Of a stretch of DNA of 42,156 nucleotides, positions 1 to 42,156 are shown one piece after another. How positions within the stretch are numbered: position 1 is the first letter of the stretch; each line of letters opens with the position of its first letter. The position numbers and the translations under genes were made by a program. The stretch spans positions 1-42,156 of the forward strand of contig JAKPYU010000768.1 of the NCBI GenBank assembly GCA_029568995.1, given 5' to 3'. The notes beneath the pieces were generated by a model, which saw only the letters and a list, made by a program, of their open reading frames with translations, was not told the origin of the DNA and searched no databases. Source of the DNA: Candidatus Omnitrophota bacterium. GTDB lineage: Bacteria; Hinthialibacterota; Hinthialibacteria; Hinthialibacterales; JAKPRU01.

Positions 1-5
1 CCCTA

Positions 6-27
6 CCCTCCCCAATCTTGGGGAGGG
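6..27. repeat. CCCTCCCC-type intergenic palindrome
   Basis: Perfect inverted repeat: CCCTCCCCAA at 6-15 and TTGGGGAGGG at 18-27 with a 2-nt loop. The same type of C/G-rich hairpin recurs near 2816, 3614, 3645 and 26244, always in gene gaps. It lies downstream of the minus-strand M56 gene, so it could also act as a transcription terminator or mRNA-protecting hairpin. Confidence 0.7.
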
Positions 28-45
28 AAATTCGACTAATTGGTT

Positions 46-85
46 GGTGGGCTAGCCCGCAGACGGGCTTGAGCCCACCCTACTT
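46..85 (-). repeat. Dispersed repeat family A, copy 1
   Basis: Read on the minus strand this matches plus-strand copies at 26279-26337 and 29304-29367. The shared core is GTGGGCT, a short variable stretch, CCCGTCTGCGGGCT and CCACC or TCACC. The outer arms (GGTGGGCT and AGCCCACC) and the inner arms (CCCG and CGGG) pair, so each copy can fold as a hairpin. This copy touches the stop codon of the M56 gene (84-86). Confidence 0.65.
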
Positions 86-2198
86 ATTGCCGAATCAATT
101 GCAGGGCGACCGTCGCGGCTCCACGGACCTGTTCGTAGTCGTCTTTCTCGGCGTGTTGAAGCGCGGGGATGGCCTCTTTTGCGGCAACACCCATCCAGCC
201 GAGCGCAATGGCCGCCTGGAAACGTACCGGCCAGTCCGTATCCCCCAGTGCTTTAATCAGCGGTTGCAACAGGGGAGCCGCATCCGTGCCCAGCCGTCCG
301 GTCATCCGCGCCAGGGTTTTGGCGGCAAGTTCCCGTTCCTTCCACTTCTCGGCCTGCAAGTCCTCGATGAGCACAGGGATCACCGCCCTCGCTTTCGGCC
401 CCATGTTCCCAAAGGCCCTGGCAGCTCTTTCTCGCGCATTCCAGTCACCGTATCGGTACGCAGTCAGCAATCCGGGAACCACATCCGGGAGATAGGGGCC
501 AATGTATTCGAGGGCAGACAGGGCATGATACCGAATCTCCGGCGAAGGATCTTTCATCATCTCATTCAGCAACGGAACGATGTCCTTGGCATCCTCGTTC
601 ATAAACGTAGCCGCGTGAATCGCATGAAGCCGCATGTCGTCTTTTTTGTCGAGAAGCAGCTCCCGAATGGCGGGAATGGACGCCTTTCCCAGGTGGGCAA
701 GCAGGAAAGCGGCATTTGCCGCCGGACCGCCGTCACTAATACTACGCGACATAAGTCCGCTGATCGCTTCGCCATTCCTCGCTTCATAGTCCTCACGAAT
801 GCGCTGCATGAGTCCGGGAATCGCCTCGCCGTTCCTCGGACCGAAAAATTGAATCGCGCGGGAGAGTTCCTCCCAGCTCGGCTCCTCGCGGTCATTCAGA
901 ATCTCGATCCATTCCTCGTAGGTCTTGCCGTTGAAAACGTTCTCATCGGTGGTGTCGGAGATAATCAGACGCGAAACGCCGACCATCATGCCCTGCTGCG
1001 CCCTGGCGATTTCCGCCATCTTGGCGGCTTCTTCTTCCGCTGCAGATCGCTCTGACCGGGAACACTCCCCCAGGGGCAGCAGAACCGCGCCGATCAACAG
1101 CAGCAGCGTGTAATCCCTCCACAGGAGTCTTCTGCGGAATCGTGTTCCATTCTGTAAAAGTCGGACAACACGAGTTCGGAGGGAACGTTCGGATTCAAAA
1201 ATGCCAAGTAATTGAAACGAGGGCAGCGGAGACTGCATCAGCGCCGCGACATTCACCAGCGCGCGGCAATACGGCGCGGGATCGTTCCCCATCACGGCGG
1301 CGGTCTGTTCATCGACCGCCTGCTCCCGCACAACGGCGATTCGCCGGTTGGCAAGCCAAAGCAGCGGATGAAAGAAATAGATCCCTTGCAGGACTGCCTG
1401 AATACAGCCGATCCATGAGTCCAGACGTCGGATGTGGATCAATTCATGCAGCAGAATGGCCTCCAGTTCCGACGATAGAAGATCCCGTGTGATCCGTCGT
1501 GGCAGAAGAAGCCGGGGGGACAGCAGTCCACAAATCGCGGGGCCGGCAAGATCCTCCGCATACCGGCAGACGATTTTCCTTTTCAGGCCGATTCGTGCTT
1601 TGCATCGTTCCACAATTTCCAGCATTTCCGGCTCAACCGGCTCGGTCCGGTTCAGCAGGATTCGCATCTTGCCCAGATGAGCGCAAAGAAGAATTGCGAA
1701 AGCGGCCACGCCACTAAGCCACAATATGAAAAGCGTAATCCTCCAATCCGGCAGGGAGAAATGAAACCCGCTTTCCACAGGCGAATTTGCAGAAACCACT
1801 GTCTCGGTGGGAGTCTTTGACCCGCTCGGCGACATCTCTGTTCTTGCAGGCTGCATGCCCATCACCGGGGAAACACCCGCCGGGCGGGGCTGGCCTGTAG
1901 CAATGGGGGTATCGGGTTGCGCGTGGCTGATGGTTGGCGGGTTCCACCACTGCCAGTCGAAGAATTGTTCTGCGCCGATCCATCCCGGCAGAGAAACCGG
2001 CAGGACCAGTTTCAGCAGAATCAACAGCAGCAGGGCGTACCGGAAAATCGCCGAGATTTTCCGGCGCAGCGCCCACTCACACAGCAGCACCCATGCGATC
2101 ACCGCGCTGGATTGCGCCAGCATCGCTCCTGCAAAGTTTGCCCATTTTTCCGCCGTGTCCTCAATCAACAATGAGAGCAACTCGACAGGGATATCCAT
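84..2198 (-). CDS. BlaR1-like M56 membrane peptidase with C-terminal HEAT repeats
   Basis: This 704-residue protein is a probable membrane-bound sensor protease. Hydrophobic segments lie near residues 29-45, 53-73 and 154-174. The zinc-protease signature HELIH is at 251-255 in the context AILLHELIHIRRLD, typical of M56 (BlaR1/MecR1) peptidases. Another hydrophobic segment near 365 follows. In place of the penicillin-binding sensor domain of classical BlaR1, the C-terminal third (about 420-704) is made of HEAT-type helical repeats with motifs such as ARAFGNMGPKARAVIPVL and AAIALGWMGVAAKEAIPAL. The gene starts 13 nt after the BlaI-like repressor gene, so the two form an operon. By family analogy the protease cleaves the repressor when a signal arrives. 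The signal here is unknown, and beta-lactam sensing is not supported because the ligand domain is absent. Confidence 0.9.
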   Translation of the reverse strand: MDIPVELLSLLIEDTAEKWANFAGAMLAQSSAVIAWVLLCEWALRRKISAIFRYALLLLILLKLVLPVSLPGWIGAEQFFDWQWWNPPTISHAQPDTPIATGQPRPAGVSPVMGMQPARTEMSPSGSKTPTETVVSANSPVESGFHFSLPDWRITLFILWLSGVAAFAILLCAHLGKMRILLNRTEPVEPEMLEIVERCKARIGLKRKIVCRYAEDLAGPAICGLLSPRLLLPRRITRDLLSSELEAILLHELIHIRRLDSWIGCIQAVLQGIYFFHPLLWLANRRIAVVREQAVDEQTAAVMGNDPAPYCRALVNVAALMQSPLPSFQLLGIFESERSLRTRVVRLLQNGTRFRRRLLWRDYTLLLLIGAVLLPLGECSRSERSAAEEEAAKMAEIARAQQGMMVGVSRLIISDTTDENVFNGKTYEEWIEILNDREEPSWEELSRAIQFFGPRNGEAIPGLMQRIREDYEARNGEAISGLMSRSISDGGPAANAAFLLAHLGKASIPAIRELLLDKKDDMRLHAIHAATFMNEDAKDIVPLLNEMMKDPSPEIRYHALSALEYIGPYLPDVVPGLLTAYRYGDWNARERAARAFGNMGPKARAVIPVLIEDLQAEKWKERELAAKTLARMTGRLGTDAAPLLQPLIKALGDTDWPVRFQAAIALGWMGVAAKEAIPALQHAEKDDYEQVRGAATVALQLIRQ

Positions 2199-2211
2199 GG
2201 TTTTCCCCCAT

Positions 2212-2604
2212 CTATGGATTTTCGCCCGCCGGATGGCGGTCGATGAGTTCTCGCAGTTGGTTCAGTTCCTTTTCAGAGAGATCTTCGTGTTCCAGGAGAA
2301 AATGGATCATCGGCGGCAGCGCCCCCTCGAAAGCATTGTCCAGCACCTGTTTCAGTGCGCCTTTCCGCGCCTGGTCCGGCGTGATCGCCGCCGAATACAG
2401 GATCAGGTTGCGGATTCGTTTCGTGGAAAGCAGGCCTTTGCGGACCATGCGGTCCATCATGGTCTTGACCGTGCTGTAGCTCCATCCGGTGCTGGATTCG
2501 AATTCTTCTTTGACCGAAACGGCGGAGACAGGCTGAGTGCGCCACACCACACGCATGATCGCCCATTCCCCATCGCTGAGTTTCGTATTCTTCTTTGTCG
2601 GCAT
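2212..2604 (-). CDS. BlaI/MecI/CopY-family transcriptional repressor
   Basis: This 130-residue protein has the N-terminal winged helix typical of the family: LSDGEWAIMRVVW at 9-21, and the recognition region SYSTVKTMMDRMVRKGLL at about 43-60. The C-terminal helices should mediate dimerisation. Length matches the family norm of about 125 residues. The ATG at 2604 is preceded by a GAGGT ribosome site. Just upstream is a promoter with an overlapping TACA-N2-TGTA palindrome, the half-site pattern of BlaI operators, so autoregulation is likely. It is the first gene of a two-gene operon with the M56 protease, which is expected to inactivate it by proteolysis. Confidence 0.92.
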   Translation of the reverse strand: MPTKKNTKLSDGEWAIMRVVWRTQPVSAVSVKEEFESSTGWSYSTVKTMMDRMVRKGLLSTKRIRNLILYSAAITPDQARKGALKQVLDNAFEGALPPMIHFLLEHEDLSEKELNQLRELIDRHPAGENP

Positions 2605-2619
2605 GATTCACCTCGATTT

Positions 2620-2654
2620 ATGTAAAGTATACTCTACACTTGTAAAGACGTCAA
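2620..2654 (-). promoter_or_regulatory. Promoter and BlaI-type operator of the repressor/protease operon
   Basis: On the minus strand there is a -35 box TTGACG (2654-2649), a 17-nt spacer and a -10 box TATACT (2631-2626). The palindrome TACACTTGTA (2635-2644) sits within the spacer, and TGTA (2621-2624) together with TACA (2635-2638) forms a second, wider dyad across the -10. TACA...TGTA is the known core of BlaI/MecI operators. Binding here would block RNA polymerase, consistent with autorepression. Confidence 0.75.
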
Positions 2655-2964
2655 GAGGGTTTTGTGGATTTTTTTGGGGGAAGGAATCTTGCAAACAGCA
2701 GACCGGCGGAGCCGGTGATTGGGATCAAGAAAGCATCGTGTCTCGCGCGATGGGCGAAGGAGTGAAGATACGCACAACCCCCTCTGTGTCTCCCTCAAAC
2801 TTTGGGGGAGAGGTTCCTTCCCCGAAGATCGGGGGAGGTTAGGTGGGGGTTGACCGGATACCACAAGACTCCTCGGTGTGACGGTTGCAGGCGAACTTTC
2901 TTAGGAAGAGCAGCCCGGAGTCTGCGAAGGGCGGCGACGTGGCGATCTCAACGTGCAAATCGAA
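2655..2964. repeat. Intergenic stretch made of dispersed repeats
   Basis: No gene is evident between the BlaI promoter and the end of the GrpB-family gene. The stretch holds pieces seen elsewhere in the window. At 2703-2736 is a 34-nt block starting CCGGCGGAGCCGGTGATT that recurs at 19593-19626 with one or so differences. At 2816-2838 is a CCTTCCCCGA/TCGGGGGAGG hairpin very like 26244-26266. At 2907-2950 is a block containing GCAGCCCGGAGTCTGCGAAG that recurs at 19663-19706. The order and orientation of the first and last blocks are the same at both sites. Confidence 0.65.
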
Positions 2965-3546
2965 TCACTCCCCGGTTCTGATGCCGTAATGCTCTTTGGC
3001 CCGGTTGGTGATGGAGACAATGAATTCGCTCTTGCCCCTGGTGTAGGCCACGCGATCATTGGGGTGTGCGGTTGCCAGGTGAATCTTGAGGTCCTGGTAT
3101 TCCCGTGCGACCTGGGGGAATTCAACCAGGTAATCCCGAAACAGCAGACGGTCCCAGTGCTCGAAATGGCGTTCCACCATGTGGATGTGGTGGGTGCGAG
3201 TCCCGTTTTCGTCGCGCTTGATGAACCAGGCATAGAACGGCGGGCCGTCGAACAGGCTGGGACGCCAGAAATAGTCGTATCCCTGGGATTCCAGGATCGG
3301 CACGATTCGGGACCGGGTCGCGTCGAGATCGGTCACCTCAACCAGGATGTCAATAACAGGTTTCGCGGCCAGCCCCGGCACCGCAGTACTGCCGAAATGC
3401 TCGATGCGCGTGATGAGATCGTTTGGAAGGCAGGCCAGAAGGTGTCCCTTTTCCAGGCGAAACAGTTCGGGCCATTGCGGATCGTAGGGCACGACCGCAA
3501 CGTCTTCCGCAACAACTCGTTGGATTTTCTCTTCCAGGGATTCCAT
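2965..3546 (-). CDS. GrpB-family protein (UPF0157, nucleotidyltransferase-like)
   Basis: This 193-residue protein shows the GrpB signatures: VVPYDPQWPELFRLEKG at about 18-34, IEHFGSTAVPGLAAKPVIDI at about 48-67, and the C-terminal part with FRDYLVEFPQVAREYQDLK. The fold belongs to the nucleotidyltransferase superfamily. The biological role of most members is unknown, although some are fused to CoaE. The ATG at 3546 has no clear Shine-Dalgarno, and the upstream sequence is an AATT-heptamer repeat. No functional link to its neighbours is visible. Confidence 0.9.
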   Translation of the reverse strand: MESLEEKIQRVVAEDVAVVPYDPQWPELFRLEKGHLLACLPNDLITRIEHFGSTAVPGLAAKPVIDILVEVTDLDATRSRIVPILESQGYDYFWRPSLFDGPPFYAWFIKRDENGTRTHHIHMVERHFEHWDRLLFRDYLVEFPQVAREYQDLKIHLATAHPNDRVAYTRGKSEFIVSITNRAKEHYGIRTGE

Positions 3547-3556
3547 GGCAACTATG

Positions 3557-3574
3557 AATTATGAATTGCGAATT
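3557..3574. repeat. AATT-heptamer repeat
   Basis: Short tandem heptamers AATTATG, AATTGCG, AATT ending in AATTGAAGA. The same arrangement, with the same AATTGAAGA end, occurs at 30577-30608 next to another gene start. It lies immediately upstream of the minus-strand GrpB gene, so it may form part of that gene's leader. Confidence 0.5.
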
Positions 3575-3613
3575 GAAGACAAAAAAGAGTTGGCCCGCAG
3601 ACCCCCACCCCAC

Positions 3614-3662
3614 CCCTCCCCGTAAACGGGGAGGGAGAAAAATTCCCCCCGTTTACGGGGGG
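3614..3662. repeat. Two adjacent perfect hairpins between URO-D and GrpB genes
   Basis: The first hairpin is CCCTCCCCGT (3614-3623), loop AA, ACGGGGAGGG (3626-3635). The second is CCCCCCGT (3645-3652), loop TT, ACGGGGGG (3655-3662). The two cores are reverse complements of each other (CCGTAAACGG and CCGTTTACGG). They lie just past the stop codon of the URO-D-like gene (3677) and upstream of nothing obvious, so transcription termination or mRNA stabilisation is plausible. Confidence 0.65.
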
Positions 3663-3676
3663 ATCAAGGGGGGGAA

Positions 3677-4819
3677 TCAGTCCCGGCCATGTTTACGGAA
3701 GTAATGGAATCCCTCTAACAGTGCCTCGATATTCTCCCAGGGAACACCGGGGGCAATACTACTCGACGCGCCCAGGAAAAGGCCGGTTTTCGGGCCGTAG
3801 TCAACAAGCCACTGCATTTCCCGCCGCACATCATCCGGACTTCCGTATGGCAGAGTTCGAGTAACAGACACTCCCGCGATGATAATCAATGGTTCTCCGT
3901 CGGACGTAGTCATCCGGCAGATTTTCTCGTAATCCATCCCGTCCTCATACTGAAATCCCTGGAACCCGTGGAGTCCGGTTTCCAGAAGTCTCGGAACCAT
4001 AAGCGACAGATTTCCATCGCAGTGCCAGATCATCCGTATATCGGTTTCGAGTACCGGCTTAAGCGACCGCGCAAAATGCGGAAACCAGATCCGATCCAGC
4101 GAACGAATATCGACAAGCGTTCCGCGCGAGTCGGCCATATCGTGATCCAGCCGAATCAATGGCGGCAGCGATCCCTCATGGCATGAACGTACAAAGGCCC
4201 GATTGTGCAACATCGCCAGGTCCGCCTGGAGCGAGAAATCTTTCTCCATCATATCGGGGTACAGGGCGTATGCCATGAAATAGTTTTCATACCCGTATTG
4301 GCCGTAGCGGAGAATCGGGAACCGAACATGCTCGTAAGGGACTTTCAACATATCCGGTCCCAGGATGTCCTGGACGGACTTTTCGTGCCGGACAATTCGT
4401 GCAACGGATTCCGTTTCCTTAAAATATCTGATCTCATCGCGCATTCGGGGGAACTCGATCCGTTCCAGGTGCTCGATAACGGATTCGGGAGAGTCGATTC
4501 GGCGGCCGTCCCGCACAACCGTCTCCGCCGCGGTCGTCGCGCCGCGCGGCGTGTCGCCTTCAAAGCCCGAAGGCCCCATGGTGAGCGGGTTTTCGGGAAT
4601 CCACTGGTCCACCATGCAGCATCCGCTGTGGATCAGCATTTGTCGATACGTTGCAGTCGGCTCGCGCCGGTAAGTCCCCTCCGGCTTTCCCGCAATTCGG
4701 TCGATGATGCGCCATTCCATCGGATTGATCAGCCAGATCGGGATTCCCTTCACAGGCTTCTGCATCAGCGTCTCGAGCGCCAGTTGAGACCAGTGATTCA
4801 GTGTTGCAGGCTCTGCCAT
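3677..4819 (-). CDS. Uroporphyrinogen-decarboxylase (URO-D) family protein
   Basis: This 380-residue protein fits the URO-D/MtaA/CmuA superfamily of TIM-barrel proteins. Supporting segments are IWHCDGNLSLMVPRLLETG (about 263-281), HGFQGFQYEDGMDYEKI, the glycine-rich AGVSVTRTLPYGSPDDVRREM, and the C-terminal PGVPWENIEALLEGFHYF. The N-terminus lacks the RQAGR-type motif of true heme-pathway HemE. It therefore more likely belongs to the catabolic or methyltransferase-like branch that is abundant in PVC and candidate-phylum genomes. The ATG at 4819 has a GAGAAG ribosome site. No corrinoid protein or heme gene is adjacent, so the substrate is unknown. Confidence 0.82.
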   Translation of the reverse strand: MAEPATLNHWSQLALETLMQKPVKGIPIWLINPMEWRIIDRIAGKPEGTYRREPTATYRQMLIHSGCCMVDQWIPENPLTMGPSGFEGDTPRGATTAAETVVRDGRRIDSPESVIEHLERIEFPRMRDEIRYFKETESVARIVRHEKSVQDILGPDMLKVPYEHVRFPILRYGQYGYENYFMAYALYPDMMEKDFSLQADLAMLHNRAFVRSCHEGSLPPLIRLDHDMADSRGTLVDIRSLDRIWFPHFARSLKPVLETDIRMIWHCDGNLSLMVPRLLETGLHGFQGFQYEDGMDYEKICRMTTSDGEPLIIIAGVSVTRTLPYGSPDDVRREMQWLVDYGPKTGLFLGASSSIAPGVPWENIEALLEGFHYFRKHGRD

Positions 4820-5056
4820 TTCTTCTCACGACATGCAATTTCTCCGTCTGCTCAAGACCAAATCGTACGCGGAAACCGTCGTTCAATCCAGAACAGACAG
4901 GTTCTTGCAACGCGCCGATGAGAAGGATATTGCAGAAAGATTCCTGCAAAAAGACCCCATTGACAAATCATCGGCACGGGTGGAAGATCCTTGTAGAGTG
5001 ACAGGCGGACTGCGTTGCGGAGTATTCAGCCCGGACATTGTGCGGAGTCATTCAGC

Positions 5057-5665
5057 ATGAGAACAGATCGGATCGGATTTACCCTCATTGAGCTCCTGAT
5101 CGTGGTTGCGATTATCGGTATCCTTGCCGCGATTGCGGTGCCGAATTTTCTCAATGCCCGTGTTCGTGCCAACGTAGCCCGCGCGGAGGCGGACTTTCGC
5201 AACCTGAGCGTCGCTCTGGAATCCTATCGGATCGACAACAACCGCTACCCGAACGATTTCGACCAGGAGGGGACACAGCCGGACGAATTAGGATTCTACA
5301 GTCTGACCAGCCCGATAGCCTACATATCCACTATCCCCGTAGACCCGTTTATTGTGAAAGAAGGAATTATTCCCGGAATCGTTTTCAATGATGAGGATGT
5401 CTCCTATTATGAGATGGGTTCCGGGTCGGATAATGAAGTGGAGAATGTGCCTGTTGTTCACACCTTCTATCTGGAATGTGTCGGGCCGGATCATGAGGAT
5501 AACGGTGGCGGGCCGGATTCGTTTCCGTTTATCACAAATGTGAATCGCTACAATCCGAGTAACGGGATTGTTTCGCGTGGGGATGTTGTCGCGTTTGGGG
5601 GTTCCTGGACAAGCGGCTGTTTTTACCTGGACGGAAAACAAATCGGAAACCGCTGCACACAATGA
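5057..5665 (+). CDS. Type IV/II secretion-type pseudopilin (PulG-like)
   Basis: This 202-residue protein has a short leader MRTDRIG, then FTLIELLIVVAIIGILAAIA. That is the classic prepilin peptidase site (G/F) with the conserved Glu at +5 and a hydrophobic helix. It continues VPNFLNARVRANVARAEADF, LESYRIDNNRYP and a C-terminal globular part. A longer frame opens at 5015, but the ATG at 5057 has GGAG at 5044-5047 with suitable spacing and puts the leader at 7 residues. Processing by a prepilin peptidase encoded elsewhere would place it in a pilus or type II secretion pseudopilus. No other secretion gene is nearby. The stop is only 13 nt from the stop of the convergent esterase gene. Confidence 0.9.
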   Translation: MRTDRIGFTLIELLIVVAIIGILAAIAVPNFLNARVRANVARAEADFRNLSVALESYRIDNNRYPNDFDQEGTQPDELGFYSLTSPIAYISTIPVDPFIVKEGIIPGIVFNDEDVSYYEMGSGSDNEVENVPVVHTFYLECVGPDHEDNGGGPDSFPFITNVNRYNPSNGIVSRGDVVAFGGSWTSGCFYLDGKQIGNRCTQ

Positions 5666-5678
5666 TATTCCGGTTAAA

Positions 5679-7700
5679 TCACTGCCCCTGAATCGGCCAG
5701 GAATCGGTACGAAACGGCGATACGGGAAACCCTTCCGCATTACAGAAATTCGCTGGTGGATTATTCGACCAGGCATAGCGAACCGCTACGGGCCTGGTGA
5801 TCGTTGAACCGGATACGACTACCGTGTCATTCTCAATCCGCGTGTCTGCCCAGACAAAGGTGCGGTCGGAACCGGCAATTGCGAAACCTTTCGGGGATTC
5901 CCCATCGGTAGTTTTCAATCCGCCGCCAATAGAATCGAATCGAATTCGGATTGCGTTATTCTCAATCCGCATATCCCGATAAATCGGTCCCCAGGCAACA
6001 ATGTCTTCCCCATACGCGACACGACGCGCGGCTAACGCCAGACGTTTGCCGACATCCTGCTTGTTACGCGGATGGCCGATGGGCGGATCGGATATGTCGA
6101 GGGTGACGGTCATCGCCGTATTCGGCAGCGCGAGAGCGGCACATTGGGCTTCGCGCAGCGCAGGCATGGGATCGTCGGTCGGCTCCGTATTGACCGGCCC
6201 CACAGCGGCTAACTGCACAAATAAAAATGGAAAGAGGCCCTGCCCCCAGCGGCTGCGCCAATCCTCTATCATCGCCGGAAACAGGGTGCGGTATGCCACG
6301 GCTTTGCCGACATTCGACTCCCCCTGGTACCAGATCGCGCCCCGAATTGAGAACGGAATCAGCGGCGCAACCATGGCGTTGAACAATACGGAGGGAACCC
6401 GCTGGTTACCTTCCAGCAGCGGCGGCGGTGTCGGCTTGGGAGGAAGATCTTTCAGGTCGATCCCGGGCTTGAACCGCCAGGGACCCGCGAGCGAAATCGA
6501 GTTCTCCGTATCTCCACTGACAAGGCGAATCCACAAATCGTCAGGCGATCCGCAAATGCCACCCTTGTTTCCAATATCGAACACACGCACGGCAATGACA
6601 TTCGTCCCCGGTTTCACCTGTTCTGCGGGAACCGGGTAAATCCGGGGTGCGGTCCATCCGGCGGCTTCCTCAAATCGGCCCACCTCGATGCCATTCACAT
6701 AAGCACGGTCCATATCGTTAATGGTACAGAGACCAAGCCGCAACGGCTGCCCCTGCCACAATGATGGGATATCCACCTCTTTTCGGTACCACATCACTCC
6801 GTCGAAATCGGGGAATCCGGCGCTTTCCCAGTAGTCGGGAACGTTCATCGTTCCCCAGTCCCTCGTATCAAGGTCGCAAGCAGCCCAGGCGGGCCGACCA
6901 TCTACCTGCCCGGCATCGCGACTCTCAAGCAGCGCATTCCAGGCAGCGATATCACGTTGGTAATCGGGAAGCATGGCGCGCGAAACAGCTACCTTCTCCG
7001 GCAATTCCTCGATCAAGCGAGTAAAAGTCGGCAGAGGCCGCAACGCATCGGCACTGGTCCACGCCTCAGCGGGAGAAGCTCCCCACGTACAGTTAATCAA
7101 TCCGATGGGAACATCCAGATGTCGGTGCAGGTCTCGCCCGAAAAAGTAGCCGACCGCGGAGAAATCAATCACACTCTCCGGTTGACAGACCTCCCAGCCG
7201 TCGCCGTGAATATCGGATAGCGGGTCAAAACTCGTTCTGCGCGGAACGGTAAATAACCGGATATTCGGAAAGTCTGCTTCGGCTACCTCCTGCTCGGCGT
7301 TGCAGACCGCATCGGGGCCGGGCCGAAGGTGCATTTCCATATTCGACTGCCCCGCGCAAATCCATACATCCCCGACCAGGATATCTGTCAGCCGGATGGT
7401 CTCTTTGCCTGTCACAACCAGCTCATACGGTCCGCCTGCGGGCATGGCGGAGAAATCAACGCGCCATTTGCCCTCCTTATCCGCCGCGCACGAGAGAGTC
7501 CTTCCCCCCAGGGACACCTGCACTTCAACGCCCGGATTCGCCCATCCCCAAACCGGAACAGGCATGTCGCGCTGTAATACCGCGTGATTACCAAACACGC
7601 CCGATAGTTTCAGTTCGCCGGCAGGCGATGCGGCATAACCGGTCAATGGAGAAACGGAGAAAGACAATAGAACAGTCAATATAAAAACGAGATACATCAT
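5679..7700 (-). CDS. Sialate O-acetylesterase (SASA family), exported
   Basis: This 673-residue protein probably removes O-acetyl groups from sialic acids or other acylated sugars. The signal peptide begins MMYLVFILTVLLSFSVSPL and ends near AASPAGE. The first SGNH-type block is WICAGQSNMEMHL (Ser nucleophile in GQSN). An inserted galactose-binding-like jelly roll contains DVWICA to WRFKPG-type segments. The second block is AIWYQGESNV, and the C-terminal His region is DPPIGHPRNKQDVGKRLA. The frame is open up to 7892, but that would overlap the upstream gene by 125 nt and hide the signal peptide, so the ATG at 7700 (or 7697) is chosen. It follows a Tat-exported isomerase-like gene on the same strand. 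Confidence 0.9.
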   Translation of the reverse strand: MMYLVFILTVLLSFSVSPLTGYAASPAGELKLSGVFGNHAVLQRDMPVPVWGWANPGVEVQVSLGGRTLSCAADKEGKWRVDFSAMPAGGPYELVVTGKETIRLTDILVGDVWICAGQSNMEMHLRPGPDAVCNAEQEVAEADFPNIRLFTVPRRTSFDPLSDIHGDGWEVCQPESVIDFSAVGYFFGRDLHRHLDVPIGLINCTWGASPAEAWTSADALRPLPTFTRLIEELPEKVAVSRAMLPDYQRDIAAWNALLESRDAGQVDGRPAWAACDLDTRDWGTMNVPDYWESAGFPDFDGVMWYRKEVDIPSLWQGQPLRLGLCTINDMDRAYVNGIEVGRFEEAAGWTAPRIYPVPAEQVKPGTNVIAVRVFDIGNKGGICGSPDDLWIRLVSGDTENSISLAGPWRFKPGIDLKDLPPKPTPPPLLEGNQRVPSVLFNAMVAPLIPFSIRGAIWYQGESNVGKAVAYRTLFPAMIEDWRSRWGQGLFPFLFVQLAAVGPVNTEPTDDPMPALREAQCAALALPNTAMTVTLDISDPPIGHPRNKQDVGKRLALAARRVAYGEDIVAWGPIYRDMRIENNAIRIRFDSIGGGLKTTDGESPKGFAIAGSDRTFVWADTRIENDTVVVSGSTITRPVAVRYAWSNNPPANFCNAEGFPVSPFRTDSWPIQGQ

Positions 7701-7767
7701 TGGAGTAACGGGTTCGGTTCCTTCCAGTTCGATAAGGCGAGTTGCCGTTGTCCTAACAGGCCAGAGA

Positions 7768-9231
7768 TCATCCATTGCTGCGTATTTCCAGCCCATACAA
7801 TTCGGCATAAACTTTGGCGTGCCTTGCAAAGTCGCCACAGTACAGGACCGGATGGGGACCGGGATAGACGGTTCGAATGTCATCAACATCATTCATCTTC
7901 ACCAGAACACGGGTCGCGCATCCGCCGACCGGGGGGCAGGTGGGCGATCCCTGCACAACGCCGCCCCAAGCATCCAGCGCCTTCTTCTCGGAATGATACT
8001 TGAACAACGTAGCCGGTTCACCCGTGGGCCACTGCACATCCAAGGCCAGCGTTTTGGGCGTCTGATGAAAGAATGGCCGTAGCAGGTAGGGCGTGTTCTT
8101 TCCCTCCGGTCCGTGCAGCTGAGTGGTACAGGTGCAATGCGACGCGAAGTACAGGTTCTCTTCCGTGTCGAATTCCGGGTTGTGCTGAAATCCCCCACGC
8201 CCGAAGAGATTCGCGCCGAGCATCAGGGTGAGACTTGCGTTCAGATCGTTTTCGCATCCACAGGGAATCAGATCTCCGTTACAGAGACTGAAACTCAGAC
8301 AGGGCTTCCGGTGCTTCAGGAAGAGACATTCGATGGTAATGGCCTCGGCCTCATGACGTTCCATCAGGTTGAGGACGGCTGTATGTGCGCGTACGGCGTC
8401 GGCAAAGGCCTGGTCACTCAGATCTATTACTTTCATTGCACGGCGGCGAACAGCGCTCGCCATCTTCTCCATCTCCGGTGTCAATGCGGTTTCATCAAAC
8501 AGGTCATTGAAATGGGCCGCCGGTACGCTGTGGATAGCGGTTCCGAAGAACGGTTCCGTGTCATCCGCCTCGTCGGTGATCTTGCCGGAAACACGAAGAA
8601 GACGGCTCTGGCTCATACGCGTATGGGAATGTACGGAACGCAGCCCGCGCTCCAGCGCAGCCCAATTCTCTATAGAATGAATGTACTGCGTGTGGGCCGC
8701 CGTGTCGAGGTGTTTCGGCGGCAGCTGGTGGTTCGATCCGAGCGGATGGTACAGAATAATGGGGCCTTGATAAGCCTCGAGAATCGGCTGGATCTTTGCA
8801 CTGAACGAGTTCCAGAAATTGAAGAGAAGCAGCGCATCCGGCTTGGAACGCTTGACGTCTTGGATGAAAACCTCAATCGCCGCCGAAGTGTAGATCGGAG
8901 TATCATCAACCCTTACATCAAGGTCTAGAGGTTCGCAGATCCGTCGAACCTGCTCCATGAATTTGGCTTGCTGTGCCTCCGGTTCATACTGGTTTCCGGG
9001 CCAGGTAAACCATTGCTGCTTGCTCCAACTATCCTCGCATTTTCCCGCGAGCACTACATCCGCCGGTGGGTAAAGGAAGGCTCCGCGAATGGTTGCCTTT
9101 TTTATGGAACGCGCGGACGGTGCCAGGGTGGCAGTCGGTAATGTGGCGCAGCCTATCGACCACAGGGACAATGCCGACAGCGCGGCGGATGTTTCCAGGA
9201 AAGATCGCCGATCCAATTTGTAATAATTCAT
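7768..9231 (-). CDS. Tat-exported L-fucose/L-arabinose isomerase-like protein, copy 1
   Basis: This 487-residue protein begins with a twin-arginine signal, LDRRSFLETSAALSALSLW, followed by SIGC, a possible lipobox, so it may be a membrane-anchored lipoprotein. The body resembles sugar isomerases of the FucI/AraA fold. Domain N (about 45-200) includes PDALLLFNFW. The C-terminal part has PCLSFSLCNGDLIPCGCEND, FGRGGFQHNPEF and ASHCTCTTQL, and ends PHPVLYCGDFARHAKVYAELYGLE. The acidic residues and His expected to bind a divalent metal would lie in CENDLNASLTM and in SHC. That assignment is by analogy and was not checked by alignment. Related proteins are at 17953, 19986 and 24777. The gene sits 67 nt upstream of the esterase on the same strand. 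True isomerases are cytoplasmic, so catalytic identity is uncertain. Confidence 0.75.
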   Translation of the reverse strand: MNYYKLDRRSFLETSAALSALSLWSIGCATLPTATLAPSARSIKKATIRGAFLYPPADVVLAGKCEDSWSKQQWFTWPGNQYEPEAQQAKFMEQVRRICEPLDLDVRVDDTPIYTSAAIEVFIQDVKRSKPDALLLFNFWNSFSAKIQPILEAYQGPIILYHPLGSNHQLPPKHLDTAAHTQYIHSIENWAALERGLRSVHSHTRMSQSRLLRVSGKITDEADDTEPFFGTAIHSVPAAHFNDLFDETALTPEMEKMASAVRRRAMKVIDLSDQAFADAVRAHTAVLNLMERHEAEAITIECLFLKHRKPCLSFSLCNGDLIPCGCENDLNASLTLMLGANLFGRGGFQHNPEFDTEENLYFASHCTCTTQLHGPEGKNTPYLLRPFFHQTPKTLALDVQWPTGEPATLFKYHSEKKALDAWGGVVQGSPTCPPVGGCATRVLVKMNDVDDIRTVYPGPHPVLYCGDFARHAKVYAELYGLEIRSNG

Positions 9232-9313
9232 CTTATCTTTCCTTTCTTGTTGTGCGACGGATGTTCACGCCGGAGACATCGGTTCTCCATCGGCAGAATT
9301 GAATACGTTGATT

Positions 9314-12300
9314 CTACAATCCTTCCTCCTGTATCACATAAACATCCACATTGTCCAATCCCCAGGACCAATCGCTGAGACCATACAGGCTAAAGGCCGA
9401 GAGAGCCAGCGGTAAATCCCCGGCATCGTGCTCAAACGTGTACTCCATTCGATAGACCACATCGACGGAATGGAAATTGTAATACGCATACCCGAGAGTA
9501 TTCGATTCAACTACCCACGCCTGTAACGAATTGACTCCGCCCGGAAAACTCTCGGAATAGTTTTCTGCGGAGCTTTCGAGGTTCCTGAATGTCGTCTCGA
9601 ACGGTGGCGATCCGTCCTCGATACAGAAACTCCAGATGTCCGGTCCACTCAGGGGCGACTCTTCGCCCTGCTCGCCCCACAAACGAATCAGAAACAGATC
9701 GAAAGACACCTTCACCCGGTAATGAACAGGCAAGTCAGATAGGTTCAGGCGAACAGGGTCGTTACCCAATTGGCCCAAAAACAGCCGAGCGCCCCACGGT
9801 GTAACATCCCGATGCGTATACGACCACTCATTTCCCACAAGGTCCTCGAATTCGTTTCGGTATATCAATACAGTCCCCGGTTCTGTCGATATCGGGCGTG
9901 GTGTCGCAGTCGGTCTCGTCAGCGGCACCACGTGTGTCGCTCCAGGCCCCAGGAATACGGCATTCGCAGAGCGAATCGGATCAGTTCGTTCGCCGGACCA
10001 CGATTCGCCCACTAGAAATACGAAATATTCCCCAGGAGAGGAAATCGGCAGAGCAATTCGCCGAACACTACACGAAATGATTTGATAAATCCCGTTCCAC
10101 TCACTCTCCGGATGTTCCTGTGTGACGGCATAAAGAAGAAGCCGAAATCGTCGCGGATTTGCATTACATCTCCAATTCAATTCTGAATATTCGGCCCGGT
10201 CTGAACCGCTCAAAACGACATCATACGGAAAAATGTCCTCCGGATCGGGCGTGGGAGTGATTGTCATGGTGGGCGTCCGTGTAGCCGTTCCGGTTCTCGT
10301 GGGGGTTGAAGATGGCGGCGCGCTGGGGGTGGGAGTCGGAGTCTGCGCCGATGGAATTGTCCCTGTTGGGGTAGGGGGAGCCGGATCGCCGTTCAAGGAG
10401 GGATTCCCATTGTCTATATTTCCGGTATTAATGGATGGCAACCATTCGGAAAAATACAACATCGTTTCACCCGTCGATGACCGGAATACATATCTTCCCC
10501 TGATTTCAACATATATATCGAAAGAATTGTCGGGACCCGGAAACCGGAGGGTCGCTTCGCGATAAACACCGGCGCTTTGCCCGTAGGCCAGTTCCTGCCA
10601 ACTGGATGAATCCACAACACGGATCTCGAAGTATTCCGGATTGAAATCGGATTGCCAACCGATTCTCAAATCATAATGATTGTAAAGCCCCGACGGTTGC
10701 ATAATCAATTCAAGCAATGAAACATCCTGTATCACGCCGTATGGGCCAGGCAATGCCGGGGGGGTGGGAGGAGTCGGGGTCGCTACCGGCCAGGGCGTCG
10801 GAAACGAGATCGGCGTCCAGGATTGTCCGCTGCGGACAAGATAATGACTTGATGGAATCGTGTCCGACCGGAGGCGGCTGTCACCCGAGCCTGCATGACT
10901 TGTAACCGTGGCATAATAGGCAGCGCTCTCAGACACCCCTAAGGCGCACCAATGTATCGAACCATCGACATCGACCTGAAGTATTCGAATCCACGAATAC
11001 CCGTTATCATAAGAAATGTAGAATTCAATCATATACTTGACAGGATTGATCTCACAATCCCACGAGACATTCAGAACATTATCCGTTCCCGAAATCGAAA
11101 CCGCGTACGGATTCCAGACTGCGGGTGTCGGAGTCGGTGTGGCGCTCGGAGTCGGAAGGATCGCCGTCCGTGCGGAGTCTTCATTCCAGATCAGACAATT
11201 GATGGATCGAATCTCGGTTGACCTCTGGCCATTATCCGTCTCGCTCTGAACCGTCACGGAATACCGGCCATACTCTTGAAGCGTAAAAGAGAATACACGC
11301 CTGGAACCACTCATAATGAAGGTGTTGCCCTGTTTTGTCCAAATTCCTTGATCTGCCTCCTTGTAAACATCGAGGCGGAATCGGTAGGGATTCACACCGC
11401 AGGACCAGCCGACCCTCACGTACAGCAGCCCACTCGATTCGAGGTATCCCTCCACTTCTAGTGTGATTGCATACGGAGCCCAAACCGAGGGCGTCGGGGT
11501 AGAGATCGCCGTCGGGGTATCGGTCGGCGTGGGTGTGAAGGTCGCCGTCTGCGTGGAAGTCGGAGTCTGCGTGGGTGTCGGAGTTTGCGTGAATGTCGCT
11601 GTCCTTGTAGGGGTAGAGGTAGATCCACCAGCGATCAACGAGGGGCTTCCGCCGACTACATTTCCGGTATTCATGGATTGCACCCATGCGGAAAAGAACG
11701 AATGATTCTGAAACACATACCATCCCCTGATTTCAACATGAAAACGGAAGGAATCTCTGGGGCCTGGAAACCGGATGGTGGCTTCTCGATAAACACCCGC
11801 GCATCGGCAAAAGGCCAATTCTTGTCTATTGGATGTATCCACAACTTTGATCTCGAAATATTCCGGATTGAGATCGCATTTCCAACCAAAATATGAATCA
11901 TAATGATTGTAAAGACCATAAGGGTGTTTAGTCAATTCAATCAATGAAACATCATGGGGCGAGTAATTATAATTGGAAAACAAGAGAGGAGTCGGGGTGG
12001 CTACCGGCCAGGGCGTCGGAAAAGGGGCCGGCGTATAGGATAGTCCGATGCGGACAAGATAGTTATTTGATGGAATTGCATCCGATCGAATCGCGCTGCT
12101 GCCCAAGCCAATTTGACTGGTGACGGTCACATAGTATACAGCGCTTTCCGAAACGAAAACGCTGCACCAGCGAGCAGTACCCGAAGCATGAACAACGGAA
12201 CTTGTTTTCTTGATCCACGAACGGCAGTCATCATAGGAGATATAGATCTCTATGATGAACTCGCTGGGATTAACAACGCAACTCCACGAGACAGTCAGAG

Positions 12301-15172
12301 AATTGCCGTTTCCTGAAATCGAAACATTATACGGATTCCAGGCTGCGGGCGTTGGAGTCGCTGTTGCGGTTGGGGTATCGGATGCGGTCGCCGTGGCCGT
12401 GTGGGTTGGAGTTTGTGTGCATGTTGGTGTCGGGGTACAGGTTGCGGTTGGAGTAACCGTTGGCGATGGGGTATCGGTCGGTGTGGGTGTAAAAGTTCCG
12501 GTCGGCGTGGGAGTCCGGGTCGGTGTTCGCGTCGGCAGCAGGCTGGATACCACTTTGTCTTTTCCTGAACTGATAAAATAGCTGACCCAATTGTCGGATC
12601 GAATGGCTCCCGATTTTGCGCCGTTTTGTATTTCGCTCTGCACAGTGACAAAATAGGAGCCGGTTTGCGTTAATTGAATGCGGATTTCCCGCAAATTGCC
12701 CTCGGCCACATACGATCCCCATACACCCGGCAGAATAATGTTGTAAACCGCAATGCGAAACCGGGCCGGGTCCATATCGCATATCCAGGTGACGGTTACC
12801 CAATTGCTGTCCGACTGAACCTGAATCCAAACTCGATCCGGGCACGGAACGACAACGCGCGTTGGAGTGGGCGAATTGCCCGGTGTATGGGTCGGGCTGG
12901 GTGTCGCGGTATCCGTCACCGTGGGGGTATACGTTACTGTGGGGGTCTGCGTCACCGTGGGAGTATCCGTGCTCGTCGGAGTGAGTGTTGGACTCGGAGT
13001 ATCCGTGCCGGTTGCGGTTGGGGATGGGGTGTCCGTCGGCGTTGGAAAAGGCGTATCCGTCGCCGTTGCTGTAGGCGTCGGGGTAGGCGCAAGAATGGTA
13101 ATGGTCACCTGTCCCGGTAAACTGGAATCCTGTAGCCCATCATTTGTCTTGAAAAGGAACAAATCGGTTCCCCAGAAGCCGGGATTCGGCGTATAGGTTA
13201 CATTCGGTGGTGTTCCGGTCACGGAACCGTTCGACGGATTTCCTGTAATGGCATAAGTTATCGGATTTCCCTCCGGATCGCTTCCGGTCAGGACAATCTG
13301 AATGGGGGAACCGTAATCCGTGGTGGTGGATTGATTGAACGCCACCGGGGGATCGTTTACCGAGTCCACCGTAATATTCACGGTTCCCACGCTGGTGGAA
13401 TTCAACCGGCCATCGTTTGCCCGAAACGTAAGCGAATCGGGACCATTGTAGTCTCCCCACGGGCTATAGCGCACATTCGGCAAATTGGACGTTACCAGGG
13501 ATCCGTGCGCCGGATAGTCTACAATGGAAAAGGTCAGCGAATCGTTTTCCGGATCCGTTCCGGTCAGGGTGAACGTCACATCCCGTCCCTCGCGCGTGGA
13601 CACGGACCGGGAGGTGGGTACCGGCGGGTCATTGACCGGGTCGACAGTCAGAACAAATTGATCGAGGGCGGAACTTCCTTCTGGGTCCTGAACTGTAACC
13701 GTTATGGTCGTTGTCCCAGAGAGATTACTAGCGGGTGTAATCGTCACAGTGCGGTTGGCTCCCGAACCGCCGAACGTGATATTCGCGGGATCGTCCGGCA
13801 CCAGGGTGGTATTCGAGGATGTTCCCGATACAATCAGCGATCCGGCCTCCGTGTGCTGGTCTCCCACGGTAAACGGAATTGCCGCCGTCGGTGTGTCCTC
13901 CTGCGTTGATTGATCGGCTATATCCGAGATGGTCGGATGGGTATTGTTGATGTACCGTTGCGCATAAATACCGTACCCGCTGCCATCCTGGCCTTCGCTC
14001 GCCCACACGATCAGAAAATACCCGTTCGCGTTCATCGCCACAGAAGGATAAAACTGATAGCCCGCAACGTAAGTATTAACCCGAAATTCCGCGCCTTGGG
14101 CAGCGCCTGAATTGTCGTACCGCTGTGCATAGACGCAGTAGCCATTGCTATCATGGCTGTCATCAAACCATGCGGCAAGGAAATTCCCGTTCGCATCCAT
14201 CGCCGCAGAGGGAATCCATTGTGCGCCTGTTGTGAAAGTATTAATCCGAAATTCCGCGCCTTGCGGAGTTCCCGAGCTGTTGTATCGTCGTCCATAGACA
14301 CCAAAACTGCTGCCATCCTGGCCCTCACTATTCCACACGATGACGAAATTTCCATTGGAGTCCATTGCGACAGAAGGATATCTCTGATTGTTCGTTGTGT
14401 AGGTATTAACTTGGAATTCAGCGCCCTGTGCAACTCCCGAACTGTCATACCGCTGCGCATAGTTACCTAGAAAACTGCCGTCTTGACCGCTGCTTGACCA
14501 CGCAACCACAAAATTGCCGTTCGGGTCCATCGCCACAGATTGATCCTGCTGGCTGTTTGTTGTGTACGTATTAATCCGAAATTCCGCGCCTTGGGGAGTC
14601 CCTGAACTGTCGTATCGCTGCGCATAAACACCACAATCACTGCCGTCTTGGCCGTCGCTGCGCCACGTAACAACGAAATTCCCGTTCGCGGCCATCGCTA
14701 TACAAGGACGCTCTTGATTGTTCGTGGTGTATGTGTTGACCTGTAACTCAGCGCCCTGGGCCACGCCGGAACTGTTATACCGCTGGGCATAAACGCCGTA
14801 ACCACTGCCGTCTTGGCCGTCGCCGGTCCACGCGACAACGAAATTCCCCTCCGCGTCCATTGCCACGGAGGGATTCAGCTGCCCATTTGTCGTATACGTG
14901 TTGACCCGATACTCAGCGCCCTGGACCACACCGAAACGATCATACCGCTGCGCATAAACACCGTAGCCGCTGCCGTCCTGATTGGCGCTCGCCCAGACAA
15001 TGACAAAGTTCCCGTTCGCGTCCATTGCCACCCAGGGAGTCTCTTGATTGTTCGTCGTGTAGGTGTTGACTCGGAACTCGCTGCCGGAGGCCACAAAATC
15101 CGCCATGGCCACACTGGAAAGACTGAGGATCAATAGAACCGTCGCAATCGAGGTGAAAGACTGTGCGCTCAT
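9314..15172 (-). CDS. Giant secreted multidomain repeat protein (putative adhesin)
   Basis: This 1,952-residue protein starts with the signal peptide [20 protein letters not shown] ending at AMA-DF. The ATG at 15172 is supported by GGAGG at 15184-15180, 7 nt upstream. Next come seven 55-residue repeats with motifs such as [13 protein letters not shown] and [13 protein letters not shown], plausibly one seven-bladed beta-propeller. About three cadherin/Big-like domains follow ([17 protein letters not shown]; Ca-binding-type ends). A long Thr/Pro/Ser linker then leads to seven beta modules separated by TPTP linkers, in order 0-A-B-C-A-B-D. Each has a W-x-C-x-x-NP core ([30 protein letters not shown]). 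A jelly-roll-like C-terminal domain ends [14 protein letters not shown]. No sortase motif or PEP-CTERM anchor is seen. It is probably cell-surface or extracellular, with binding rather than catalysis as the likely role. Confidence 0.88.
10390..12340 (-). repeat. Segmental duplication of the B-A module pair inside the giant protein
   Basis: The coding DNA for modules A and B occurs twice, about 1.22 kb apart: roughly 11630-12340 and 10390-11125. One identical-looking anchor is GCTACCGGCCAGGGCGTCGG at 12000-12019 and at 10782-10801. Protein matches between copies include [27 protein letters not shown] and [12 protein letters not shown]. The spacer module C is not duplicated at this level. This indicates domain-shuffling growth of the gene. 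Confidence 0.7.
13945..15090 (-). repeat. Seven tandem 165-bp (55-residue) repeats
   Basis: Seven consecutive coding repeats begin with [12 protein letters not shown] and end with [12 protein letters not shown]. They differ by point changes but not in length, apart from the first and last units at the edges. Constant spacing and the conserved hydrophobic strand NFVVAW in each unit suggest blades of one seven-bladed propeller. Confidence 0.8.
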
Positions 15173-15250
15173 GCGGCATCCTCCGCTACCGGTATCAAAG
15201 CACTCCGTTGACATCGCCAGAAAACCTCTTCAACATCCATAACGCGCCGG

Positions 15251-15278
15251 ATTATGTCACAGATCAAGTCAATGTCAA
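15251..15278 (-). promoter_or_regulatory. Putative sigma-70 promoter of the giant-protein gene
   Basis: On the minus strand: TTGACA (15278-15273), a 16-nt spacer, then CATAAT (15256-15251). This would give a leader of roughly 70 nt before the ATG at 15172. The -35 matches consensus fully and the -10 matches five of six. Confidence 0.6.
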
Positions 15279-15555
15279 GAACTTTTTCTCACGAATTCCA
15301 GCCTCCTCGTGATGGGGCAGCGAAGTCGGAAAGTGACCTGCCGCCGCGATTTCGTTCTCCCTGTCAGTGATTCATCGCACGCAATGATCGGCCTCCGGTC
15401 CGGTCGCGGAGCTCGGAATCCCTGGCCGTCACTTCACTCATTTGTCTCATCGTCGAAAGCCACAACCTCGGACATTTGAAAAACTCACTCGATAGTCCTA
15501 TCCTTTCCAGGCAGATTTGAAGAGAATACCTGCCTGAACATCAGGAGCGACCCCC
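15279..15555 (+). promoter_or_regulatory. Divergent intergenic region with candidate promoter for the PfkB gene
   Basis: Together with the leader to the left, the gap between the giant-protein gene and the PfkB kinase gene is 383 nt. On the plus strand, TTGAAA (15476-15481), a 17-nt spacer and TATCCT (15499-15504) form a candidate promoter. A GGAG ribosome site at 15543-15546 precedes the ATG at 15556. The middle part (15290-15470) shows no gene, no repeat and no clear structure. Confidence 0.45.
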
Positions 15556-16512
15556 ATGAGATGCATTCATTGTCTAGGCGTACTGGTTGTGGACGCGCTC
15601 AGCGGCCCGATTCCGCATTATCCCATACCGGGGCAATGCATTCAGGTCAACGCGGAGACGATCCGTTTCCTTCCCGGCGGCGGTGCGGCCAACACGGCAT
15701 CCGCATTGTGCCAGATGGGCATCCCGGCTCGTGTCTTCTCAAAAGTTGGAGACGATCCGAACGGCCGGTTCCTCCTGAGCGAACTTGCGGCGCAAGGCGT
15801 GGACACACGCCGTATTCGAGTCTCCGGGAACGACTCCACCCCGTTCACGTTTGTCGGAATCCATCCCGATGGTGAGCGCACATTTATTCATACTCCCGGC
15901 GCAAATCGCACTTTCTCGGCGGAAGAGATCGACCGCGAGACCCTCTTCGACACCGACTACCTCCTTTACGACGATCTGTGGGTATTGCCGCGCCTGGATG
16001 GCAAACCGGGTGCCGAATTGCTGCGGGAAGCACGGGCGCGGGGTGTGGTTACACTACTAGACGAATGCTGGGGCCTCGGACCCAACCGGGGATCATTCGA
16101 AATCATGGTTCCACACGTGGACTGTTTGCTCCCCAGTTACCACGATCTCCTCCATATCTATCCACAGAAAACGCCGGAAGAAATAATCGCTGTCTTGCAC
16201 AATCTCGGAGCGCAAAACATCATTCTAAAAATGGGCAAGGCCGGTTGCCTGCTCTCTTGCGGAACGGGAATCGAAGCAATGCCCTCTGTTGCGACGGAGG
16301 TTGTCGATACGACCGGCGCGGGAGACGCTTTTGTTGCAGGATTCATCGCCGGACTCGTCCACGGATGCGATCCTCGCCAGTCGGCCCTTATCGGCAGCCG
16401 TGCCGCCGCGGCATGTATTCGGCATGTCGGCGGCGCAGTCGGAATCCCTTCCTTTGAATCTCTACAACAGGGAAATAGCGGAACCGAAAAAGACGAAGAC
16501 CATGCACGATAA
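15556..16512 (+). CDS. PfkB-family carbohydrate kinase
   Basis: This 318-residue cytoplasmic kinase should transfer phosphate from ATP to a sugar or nucleoside. The first PfkB motif appears as LPGGGAANTASALCQMG at 39-55. The second, with the catalytic Asp, is VVDTTGAGDAFVAGF at 249-263 (Asp257). The ribokinase-type nucleotide site LKMGKAGC is at about 224-231. Length matches ribokinase, fructokinase and 2-keto-3-deoxygluconate kinase. The gene overlaps the following amidohydrolase start by 11 nt, so they are co-translated. Because that partner looks like a uronate isomerase, a keto-sugar-acid kinase is a reasonable guess, but the sequence alone does not set the substrate. Confidence 0.9.
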   Translation: MRCIHCLGVLVVDALSGPIPHYPIPGQCIQVNAETIRFLPGGGAANTASALCQMGIPARVFSKVGDDPNGRFLLSELAAQGVDTRRIRVSGNDSTPFTFVGIHPDGERTFIHTPGANRTFSAEEIDRETLFDTDYLLYDDLWVLPRLDGKPGAELLREARARGVVTLLDECWGLGPNRGSFEIMVPHVDCLLPSYHDLLHIYPQKTPEEIIAVLHNLGAQNIILKMGKAGCLLSCGTGIEAMPSVATEVVDTTGAGDAFVAGFIAGLVHGCDPRQSALIGSRAAAACIRHVGGAVGIPSFESLQQGNSGTEKDEDHAR

Positions 16513-17833
16513 TCAAACAAAGCAACTGTATGAAGCGCTGGCCGAAATTCCGATTCTGGATGCGCACACTCACCTGGTCGGCGGCAAACTCGGAGCACGG
16601 GGGTTGCATGATATTCTGCTCTATCACATGGCCGTCAGCGATTTATACGCCGCCGGTTGTCCGACCGGTGAGCGCCTCACACAATATCCGAACTGGCCGA
16701 CAACAGAAGAAGCGCATTCCCGCGTCCGGGAAGCCCTTCCATTCTTGCATCATGTACAGAATACCAGCACTTCCTGGGGTATCCGTATGATCTTGCGCGA
16801 TCTCTACGGCTGGGATCAACCAATCCGGGAGGATTCCTGGAAGCGTCTGGATGCCATGATTCGTGAACGAGCCGATGACCGGGTCTGGCATCGTGAAATC
16901 CTTACCCGCGCGAATATCCGGCGCTCAGTAACGGAATTCGCGCGTCGTGAGGACGATTGCGACGCGGACATTCTACAGTATTCGCTGGAGTGGGCATTCT
17001 TTACGCGCTGCCAATGGGGAGAATACGACACGGCCCTTTACGAATTGGAGCGATGCTGGGGCAAGACACCGGAAAATCCGACCCCCATCGGCATGGGACC
17101 GAGACCGAAAACCGAACGGACCATTCATTCATTAGAGGATGTACATGTTGCGGTAGAAAGTTATGTCCGATCCATCCCTTATGACAAGATTCTCTCGACG
17201 GCTACGCATATATCTACGGATCTGGATCTCGAACCGGTAACGGATGCACAAATGCGGGACGCTCTCAATAACCGTCACAACCCAACCCACCGGGAGCGAA
17301 ATATCTACGCTTCCTATATCAATGAACTCTACCTGTCGGCGCTTGAGGAATACGCGGACCGGATCGTCTTTCAGTTCAGTCTCGGTGCAGAGCCGTTGCC
17401 CCATGAGACCGTGAGTCGGCTTTCAAGTACCACGATTCGTCAAATCGGTGAGATGATCGCACATCATCCCAGGCTTCGGTTTCAATGTTTTCTGGCCGGC
17501 GGTTTTGCCAACCAGTCCCTTTGCACACTCTGCCGGGAGCTCCCGAATTTCTCGCTGGCGGGATATTGGTGGCATAATTTCTTCCCCTCGACGATTGCGC
17601 AAATCATGCGGGAACGACTGGACATGCTTCCCTCCAATAGACAGATCGGTTTCTTCTCCGATGCGTATTGCGTGGAGTGGGCGTATGCAAAAACCAGGAT
17701 TGTACGAACCCTTCTTGCCGAGGTCCTCGCAGAAAAAATACAAATCGGTCAATACTCAATCGAAGATGCAAAGGCTATCGCTTACAGGATTCTCTTTGAA
17801 GCACCACAGGCACTGCTTGGAATGGTTCCGTAG
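16502..17833 (+). CDS. Amidohydrolase-superfamily protein, uronate-isomerase-like
   Basis: This 443-residue protein has an N-terminal metal motif ILDAHTHLVGGK at about 16-27, as in amidohydrolase barrels. A lid-like helical insertion follows, then QFSLGAEPLPHE, PRLRFQCFLAGG, and a C-terminal block GYWWHNFFPSTIAQIMRERLDMLPSNRQIGFF-type (residue runs W-W-x-N-F and F-S-D-A near 369-400). These recall the UxaC glucuronate isomerase ending with WWF-type and SDxR-type blocks. UxaC is slightly longer (about 470). The start ATG at 16502 lies inside the end of the kinase gene, which fits translational coupling. Frames open further upstream but lack homology. Proposed role: sugar-acid isomerisation in the cytoplasm. 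A plain hydrolase cannot be excluded. Confidence 0.75.
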   Translation: MHDNQTKQLYEALAEIPILDAHTHLVGGKLGARGLHDILLYHMAVSDLYAAGCPTGERLTQYPNWPTTEEAHSRVREALPFLHHVQNTSTSWGIRMILRDLYGWDQPIREDSWKRLDAMIRERADDRVWHREILTRANIRRSVTEFARREDDCDADILQYSLEWAFFTRCQWGEYDTALYELERCWGKTPENPTPIGMGPRPKTERTIHSLEDVHVAVESYVRSIPYDKILSTATHISTDLDLEPVTDAQMRDALNNRHNPTHRERNIYASYINELYLSALEEYADRIVFQFSLGAEPLPHETVSRLSSTTIRQIGEMIAHHPRLRFQCFLAGGFANQSLCTLCRELPNFSLAGYWWHNFFPSTIAQIMRERLDMLPSNRQIGFFSDAYCVEWAYAKTRIVRTLLAEVLAEKIQIGQYSIEDAKAIAYRILFEAPQALLGMVP

Positions 17834-17882
17834 CGCGAGTGATTCTCAGGAAGACCGCTTCAAAGAACGTGCACTCTCCTGA

Positions 17883-17944
17883 TACAATCCGTTGACAATC
17901 CGGGCAACAGGTGTATGTCCCGGTCAACCCAATCTGTTCGGAGG
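17883..17944 (+). promoter_or_regulatory. Upstream element U, copy 1 (duplicated leader)
   Basis: This block precedes isomerase-like copy 2 and is nearly repeated at 19916-19977 before copy 3. It has TACAATC, TTGACA (17892-17897), then AATCCGGG...CCCGGTCAAC, which forms a dyad around the segment CAACAGGTG, and ends in GGAGGTG. TTGACA lies exactly 61 nt before both ATGs. TTGACAATCCG also occurs upstream of the DegT gene (21613). A -35 box plus operator is the simplest reading. No equally conserved -10 is visible. Confidence 0.5.
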
Positions 17945-17952
17945 TGATGGTC

Positions 17953-19497
17953 ATGACTACGCAGAATCGAGATCAAGTCGGAGGAATCAATCGCCGGGGT
18001 TTCCTGGAAGGAATTGCGGCAGGCACGGTCGCAAGCCTCTCGTTCTCCTCTCGCGCTCATGCCCAGGGAAATCCCAAACCACTGAGCGGACAGGATTCCG
18101 GCTTGCCGAAAGGAACACCTGTGCGCGTATTGCCGGTTCTGGCGTATCACCTGCAATCTCCCAAAGAATTGACCAGTTGGAGGGGATATGGGGATCTGGG
18201 CGAACAGGGCGCTGTGGAGGCGGAAGCCAGACGAATTGAAGCGGACCTGAAAGAACTCGCCCGACGAGCCGAATTTCCCATTGAAGTGTCCGCTACGCAA
18301 TTGGTCGCAAACGATGACCAGGCCAGGGCCGCCGTGGCGGCGGATACCGACCTGCTGATCCTGTTCGCTTCGGGCGGGGGGAATTCCCTTTACGAGGCCT
18401 TATGCACTTCGAAAGCGGCGAAGGTGATGTTTATTCGTCATAAGACCAGCCCTTATTACTTGTATCACGAGATCGCTCATTGGCGGTTCCTTCGCCGCAG
18501 CGAGGACGCCATGGTTGAACCGAATATGGATGTCGATGACATCGTAATTGATGACTATAACGAATTACTCTGGCGGATGAGATCCGTTTACGGGCTGAAA
18601 AACGCCAGGGGAACGAAGATGCTGGCAATCGGCAGCCTGGCCGCCTACAGCAAACCCGGACAGGAACTCGGTCCCGCCCATGCAAAAGAGGTCTGGGGAT
18701 ATGAAATCGAAATCGTTCCCCGTGAGGAATTCGCTGCGCGATTGAAACAGGCACGCTCCGACAATTCGGTCATGGCAGACGTCGAACGGGAAACTCAGGC
18801 CTTTCTGGACCGTCCAAACCTGACCCTGCAAACGGAGCGCAAATTCGTATTGAACTCATTTCTGGTTTGGCACGTATGCCGCGAATTGCTCCAGGAAAAG
18901 AAGGCGTTCAATTTCGGATTCGATAAATGCATGGGCCGGGAGGTAATCGAAATGCTCGATACGCCGCCCTGTTTAGTGTTGGCGTTGGCCAACGACAGCG
19001 GCTATACCGCTTACTGCCACACGGATTTAACACATACCTGTCCAGGGGTACTACTGCGATGGATCAGCAGTAAACCCACGTTCGTATGCAATACGCATTT
19101 CCCATATAACGGAATCATGACCGTGGCGCACTGCGCCGCGCCGATGAAAATGAACGGCGTCTCGAACGAATCCGTGACCGTCATGACCCATTACGAATCG
19201 GATTACGGAGCCGCTACCCGCATTCATTACACGCTCGGACAGACCGTTACGGTGGTCATACCGAATTTGAATTGCACGAATTGGCAGGGATTCCGGGGAA
19301 CAATAGTCGAGACTCCGACACTGCAGGCCTGCCGTTCACAAATGAATATTGCGATGGATGGCGATTGCCGTACGTTGGTCAGGGAAATGGAAGGCTTCCA
19401 TGCGCAGGTCGTGTATGGTGATTACCTGAAGGAGGTCGGATATGCGTTGAAACAGTTGAAAAAACTCGAATGGCGCAATTTCAGTGAGAATGCATGA
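17953..19497 (+). CDS. Tat-exported L-fucose/L-arabinose isomerase-like protein, copy 2
   Basis: This 514-residue protein has the Tat signal GINRRGFLEGIAAGTVASLS with a likely cleavage after SRAHAQ. The body includes TDLLILFASGG (N domain), LGPAHAKEVWGYEIEIVPRE, and the C-terminal half with PPCLVLALANDSGYTAYCHT, VAHCAAPMKMNGVS, LGQTVTVVIPNL and HAQVVYGDYLKEVGYALKQL. The ATG at 17953 follows GGAGG (17940-17944) by 8 nt; an ATG at 17947 is too close to it. It is a close tandem paralogue of the protein at 19986 and more distant from those at 7768 and 24777. Sugar-isomerase-fold assignment rests on overall pattern. The reaction is unknown, and an exported location is predicted. Confidence 0.75.
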   Translation: MTTQNRDQVGGINRRGFLEGIAAGTVASLSFSSRAHAQGNPKPLSGQDSGLPKGTPVRVLPVLAYHLQSPKELTSWRGYGDLGEQGAVEAEARRIEADLKELARRAEFPIEVSATQLVANDDQARAAVAADTDLLILFASGGGNSLYEALCTSKAAKVMFIRHKTSPYYLYHEIAHWRFLRRSEDAMVEPNMDVDDIVIDDYNELLWRMRSVYGLKNARGTKMLAIGSLAAYSKPGQELGPAHAKEVWGYEIEIVPREEFAARLKQARSDNSVMADVERETQAFLDRPNLTLQTERKFVLNSFLVWHVCRELLQEKKAFNFGFDKCMGREVIEMLDTPPCLVLALANDSGYTAYCHTDLTHTCPGVLLRWISSKPTFVCNTHFPYNGIMTVAHCAAPMKMNGVSNESVTVMTHYESDYGAATRIHYTLGQTVTVVIPNLNCTNWQGFRGTIVETPTLQACRSQMNIAMDGDCRTLVREMEGFHAQVVYGDYLKEVGYALKQLKKLEWRNFSENA

Positions 19498-19573
19498 TCC
19501 CTGGGATTCCACCGGGTCTGCGTGATTGTTGAACCCTGGTGTCCTGTAACCGAATTGCCTTTACAAGATATCA

Positions 19574-19626
19574 CGTCATCGCGAGCCTCCCTCCGGCGGA
19601 GCCGGTGATTGGGATAAAGAAAGCAT
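19574..19626 (+). repeat. Dispersed repeat block starting CGTCATCGCGAG
   Basis: CGTCATCGCGAG (19574-19585) is followed by the 34-nt block 19593-19626 that is also present at 2703-2736. The 12-mer is repeated exactly at 19652-19663. Confidence 0.6.
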
Positions 19627-19651
19627 GGCCCACGCGGGGCCTCCGCCGACC

Positions 19652-19755
19652 CGTCATCGCGAGGAGCAGCCCGGAGTCTGCGAAGGGCTGCGACGTGGCG
19701 ATCTCAGGCTTGCTCGTTCGAACAGCCGGATGGCCACGATTCACTCGCAATGACG
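19652..19755. repeat. 104-bp MITE-like inverted-repeat element
   Basis: The element is bounded by CGTCATCGCGAG (19652-19663) and CTCGCAATGACG (19744-19755), imperfect inverted repeats matching 11 of 12. Its inner part contains the block GCAGCCCGGAGTCTGCGAAG that is also present, without the terminal arms, near 2909. It contains no reading frame for a transposase. It resembles the widespread 'GTCATTGCGAGGAGCG' intergenic repeats known in many environmental bacteria. Confidence 0.65.
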
Positions 19756-19985
19756 ATATAGGTCAAGACCATTCATTCACAAAACACTAGACTGCACGCA
19801 TGGATACGGAAGATATGGAAGACATTCCGCAAGTCCGCCGGAAATCCCATATTAGCGACCCCCACAACAGCACACAGTTCACCGGACACTTACTATACGG
19901 ATAGAAAGAAACCTGTACAATCGCTTGACAATCCGGGCAACAGGTGCATTTCCCGGTCAACACAATACTTGTGGAGGTGCAGTTG
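19756..19985 (+). promoter_or_regulatory. Leader region with upstream element U, copy 2
   Basis: The remaining part of a 488-nt gap. 19756-19915 shows no gene or repeat. At 19916-19977 is the second copy of element U: TTGACA at 19925-19930, the CCGGG/CCCGG dyad, and GGAGGTG. It lies directly before the ATG at 19986. The copied segment runs from about 36 nt upstream of the dyad into the coding region, so the duplication carried its own control region. Confidence 0.5.
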
Positions 19986-21527
19986 ATGGATAGGCAGAAT
20001 CGAGATCGAGTCGGAGGAATCAATCGTCGTGGTTTTCTGGAAGGAATCGCAGCGGGCACGGTGGCAAGCCTCTCGTTGTCTTCTCCCGCTCATGCCCAGG
20101 AGAGTCCCGGACAACTGCTCGGACAGGATTCCGGGTTGCCGAAAGGGACTCCCGTACGTGTATTGCCGGTTCTGGGATATCGCCTGGAATCCCCCAAAAA
20201 ATTGGCCAGCTGGAAGAGCTATGGCGACCTGCACGAACAGGGCGCTGTGGAGGCGGAAGCCAGACGAATTGAAGCGGATTTGAAAGAACTCGCACGACAG
20301 GCCGAATTCCCCATCGAAATCTCCCCAACTCAACTGGTCATGGATGAAAACCAGGCCAAGGCGGTAGCCGCAACGGATACCGACCTGCTGATCATGTTCG
20401 CTTCGGGCGGAGATTATTCCCTCTATACAACCCTGGCCACTTCCAAAGCGGCAAAAGTAATGTTTGTTCGTTATAGAACCCGGCCTTATTACCTGTTTTA
20501 TGTGATCGCTCACTGGCATTTTCTTCGCCGTCTCGGAGATTCGTTCGTTGAACCCAATATGGACATCGATGACATTGTAATCGACGACTATAACGAACTA
20601 CTCTGGCGCATGAGATCCGTCTACGGGCTGAAAAACGCGAAGGGGACAAAAATGCTGGCAATCGGCGGCCTCGCCGCCTACAGCGATCCCGGACAGGAAC
20701 TCGGTCCCGCCCATGCAAAGGAGGTCTGGGGATATGAGATCGAAGTCGTTCCCCGTGAGGATTTTGCCGCACGATTGAAACAGGCGCGTTCTGACGATTC
20801 GGTCATGGCGGACGTCGAACGGGAAACCCAGGCCTTTCTGGATCGACCGAATTTGACGCTGGAAACACAAAGGAAATTTGTGTTCAACTCGTTCCTGACG
20901 TTGCGCGTATGCTGCGAACTCCTCCGGGAGAAGAAGGCTTTCAATTTCGGATTCGATTATTGCATGAGACCGGAAGTGATCGAAATGCTGGACACGCCGC
21001 CGTGCCTTGTTCTGGCGCTCGCCAATGACATCGGGTACACGGCTTACTGCCACACGGATTTGACACATACTTGCCCCGGCGTATTTCTGCGATGGACCGC
21101 CAGCAAGCCCACGCTTGTATGCAATACGCATTTCCCCCATGATGGAATCATAACGGTAGCCCACTGCGCCGCACCCATGAAAATGAACGGCGTCTCGAAT
21201 GAACCCGTGACCGTGATGACCCATTATGAATCGGACTACGGAGCCGCCAGCCGCGTTCATTACCCGCTCGGGCAAACTGTAACGGTGGTCATTCCCAGTG
21301 TGTCGTTCACCGGTTGGCAGGGATTCCGGGGTAAAATAATCGAGAACCAGACTCTGGAGGCATGCCGTTCACAAATGAATATCGCGATGGATGGCGATTG
21401 CCGTGCATTGGTCAGGGAAATGAAAGGGTTCCACGCACAGGTCGTGTATGGCGATTACCTGCGGGAAGTCGGATATGCATTGAAACAGTTGAAGAAACTC
21501 GAATGGCGCAATTTCAGTGAAGCCTGA
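19986..21527 (+). CDS. Tat-exported L-fucose/L-arabinose isomerase-like protein, copy 3
   Basis: This 513-residue protein is a tandem paralogue of the one at 17953, with the same Tat signal GINRRGFLEGIAAGTVASLS and cleavage context SSPAHAQE. Long blocks are identical, for example QDSGLPKGTPVRVLPVL and LGPAHAKEVWGYEIE. Differences cluster in the N domain (for example FASGGDYSLYTTLA against FASGGGNSLYEALC) and in the segment TASKPTLVCNTHFPHDG. The ATG at 19986 follows GGAGG (19973-19977) by 8 nt. Retention of both copies with full frames suggests different substrates or dosage selection. Confidence 0.75.
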   Translation: MDRQNRDRVGGINRRGFLEGIAAGTVASLSLSSPAHAQESPGQLLGQDSGLPKGTPVRVLPVLGYRLESPKKLASWKSYGDLHEQGAVEAEARRIEADLKELARQAEFPIEISPTQLVMDENQAKAVAATDTDLLIMFASGGDYSLYTTLATSKAAKVMFVRYRTRPYYLFYVIAHWHFLRRLGDSFVEPNMDIDDIVIDDYNELLWRMRSVYGLKNAKGTKMLAIGGLAAYSDPGQELGPAHAKEVWGYEIEVVPREDFAARLKQARSDDSVMADVERETQAFLDRPNLTLETQRKFVFNSFLTLRVCCELLREKKAFNFGFDYCMRPEVIEMLDTPPCLVLALANDIGYTAYCHTDLTHTCPGVFLRWTASKPTLVCNTHFPHDGIITVAHCAAPMKMNGVSNEPVTVMTHYESDYGAASRVHYPLGQTVTVVIPSVSFTGWQGFRGKIIENQTLEACRSQMNIAMDGDCRALVREMKGFHAQVVYGDYLREVGYALKQLKKLEWRNFSEA

Positions 21528-21612
21528 TCGTCGCAGGAGTTGTGAAATCTGTGCCCGGCCATGTGTGCAAGGATCTTTGGACCACGGACTCCACGGGCAA
21601 ACTCTGTCCTAC

Positions 21613-21618
21613 TTGACA
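21613..21618 (+). promoter_or_regulatory. Candidate -35 element shared with the isomerase-like genes
   Basis: TTGACAATCCG at 21613-21623 is identical to the first 11 nt of element U at 17892 and 19925. It lies 66 nt before the DegT ATG. Downstream sequence differs, and no clear -10 is seen. Confidence 0.35.
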
Positions 21619-21678
21619 ATCCGTCCGCAATCTCTGAACATGACGTGTGACAAAGCATCGCTCAACGGAGAAATCAAA

Positions 21679-23040
21679 ATGAACGAACGCCTCATCAAAC
21701 GACGAAATTTCTTGCAGACTACGGCCGCCGGGACAGCGGCAATCGGACTGGCCGGGCCATCATTGGTGGCGTCCGGTGCCGGCGACACGCAGGCAAAGCC
21801 CGTCCTGTTGGGCGGAACCCCCATACGACAGACTCCGTTCCCCTCGTGGCCCATGGTCGAGAAGAACGATGAAGAAGCGTGGATCGAGGTCTTGCGCTCC
21901 AAGCACTGGTGCCGTCTCGGACAAAAGTCCGTCGCGGCGTTTGAGAAGGAATTTGCGACTCGCACCGGCTCCAAGGAGTGCCTTCTCACCGCCAACGGGA
22001 CGGGCGCGTTGTGGACAGCGCTGAACGCCCTGGAAGTCGGACCCGGCGATGAGGTCATCGTGACACCGTACACCTTCGTGGCCACAGTGAACGTCATCCT
22101 CCTGCAATATGCACTGCCGATTTTTGTGGATATCGATCCGGAGACCTTCTTAATAGATCCCGACAAGATCGAAGCGGCCATCACCGACCGGACACACTGC
22201 ATCCTTCCGGTGCATATCGGCGGATCTCCCGCGGATCTGGACAGGATTATCGCCATCGGGAAAAAACACAACATCCCGGTGGTGGAGGATGCCTGTCAGG
22301 CCCACCTGGCGGAGTGGCGGGGCAAGAAGGTCGGCACGCTGGGCGACTTGGGGTGCTTCAGCTTCCAGGAGTCCAAGAATCTGGCCAGCGGAGAAGGCGG
22401 CGCGGTTCTGACCCAGGACAGCGAACTCATAGAACGCTGCTATTCGTTTCACACGAACGGCATCCAGCGGAACGCGCCCGGATACCTGATCAACGGCGCC
22501 AACCTGCGCATGACCGAGTTTCAGGGAGCCTTGCTGATGTCGCAGTTGACACGCTTTGAGGAGCAGAGTCGAATCCGCGTGGAGAACGCCGAGTACTTGA
22601 CAAGCCGCCTGAACGAGATCGACGGCATTCATCCGGCGAAGAAATACGACGGCTGCACCCGTCATGCCTATCATCTCTATATGCTGCGATACGACGCCGA
22701 CAAATTCGCGGGACTCCCGCGCGAAAAATTCCTCACGGCCCTGCGCAAAGAGGGCATTCCCTGCTCAGGCGGGTATGGCAGCGTAAAAGGAACCTACGCG
22801 CTGAACCAACAGCCGTTCATTATGAACTCCCTCAATTCTCGCGGATTCCGGCAAATCTATTCCGAGGAGCGCATCCGGGATTACTCCGAGAGAAACCATT
22901 GCCCGCTGGATGACAAACTCTGCCAGGAGGCGGTCTGGTTTTACCAGCAGATGTTCCTGGGAACACATGAAGACATGGACCAGATCGCGGATGCGATCCT
23001 GAAGATCAAGGCATACGCCGCCGACCTGGCAAAAGTCTGA
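21679..23040 (+). CDS. Tat-exported DegT/DnrJ/EryC1/StrS aminotransferase
   Basis: This 453-residue PLP enzyme belongs to the sugar aminotransferase family (fold type I). It has the Tat-type leader IKRRNFLQTTAAGTAAIGLA (residues 6-25). The family motifs follow: SKECLLTANGTGALWTALNA (98-117), GDEVIVTPYTFVATVN, VVEDACQAHLA with the PLP-ring Asp204, and GCFSFQESKNLASGEGGAVL with the Schiff-base Lys233. The ATG at 21679 is supported by GGAG (21667-21670). The family normally works in the cytoplasm on nucleotide-linked keto sugars, so a Tat leader is notable. PLP enzymes must fold before export, which fits Tat. It shares the TTGACAATCCG upstream motif with the isomerase-like genes just before it. 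Partner oxidoreductases are not visible here. Confidence 0.88.
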   Translation: MNERLIKRRNFLQTTAAGTAAIGLAGPSLVASGAGDTQAKPVLLGGTPIRQTPFPSWPMVEKNDEEAWIEVLRSKHWCRLGQKSVAAFEKEFATRTGSKECLLTANGTGALWTALNALEVGPGDEVIVTPYTFVATVNVILLQYALPIFVDIDPETFLIDPDKIEAAITDRTHCILPVHIGGSPADLDRIIAIGKKHNIPVVEDACQAHLAEWRGKKVGTLGDLGCFSFQESKNLASGEGGAVLTQDSELIERCYSFHTNGIQRNAPGYLINGANLRMTEFQGALLMSQLTRFEEQSRIRVENAEYLTSRLNEIDGIHPAKKYDGCTRHAYHLYMLRYDADKFAGLPREKFLTALRKEGIPCSGGYGSVKGTYALNQQPFIMNSLNSRGFRQIYSEERIRDYSERNHCPLDDKLCQEAVWFYQQMFLGTHEDMDQIADAILKIKAYAADLAKV

Positions 23041-23048
23041 TCGGAACA

Positions 23049-23080
23049 CCGTAGGGGCGACGCATGCGTCGCCCCTACGG
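23049..23080. repeat. Perfect 32-bp palindrome
   Basis: CCGTAGGGGCGACGCA (23049-23064) is directly followed by its exact reverse complement (23065-23080). It lies 9 nt past the DegT stop and faces a convergent gene, so it may terminate transcription. Palindromes built on GTAGGGGCGA/TCGCCCCTAC are known intergenic repeats in many bacterial genomes. Confidence 0.75.
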
Positions 23081-23105
23081 ATTACAGGCGTCGGACCTAC
23101 AGGCT

Positions 23106-23126
23106 CCCTCTCCCACCGGGAGAGGG
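23106..23126. repeat. CCCTCTCCC/GGGAGAGGG hairpin
   Basis: Nine-bp perfect stem with loop ACC, lying between convergent genes. The same stem with loop TCC occurs at 41551-41571. A bidirectional terminator is possible. A smaller palindrome ACAGGCCTGT follows at 23150-23159. Confidence 0.6.
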
Positions 23127-23175
23127 TCGGAGTGAGGGAAAAAGGCAGGACAGGCCTGTGCCTGTCATTCCATCT

Positions 23176-24543
23176 CTATCCCCCCTGCTGAACCTCCTTC
23201 GCCAGTCGGTTCACTTCCTCTGTGAGGATCGGCTCGATTTCGGGTTTCCAGGGACCGTGCAGACCGTAGTAGATCATGGAATCCTCTACCTCGTAGCCGC
23301 CTTCGCGGAGAAGCCGGATTGTCGGAATGTAGGCGGGCGTGTCGTTGGCATAACCCGCCACCCAGGTGCGGTCTTTGCCGAACTGATACTTGAACAGCAG
23401 GGAATAATCCGATACCACTTCGCCGCCAAGCGCGACAATCAGGAAATCCTTCCCGATACCCCAGACTTGCACGGGGCACGGATGCTGTTCCGGGATGCTC
23501 CCGTTCTGCTCCAGCGTCTCCAGAAGATATTTCGCGCGGTTTCGTATGAAACGGTTCTTGTCTTCGAGCTGCTTCTGCAGTTCTTCCCTGGTGGGAGCGG
23601 CAGTAAGCGGAAGATTAACATTAGAGAACGCTGTTCGAATCGTCCCATCAACGGGTGTCATCGGTCCATTCAGCACCGTTTCGACGGCCTGGCTGAGTTC
23701 CCGTCCATGCTGCTGCGCGTATTCCAATCCCGTCCGGGGACTCGGATTGGCATCCGCGCCGCAACCCGCGAAGAAAAGCGCCGTCACGCCCGGATGCTGT
23801 TCTTGTAGATATTCCTGGGCATACCCGGCGTAATCCCCGCAGATTCCATAGTCGCTCAACGTCGTGTTATGACAGGCGTAACCGAAGAGAATCGCCTTCC
23901 GTTTGCCCTGCGGGTCCGTGACCTTCAGAACCGGAACGTCGTGGTCCACCGTGCCGATCGGATTGTCGCGCATCGCCACCTGGGCAGGCACAAATAATCG
24001 GCGATTCATGGCGAATCCGGCCGTGCCGTTGCCGCGCTCCAGCCTGGCCGGTTCGAGATTCTCCAGGGCGCTGAGAATCACGCTCACCATTTTGTCTTCC
24101 AGGTCGTGGGTGTAGCTGCGGATATTCTCCCATTCCTCGCGTGGAAGATCGTACATGGTTCTGAGATTTTCACCGACTACCGGCCCGGTATGCGTGTGGG
24201 ATGCGGTCATCAAGATCGCGGAGCGAGGCAAGCCGGTTTTCTCGGAAACGCGCGCGGCGACGCTGTCACTCAGTATGGCGGTCAGGCCGATAATGTCCGA
24301 TGTCAGAAACACCGCCCGGTTCCCGTCCGCGTCCTCGATGGCCAGCGCTTTTGTATAGAGATCCTGAACGACACTCTGGGATGGTTTATCCCTGGAGCCG
24401 TATCCCGACATCCAGATACTCATCTGGGGAGTGATTACAGTGGACGCGACGCCCACACGATATTGCGCGTGGACAATCTGTGCCGTGCAAGAAATTGCCA
24501 TCGCGGAAACCACAACAGAAATCGTTCGCAGTCTATGTTCCAT
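23176..24543 (-). CDS. Neutral/alkaline ceramidase-like secreted hydrolase
   Basis: This 455-residue protein has a signal peptide, RTISVVVSAMAISCTAQIVH with cleavage near AQ. The neutral ceramidase N-terminal domain follows: VGVASTVITPQMSIWMSGYG, FLTSDIIGL, and ILMTASHTHTGP with the metal-binding His pair. Then come VPVLKVTDPQGK, LFGYACHNTTL and FFAGCGADANPSPR. It lacks the C-terminal Ig-like domain of full ceramidases, as do many planctomycete members whose substrates are unknown. The ATG at 24543 has AAAGG upstream. It is divergent from the isomerase-like gene at 24777 and convergent with the DegT gene. Amide hydrolysis of a lipid or other N-acyl compound in the periplasm is the best guess. 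Confidence 0.85.
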   Translation of the reverse strand: MEHRLRTISVVVSAMAISCTAQIVHAQYRVGVASTVITPQMSIWMSGYGSRDKPSQSVVQDLYTKALAIEDADGNRAVFLTSDIIGLTAILSDSVAARVSEKTGLPRSAILMTASHTHTGPVVGENLRTMYDLPREEWENIRSYTHDLEDKMVSVILSALENLEPARLERGNGTAGFAMNRRLFVPAQVAMRDNPIGTVDHDVPVLKVTDPQGKRKAILFGYACHNTTLSDYGICGDYAGYAQEYLQEQHPGVTALFFAGCGADANPSPRTGLEYAQQHGRELSQAVETVLNGPMTPVDGTIRTAFSNVNLPLTAAPTREELQKQLEDKNRFIRNRAKYLLETLEQNGSIPEQHPCPVQVWGIGKDFLIVALGGEVVSDYSLLFKYQFGKDRTWVAGYANDTPAYIPTIRLLREGGYEVEDSMIYYGLHGPWKPEIEPILTEEVNRLAKEVQQGG

Positions 24544-24776
24544 CGATCTGCCTTTCTCTTGTGACCTGACATTCGCCCCCGATCATAATTCTCTTTCTTC
24601 ATCACGGCAATCCCTAAATCCCGCGAATTATGGTTCAGACTTCCCGCTATCCGCGTTCTCTGTTTCCCAATTCGTAATTTCCTCCTCTGGCCGCCGTGGA
24701 CGGAACCACCAAACCGGAGGATGATCCCGAGTGGAATCGCCTTGGGAAGGCGCATGAAAAGAAGGAGAAACAACTC

Positions 24777-26228
24777 ATGTGTACGCATTGCACTCGTCGG
24801 CAGTTCCTCGAGGTAAGCGCAGCGAGCGGGATCGCGTTGGCAGCAGGTCACCTGGCCGCCGCGAACGAGGCATCGAGCTCCGCGTCCTCGCCCGGTTCGA
24901 AAGTCCGGATCTGCGCGATCATCGCCGGCAAGGCGGGCGAACGCAGTTGGGCCTTATCAGAAGCGGAGGTCACCGCGGCACGCGAGCGTCTGGCCGTGGC
25001 TGAGAAGAATCTCGGCAACGTGGAATTCATCATTGGCCAGGCGAGCAATGCGGATGAAACCGCGCAGTTGCTGGCGCAATCCGGCCCGGATGCCCCTGTG
25101 CTGGCAATCAGCACGGATATCTTCGGTCTCAGTCACGGCGTCATGCCCACAGTCTTCAAAGAAGGCCGACCCGCAGCGGTCTTTCACATACCCGTGGTTG
25201 GCGGGCACGACTGGTGCCTGGTGAATCCATGGCGCGCAGAGGGGAACCGGGTCACCCTTTTCGACAGCAGCGACTACAACGATCTGGAGCGGGCGGCGGC
25301 GTTGCTTCGGGTAATCCCGCTCTTGAAACAGAGCCGCGTGCTTGTCTCGCCCCCATTCAAAGGCACACCGGCCTCCTACGCGCCGGACCTGGTGAGAGAA
25401 CGGCTCGGCGTGGAACTGGTGCAGCTCGCCGAAGAACGATACGACCAGGTCATGGCGGGTGTGGACGAGGCCGTGGCGGAAGAGATAGCGGAACAGTGGA
25501 TCAAAGAGGCCGACCGCGTCGTTGAGCCGACACGGGAGGATGTTGTCAAGGCGGCACGGGCGAGTCTGACCCTGGACCAGCTCATCGCTGAGAACCGCGC
25601 TCACGGGTTCTGCGTCGGGACCTGCATGAGATGGCTGCCGAGAGGATTCCCCTGCCTGGGATTCTCGCGCCTGAACGACCGGGGAATCCCCGCGGCTTGC
25701 GATGGGGACATGGACTGCCTGCTGACCATGTTGATTATGCAATACGCGCTGAACCGAGCCGGGTTCCTGGGCAACGCAGCGGGCGTGGATACCGCGAAGA
25801 ACGCCTTTCATCTCTCCCACTGCTCGGCCCCGCTGAGAATGGAGGGTCCCGAAAGCGCGAGATCGCCCTACCTGCTTCGTCGGCACGCGGAGGTCCGTGG
25901 CGGAGCCGTTACCGAGGTCCATTATCGCGTCGGGCAGAAAGTTACATTCACCAAGATGATCCACCTCGACACTCTGCTGGTGTTCACCGGGAAAACTGTC
26001 GAGGTTCCCAAGGTCCCCAAAGGAACCGAGCGAGGCTGCCGGACGGAAATCGCCGCCGAGGTGAGGGACGCCGACAGGCTGTCGGAGAATTGGGGCGGTG
26101 GTGCGCTCGGCGCAAGCGCCAAGGACTACTATGCCTCATTGCATCGAGTAGCCTATTACGGTGACCACACCCGAAGCATCCGTCACCTGGCCCACCTGCT
26201 GGGATTGAAGGTTGTAGAGGAATGCTGA
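24777..26228 (+). CDS. Tat-exported L-fucose/L-arabinose isomerase-like protein, copy 4
   Basis: This 483-residue protein has the Tat leader CTRRQFLEVSAASGIALAAG. Body features are VRICAIIAGKAGERSW, APVLAISTDIFG, FPCLGFSRLNDRGIPAACDG followed by DMDCLLTMLIMQYAL, and LSHCSAPLRMEG then YRVGQKVTFTKMI, ending YYGDHTRSIRHLAHLLGL. The Asp/Glu and His positions match the pattern of the other three copies, but the chain is distinct from the close pair at 17953/19986. The ATG at 24777 is preceded by AAGGAG (24762-24767). A longer open frame from 24696 would bury the Tat signal. Base composition looks more GC-rich than in the copies at 17953 and 19986. Confidence 0.75.
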   Translation: MCTHCTRRQFLEVSAASGIALAAGHLAAANEASSSASSPGSKVRICAIIAGKAGERSWALSEAEVTAARERLAVAEKNLGNVEFIIGQASNADETAQLLAQSGPDAPVLAISTDIFGLSHGVMPTVFKEGRPAAVFHIPVVGGHDWCLVNPWRAEGNRVTLFDSSDYNDLERAAALLRVIPLLKQSRVLVSPPFKGTPASYAPDLVRERLGVELVQLAEERYDQVMAGVDEAVAEEIAEQWIKEADRVVEPTREDVVKAARASLTLDQLIAENRAHGFCVGTCMRWLPRGFPCLGFSRLNDRGIPAACDGDMDCLLTMLIMQYALNRAGFLGNAAGVDTAKNAFHLSHCSAPLRMEGPESARSPYLLRRHAEVRGGAVTEVHYRVGQKVTFTKMIHLDTLLVFTGKTVEVPKVPKGTERGCRTEIAAEVRDADRLSENWGGGALGASAKDYYASLHRVAYYGDHTRSIRHLAHLLGLKVVEEC

Positions 26229-26243
26229 TGTGAGCAAGAAATC

Positions 26244-26266
26244 CCTCCCCCCAAGATCGGGGGAGG
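26244..26266. repeat. CCTCCCCCC...GGGGGAGG hairpin
   Basis: CCTCCCCCC (26244-26252), loop AAGATC, GGGGGAGG (26259-26266). It is almost the same hairpin as 2816-2838, including the AAGATC centre. It is the first of three elements in the 406-nt gap after the isomerase-like gene and may act as its terminator. Confidence 0.6.
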
Positions 26267-26278
26267 CCCCAGCTGTGT

Positions 26279-26337
26279 AAGGTGGCCTTCAACCCCTCCG
26301 CCGGCTGGCCCACCAAGTCGTCTGATGATGAGATTTC
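26279..26337 (+). repeat. Dispersed repeat family A, copy 2
   Basis: AAGGTGGCCTTCAACCCC...CACCAAG followed by TCTGATGATGAGATTTC. It matches 29304-29367 along its length and the reverse complement of 46-85 in its first part. It ends exactly where a sulfatase-modifying-factor gene fragment begins, which suggests the repeat broke that gene. Confidence 0.65.
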
Positions 26338-26339
26338 GC

Positions 26340-26500
26340 AGCCGTCCAGTGAATCCCATTCCGCTTCGGTCGGCAGGCGGAATGTTCCCATGCGCCGTTT
26401 GTTGATCTCCAGTATGAACATCCGGCACTGGTTCCACGTGATCTACTCAACCGGATTATTCGGATTGCCGCTGAACTCGGGCGCCGGGGAGATTGACAGC
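26340..26500 (-). pseudogene. Fragment of a formylglycine-generating-enzyme (FGE/SUMF1) domain gene
   Basis: Read on the minus strand from about 26490 downward, one frame gives PEFSGNPNNPVE, a stop codon (TAG), then ITWNQCRMFILEINKRRMGT and FRLPTEAEW. This is the well-known FGE-sulfatase core: NPVE-x-V-S/T-W, then the Cys/helix segment, then G-T-F-RLPTEAEWE. The stop stands where many members have Gln (CAG to TAG). After the Trp codon (26356-26358) similarity ends and repeat sequence follows. Both ends of the domain are missing, so this is a relic. A very short expressed peptide from 26421 is possible but unlikely. No intact copy is present in the window. Confidence 0.75.
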
Positions 26501-26634
26501 CTGCAAGGGGGCCGGTAGGATGCTGATGTGGAGATTTTGGACCACCGCAACGGGTCTGCCCATCGGGCAATCCGCTTGGGTGGGGGATAGCAGATTCAGG
26601 GGGGAAATTCCCATGATAGGAAACCTTCAGCATC
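26501..26634. other. Intergenic remainder, no clear feature
   Basis: The rest of the gap between the isomerase-like gene and the first NHL protein gene. It shows no convincing frame on either strand. It may hold further decayed sequence from the FGE gene, but no family motif is recognisable. Confidence 0.4.
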
Positions 26635-27903
26635 TTGGGCGTGAGACCTCGCACTTTCCTCGCAATACTTTGTCTTCCAGTTTTCATGGTGGTGCATGCT
26701 GAATCGGAGACGCCGCTTCCTCGCGCCTCAATCCGGCCATCGCTCGTCCGGCTGCAGCCCGGCGCAACGCAGGCGTTCAAAATCATCCGCATGGCTGCGC
26801 CGCTTCGGCCTGCGACACTCATGGAAACCGTGACGTGGTCGGTGAACGGCATTCGCGGCGGGAACAAGACCTTCGGCACAATCGATGACCAGGGTGTGTA
26901 TCGCGCTCCGAACGAGGCGCCCTCCCCCCCCGAAATCCACATCATCGGCGAAGTGACCGGAGTCGCGAACCGAACACTGTTTGCCACGGTCATGATGGAA
27001 TCCGATCGGCCGCTTTACGAGATGACGGTCGAATTCTCCGAACCTCTCAAAGGCGCGAAATACTTCAACAATCCCCATTGTGTCACACTGGATATCGACG
27101 GCAATCTTTTGATTGCCGACTATGACGGCAGCCGTGTGCTGCGTTTCTCTCCCGAAGGAAAGTATCTCGGCGACCTGGGCAACGGCATCGGCGAAGAACC
27201 GGGCCAGGTCCACTTGCCCCGCGTCGTTCTAGTCGACAACAAGGGAGACATCTATGTCAGCGACTTGAAGCAATTCGGGCCGCGTGTCCAGGTGTTCAGC
27301 AACAAAGGGAAGTATTTGTATTCGTTCGCTGAAAAGGGAACAGGGTCCGGAGAGGTGTTGCGCGCCCACGGCATGGATTTCAACAGCCTCGATCAGCTGT
27401 TTCTCGTGGATGTGGATGCCATGCGTGTCAACGTCTACACGCACGACGGCTGTTTCCTGCGAACCTGGGGGCGGGATGGCCCGGACATCCAGGATTTCAA
27501 TGCGCCGCACGGCTTGGTCATCGATCCGAACGATGATGTCTTCGTGTCGAATTACTACGGCACAATCCAGAAGTTCACTCCTGAAGGTGAATTCCTGTAT
27601 CAAGTTACGAGGGCGGATCCGCCCGATGGCTCCGTGTATGTCCATTCGATTTGCGGCGACCGTTGGGGAAACCTGTATGCCATGGTCCGTGGGCAGCGGG
27701 GATTCGGCGGCGAGGTCGAGGTCAGCAAGGGAAAACTGGTGAGTCTTGAGAAGTATAACAACAACGGCGATTACATTGCGGGCATCACGCTGACCGTAAA
27801 GGCTCACGCGGAGAATTGGGCGCATGTGGATGACAAGGATAATCTCTACTTTATCTATCGGGGCGAGGATACCGCCGGATTCGAGATCTTCGCGCATCGC
27901 TGA
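26635..27903 (+). CDS. Secreted Ig-like plus NHL-repeat beta-propeller protein, copy 1
   Basis: This 422-residue protein carries a signal peptide, RTFLAILCLPVFMVVHAES. An Ig/Big2-like domain (about 30-130: SIRPSLVRLQPGATQAFKI, VTWSVNGIRGG) follows. Six NHL-type blades (about 140-422) then include HCVTLDIDGNLLIADYDGSR, VVLVDNKGDIYVSDL, HGLVIDPNDDVFVSNYYG and GDRWGNLYAMV. The start is a TTG at 26635 or a GTG at 26641; neither has a strong ribosome site. Three nt separate it from its paralogue, so they form an operon. NHL propellers usually bind proteins or carbohydrates. A scaffold or lyase-like role in the envelope is possible, and no catalytic residues are identified. Confidence 0.85.
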   Translation: MGVRPRTFLAILCLPVFMVVHAESETPLPRASIRPSLVRLQPGATQAFKIIRMAAPLRPATLMETVTWSVNGIRGGNKTFGTIDDQGVYRAPNEAPSPPEIHIIGEVTGVANRTLFATVMMESDRPLYEMTVEFSEPLKGAKYFNNPHCVTLDIDGNLLIADYDGSRVLRFSPEGKYLGDLGNGIGEEPGQVHLPRVVLVDNKGDIYVSDLKQFGPRVQVFSNKGKYLYSFAEKGTGSGEVLRAHGMDFNSLDQLFLVDVDAMRVNVYTHDGCFLRTWGRDGPDIQDFNAPHGLVIDPNDDVFVSNYYGTIQKFTPEGEFLYQVTRADPPDGSVYVHSICGDRWGNLYAMVRGQRGFGGEVEVSKGKLVSLEKYNNNGDYIAGITLTVKAHAENWAHVDDKDNLYFIYRGEDTAGFEIFAHR

Positions 27904-27906
27904 GAC

Positions 27907-29217
27907 TTGGAGAACAGTACACGAAACGTGAAACGAATACATTGGCTCTACCTGCTTTGCACGCTGTCGACGATCCATGCCGCGCTGCACGCCGATCCGC
28001 CGGTTCGAGACGGGGACCCGGATTCAATGAACCGGGCGAGAATCAAACCCTCCATGGCGGACATACAGCCGCGCGGAACGCAGCAGTTTTATCTTGTCAA
28101 AGAAGCGGGCCGCTTAGCCGCCGCTCATGTGCTTCCGAAGGTGCGTTGGTCGGTGAATGGCGTGCCGGGCGGGAATCGCGTCGTCGGCACGATTACCTCG
28201 GACGGCTTGTACCAGGCTCCCGATACCGTGCCGGAGTCGCCGGAAATCATCGTGTCCGGAGAAGTCGAGACCGCCGTGAATCGGCTCCACTGGGCCACGG
28301 TGCTGCTGGATGGGCATCGCCCCGAATACCGGACCGTCCGGTCGTGGACCGGGATGATGGACGATCCCATTACGGTTTACTATGCTCCGCCATCCATGAC
28401 ATTGGAAAATGACGGCAGCATCCTGATCGCGCACATGTCGCGTATCCATCGCTACGCCGACGGGATTGAACCGGTGAGCAAGACCTTGACTCTCACCGGA
28501 GATTCCATAAAGGGAATCAGCGAGGCACGCAATATCGCCGTGGATGCATCCGACCGAATCTTCGTCAGCGATTCGGTAACCGGCCCCCCACGCATCAAGG
28601 TGTTCTCAAAGGATGGGGCCTGCCTGTTCGGATTCGGCATGAAAGGAATCGGCGACGGCAGAGTCATGGAAACTCGGGGGATGGCCTTTGACAGCAAACA
28701 AAATGTGTATATTGGCGATATCGACAGTATGCGCGTAAGCGTTTTCGATTCGTCTGGTGGATTTCTGTGCAATCTCGGTGAAAAGGGTGCGTTGCCGGGC
28801 AAATTGAATGTGCCGTATGGAATCGCCATCGACGCCAATGACGAATTATTCGTGACGAGCTATTACGGGCCTTGCCAGAAACTGACCCGGGAAGGTCGGT
28901 TCATTCTGGATTTTGCCTATCCGGATCCACCGGATGGACCGATTCTGTTTACCGATACCGCCATTGACCGATGGGGGAACATCTACCTGGTTGTCAATGG
29001 AAATGGCGATCCCAAGGGGGGATACGAGCCTGTCCTGGACACCGATGGCCACCGGATCAGCGTCATGAAGTACAACAACCAGGGCGATTGGGTGTGCAAC
29101 CTGCGGATGAGCCGCGCGGACCATCAGCCGCTGCGCGTGGTAGTCGATCGGAATGACCGGGTGTTGGTGCTTTACAAAGAAGACGGCAAGGTCGGCATGG
29201 AGTTCATGGTTCGCTGA
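27907..29217 (+). CDS. Secreted Ig-like plus NHL-repeat beta-propeller protein, copy 2
   Basis: This 436-residue tandem paralogue of the preceding gene has the same plan. The signal peptide is KRIHWLYLLCTLSTIHAALH. The Ig-like domain includes RIKPSMADIQPRGTQQFYLV and VRWSVNGVPGGN. The NHL propeller includes RNIAVDASDRIFVSDSVTG, RGMAFDSKQNVYIGDID, YGIAIDANDELFVTSYYG and TAIDRWGNIYLVV. The first start, TTG at 27907, is 3 nt after the previous stop. A GTG at 27928 would give a more compact signal peptide. The two copies share the order of blades but differ widely in the Ig domain and the last blade. Confidence 0.85.
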   Translation: MENSTRNVKRIHWLYLLCTLSTIHAALHADPPVRDGDPDSMNRARIKPSMADIQPRGTQQFYLVKEAGRLAAAHVLPKVRWSVNGVPGGNRVVGTITSDGLYQAPDTVPESPEIIVSGEVETAVNRLHWATVLLDGHRPEYRTVRSWTGMMDDPITVYYAPPSMTLENDGSILIAHMSRIHRYADGIEPVSKTLTLTGDSIKGISEARNIAVDASDRIFVSDSVTGPPRIKVFSKDGACLFGFGMKGIGDGRVMETRGMAFDSKQNVYIGDIDSMRVSVFDSSGGFLCNLGEKGALPGKLNVPYGIAIDANDELFVTSYYGPCQKLTREGRFILDFAYPDPPDGPILFTDTAIDRWGNIYLVVNGNGDPKGGYEPVLDTDGHRISVMKYNNQGDWVCNLRMSRADHQPLRVVVDRNDRVLVLYKEDGKVGMEFMVR

Positions 29218-29303
29218 TGTTGTGTCACAAAATAGTCTTTACCATCTCGTCAAGTTCTCTATCCTGATTCCCGAATCACTCAATATGCGATGCACGCTCA
29301 TCC

Positions 29304-29367
29304 AAGTAAGGTGGGCTTCAATCCCGTCTGCGGGCTAACTCACCAATTCGTCTGATGATGAGATTTC
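29304..29367 (+). repeat. Dispersed repeat family A, copy 3
   Basis: AAGTAAGGTGGGCTTCAATC and on through CCCGTCTGCGGGCT, ending in GATGAGATTTC. It is the fullest copy of the family and continues into the inverted-repeat element that follows. Confidence 0.65.
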
Positions 29368-29448
29368 TCCCTTCGGTCGGAATGACAGGCGCATTGTCAT
29401 CATGAGAAGCCTCTTGTCATTCCGAACGAATGTGAGGAATCTCATCAT
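29355..29448. repeat. Inverted-repeat (MITE-like) element with about 34-bp arms
   Basis: The left arm 29355-29386 starts ATGATGAGATTT and ends GTCGGAATGACA. The right arm 29415-29448 starts TGTCATTCCGAAC and ends GAATCTCATCAT. The arms pair with a few mismatches around a 28-nt centre. It resembles the common 'TGTCATTCCGAGCGAAGCGAGGAATCT' intergenic repeat type. It lies between convergent genes. Confidence 0.65.
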
Positions 29449-29472
29449 ATCCAAGTCCGGCGGGCTGATATC

Positions 29473-30489
29473 TCACTGTGCTGCGGGGGTCGGTTCGGCG
29501 TACACTTCCTGTGGACCGATGAGGATTTCAATGGTGGCTTTTTCGCGCGCCTCGTTCATCCATTTGGCGAAGGCTTCGATGACCATTTGATCTTCGATCT
29601 GTTTTTTCGCTTCTTCAAAATCCTGTTCATCATCGGTAATCATGAAAATCCAGTATCCCATGGTGGTTTGAAGAACAGGGCTGATGTCGCCTTTCTTCAG
29701 ACCGAAGATCGAGTCGGCGACACCGGCGGGAAACGATTCCCGCGCCGAACGGAGTGGGATGAAGCCCAAATCGCCACCATTGGGGGCAGTCGGAGTGTCT
29801 TCGGAGATTTCTCTGGCGGTTGTGGCGAAGGTTTCTTCATCCGCGCCGGTCAGGTTCTGTCGGATATGTTCGGCTTTTTCTTTGACTGCGACGCGTTGTT
29901 CCGGGGAGGCTCCATGGGGAATCTGAAAGAGGATCGTTCGAATCCGGAGCATGTTCGGGGCGCGGAACTGATCCTGATGCTGATCGTACCACTGGCGAAC
30001 CGCCTCTTCCGTGAGGTTCTTGCGGGCCTCTTCCAGTTTGCCGAGTTGAAACCGTTCCGAGAGAAGTTTGTTTTTGAAACTCAGGCGGAATTCGGAGACA
30101 GGCAGGCCGGTCATTTCTACGAATTTTTCATATTCGGCGGCATCCGGGAACTCGTTCTTGAACGCCCCGATGGCTTTGTCGATCTCTTCTTCGGAAGGTT
30201 CTGCCTGGGTGGCCTGTGCGGATTGCTGGATCAGATAAAGGCTGATCAGAGAATCATACATATTATCCAGTTGTGCTTTCAGGTATTGGCGTCCCTCTTC
30301 CGACCCCGGTTGGATACCGGCTTTGACCAGGACATTGCGTCCCAGGAGATCCAACTCGCTTTTGCGGACTTCCTCCCCGTTGATTCTCATGATCACGGGG
30401 TCTTTTGTTCTTTGTCCGCAGCCGACCAGGAATCCAGCCAAGACAAATGCCCAGAGACAGACGCCGATTGCTCGAACTGTTCGATTCAC
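29473..30489 (-). CDS. Parvulin-type peptidyl-prolyl isomerase lipoprotein (SurA/PrsA-like)
   Basis: This 338-residue protein has a lipoprotein signal, VCLWAFVLAGFLVGCGQ (lipobox LVGC). A SurA_N-type helical domain follows (about 35-175). A parvulin domain lies at about 178-290, with LRIRTILFQIPHGASPEQR, DLGFIPLRSARESFP and VLQTTMGYWIFMI. The C-terminal tail is acidic and Pro-rich. The start is a GTG at 30489, supported by GGAGG 8 nt upstream. It should help fold exported proteins in the periplasm, anchored to a membrane. There is no visible operon partner; the gene is divergent from the polysaccharide group. Confidence 0.92.
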   Translation of the reverse strand: MNRTVRAIGVCLWAFVLAGFLVGCGQRTKDPVIMRINGEEVRKSELDLLGRNVLVKAGIQPGSEEGRQYLKAQLDNMYDSLISLYLIQQSAQATQAEPSEEEIDKAIGAFKNEFPDAAEYEKFVEMTGLPVSEFRLSFKNKLLSERFQLGKLEEARKNLTEEAVRQWYDQHQDQFRAPNMLRIRTILFQIPHGASPEQRVAVKEKAEHIRQNLTGADEETFATTAREISEDTPTAPNGGDLGFIPLRSARESFPAGVADSIFGLKKGDISPVLQTTMGYWIFMITDDEQDFEEAKKQIEDQMVIEAFAKWMNEAREKATIEILIGPQEVYAEPTPAAQ

Positions 30490-30544
30490 CTATCATTCCT
30501 CCATCAGAAGCGATTGCTGGGAATACTATACAAGATTGAGAGAC

Positions 30545-30608
30545 GGTGGACATGGTGGACAGAGTGGACGGGGAACAATTACGAATTAGGAATTACGAAT
30601 TACGAATT
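30545..30608. repeat. GTGGACA and AATTACG short tandem repeats
   Basis: 30545-30569 contains GGTGGACAT/GGTGGACAG/AGTGGAC, imperfect 9-mers. 30577-30608 contains AATTACG, AATTAGG, AATTACG, AATTACG, AATT. The second part resembles 3557-3574, including the AATTGAAGA end. It lies in the divergent promoter region between the PPIase and glycosyltransferase genes. Confidence 0.6.
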
Positions 30609-30643
30609 GAAGAGCAGGAACGAGCCGGGTGGATAGAGAAGAT

Positions 30644-31363
30644 ATGAGTGCATCGAAAATCCTGGTTTTTTTGCCGACCTATAACGAAAAGGGGAACCTG
30701 GACCGTCTTGCCGAGCAGCTTCTTTCTCTGGGGCCGGAGTTTTCCCTGTTGATTGTGGACGACCAATCCCCGGATGGAACGGGGGAGATTGCGGATCAGC
30801 TGGCGCGAGAATATCCGGGGCGGGTGGAAGTGATTCATCGTGCACCGCCACGCGGACGTGGGCTGGCGGGCCGGGATGGGCTGAAGCGGGCCTCGGAGAC
30901 GGATTGCGGGATTGTGGTGGAGATGGACGCCGATCTTTCACACCGCCCGGAGGACATCCCGAAACTGATCGCCGCGATCCAGGATGCGGATGTTGTGCTC
31001 GGGTCCCGGTACATGCCGGGTGGTGGGACGGAAGGATTCGGCCCCCGGCGGCGGCTGAACAGTCGGGTTGCCGGGTTGTTGTCGGAGTATGTGTTGGGAT
31101 TGCGGTATTCGGATCCCACGTCGGGATTCCGGGCATTTAGGCGTGAGGCGCTGGCCTCGCTTCCCTGGGACCGATTCATTTCGGATGGTCCCTCCATCGT
31201 CGGCGAGACACTGTACGCTCTCCGCAAAAGAGGATACCGTATCGCCGAAGTTCCGATATTCTTTGTGGAGCGGCGTGTCGGAGAGTCGAAGATATCTCCA
31301 AAGTTGATTTTGAAATGGATCCTCAATCTCATTCGAATTCGGTTGAATGGTCATCGTCTGTAG
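30644..31363 (+). CDS. Polyprenol-phosphate mannosyltransferase-like GT2 glycosyltransferase
   Basis: This 239-residue GT-A glycosyltransferase begins ASKILVFLPTYNEKGNLDRL. It then has LLIVDDQSPDGTGEIAD, IVVEMDADLSHRPEDIPKLI (the DxD-type site), VLGSRYMPGGG and SDPTSGFRAFRREAL, the order typical of DPM1-like enzymes. No C-terminal membrane domain is present, so it is the short soluble type. The ATG at 30644 is preferred over a GTG at 30629. It should load a sugar onto polyprenol phosphate. The following GT-C membrane enzyme overlaps its end by 49 nt and would use such lipid-linked donors, so the two make a functional pair. Confidence 0.9.
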   Translation: MSASKILVFLPTYNEKGNLDRLAEQLLSLGPEFSLLIVDDQSPDGTGEIADQLAREYPGRVEVIHRAPPRGRGLAGRDGLKRASETDCGIVVEMDADLSHRPEDIPKLIAAIQDADVVLGSRYMPGGGTEGFGPRRRLNSRVAGLLSEYVLGLRYSDPTSGFRAFRREALASLPWDRFISDGPSIVGETLYALRKRGYRIAEVPIFFVERRVGESKISPKLILKWILNLIRIRLNGHRL

Positions 31364-33009
31364 GTCCGGACAACCGTGCAGCCCTGCCGTTTCCCGCCGG
31401 TCGTGGCGAGTCCGGGTTCCTGCCGATGTTCCTGAAGGTCCTGGTCACCGGAGGATTCCTGCTTTATGCGGGATTGTTCGGCTATCACGCCTACGTGTTG
31501 TTGATGTTTCCCTACGATGTGGATAACAGCGAGGGATTCCTGATTTACGGGGGTCACCGACTGGCATCGGGTGGCGGCCTGTATCGGACGCTCGATGAGC
31601 CGCCGTATCTGGTGGACAACTATCCCCCCGTGTATCCGGTTCTGCTCGCCGTCGGGGACCGCCTTCTGGGAACCGGGTTCTTGTGGGGCAGGGGATTGTG
31701 TGTGGCGGCGACCTTCGGCATCGCGGGGCTGATCTACTTGTGGATGAAGGGACTTGCGGGGCGTCGTTGGCACGCATTGCTTTCGGCATTGTGCTTTTTA
31801 TCGTTCTTTCATGTTTATGACTGGGGTGCGTTGGCGCGGGTGGATATGCCCGCCATCTTTCTTTCGGTGCTGGGGCTTGTGCTGGTGGAACGGGGTAAGT
31901 CGGTGGGACTGGCGGCGGCCTGTTTTGTCCTGGCCCTGTGCACCAAACAGACCATGTTTGCCGCACCGATCGCCGCGTTTCTATTCTTGTATTACCGGGA
32001 AGAAAGACGTGCAGCCTTCACACTGTTGATCTCTGTCGGAGCGGCAACCTGCATCCTGTATGGTCTCGTTCAACTCCTTTCGGGAGGGACTTTCTTTCGA
32101 CATGTTTTTCTTTACAACGCCAACGAATACCGCCTGGGCGACTTGCTGATCTATTTCCGTCATTGGTGGACGACCTATTCGGTCCTGGGCGGAATCGCGG
32201 TGTTCTTCTTTCTCCATCGCTGGATTCATAGACGCAGAGACCTGGTGGTTTACTATCTGCTGATGTCATGGATTTCGGCGCTTCTGTGCGGCAAGATCGG
32301 TTCCGCGCCGAATTACCTGCTGGAGATGGTGGCGGCGACTTCCCTGGCGCTGGGATTCTTGCTCGCGGAAGTGGAAGTGGCAGAGCGTCCCACCCGTGCG
32401 GTGCTCAATCTCCTGCTGCCTGTATTGTTGCTGGCACAATTGCTCGGAACCATACACTGGCCCTACAAGCGGGATTTTGCTTATACGCCCACGCGGGAGG
32501 ACCTGTATGAAGCGCGGAATGTGGAGCGGATTGTCAGGGATTCGCCGGGGCCGGTTCTGGCGGAACGTGCGGGGCTTCCGCTTCTGGCGGGGCATGATCC
32601 CATCTATGAGCCGTTTATCTGCACCCAGCTGGTTCGGCAGGGATTGTGGGATGAGACCCCCCTGGTCGAGCGCATTGCCGCAAGAGAATTCCCCCTGATT
32701 CTGCTGTCGCGGGACTTGTCTAAGGAACCTGTGGATCGCGAGCGATTCACGGGGAGATTCGTCGTCACGGTCAGGGAATCCTATGAAATCGAGCAGGTAT
32801 TTCGACGATTTGTTTTGTATCGGCCAAAATCGAAATCCGCATCGGCGACGACTCGTCGCTCTCGCACTCCACCCTTGTTGGATCTTCGGGAGCCGTCCTA
32901 CGAGCCTGCGCTGAAAACGGATACCATCTTCGGAGAGTCGACAGACCACCAGGAGATTCCGGAGTCGATCCATGGAACCACCGAAATTCCCATCCGAACT
33001 GCGCCGTGA
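31315..33009 (+). CDS. GT-C type polytopic membrane glycosyltransferase (GT39/ArnT-like)
   Basis: This 564-residue protein has about ten hydrophobic segments between residues 38 and 390, for example FLKVLVTGGFLLYAGLFGYH and ALLSALCFLSFFHVYDWGAL. Acidic residues follow the first segment (PYDVDNSEGF), as expected for GT-C donors, and VDNYPPVYPVLL is typical of the first luminal loop. A soluble C-terminal part of about 170 residues follows. The start is uncertain: the ATG at 31315 overlaps the previous gene by 49 nt, and an internal ATG at 31426 is also possible. It likely transfers sugar from a polyprenyl-phosphate donor to a periplasmic acceptor. Its stop overlaps the GalT-like gene. Confidence 0.82.
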   Translation: MDPQSHSNSVEWSSSVGPDNRAALPFPAGRGESGFLPMFLKVLVTGGFLLYAGLFGYHAYVLLMFPYDVDNSEGFLIYGGHRLASGGGLYRTLDEPPYLVDNYPPVYPVLLAVGDRLLGTGFLWGRGLCVAATFGIAGLIYLWMKGLAGRRWHALLSALCFLSFFHVYDWGALARVDMPAIFLSVLGLVLVERGKSVGLAAACFVLALCTKQTMFAAPIAAFLFLYYREERRAAFTLLISVGAATCILYGLVQLLSGGTFFRHVFLYNANEYRLGDLLIYFRHWWTTYSVLGGIAVFFFLHRWIHRRRDLVVYYLLMSWISALLCGKIGSAPNYLLEMVAATSLALGFLLAEVEVAERPTRAVLNLLLPVLLLAQLLGTIHWPYKRDFAYTPTREDLYEARNVERIVRDSPGPVLAERAGLPLLAGHDPIYEPFICTQLVRQGLWDETPLVERIAAREFPLILLSRDLSKEPVDRERFTGRFVVTVRESYEIEQVFRRFVLYRPKSKSASATTRRSRTPPLLDLREPSYEPALKTDTIFGESTDHQEIPESIHGTTEIPIRTAP

Positions 33010-34018
33010 CCCGCACCATGGCGGATGGTGCGTGACCACCTACCATCCCGAACGGGAGGCGGCGCTGAATATTCCGCTGGCGGATGACCCGGACAGCGTT
33101 CCATGCGCTTTTTGCGAAGGATATGAGACCTACACGCCACCGGAGCTTGCCGTGGTGTCTCCGGACAGCCGACGGAAGCCGGACAGTTCGGGTTGGCAGA
33201 TCCGTGTGGTTCCGAACCGTCTTCCAACTCTTACGGTGGAAGGCGTGGAAGAACGGGAAGGAGTGGGAATGTTCGACCGGATGCGAGGGGTCGGCGCTCA
33301 TGAAATCGTGATCGAAAGCCCTCGTCACAGCGATCGATTCTCCTCTTTTTCAATAGACCGTCTCTCCAAGATTCTTTCTGTGGTTCAGAATCGTCTTCTC
33401 GATCTTCGGAAAGACATTCGAATGCGGTATATCTCCGCGTGTCGTCTGGAGTCTCCCGATTCGCGGGGACATCTGGCTCATCCCCACAGCCAGGTGGTCG
33501 GTTCCGGTGCGACACCGCCTTCCCTGAAAACCGAGCTGGCCTCGGCGAGAGAGTACTACAACTACAAGGAACGCTGTCTGTTCTGCGATATCCTTCGGGA
33601 AGAGGAACGATCCAAGGATCGCCTGGTGGCCTCCTACGAGACGTGCGTAACCGTTGCCCCGTTTGCCAGCCGATTTCCATTCGAGGTCCATATTCTCCCG
33701 CGTCGTCATTTGCATGACTTCGGCCTGGTACCCATTGAGGACCTTCCGGGCATTGCAGAGAGTCTTCTGGATACGTGTCGTCGCCTCGATGTCGTGCTTC
33801 CCGGTTGGGGGCGCGGATTGTCGCTCCACACAAGTCCGAACACGGTTCCCCGACATGAGTATTGGAGAACCATTCAGCAGGATTATCATTGGCACATTGA
33901 GATCATGCCGATTCCACCTCGGCGACAGGATTGGGCGGAATTGATGGGATTGCCGCTCTGTTCGGTCGCGCCCGAGCGGGCAGCCTCCGCATTGCGGAAT
34001 GCTCCCGGTTTGTCGTAG
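32972..34018 (+). CDS. Galactose-1-phosphate uridylyltransferase-family protein (GalT-like)
   Basis: This 348-residue HIT-superfamily protein has a first CxxC (Cys45, Cys48: PCAFCEG), RVVPNRLPTLTVEG, and GAHEIVIESPRHSD. The catalytic block HPHSQ is at 170-174, with His172 by position as the nucleophile. A second CxxC (CLFC, 202-205) and the C-terminal FPFEVHILPRRHLHDF and YHWHIEIMPIP follow. Family length is right. The residues just before HPH (LESPDSRGHLA) differ from the usual N-x-G-x-x-AG(A/T)S pattern. It may therefore act on another sugar-1-phosphate. It overlaps the GT-C gene by 38 nt and is followed by a membrane protein 2 nt later. Confidence 0.88.
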   Translation: MEPPKFPSELRRDPHHGGWCVTTYHPEREAALNIPLADDPDSVPCAFCEGYETYTPPELAVVSPDSRRKPDSSGWQIRVVPNRLPTLTVEGVEEREGVGMFDRMRGVGAHEIVIESPRHSDRFSSFSIDRLSKILSVVQNRLLDLRKDIRMRYISACRLESPDSRGHLAHPHSQVVGSGATPPSLKTELASAREYYNYKERCLFCDILREEERSKDRLVASYETCVTVAPFASRFPFEVHILPRRHLHDFGLVPIEDLPGIAESLLDTCRRLDVVLPGWGRGLSLHTSPNTVPRHEYWRTIQQDYHWHIEIMPIPPRRQDWAELMGLPLCSVAPERAASALRNAPGLS

Positions 34019-34020
34019 GG

Positions 34021-35064
34021 ATGCTTACCAGACGCCGGATTCTTCTCGTTCTCTCCTATCTCATTACCGTTACGCTTTGCTTCCTGTTGGGACATTGGGA
34101 TCGGATCGGGGCTGATTGCTATTATTTTGAGCGGCTCATCACCGAACCGATTGTCCGGTGTTTCTACCGATCCTGCCTGACAGTCTTTATTCACCAGGCG
34201 ATCTACCATGTTCTTCGTCCGTTCGATGTGATTCCCTGGTATGCCATCGCGATTTCGAGCAGTCTGGCCGGTGCGGGATACCTGTTCGTTTTGTGGCGAT
34301 TCTCCACTTCTCCGTTATTCTGGGTTTTGAATGTATCCGCCGGTTGTGTCTGGGTATTCTTCGGTCATGTGGAGAATTACGCCTGGGTGAATTTTTTTCT
34401 GATTTTGTCGGTGTATGAATTGCGCGAATATCACCTGGGTCGTCAACCGATCTGGAAAGCCTCTGCGGCCTATTTCGCGGCCATTGCCTCCCACCATCTC
34501 GCGATTTTCTACCTGCCTGGATATCTCTACTACTTTCGCGGGCGTTCTCTGGATGATCGAGACCGTGTCGGCATTTTTCTCCCCCTGACTGTTGCATCCT
34601 TGTTTCTCGTGGTCACACCCCTGGTTCTGAAAACGGAAGGGATTGATGTGGGATTCGACCGATTGGTCCCATGGATCAGTCTCTGGGCCAAGAATCACTA
34701 TTTCCTGATCTTCTCCGTGGACCATCTGCGGATGCTGGCTTTCTTTCACGGTGTTGCTGCCCCGTTTGGTGTCCCGTTTCTATCGCTGGTGTTGATTCTG
34801 CTTTATCGGTGGTACCTGCGAGACCGATACCTGGGCGCGCTTGCGGTCATGGTTGGTTGTGGTGTTTTCTGGATGACCTTCTGGCACCCGGACTGGGGAT
34901 ATCGGGACTGGGATCTTTTCAGCCAGTTCGGTCTGCTTGCGAATCTACTCGCCGGTCTGGTCCTTGTCCAAGAAGAACTCCAGGGGCAGGACCTCAAGCA
35001 GAAATCGCTTTGCGAGAGTCCTGGCGATGATTGCGCCGGCCAGCAAGCCGCCCAGGCAGAATAA
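34021..35064 (+). CDS. Polytopic membrane protein of the polysaccharide cluster
   Basis: This 347-residue protein has about eight to nine hydrophobic segments, for example ILLVLSYLITVTLCFLLG and FLPLTVASLFLVVTPLVL. Conserved-looking polar segments are GHVENYAWVNFF and ASHHLAIFYLPGYLYYF. The C-terminal tail is short, charged and Gln-rich. The ATG at 34021 comes 2 nt after the GalT stop. An open frame further upstream lies inside GalT. It probably belongs to the GT-C-like or polymerase-like membrane proteins of glycan synthesis, but no family motif is certain. Its last 120 nt overlap a minus-strand gene. Confidence 0.7.
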   Translation: MLTRRRILLVLSYLITVTLCFLLGHWDRIGADCYYFERLITEPIVRCFYRSCLTVFIHQAIYHVLRPFDVIPWYAIAISSSLAGAGYLFVLWRFSTSPLFWVLNVSAGCVWVFFGHVENYAWVNFFLILSVYELREYHLGRQPIWKASAAYFAAIASHHLAIFYLPGYLYYFRGRSLDDRDRVGIFLPLTVASLFLVVTPLVLKTEGIDVGFDRLVPWISLWAKNHYFLIFSVDHLRMLAFFHGVAAPFGVPFLSLVLILLYRWYLRDRYLGALAVMVGCGVFWMTFWHPDWGYRDWDLFSQFGLLANLLAGLVLVQEELQGQDLKQKSLCESPGDDCAGQQAAQAE

Positions 35065-35163
35065 GTACATAGGAATGCCCTGAACGGCACACCACCGGGC
35101 CGTGACCAGGCCACATAGTACTCCCAAACTCATTCCCGAAACCAGATACAGGAAGTGAATCAT
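34945..35163 (-). CDS. Small two-helix membrane protein
   Basis: This 72-residue protein has two hydrophobic helices: IHFLYLVSGMSLGVLCGLV and GIPMYLFCLGGLLAGAIIA. An amphipathic, acidic tail follows (ending DKDQTGE). The start ATG (35163-35161) overlaps the stop TGA of the upstream SNase-like gene in a TGATG arrangement, which supports translational coupling. Its last 120 nt are antisense to the end of the membrane gene at 34021-35064. The function is unknown. The small size and composition also fit a simple membrane spacer or an immunity-type partner, but nothing specific supports that. Confidence 0.6.
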   Translation of the reverse strand: MIHFLYLVSGMSLGVLCGLVTARWCAVQGIPMYLFCLGGLLAGAIIARTLAKRFLLEVLPLEFFLDKDQTGE

Positions 35164-35798
35164 CACCTGGAATCGCTTTGCGTGTTTTCTTCGGGCCGGG
35201 TCCAATAACCTTTCCCTTGTTTTTGCGCGGATTTCCGGGCTTCTTCGAGCAGCGTCCGGTATTTGAGCGGTGCAGATTTCTCCTCCAATAACGCCAGACC
35301 GTTCTCAAGCAGAATCCGGTTCAGAAATCTTCCGTCCTTGAGAAAAAGATATGCCGGGATCCGCCCATCGATCGGGCGGGAATCGACATCATATTCCACA
35401 ATTACCGTTTCACGTTCGACCAGGCTTTTCACAAGGATATATGCAAGATGTCCGTATTCCGCAAACTCAGGATCTTCCTCGCGTTTCGAGAAGCCATGTA
35501 TGCCAAGCAGAGAGAATAGTCTCGCCTTTGGTCCGTCGATCCGTTCCGTGTCCCAGACTTTTGTAATACGCACAATCTCGGTTGTGCCCGGAGGAATCGG
35601 TGCAACGGCTTCCGGCGTAGCGGATTTGACGGTTTGGGATGGCTGAGATGCAGGACGAGAGGGCCGCTCCGAACGGATCGGTGGACCGTCCCGGATCTCG
35701 ATATGGCGGTCGGGTCGGGAGGTCGGGGTAGAGAGTTCTTTCCCATCGGCACGCTGCACGACAAGACTCAACGCGACCAGGAACACAAGCCGGATCAT
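35163..35798 (-). CDS. Secreted staphylococcal-nuclease-like (TNase) domain protein
   Basis: This 211-residue protein has a signal peptide, MIRLVFLVALSLVVQRADGK, then a Pro/Ser-rich linker to about residue 75. An SNase-like domain follows (about 78-200) with IVRITKVWDTERIDGPKARL, LLGIHGF, GRIPAYLFLKDGRFLNRILL, ENGLALLE, and ARKSAQKQGKGYW at the end, typical of SNase. The catalytic Arg of SNase matches Arg in GRIP, but the DTPE-type catalytic Glu region reads GIHGFS. Nuclease activity is therefore doubtful. A TTG at 35813 would also open the frame, but the ATG at 35798 follows a GGGGA ribosome site and gives the compact signal peptide. It is coupled to the small membrane gene. Confidence 0.78.
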   Translation of the reverse strand: MIRLVFLVALSLVVQRADGKELSTPTSRPDRHIEIRDGPPIRSERPSRPASQPSQTVKSATPEAVAPIPPGTTEIVRITKVWDTERIDGPKARLFSLLGIHGFSKREEDPEFAEYGHLAYILVKSLVERETVIVEYDVDSRPIDGRIPAYLFLKDGRFLNRILLENGLALLEEKSAPLKYRTLLEEARKSAQKQGKGYWTRPEENTQSDSR

Positions 35799-35924
35799 GG
35801 TTCGATTCCCCAAGACCTTTCGGATCGTCTTTCTTGAGGATACGGCTACTTCCCACCGGCATCAAGATCAAAAACAAGGATGGAGTCCAGACCCTCACTC
35901 AAAAAGACGGTAGGATACGGAACC

Positions 35925-37091
35925 ATGAGTGCGAATCCTGATGGCCTTGTTGTCAAACGCCTGTTGATTGCATTCGGCGTGGCGATTCTCTTCACGCTGG
36001 CGGCGATCCTGTTTGCCGCTCGGTCGTCGCACTGGTCCGTCTTGATGAAAGGCGAACCCCGGATAGACGCGACCCCGACGGCAGCGGGATCGGACCACGA
36101 TATGAGCGATCTTTCCAATACCTCTCGATTTTTCGGGGAACTGAGCCGGATCGACCCTGATTTGCGTCATCGGAATACCGCGGCCAATGCGGAGTTTCGA
36201 ATGGGGGATCTCCTTGAAAAAACCGAACCGGAGGAGGCACTGAAGCATTTTAAGGCCTGCACGGATCTTCTGGAGAACTACCTGCATGGATGGCCCTGGT
36301 TCCGAATGGGGCAGATTCAAGTCACTCGGGGACAAATGATCGAAGCGGACCGGGATTTCGACCGAACCATGCAGATCGACGATGGGAGACTTGCTCTCAG
36401 GGCGGCCTACGAACGCGGTAAGATCGCGCTGAACAACGACCATATCGAGCAGGCCTGGGTGTATTTCTATGAATTTCTCCGGTTCTCTCCCGAACCTCTG
36501 GCGGACTATCATTTTCTGAACATGCTAAGGAACGATGTGCACCCGGCGGGACTCGGATTGTACGTTGTCGGCAGAGCCTTGTTGGGGACCGGGCAGACGG
36601 AACAGGCCGGGGGGTTGCTTGGCGAGTATGTCGCTCTCTATCCGAACGATCTCAGCGGGCGATTCTATGCAAAGCAGGCGGGAGTTCCGGTGTCCCTTCC
36701 CGTTTATTCTCCCCAGGATGTTCTGCAAGGCGATGTGAGGCAGTCGTCCGGTTTGCATAAGAACAGCACGGGATTGATCTTCTACTCCGATGGTCGGCTG
36801 ATGGCGGATCTTTATGTGAACGGCGAGGATCTTCCGGGAAGTCTGCGGGCGGTCTTGCAGCCGATGACCGAGGGATTCAGGGGGCGATTGTCGGTTCTGC
36901 TGAACGGCGAATCCGTTGACGATTTTGAGATCGCACCCGATCCCCGGATCGAATGGAAGCGGGAGATCCCATTTCAACCGGGACGGAACCTGGTGGAGAT
37001 CGCCTTTCAGAACATGGGACCACGGGGGGATTCCGGCGGTCCGATTCTTCGAATTGAATCCATGATGCTGGAATGCGGCGGGAGTTCCTGA
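35925..37091 (+). CDS. Membrane-anchored TPR protein
   Basis: This 388-residue protein has one N-terminal membrane helix (VKRLLIAFGVAILFTLAAIL), then tetratricopeptide-like repeats at about 85-225 (EFRMGDLLEKTEPEEALKHF, WFRMGQIQVTRGQMIEADRD, AYERGKIALNNDHIEQAW). A C-terminal beta-rich domain follows (GLIFYSDGRLMADLYVNGED, LSVLLNGESVDDFEI). The ATG at 35925 is preferred over one at 35880, which lacks a ribosome site. The stop codon overlaps the flippase start (TGATG). It is likely a periplasmic assembly or scaffold partner for the polysaccharide export machinery. Confidence 0.78.
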   Translation: MSANPDGLVVKRLLIAFGVAILFTLAAILFAARSSHWSVLMKGEPRIDATPTAAGSDHDMSDLSNTSRFFGELSRIDPDLRHRNTAANAEFRMGDLLEKTEPEEALKHFKACTDLLENYLHGWPWFRMGQIQVTRGQMIEADRDFDRTMQIDDGRLALRAAYERGKIALNNDHIEQAWVYFYEFLRFSPEPLADYHFLNMLRNDVHPAGLGLYVVGRALLGTGQTEQAGGLLGEYVALYPNDLSGRFYAKQAGVPVSLPVYSPQDVLQGDVRQSSGLHKNSTGLIFYSDGRLMADLYVNGEDLPGSLRAVLQPMTEGFRGRLSVLLNGESVDDFEIAPDPRIEWKREIPFQPGRNLVEIAFQNMGPRGDSGGPILRIESMMLECGGSS

Positions 37092-38518
37092 TGCGACGGA
37101 TTATTCGCAACACCATCTTCATGTCTCTTTTCGGGATCATTGCCCGTGGCGCAGGCCTGATTCGCTACGTGTTTCTGGTCACGTTTCTCTCCAATGAAGC
37201 ATTTGGCATTCTGAAGTTGGCGACGGATATCGGGGGGGTGGCCCGTGCGTTTATGGATGGCGGGCTGGACCAGCTGGTTTCGCGGGACGGTGCTCGTCGT
37301 CCCGACCAGCTGGCGCGGTTTTTCTGGACTGCCTGTTTCCTGAAGATTCTATTGGCGATCTTGTTCTTTGCGGTTGCACCGTTTTTGTTGCTCCGATTCA
37401 TGACCCCTTCCTCGGTATGGGTCGCCATGATTTATTCGGGATTTGTGGTCGCCTTGAGCCTCGCAGGGATTGCCCGTTCGGCGTTCACTGCATTGGAGCG
37501 GATGGAGTACATTTTTTACACAAATACGCCCAGTCGAATCATCGGGCTGGGAGTGACGTTTGTCTGTCTTCTGGTGGGAGCGCCTCTGGGAATTGTCGCA
37601 TCGGCAATGGGATCTGAAAATGTTCTCTGGCTGGTCCTGCTGATGGTCTACATGGTTCGTCTTGTTTCCTTGGCGCGTCCTCGAATCGACTTGCGTGAGG
37701 CAGGATGGATGATGTCGGAATCCTGGCCGATGGCGTTGTATGGATTCTTCACGACACTGTATCTGCGGCTGGATACCCTGATGTTGAAGTGGCTCCTGCC
37801 TCAAGGAACGGCGTTGGAAAATATTGGTATCTATGGGAAAGCCCAGTATCCGGTGGAGGGGCTTAGTCTTCTTCTGACGGGATATATCATCGCGGTTTTC
37901 CCGGTGTTTTCCCGTCTTCAGGTGGAGGATCGTCAGGCATTCGCTTCTTTGTTTCGACGCTCCACCGTGTTGTTGATGGGGATCACGATCCCCGTGTCGA
38001 TCATGATGGCCGGATGGGCGGACGGATGGTTGTCGTTGTTTCCGAACAAGGCGGAAGGGTCGGTTCCCATCCTGGCGATTCTTGCGATGACCCTGAACTT
38101 TTCCCTGTTGAATGTATTCATCATCACGGTGTTCACGGCCTGCGATCGTCAGCGGTGGCTGGTGCTTTTTACCTGTCTCACGGTAGCGGTTTCTTTCATC
38201 AGCAATTACGTGATGATTCCCATCCTGGGGAACCTGGGCGCAGCATTTGCCTCGCTCGGTTCGCAGGTTTTTCTTTTTGCGGTGATGCTGACCATCCTGT
38301 GGACGGAGGTGGGCATCGCCCCGCCGGTGGGTCGGTGGCTGGGATTGCTGGTTTCGGGGAATCTGGCGGGACTGTTTTGCGATTGGTTGCTGCCGCCCGG
38401 ATGGGTGTTGGTGCTTCCCGTTCCCTACCTGGGATCGTTTCTCCTGATCGCGTTTGTCTTGCGAGTTATTCGCCGGGAGGATATCGAGTGGCTCCGGCGG
38501 ACCCTCCGTCGAACCTGA
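37091..38518 (+). CDS. Polysaccharide flippase (Wzx/MurJ-type, MOP superfamily)
   Basis: This 475-residue protein has about 12-14 predicted membrane helices across its full length. The N-terminus is typical: IFMSLFGIIARGAGLIRYVF and LSNEAFGILKLATDIGGVAR. The C-terminal helices include AAFASLGSQVFLFAVMLTIL. The ATG at 37091 overlaps the TGA of the TPR gene and has GGGAG at 37079-37083. An earlier ATG at 37073 is unlikely. It should flip lipid-linked glycan precursors across the inner membrane, which fits the glycosyltransferases upstream. Confidence 0.88.
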   Translation: MRRIIRNTIFMSLFGIIARGAGLIRYVFLVTFLSNEAFGILKLATDIGGVARAFMDGGLDQLVSRDGARRPDQLARFFWTACFLKILLAILFFAVAPFLLLRFMTPSSVWVAMIYSGFVVALSLAGIARSAFTALERMEYIFYTNTPSRIIGLGVTFVCLLVGAPLGIVASAMGSENVLWLVLLMVYMVRLVSLARPRIDLREAGWMMSESWPMALYGFFTTLYLRLDTLMLKWLLPQGTALENIGIYGKAQYPVEGLSLLLTGYIIAVFPVFSRLQVEDRQAFASLFRRSTVLLMGITIPVSIMMAGWADGWLSLFPNKAEGSVPILAILAMTLNFSLLNVFIITVFTACDRQRWLVLFTCLTVAVSFISNYVMIPILGNLGAAFASLGSQVFLFAVMLTILWTEVGIAPPVGRWLGLLVSGNLAGLFCDWLLPPGWVLVLPVPYLGSFLLIAFVLRVIRREDIEWLRRTLRRT

Positions 38519-38617
38519 CTGTCCACGCCTGTCTGTCTTCTCATCTTGTGCAACCGGAATACGAGCCTGTATCATAGTGTTGACATTGGGTAGATTGGAG
38601 TGTGTGCGGAGGGTGAG

Positions 38618-39637
38618 ATGACGAGCGAAAGACTGGCTTCCGAGAATCCCGATCTGGATCTGAAACGTCTCCGTCAGGAGTTCGACAAGATCATTCTGCC
38701 CAGTAAGGCCAAAGAGCTGGGCGTGACCGGCGATGAACTTGTCGTCACTGTCCGTGGCGGGAGACGCATTTTTACCACACGCCAGAAGGTGAACCTGGAT
38801 CTTCAACGCACCCGGACGTTTGCGGCTGCTCCGAAGAAGCAGGAAGCGATGAAACGGGCGATCCGGGATGGCGAGAACAGCGTGATCGGCGATATCGAAT
38901 CGCGCCTGGAAGATTGTTCCCGGCTGGTGGACGCACTCAAGCAATCCGAACGAATGAATTCCCTGGAAGAACGCGATACGAAGGTTCTTCTGAAATCCGC
39001 CGCGGACAATGCTCTTCGATTCGGCACGGAGTTGCAACGAATCGAGGAGGAGATTGAAAAAAAGAAGGAAGCGGATCCCCTTCTCAGTCAGCTGGATCAG
39101 CTGGCCCGCACCCTTCAGACGGCCAAGGAACGCGGCGATATGGAGGCTGCCGCCAAACTGCTGGAAGAGAATCGAGAGGCCCTGGCACAATATGAATCGC
39201 GCCGTCGCGCATTGGAACCCGATATCCAAAGCGCCCTTCATGCACGGCTCGGTATTCTGCGGGAACAACGGCGCGTGATGAAAGCCCAGCTCCAGCTGTA
39301 TGTCGAATGGTCCCAGGTTCTGCGGAAACAAGCCCAGGAGATAGTTGGCGGCTCCGCTCCCCGCGAACAGAGAATGAAAATCATGACCTGTGCGCAGACG
39401 CTCGGAAGCGAATGCAGAAAGGCTGAGGATCTCTATACCTTCAAAGTGCCGGCGGAGTCGTCCTCGGACAAGAGCATCCGAGATCAGAACGCCCTTATGG
39501 AGCAAGATACCCGGAATTTCGATACGGCCATCCGAAGCATGGGGGAGAACACACGTCACCTGGAAGAACTGTTGAGTCAGAATGCGCCGGACGCCAAGGG
39601 CACCCACCGAATGGTTCTTCGAGAACGAGACCGGTAA
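38618..39637 (+). CDS. Coiled-coil protein of unknown function
   Basis: This 339-residue, charged, helical protein lacks signal peptide and membrane helices. Long heptad-like stretches lie at about 75-215 (LLSQLDQLARTLQTAKERGD, MEAAAKLLEENREALAQYES). The N-terminal part (LPSKAKELGVTGDELVVTVR) may be a small folded domain. The family is not recognised. The ATG at 38618 follows GGAGGG. A TTGACA at about 38578 is a possible promoter. A cytoplasmic structural role is likely. It is 99 nt after the flippase, so the genes may or may not be co-transcribed. Confidence 0.7.
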   Translation: MTSERLASENPDLDLKRLRQEFDKIILPSKAKELGVTGDELVVTVRGGRRIFTTRQKVNLDLQRTRTFAAAPKKQEAMKRAIRDGENSVIGDIESRLEDCSRLVDALKQSERMNSLEERDTKVLLKSAADNALRFGTELQRIEEEIEKKKEADPLLSQLDQLARTLQTAKERGDMEAAAKLLEENREALAQYESRRRALEPDIQSALHARLGILREQRRVMKAQLQLYVEWSQVLRKQAQEIVGGSAPREQRMKIMTCAQTLGSECRKAEDLYTFKVPAESSSDKSIRDQNALMEQDTRNFDTAIRSMGENTRHLEELLSQNAPDAKGTHRMVLRERDR

Positions 39638-39739
39638 AAGCCTGCCGAGTACGAGTTCAGATCCCCGAATTCATTAACACCTTGCGAATCCGAAACGCAG
39701 GGGGCAGAATGGGGCAATCCTGAAGTCGGAGAAGCAGCG

Positions 39740-40843
39740 ATGACGCGCATCGAACAGATCGAGGTTATCCCCGTCCGATATCCCACAGTCGGATTTTTCA
39801 AGTTTTTCAAGGACGGACGGCCTGCGGTGATTATCAAAATCACGGCAGACGATGGGACTGTGGGCTGGGGGCAGAGCGTTCCGATTCCGACCTGGAGCTA
39901 TGAGACGCTGGAATCGTGCGTGACGACGCTCAAACAATACATCGTTCCCAAGCTGATCGGTCTGGACCCGTTCGATCTCGACAGCATTCATCGGGCAATG
40001 GACGCCGCCATTTCCCCCTCGTTCTCGACGGGAATGCCGATTGCCAAGGCGGGCGTGGATATTGCCCTGCACGACCTGGCGGGGAAACTCCTGGGCGTGA
40101 ACCTTGCGCAGCGTTGGGGCAAGCGAAGCGGCGGAGAGATCCGGCTCAGCTGGACACTGAATCCGCGATCCCTGGACGAAATCGAATCTCTCATTGACGA
40201 AGGCTGGCAGAGGGGCTATCGGAATTTCAATGTCAAAGTCGCGCCCGATCCAACGTTCGATCTCGAATTATGCAGGCGCGTGAAAGAGCGTGTGCCGGAT
40301 GGGTTTCTCTGGGCGGATGCGAACGGTGGATACGATCCGGCGACGGCGTTGTGGGTGGCCCCGAAACTGGCCGACATCGGCGTATCAGTATTGGAACAGC
40401 CGGTGAAGGCGAACCGACTGGCCGCATACCGGGATCTGAGACGGCAGGGAGCATTGCCGATCATCCTGGATGAAGGGGTAGTCTCCCCATCGGATCTGAT
40501 CGAGTTTCTGCGTCTGGATATTCTGGACGGCGTGGCCATGAAACCGGCGCGATGCGGGGGATTGCTCTCCGCGCGGCGACAGGTGGAGATCCTTCTGGAT
40601 GCCGGTCTGATGTTCCTAGGCAGCGGCCTGACCGATCCCGATATCTCCCTTTCCGCCAGCGTGGCCCTGTATGCTGCGTATGACTTGAAATTCCCGGCGG
40701 CGCTGAACGGGCCGCAGTTCCTGGGGTATTCGGTTCTGGCCTCATCCGACCAGCAACCGATGGATGGGAAGATCTCCGCACCTACCGGCCCGGGTTTGGG
40801 GATTGAACCGGATGAAAGCCGAATTGAGGCCATTCGTGTCTGA
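39740..40843 (+). CDS. Enolase-superfamily enzyme (mandelate racemase / muconate-lactonising type)
   Basis: This 367-residue protein has the two-domain plan: an N-terminal capping domain (1-125), then the barrel. Metal ligands are placed at Asp193 (LWADANGGY), Glu219 (VLEQP) and Asp244 (IILDEG). Base candidates are Lys166 (NVKVAPD) and Lys268 (VAMKPARCGG). This is the K-x-K plus K pattern of the muconate-lactonising and dipeptide-epimerase branch, but the first Lys of the K-x-K motif is Asn164. The substrate is unknown. Chemistry should be proton abstraction next to a carboxylate. The enzyme may act on sugar acids or on amino-acid derivatives. It stands alone, with no helper genes. Confidence 0.88.
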   Translation: MTRIEQIEVIPVRYPTVGFFKFFKDGRPAVIIKITADDGTVGWGQSVPIPTWSYETLESCVTTLKQYIVPKLIGLDPFDLDSIHRAMDAAISPSFSTGMPIAKAGVDIALHDLAGKLLGVNLAQRWGKRSGGEIRLSWTLNPRSLDEIESLIDEGWQRGYRNFNVKVAPDPTFDLELCRRVKERVPDGFLWADANGGYDPATALWVAPKLADIGVSVLEQPVKANRLAAYRDLRRQGALPIILDEGVVSPSDLIEFLRLDILDGVAMKPARCGGLLSARRQVEILLDAGLMFLGSGLTDPDISLSASVALYAAYDLKFPAALNGPQFLGYSVLASSDQQPMDGKISAPTGPGLGIEPDESRIEAIRV

Positions 40844-40914
40844 TTGCAGCGATGGATATGTCCTTGCCGGCGTGCGACCGGCGGGGTACATTTTCGTTCA
40901 GTCTCTTGATGAAA

Positions 40915-40937
40915 TTCTTCCGCACCGTGCGGAAGAA
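40915..40937. terminator. Perfect hairpin upstream of the Dabb lipoprotein gene
   Basis: TTCTTCCGCA (40915-40924), loop CCG, TGCGGAAGAA (40928-40937). It lies between the enolase-superfamily gene and the lipoprotein gene. The ten-bp stem could be an intrinsic-type terminator without a clear T-run, or an operator. The TATAAA at 40945-40950 follows it. Confidence 0.45.
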
Positions 40938-40972
40938 GGAATCGATATAAACCAATCGGAGGTCCGTAGAAG

Positions 40973-41509
40973 ATGTACAGAAAATGGATGACAAGCCTGG
41001 TGGTGGTATTGGTGGCCTGCGGGTTGCTCGGACTGGGAATGGGGTGCGCATCGGCATCAAAGACGAAATGCTGTGCGGCGATGGAAAAAACATGTCCGAT
41101 GGAAAAGACATGCCCCATGCAGAAGGTGGTTCGGCACGTGGTCTGCTTCAAGTACAGGAGTTCCGCCACCCCGGAAGACATCGAGAAGATCAGTGCGGCA
41201 TTCGCCAATCTCAAGAATGAGATGCCGTTCATTATCGGTTTCGAAATGGGACCGAATATCAGCACGGAAGGATTGAGCAAGGGATTTACGCATTGCTATG
41301 TCGTCACGTTCAAGGATCAGCAGGGCCGCGATGAGTACCTGCCGCATCCGGCACATAAGGCATTCGTAGAAAAATTACGCCCCGTTCTGGAAGAGGCTTT
41401 TGTAGTCGATTACGAATCTGTTCCCGCGTGCTGCTGCAAGGGCCAATGCGGCAAGCAATGTGCCGAATGCGCGAAGTGTGAAAAGTGCGCCAAGTGCCCG
41501 AAGAAGTAG
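40973..41509 (+). CDS. Dabb-domain lipoprotein with cysteine-rich ends
   Basis: This 178-residue protein has the lipoprotein signal VVVLVACGLLGLGMGCASAS (lipobox GMGC). A Cys/Met repeat (AMEKTCPMEKTCPMQK) follows, then a Dabb (stress-responsive A/B barrel) domain at about 52-150 with VRHVVCFKYRSSATPEDIEK, LPHPAHKAFVEKLRPVLEEA and FVVDYES. The tail has about ten cysteines in CxxC spacing (ACCCKGQCGKQCAECAKCEK). Clustered Cys and Met suggest binding of a soft metal ion at the outer surface. The ATG at 40973 follows GGAGG. Dabb domains bind small acids or act as dimers; the Cys tail is unusual for the family. Confidence 0.85.
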   Translation: MYRKWMTSLVVVLVACGLLGLGMGCASASKTKCCAAMEKTCPMEKTCPMQKVVRHVVCFKYRSSATPEDIEKISAAFANLKNEMPFIIGFEMGPNISTEGLSKGFTHCYVVTFKDQQGRDEYLPHPAHKAFVEKLRPVLEEAFVVDYESVPACCCKGQCGKQCAECAKCEKCAKCPKK

Positions 41510-41550
41510 AGATCGGGAGCGGGGGATGTTCTGAAGCGATATTAGAACGA

Positions 41551-41571
41551 CCCTCTCCCTCCGGGAGAGGG
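41551..41571. repeat. CCCTCTCCC/GGGAGAGGG hairpin
   Basis: Nine-bp perfect stem with loop TCC. It lies between the lipoprotein stop and the HicB-like gene and matches the hairpin at 23106-23126. Confidence 0.6.
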
Positions 41572-41606
41572 AAGGGTGAGGGGCTTGCGCCGAAAGGAGA
41601 AGTCCA

Positions 41607-41813
41607 ATGTTGAGCACCTATACCGCGAAGTACACAAGGATCAGTCACGGCTATATGGGCCAGCTGATCGAGTGGCCTGAAGTGATCACAGAAGGCGCAA
41701 CGTTGGAGGAATGTCGAGAAATGTTACAGGATGCTTTACGGGAGATGATCCTTGCGTATCAACAACTGGAGAAGGAGATCCCCCTATGCACTGTCGCATC
41801 TTCTGCATTCTGA
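41607..41813 (+). CDS. HicB-like small protein (orphan)
   Basis: This 68-residue protein matches the HicB/UPF0150 fold pattern: YTAKYTRISHGYMGQLIEWP, VITEGATLEECREMLQDALR and EMILAYQQ. HicB antitoxins pair with a HicA toxin encoded next door, but no HicA-like frame precedes or follows. The ATG at 41607 has AAAGGAG upstream. The gene end overlaps the start of the next gene by 27 nt. It may therefore be a solitary member without toxin function. The protein lacks the C-terminal DNA-binding domain of longer HicB forms. Confidence 0.78.
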   Translation: MLSTYTAKYTRISHGYMGQLIEWPEVITEGATLEECREMLQDALREMILAYQQLEKEIPLCTVASSAF

Positions 41814-42156
41814 TCCTGCAATCTTTCTTCCTGATTGGAGCCTCTCAAGGAATTGCTGCGGATGCCGCCTCCCCCCGTTTCCGGGTCCTCTACGACTTGA
41901 GACCATGGGATTACCTTTCTCTGGAAATCCCGGTGCAAGTACCGCTGAAGCCCGAATCCGTGAAAGCGGGAGACAAGCCGATGGCACTGGTTTACTCCTG
42001 GCCGGAGGGGAAATTACACACTCGGCCGGTCCAGAAAGTCGGTGCCCGATGGATCGCGTTGGTTACCGGCGAGGCGTTCGGGAATGAATGCCGACTGGAG
42101 ACCATGCCGCAACCTGCCGAAATCCGGTTCCGTCTCGAAGACCGTAACGGGACTAC
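41787..42156 (+). CDS. Partial secreted protein, runs off the window
   Basis: The ATG at 41787 is preceded by AAGGAG (41773-41778) with 8-nt spacing. The 123 codons that follow have no stop up to the window end. A signal peptide is clear: MHCRIFCILILQSFFLIGAS then QGIAADAA. The mature start reads PRFRVLYDLRPWDYLSLEIP, followed by PLKPESVKAGDKPMALVYSW. The family is not recognised. The gene is incomplete, and its start lies inside the end of the HicB-like gene, so the two probably share a transcript. Confidence 0.75.

Follow-up and report, generated by a model that had tools for sequence, protein, structure and literature searches.

A BlaI-M56 protease operon with a predicted extracytoplasmic HEAT-repeat tail in a Candidatus Omnitrophota bacterium

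What does a BlaR1-type protease respond to when HEAT repeats stand where its penicillin-binding domain would be? The question is raised by a two-gene operon in the window, which is an entire contig (42 kb; 42,156 nucleotides). The operon consists of blaI (2212..2604, minus strand), encoding a 130-aa winged-helix repressor of the BlaI/MecI family, and, after a gap of 13 nt, a gene for a 704-aa BlaR1-type M56 membrane metalloprotease with a HEAT-repeat tail (84..2198, minus strand). Both reading frames are intact. The arrangement resembles Staphylococcus BlaI/BlaR1 and MecI/MecR1, where a BlaI-family repressor gene likewise adjoins a gene for an M56 gluzincin protease. Because the contig ends 83 nt past the M56 stop codon, a third operon gene is possible. 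No Rfam families or tRNAs were found within the window. Synteny with two other genomes of the genus amounted to dispersed repeats and short conserved pieces, nothing more; dispersed repeats also lie directly upstream of the blaI-M56 locus.

The protease and its HEAT-repeat tail

A preliminary description, made from the sequence alone, had placed BlaI and an M56 protease at these positions, and profile searches agreed with it. BlaI matched Pfam Penicillinase_R (2e-31; 109.2 bits against a curated cut-off of 22.6), which assigns it to that family, and its nearest solved chain was MecI (1okr, 7.6e-16). Residues 24-345 of the protease matched Peptidase_M56 (2.9e-37; 128.9 bits against a cut-off of 31). 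The M56 core and membrane segments described earlier were recovered as well. The HEXXH zinc motif reads HELIH (residues 251-255; 1434..1448, minus strand) and is followed by an EXXXD motif, E292xxxD296 (residues 292-296; 1311..1325, minus strand). HEXXH, E292 and D296 were invariant in alignments of 12 and of 51 rows; for HExxH in the rows from named genomes this holds by selection, as the scan required the motif, while E292 and D296 were not selected for.

Hydropathy, flanking charges (TM1 -2/+2, TM2 +2/-1, TM3 -1/+3, TM4 +5/-1) and the helices of an AlphaFold model predict four membrane segments, a cytosolic active site and a tail that lies outside after TM4 (residues 358-376; 1071..1127, minus strand; model helix 360-373). 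Staphylococcus BlaR1 and MecR1 likewise have four membrane segments, a cytosolic active site and an outer C-terminal domain. The TM2-TM3 loop, at the position of BlaR1 EL1 (about residues 67-151; 1746..2000, minus strand), is Pro-rich, with 13 Pro within residues 70-150, and predicted to be disordered (pLDDT about 43-61 over residues 71-150 of the full-length monomer model). At about 80 residues it is longer than EL1 of BlaR1 (residues 56-96), and unlike EL1 it is undocked in the monomer model. Similarity to BlaR1 itself was weak in the protease core (8exp, E 7.7e-4), and NCBIfam blaR1_generic matched over model positions 104-305 of 585, scoring 108.5 bits where its cut-off is 400.

The predicted extracytoplasmic tail (about residues 425-704; 87..926, minus strand) is made of HEAT repeats of about 33 aa. 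HEAT_2 matched it in three stretches (1.1e-27), and HEAT_2, HEAT, HEAT_EZ and HEAT_PBS all scored above their Pfam cut-offs. Its period is 33 residues: mean BLOSUM62 was 0.27 at lag 33 and no higher than -0.55 elsewhere among lags 25-49. Pfam, phmmer, pLDDT and fold matches together delimit a confident solenoid of about six repeats (residues 501-704; 87..698, minus strand). In the full-length AlphaFold model (mean pLDDT 81) these residues form an alpha-solenoid with pLDDT 86-95, and the tail up to about residue 500 is of low to middling confidence. Residues 366-704 modelled alone from the single sequence again gave an alpha-solenoid, with helices past model residue 62 and pLDDT up to 95. Among the matches listed, the top PDB folds were alphaRep, designed armadillo and importin chains; the best rows had Z 14.9-17.1, slightly above the best Z of 14 that mostly helical models typically attain through a shared arrangement of helices. 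The closest solved sequences and structures among those listed, HEAT-like alphaRep and PBS-lyase HEAT, likewise have two-helix repeats of about 33 residues, but they are designed binders or soluble proteins, whereas the HEAT array here is a putative receptor tail.

The earlier claim that HEAT repeats replace a penicillin-binding domain thus fits both the profiles and the models, and the proposed structure prediction of the C-terminus revealed no penicillin-binding fold. In BlaR1 and MecR1 the corresponding place is taken by a class D beta-lactamase-like domain. We rejected such a domain here: at E 0.1 Pfam matched the protease to neither a transpeptidase nor a beta-lactamase, and HEAT repeats and a helical solenoid occupy the tail. 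The remainder (about residues 380-500) is predicted to be helical and leaves too little room for a class D domain. No PBP chain was among the 50 PDB fold matches listed, an absence that is not in itself a test. Nor is there support for the tail having been copied from a different protein encoded in this genome, where it matched itself alone.

Promoter, operator and repressor

The preliminary description had proposed a complete promoter with a TACA/TGTA operator, and a scan of 2500-2800 located it at 2654-2626 on the minus strand: a -35 hexamer TTGACG (2649..2654) and a -10 hexamer TATACT (2626..2631), separated by 17 nt (expected 0.2). The operator core TACA-AG-TGTA (2635..2644, minus strand) lies within the spacer, so that a dyad of the TACA/TGTA type, a candidate BlaI site, is present in blaI's own promoter. 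The operators of Staphylococcus BlaI and MecI have the same TACA/TGTA form. A TTTACA at the -10 hexamer's downstream edge (2621..2626, minus strand), read from the sequence, is possibly a second operator half. Across the 42 kb window there is a single TACANNTGTA, the one in the blaI promoter spacer; the shuffle mean was 0.10, and 9 of 100 shuffles of the window contained at least one.

A search of the 6.3 Mb genome for TACANNTGTA (TACA-N2-TGTA), as suggested earlier, returned 16 places against 57 for the reversed control, and TTTACANNTGTA returned 3 against 8. With both counts below control, a wide TACA-N2-TGTA regulon is unsupported. None of the 15 places inspected precedes a recognisable beta-lactamase, a difference from BlaR1/MecR1 as far as these 15 go. 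One place (C340:7245) lies at the end of a contig that shares 135 identical bases with the window, and we therefore regard it as an assembly or strain duplicate; another (C430) lies inside a prepilin-like gene. Judged by these sites, the regulon looks tiny, comprising the operon's own promoter and one tentative thioredoxin-NHL gene (C180). There is precedent in the accessible part of a study of Clostridium thermocellum, where the regulon of BlaI_1845 is confined to its own operon (PMC8457756). There, BlaI_1845 and BlaI_0696 are likewise each encoded with BlaR1-like genes in an autoregulated operon and have very small regulons; the half-sites are GACTAT/GTCTAT, in contrast to TACA/TGTA here, and that part of the paper assumes beta-lactam sensing (PMC8457756).

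In an alignment, the scissile bond of S. aureus BlaI (Asn101-Phe102) corresponds to F102-L103, so that Leu follows the presumed cut here and Phe there. Among 108 related BlaI rows the residue at this position was Leu in 53, Ala in 35 and Phe in 6. By this alignment, the cleavage site is not conserved with respect to S. aureus.

Relatives and the diversity of their tails

The receptor has no close relative in what was searched. With residues 1-453 as query, its own genome and 97 others held no other match above 33% identity; in the two congeneric genomes the best protease matches were 29% identical, and the highest core identity on the M56 tree was 38%. A scan of named genomes with the protease alone found nothing, and an alignment query was used afterwards. 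The alignment-based scan required HE[LF][AI]H[IV][RK]RxD and kept the best 80 by similarity to the HEAT-tailed protease; the named set is thus selected by likeness to this protease and gives no frequency of penicillin-binding tails in M56.

BlaI adjoins M56 in 30 of 33 loci of the class above the Pfam cut-off and, within the named set, in 77 of 82 M56 frames. These pairs, from the class, named Planctomycetota, Acidobacteriota and other phyla, have the same chassis as the HEAT-tailed pair, but their tails mostly have other folds or belong to no known family. Across the class we found WD40, Kelch, LVIVD, CarboxypepD_reg, DUF4097, beta-helix and HEAT tails; named relatives added ankyrin, secretin, M23, NAGPA and TonB_C. 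Even the five BlaI-M56 pairs of this genome have tails that do not match one another. No transpeptidase was among the matches listed for 46 M56 tail pieces examined singly.

A BlaI-M56-HEAT arrangement recurs in Vicinamibacteria (L159; HEAT_2 255.6 bits, BlaI gap 0). The cores of HEAT-tailed receptors are not one clade (AU p = 0.002; the one-clade test of three HEAT rows without L072 was run on 37 rows). None of the papers listed by our literature searches dealt with M56 proteases bearing HEAT tails. Close receptors differ in tail in some pairs and share it in others, as far as sequence comparison tells. The cores of L094 (ankyrin) and L098 (PD40) are 66% identical and their tails differ; L105 is 64-68% identical in core to L093, L096, L097 and L099, but its tail matches none of theirs at 1e-3. 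By contrast, L009 and L069, of one genus, are 92% identical in core and 72% in tail, and six Planctomycetota tails are recognisably related (L093, L095, L096, L097, L099 and L101; for L093 and L096, BLASTP 32% over 260, E 1.6e-25, global identity 29%). In these comparisons HEAT is one of many tails on BlaI-M56 receptors, a point that the preliminary description lacked. A HEAT tail is therefore less remarkable in itself than it first seemed, and the finding of wider reach is the modularity of the receptors.

A proposed switch and its alternatives

The operon, operator, protease motifs, topology, HEAT fold and many-tailed chassis were read from sequence and prediction. From them we infer, with somewhat better than even confidence, a regulated-proteolysis switch of the BlaI/BlaR1 type with a HEAT-repeat receptor domain. 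BlaI would sit on TACA-AG-TGTA in its own promoter and keep the operon low, while the protease would lie in the inner membrane, its active site cytosolic and its solenoid outside. HEAT and armadillo solenoids usually bind proteins or peptides, and the ligand would therefore be such a partner, as the preliminary description had proposed. Its binding in, or loss from, the solenoid groove would shift the tail relative to the membrane and activate the protease, which would then cut BlaI and release the operon and any other target. For S. aureus BlaR1, the portion of the mechanistic study available describes an AlphaFold model with the end of the TM2-TM3 loop in the sensor (PMC9834060). A loop-displacement step is not supported here, because the monomer model leaves that loop disordered.

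The tail could instead serve to anchor the protease or to dock it, perhaps onto an envelope protein, with the TM2-TM3 loop or the membrane sensing the signal. We consider this unlikely, though worth weighing. Close receptors with unlike tails would fit it, as would the long, Pro-rich loop; some M56 tails are enzymes or a secretin, and a tail therefore need not be a sensor. Yet tails are also conserved, as in L009/L069 and the six Planctomycetota receptors, and the C-terminal domain is the sensor in the sole member of the family whose mechanism has been solved, according to the part of that work available (PMC9834060).

The remaining alternatives all seem far less probable. A decayed or unexpressed paralogue would agree with the upstream repeats and the lack of a close orthologue in the two congeneric genomes, but intact frames, conserved catalytic residues and a good promoter with an operator make it very improbable. 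We also strongly disfavour control of a beta-lactamase by beta-lactam sensing, whether the sensor were a penicillin-binding fold concealed in the protease or a PBP acting with it. BlaI with M56 does make up the established beta-lactam switch, and the operator is of the TACA/TGTA form, but a solenoid fills about residues 501-704, the helical stretch before it is too short, no transpeptidase or beta-lactamase profile matched, blaR1_generic fell far below its cut-off, and the inspected operator places precede no recognisable beta-lactamase. Finally, BlaI might be a CopY-like, metal-responsive repressor beside an incidental protease, since CopY_TcrY was its best NCBIfam match. We reject this: the match reached 76.5 bits against a curated cut-off of 121.95, and CopY requires a C-terminal Cys motif, which is absent from a BlaI with no cysteine in its 130 aa.

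For the family, our preferred reading of the locus as a proteolytic switch has a broader form, to which we give an even chance. BlaI-M56 would be a general transmembrane signalling chassis with exchangeable extracytoplasmic receptors, of which beta-lactam sensing by BlaR1 is a special case, and its HEAT member would directly receive a protein or peptide of the envelope and control gene expression via repressor cleavage. By analogy, and with the same even odds, its logic would be comparable to that of histidine kinases. The BlaI/BlaR1 switch is familiar from antibiotic resistance; here its chassis occurs with many outer domains in several phyla, the protease intact and a penicillin-binding domain not seen. 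For annotation, this cautions against calling every BlaR1/M56 gene a beta-lactam resistance determinant. The many outer parts of the relatives suggest a general switch with exchangeable sensors, and if the tails are receptors, they would provide a short path, apparently little explored beyond beta-lactams, by which a signal outside the cell leads to cleavage of a repressor.

The blaI–M56 operon and its operator

The minus strand of the window carries a promoter followed by two genes (84-2654): blaI (2212-2604; Penicillinase_R, 2e-31) and, after 13 nt, a gene for an M56 protease (84-2198; Peptidase_M56, 2.9e-37 over residues 24-345). The repressor is a member of the BlaI family, matching the solved MecI (7.6e-16) and BlaI (2.7e-13) in almost full-length alignments, and the protease is a member of M56. 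Its residues H251, E252, H255, D260, E292 and D296 were invariant in alignments of M56 proteins (n=12 and n=51), the invariance of HExxH in rows from the named genomes being by selection, as the genome scan required that motif. These residues are the HEXXH and EXXXD signatures that a portion of PMC9834060 reports for BlaR1. Hydropathy and charge predict a cytosolic protease whose N-terminus and C-terminal tail lie outside the membrane. Past the M56 stop codon, the contig end (1-83) contains the inverted repeats CTCCCCAATCTTGGGGAG and GTGGGCT...AGCCCAC, possibly a terminator or a dispersed repeat.

The spacer of the promoter (TTGACG-17-TATACT) contains TACA-AG-TGTA, which is the sole TACANNTGTA in the window (0.10 expected). 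Across the whole genome this pattern was found at 16 places versus 57 for the reversed pattern, and is thus rarer than its control. We examined 15 of the 16, all except that on contig C751. Besides the blaI promoter, nine fall within frames that are 130 codons or longer (C30, C282, C291, C301, C318, C402, C430, C448 and C606). The place on C173 shares its flank with that on C301 and is located where the contig ends, and the one on C749 has only a 142-codon frame, 180 nt off. On C157 the site is followed after 27 nt by a gene that matches nucleotidyltransferases and, weakly, a winged helix, and on C180 it is followed after 47 nt by a thioredoxin-NHL gene (L224, 3897-5821). The last is at the end of C340 (L016), where 135 bases are identical to window 2602-2736, including the promoter, operator and blaI start codon; this copy is a strain variant or an assembly branch, and C340 has a transposase-like gene upstream. 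No recognisable beta-lactamase was found among the genes at the 15 examined places of the whole genome.

The C180 site extends as TACATTTGTAGAATAT, differing from the window's TACAAGTGTAGAGTAT at three positions. The extended pattern occurred exactly at three places (the window, C340 and C180), so that C180 is the sole other exact match besides the C340 duplicate; no place differed from it at one position and 34 differed at two, against 27 at up to two mismatches for the control. Because the extended pattern was picked after C180 was known, the thioredoxin-NHL gene is a candidate second BlaI target as a lead, not as a test. A regulon confined to its own operon has a precedent in Clostridium thermocellum BlaI_1845, according to a portion of PMC8457756. 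Other BlaI genes (L067, L069, L075, L077, L081) are preceded by dyads that share a form (TACTAT-N4-ATAGTA and similar), so every BlaI-M56 pair may use an operator variant of its own.

Two repeated stretches were also observed. Just upstream of the blaI promoter, 2703-2950 is a dispersed repeat, with dozens of pieces about 78-97% identical in two other genomes of the genus. The start of a prepilin-like gene (5066-5251) has numerous matches in each of the two genus relatives (pieces of 71-89%), which suggests a large prepilin family.

A HEAT-repeat tail

The window protease is not a BlaR1 beta-lactam receptor, because the defining sensor was not found in it and its NCBIfam BlaR1 score was 108.5 versus a cut-off of 400. 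Beyond the M56 core, the Pfam families HEAT_2, HEAT, HEAT_EZ and HEAT_PBS all scored above their cut-offs, and the tail has a period of 33 residues. Folded alone from its single sequence, the tail came out as an array of helices, with a mean pLDDT of 62 that exceeded 90 centrally but was low at either end. In a full-length model on 51 sequences, pLDDT was mostly 92-98 in the core, only 40-74 for residues 421-500 and 86-95 for residues 501-704, a profile that predicts about six firm HEAT repeats, with one or two more likely. The nearest solved folds were alphaReps, designed armadillo proteins, importins and PP2A scaffolds. The 50 rows listed in one fold comparison had Z from 17.1 to 14.9; the tool itself remarks that a best Z of 14 is typical of largely helical models in any case. 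In Staphylococcus aureus BlaR1, the TM2-TM3 loop occupies the penicillin pocket (in part of PMC9834060), whereas the corresponding loop of the window protein (about 80 residues, 13 prolines) is disordered in the full-length model.

Tails of related receptors

Among the papers listed by our literature searches, none was seen to describe HEAT tails on M56 proteins, although domain databases surely display such architectures. In the portions consulted, PMC9662197 mentions that M56 domains occur in M23 proteins, PMC9045261 describes BlaR proteins with class D domains, and in the review PMC7593790 BlaR1 and MecR1 alone represent M56.

The window's genome has five M56 and six BlaI matches; five BlaI genes adjoin the five M56 genes and the sixth (C155) is solitary. 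The five tails showed no mutual BLASTP match at 1e-3: HEAT in the window, LVIVD plus FG-GAP on C486, a repeat with a Sgo0707_N2 match on C777, and no family above cut-off on C670 and C466. M56 is present in 12 of 14 Hinthialibacteria genomes (33 of 35 matches above cut-off), and BlaI, with the window BlaI as seed, lies beside 30 of the 33 loci (exceptions L071, L084, L090). Pfam was run on tails of 28 of the 33 loci besides the window, as 29 pieces; L071, L074, L088 and L089 yielded no usable tail. The families were WD40, Kelch, LVIVD, CarboxypepD_reg, DUF4097, beta-helix, PD40 and HEAT (L068 above cut-off; L072 weak, with SecDF_P1_head), eight pieces had no family, and no transpeptidase was among the matches listed for the 29 (best 25 each for L063 and L065). 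In a genome of the same genus, the M56 receptor gene L074 (2431-4597, G001:C21) is split by an in-frame TAG beside an intact BlaI.

Among the best 80 of 580 matches in named genomes, 82 M56 frames had the motif, and for 77 of these a BlaI frame lay no more than 400 nt away in the same orientation. A joint scan of 78 tails gave CarboxypepD_reg (15), TonB_C (4), HEAT_2, PD40 and SecDF_P1_head (3 each) and ankyrin (2) among the matches listed (25 of 123 families), where transpeptidase was absent. It was also absent from 17 of these tails when they were read singly, which matched ankyrin, secretin, NAGPA, M23, DUF4097, CARDB and others, several having no family. L159 (Vicinamibacteria) is a BlaI-M56-HEAT locus (HEAT_2, 255.6 bits), the L095 tail has a HEAT_2 match under cut-off, and L096, L097 and L101 have tails without any Pfam match. 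The tail of L100 (5009-6805, Limisphaerales) has a secretin match, with secretin N-domains under cut-off.

The cores nearest the window by path are from Planctomycetota, mostly Phycisphaerae (identity up to 38%). On a quick tree of 106 cores, the HEAT rows (window, L068, L072, L159) require four changes. A single HEAT clade was rejected both for all four (p-AU 0.002) and without the weak L072 (p-AU 5.5e-7, 37 of the 106 rows), and the core sequences therefore indicate repeated gain, or loss, of HEAT tails. Exchange of tails among M56 receptors is partly shown by comparison of sequences. L094 (ankyrin) and L098 (PD40/WD40) are sisters (99% support) with cores 66% identical and only 32 tail residues in common, and the L105 core is 64-68% identical to those of L093, L096, L097 and L099, and its tail matches none of theirs at 1e-3 (BLASTP). 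Against free exchange speak the mutually related tails (24-51% over 170-320 residues) of L093, L095, L096, L097, L099 and L101, and L009/L069, which kept their tail (cores 92%, tails 72% identical). The six related tails belong to Planctomycetota M56 receptors.

A proposed switch

S. aureus BlaI is cut between Asn101 and Phe102, as a portion of PMC9834060 states, and this bond aligns with F102-L103 of the window BlaI. The following residue in 108 related BlaI rows was Leu in 53, Ala in 35, Met in 6 and Phe in 6, so the aligned site is hydrophobic or small and is not conserved as Phe.

The operon, operator, catalytic residues, topology and fold come from sequence and prediction, whereas sensing, ligand class and BlaI cleavage are inferred. 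In the strongest rival explanation, the tail serves as an anchor and not as a sensor. In our best reading, the HEAT solenoid would read an outside protein or peptide and the M56 protease would cleave BlaI by regulated proteolysis, which would liken the window protease to BlaR1 in its logic of action.

Follow-up and report, generated by a model that had tools for sequence, protein, structure and literature searches.

A probable truncated pseudogene fragment of an FGE-like gene beside a truncated dispersed repeat in a Candidatus Omnitrophota bacterium

Introduction

Among the described relatives of the sequence considered here are the true formylglycine-generating enzymes (FGE), represented by human SUMF1 and by solved bacterial structures such as 2q17. 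The human enzyme is strongly affected when Cys336 and Cys341 are mutated (PMC4505483). Among described repeats, the nearest counterparts of the elements next to our locus are the REP-like short palindromic interspersed repeats.

Here we analyse an intergenic stretch of the window, by which we mean the whole 42,156 nucleotides of contig JAKPYU010000768.1 (assembly GCA_029568995.1). A preliminary description of this DNA had recognised an FGE core with an in-frame TAG on the minus strand, and had taken it for the remains of a sulfatase-maturing gene cut by a repeat that was mobile or involved in the break. The FGE core and its stop codon are upheld below, whereas the sulfatase-maturing function and the role of the repeat are not. 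A literature search yielded nothing on such relics.

Results

On the minus strand, positions 26353-26481 translate as PEFSGNPNNPVE-stop-ITWNQCRMFILEINKRRMGTFRLPTEAEWD with a single in-frame TAG; the fragment peptide is FSGNPNNPVE-stop-ITWNQCRMFILEINKRRMGTFRLPTEAEWD (Table 1). A Pfam scan with X at the stop matched this fragment to PF03781 with E 2e-4 and 21.4 bits, which falls under the curated whole-domain cut-off of 23.3 bits because the piece is short relative to the 255-position domain. In a whole-genome search the best own-genome match of the peptide was an ORF without inner stops on contig C770 (53% identity, E 1.3e-12), so that an intact paralogue is present elsewhere in the genome; the other paralogues match with scores falling to weak. 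Peptide matches are contained in 10 of 17 genomes (lowest E 3.5e-14). Intact genes of the same order are 57-61% identical to the fragment (E down to 5.6e-14), and the very best match overall (3.5e-14) is itself a broken gene. A profile derived from the relatives scored the fragment frame at E 1.7e-18, and the translated search against the FGE family is significant by this lineage profile as well as by the peptide match. As the E-values of all three kinds of match lie far past chance, the FGE similarity is real, and sequence comparison assigns the 43-codon stretch to the FGE/SUMF1-like domain family (PF03781). The complete domain is not present, with only positions 96-138 of the 265-position profile covered.

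Table 1. Features at and around the FGE-like fragment (window coordinates)
Feature	Position	Strand	Remarks
Intact neighbour gene, 510 aa, no Pfam match	24696..26228	+	89% identical orthologue in same-genus genome
Hairpin module m3, CCTCCCCC...GGGGGAGG	26240..26266	+	more than 30 copies in genome
Composite dispersed repeat: hairpin module m2, linker and first 8 bases of palindromic module m1	26277..26337	+	
Filler between end of FGE similarity and truncated repeat	26338..26352	.	15 nt, no match found
FGE/SUMF1-like domain fragment	26353..26481	-	43 codons; aligns to positions 96-138 of the 265-position profile; interrupted by one in-frame stop
In-frame TAG within fragment (NPVE-stop-ITW)	26443..26445	-	minus-strand reading
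Intact neighbour gene, 422 aa, NHL repeat protein	26635..27903	+	start codon putative
More complete composite repeat copy (m2, linker and full m1), reference	29306..29443	+	

Both ends of the fragment are sharply cut, whether the TAG is counted or not. In a search for the missing N-terminal half, the 310 bases upstream gave profile scores within those of shuffled controls in all minus frames, and pieces of the three minus frames had no Pfam match; a weak upstream extension against L169 (an SK..T.A pattern) was dropped, as the profile gave it no support. At the other end, similarity to nearly all relatives ceases at the Trp codon or at the one after it (26353-26358), and nearly all matches between the DNA of the core and that of relatives terminate at base 26354, two bases past the Trp codon. 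The relatives remain conserved beyond this point, where EYACRAGT comes next, and the C-terminal half of the gene, sought past the repeat, is absent there. The missing upstream signal and the abrupt end of the downstream matches thus show the relic to be truncated at both ends. Apart from the TAG there is little decay in the 43 codons (RLPTEAEW is intact and no frameshift occurs), which points either to a recent loss or to the copying of a conserved piece. A reassignment of the stop codon was rejected, since TAG is the normal terminator of three of the 16 long window ORFs tested. The DNA of the stretch, searched in 16 other genomes, found FGE-core matches and hairpins only and no orthologous relic.

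The repeat had been placed directly after the conserved Trp. It is indeed present at 26277-26337, but 18 nt (26338-26355) separate it from the Trp codon, which ends at 26356; on the far side the FGE similarity reaches approximately position 26481. The copy is 85% identical to 29306-29367 of the reference copy, and its m1 remnant consists of 8 bases only (GAGATTTC, 26330-26337), whereas m1 copies elsewhere extend through the whole palindrome of about 64 bp (GAGATTTCTCCCTTCGGTCGAAATGACAGG...TGTCATTCCGAACGAATGTGAGGAATCTC). This dispersed module lies at 29360-29443 in the window and at more than 30 places in the genome and has no Rfam match; Rfam gave no match in the window at all. Across the genome, FGE-like genes and repeats do not generally occur together: the 16 FGE loci (51 kb) contain one repeat module, and of the 57 loci centred on repeats (153 kb) the relic locus alone contains FGE sequence. 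Two more intergenic repeat words, 96-97% identical and in the same order, are found in the window at 2703-2736/2905-2950 and 19593-19626/19661-19706. Hairpins of the m3 type are also numerous in same-genus genomes, several of them close to contig ends.

The 510-aa neighbour gene is kept in two same-genus genomes, in one with 89% identity over the whole protein; in the second, the contig contains no more than its final 69 residues. Behind the gene lies a similar hairpin region, in full in one of these genomes and partially in the other, and past this region nothing downstream matches in either, so that the upstream gene and m3 are what is shared. Since m3 stands behind this upstream gene in a same-genus genome too, it is ancestral at this place. 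In the deposited records the two same-genus genomes are labelled uncultivated 'Candidatus Omnitrophota', and relatives within the order carry either the 'Hydrogenedentota' or the 'Omnitrophota' name; the labels vary. A planctomycete-labelled chromosome (L155, CP070685.1, Phycisphaerales bin658) matches the final 46 residues encoded by the 510-aa gene with 98% identity, and for it the C-terminal end alone was reported.

FGE-like genes are abundant in the lineage, with 18 matches in the own genome and dozens in a sister family. The region of the catalytic Cys336/Cys341 is not included in the relic, and C-x4-C occurs in none of the 12 own-genome paralogues that are readable at the motif (our script could not read L009, L012, L014 and L015, which were left out). 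Because the FGE cysteine motif is absent where it can be read in the own genome, the PF03781 label of these genes is no ground for assuming sulfatase maturation, and the earlier designation as sulfatase-maturing is not supported; judged from sequence, 'FGE-like' is as far as the identity of the lost gene can be taken. The genome has 28 PF00884 sulfatase matches, none of them on the contig of the relic (C93). With this count, and with a downstream order that differs in both same-genus relatives, the suggestion that FGE or sulfatase genes formerly belonged to the region is unproven. On contig C726 an FGE-like domain without C-x4-C (3223-3849) ends a long membrane-protein-like ORF, and a sulfatase gene (4001-5017) comes directly after it.

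Discussion

The in-frame TAG together with the loss of both ends relative to intact homologues is characteristic of a pseudogene, and we consider it highly probable that the stretch is a truncated pseudogene fragment, left when a deletion or rearrangement in an intergenic region of fast turnover disrupted an FGE-like gene. The relic is real gene debris, a product of ordinary genome decay, and probably has no present function. An FGE-like (SUMF1-like) gene, one of many in the lineage, would have been broken by such an event, and what remains of it is 43 codons from the middle of the domain, now carrying a nonsense mutation. The joint between fragment and repeat presumably arose by a deletion or another illegitimate join in which most of m1 was lost as well; this fits better than an insertion because the locus shows neither a whole repeat nor the remaining half of the gene. 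Such decay of FGE-like genes is not unusual, as a gene of a related genus (L168, genome G008, contig C3, about 26525-26650) is likewise stop-broken, its in-frame TAG (RLNQMG-stop-GTFRLP) lying at another codon, and has lost its C-terminal half. That an FGE gene once stood at the place of the relic and was lost there, as previously proposed, is likely but not demonstrated, because gene order around the locus is not retained within the genus. No relative was seen to carry the gene intact at the corresponding place, and the original state is thus unseen.

The same poor conservation of gene order, together with the two sharp ends, would also suit an import of no more than this small scrap, whether through transposition, as filler during repair or by horizontal transfer, in which case the whole FGE gene was never here. 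An 11-bp direct repeat (ATGCTGATGTG at 26222 and 26520) could be taken in its favour, but its left copy overlaps the stop codon of the neighbour gene and the block between the copies contains m3, which is present after the same gene in a same-genus genome free of the insert. As it overlaps the stop codon and encloses an ancestral hairpin, we rejected it as a clean target-site duplication and regard the import as unlikely. Similarly unlikely is an insertion of the dispersed repeat as a mobile element after the conserved Trp codon, for which the genome-wide scatter of the repeat modules and their presence within 18 nt of the break could be quoted. The copy is cut on the side of the gene after 8 bases of m1 and followed by 15 nt of unrelated filler, and its far side carries m3, ancestral to the neighbour gene, instead of the other half of the gene. 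A full repeat flanked by both target halves is therefore not what the locus contains: the repeat is truncated and no FGE sequence lies on its far side. In view of this truncation and of the scarcity of common loci described above (one repeat module in the FGE loci; FGE sequence at no repeat-centred locus other than that of the relic), the claimed mobility of the repeat, or its part in the break, stays unproven.

Repeats are frequent sites of misassembly, and a joint adjoined by them in a draft of 807 contigs with 7% contamination raises the question of an artefact, with the TAG as an error or the joint as a chimera. We hold this to be very unlikely: both ends of the fragment are cut even if the TAG is discounted, and the repeat copy at the joint is unique in sequence (85% to the nearest copy), which makes a misjoin by repeat collapse improbable. 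There is still less to recommend the idea that FGE-like genes of the lineage are lost or reshuffled via recombination with dispersed palindromic repeats, aided by the 10-base word CTTCGGTCGG that an m1 variant has in common with the coding sequence of the conserved PTEAE motif. A 9-mer in common arose in 120 of 5000 shuffles, the joint between fragment and repeat is not located at the 10-mer and the other repeat loci are without FGE sequence; the shared word was rejected as an explanation. Finally, the frame that is open from an ATG at 26421 within the relic (ORF 25984-26421, minus strand) might be read as a new short gene for a 145-aa chimera, but no Pfam domain matches it and its later portion runs antisense to the conserved 510-aa gene, which leaves this reading with hardly any probability. 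The preferred interpretation as a truncated pseudogene fragment is mainly of value for annotation, where the stretch belongs among the pseudogene fragments and not among the genes.

In comparison with known systems, the repeats at the locus resemble REP-like sequences, which likewise are dispersed inverted-repeat modules and sometimes composite, and we claim no membership for them. To true FGE (human SUMF1 and the bacterial structures) the fragment has a weak sequence match (E about 0.005), and it differs from them in being without the catalytic Cys336/Cys341 region (PMC4505483), just as the readable paralogues are without C-x4-C. Its nearest likeness is to the PF03781 proteins of its own genome. 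Compared with their domain of about 255 positions, the relic is reduced to 43 codons with a nonsense codon and is without start, C-terminal core and a gene frame of its own; with those on contigs C770, C613 and C380 it shares the domain middle NPxxPVE..SW....F...N..G.GTFRLPTEAEWE, in which it is 50-55% identical.
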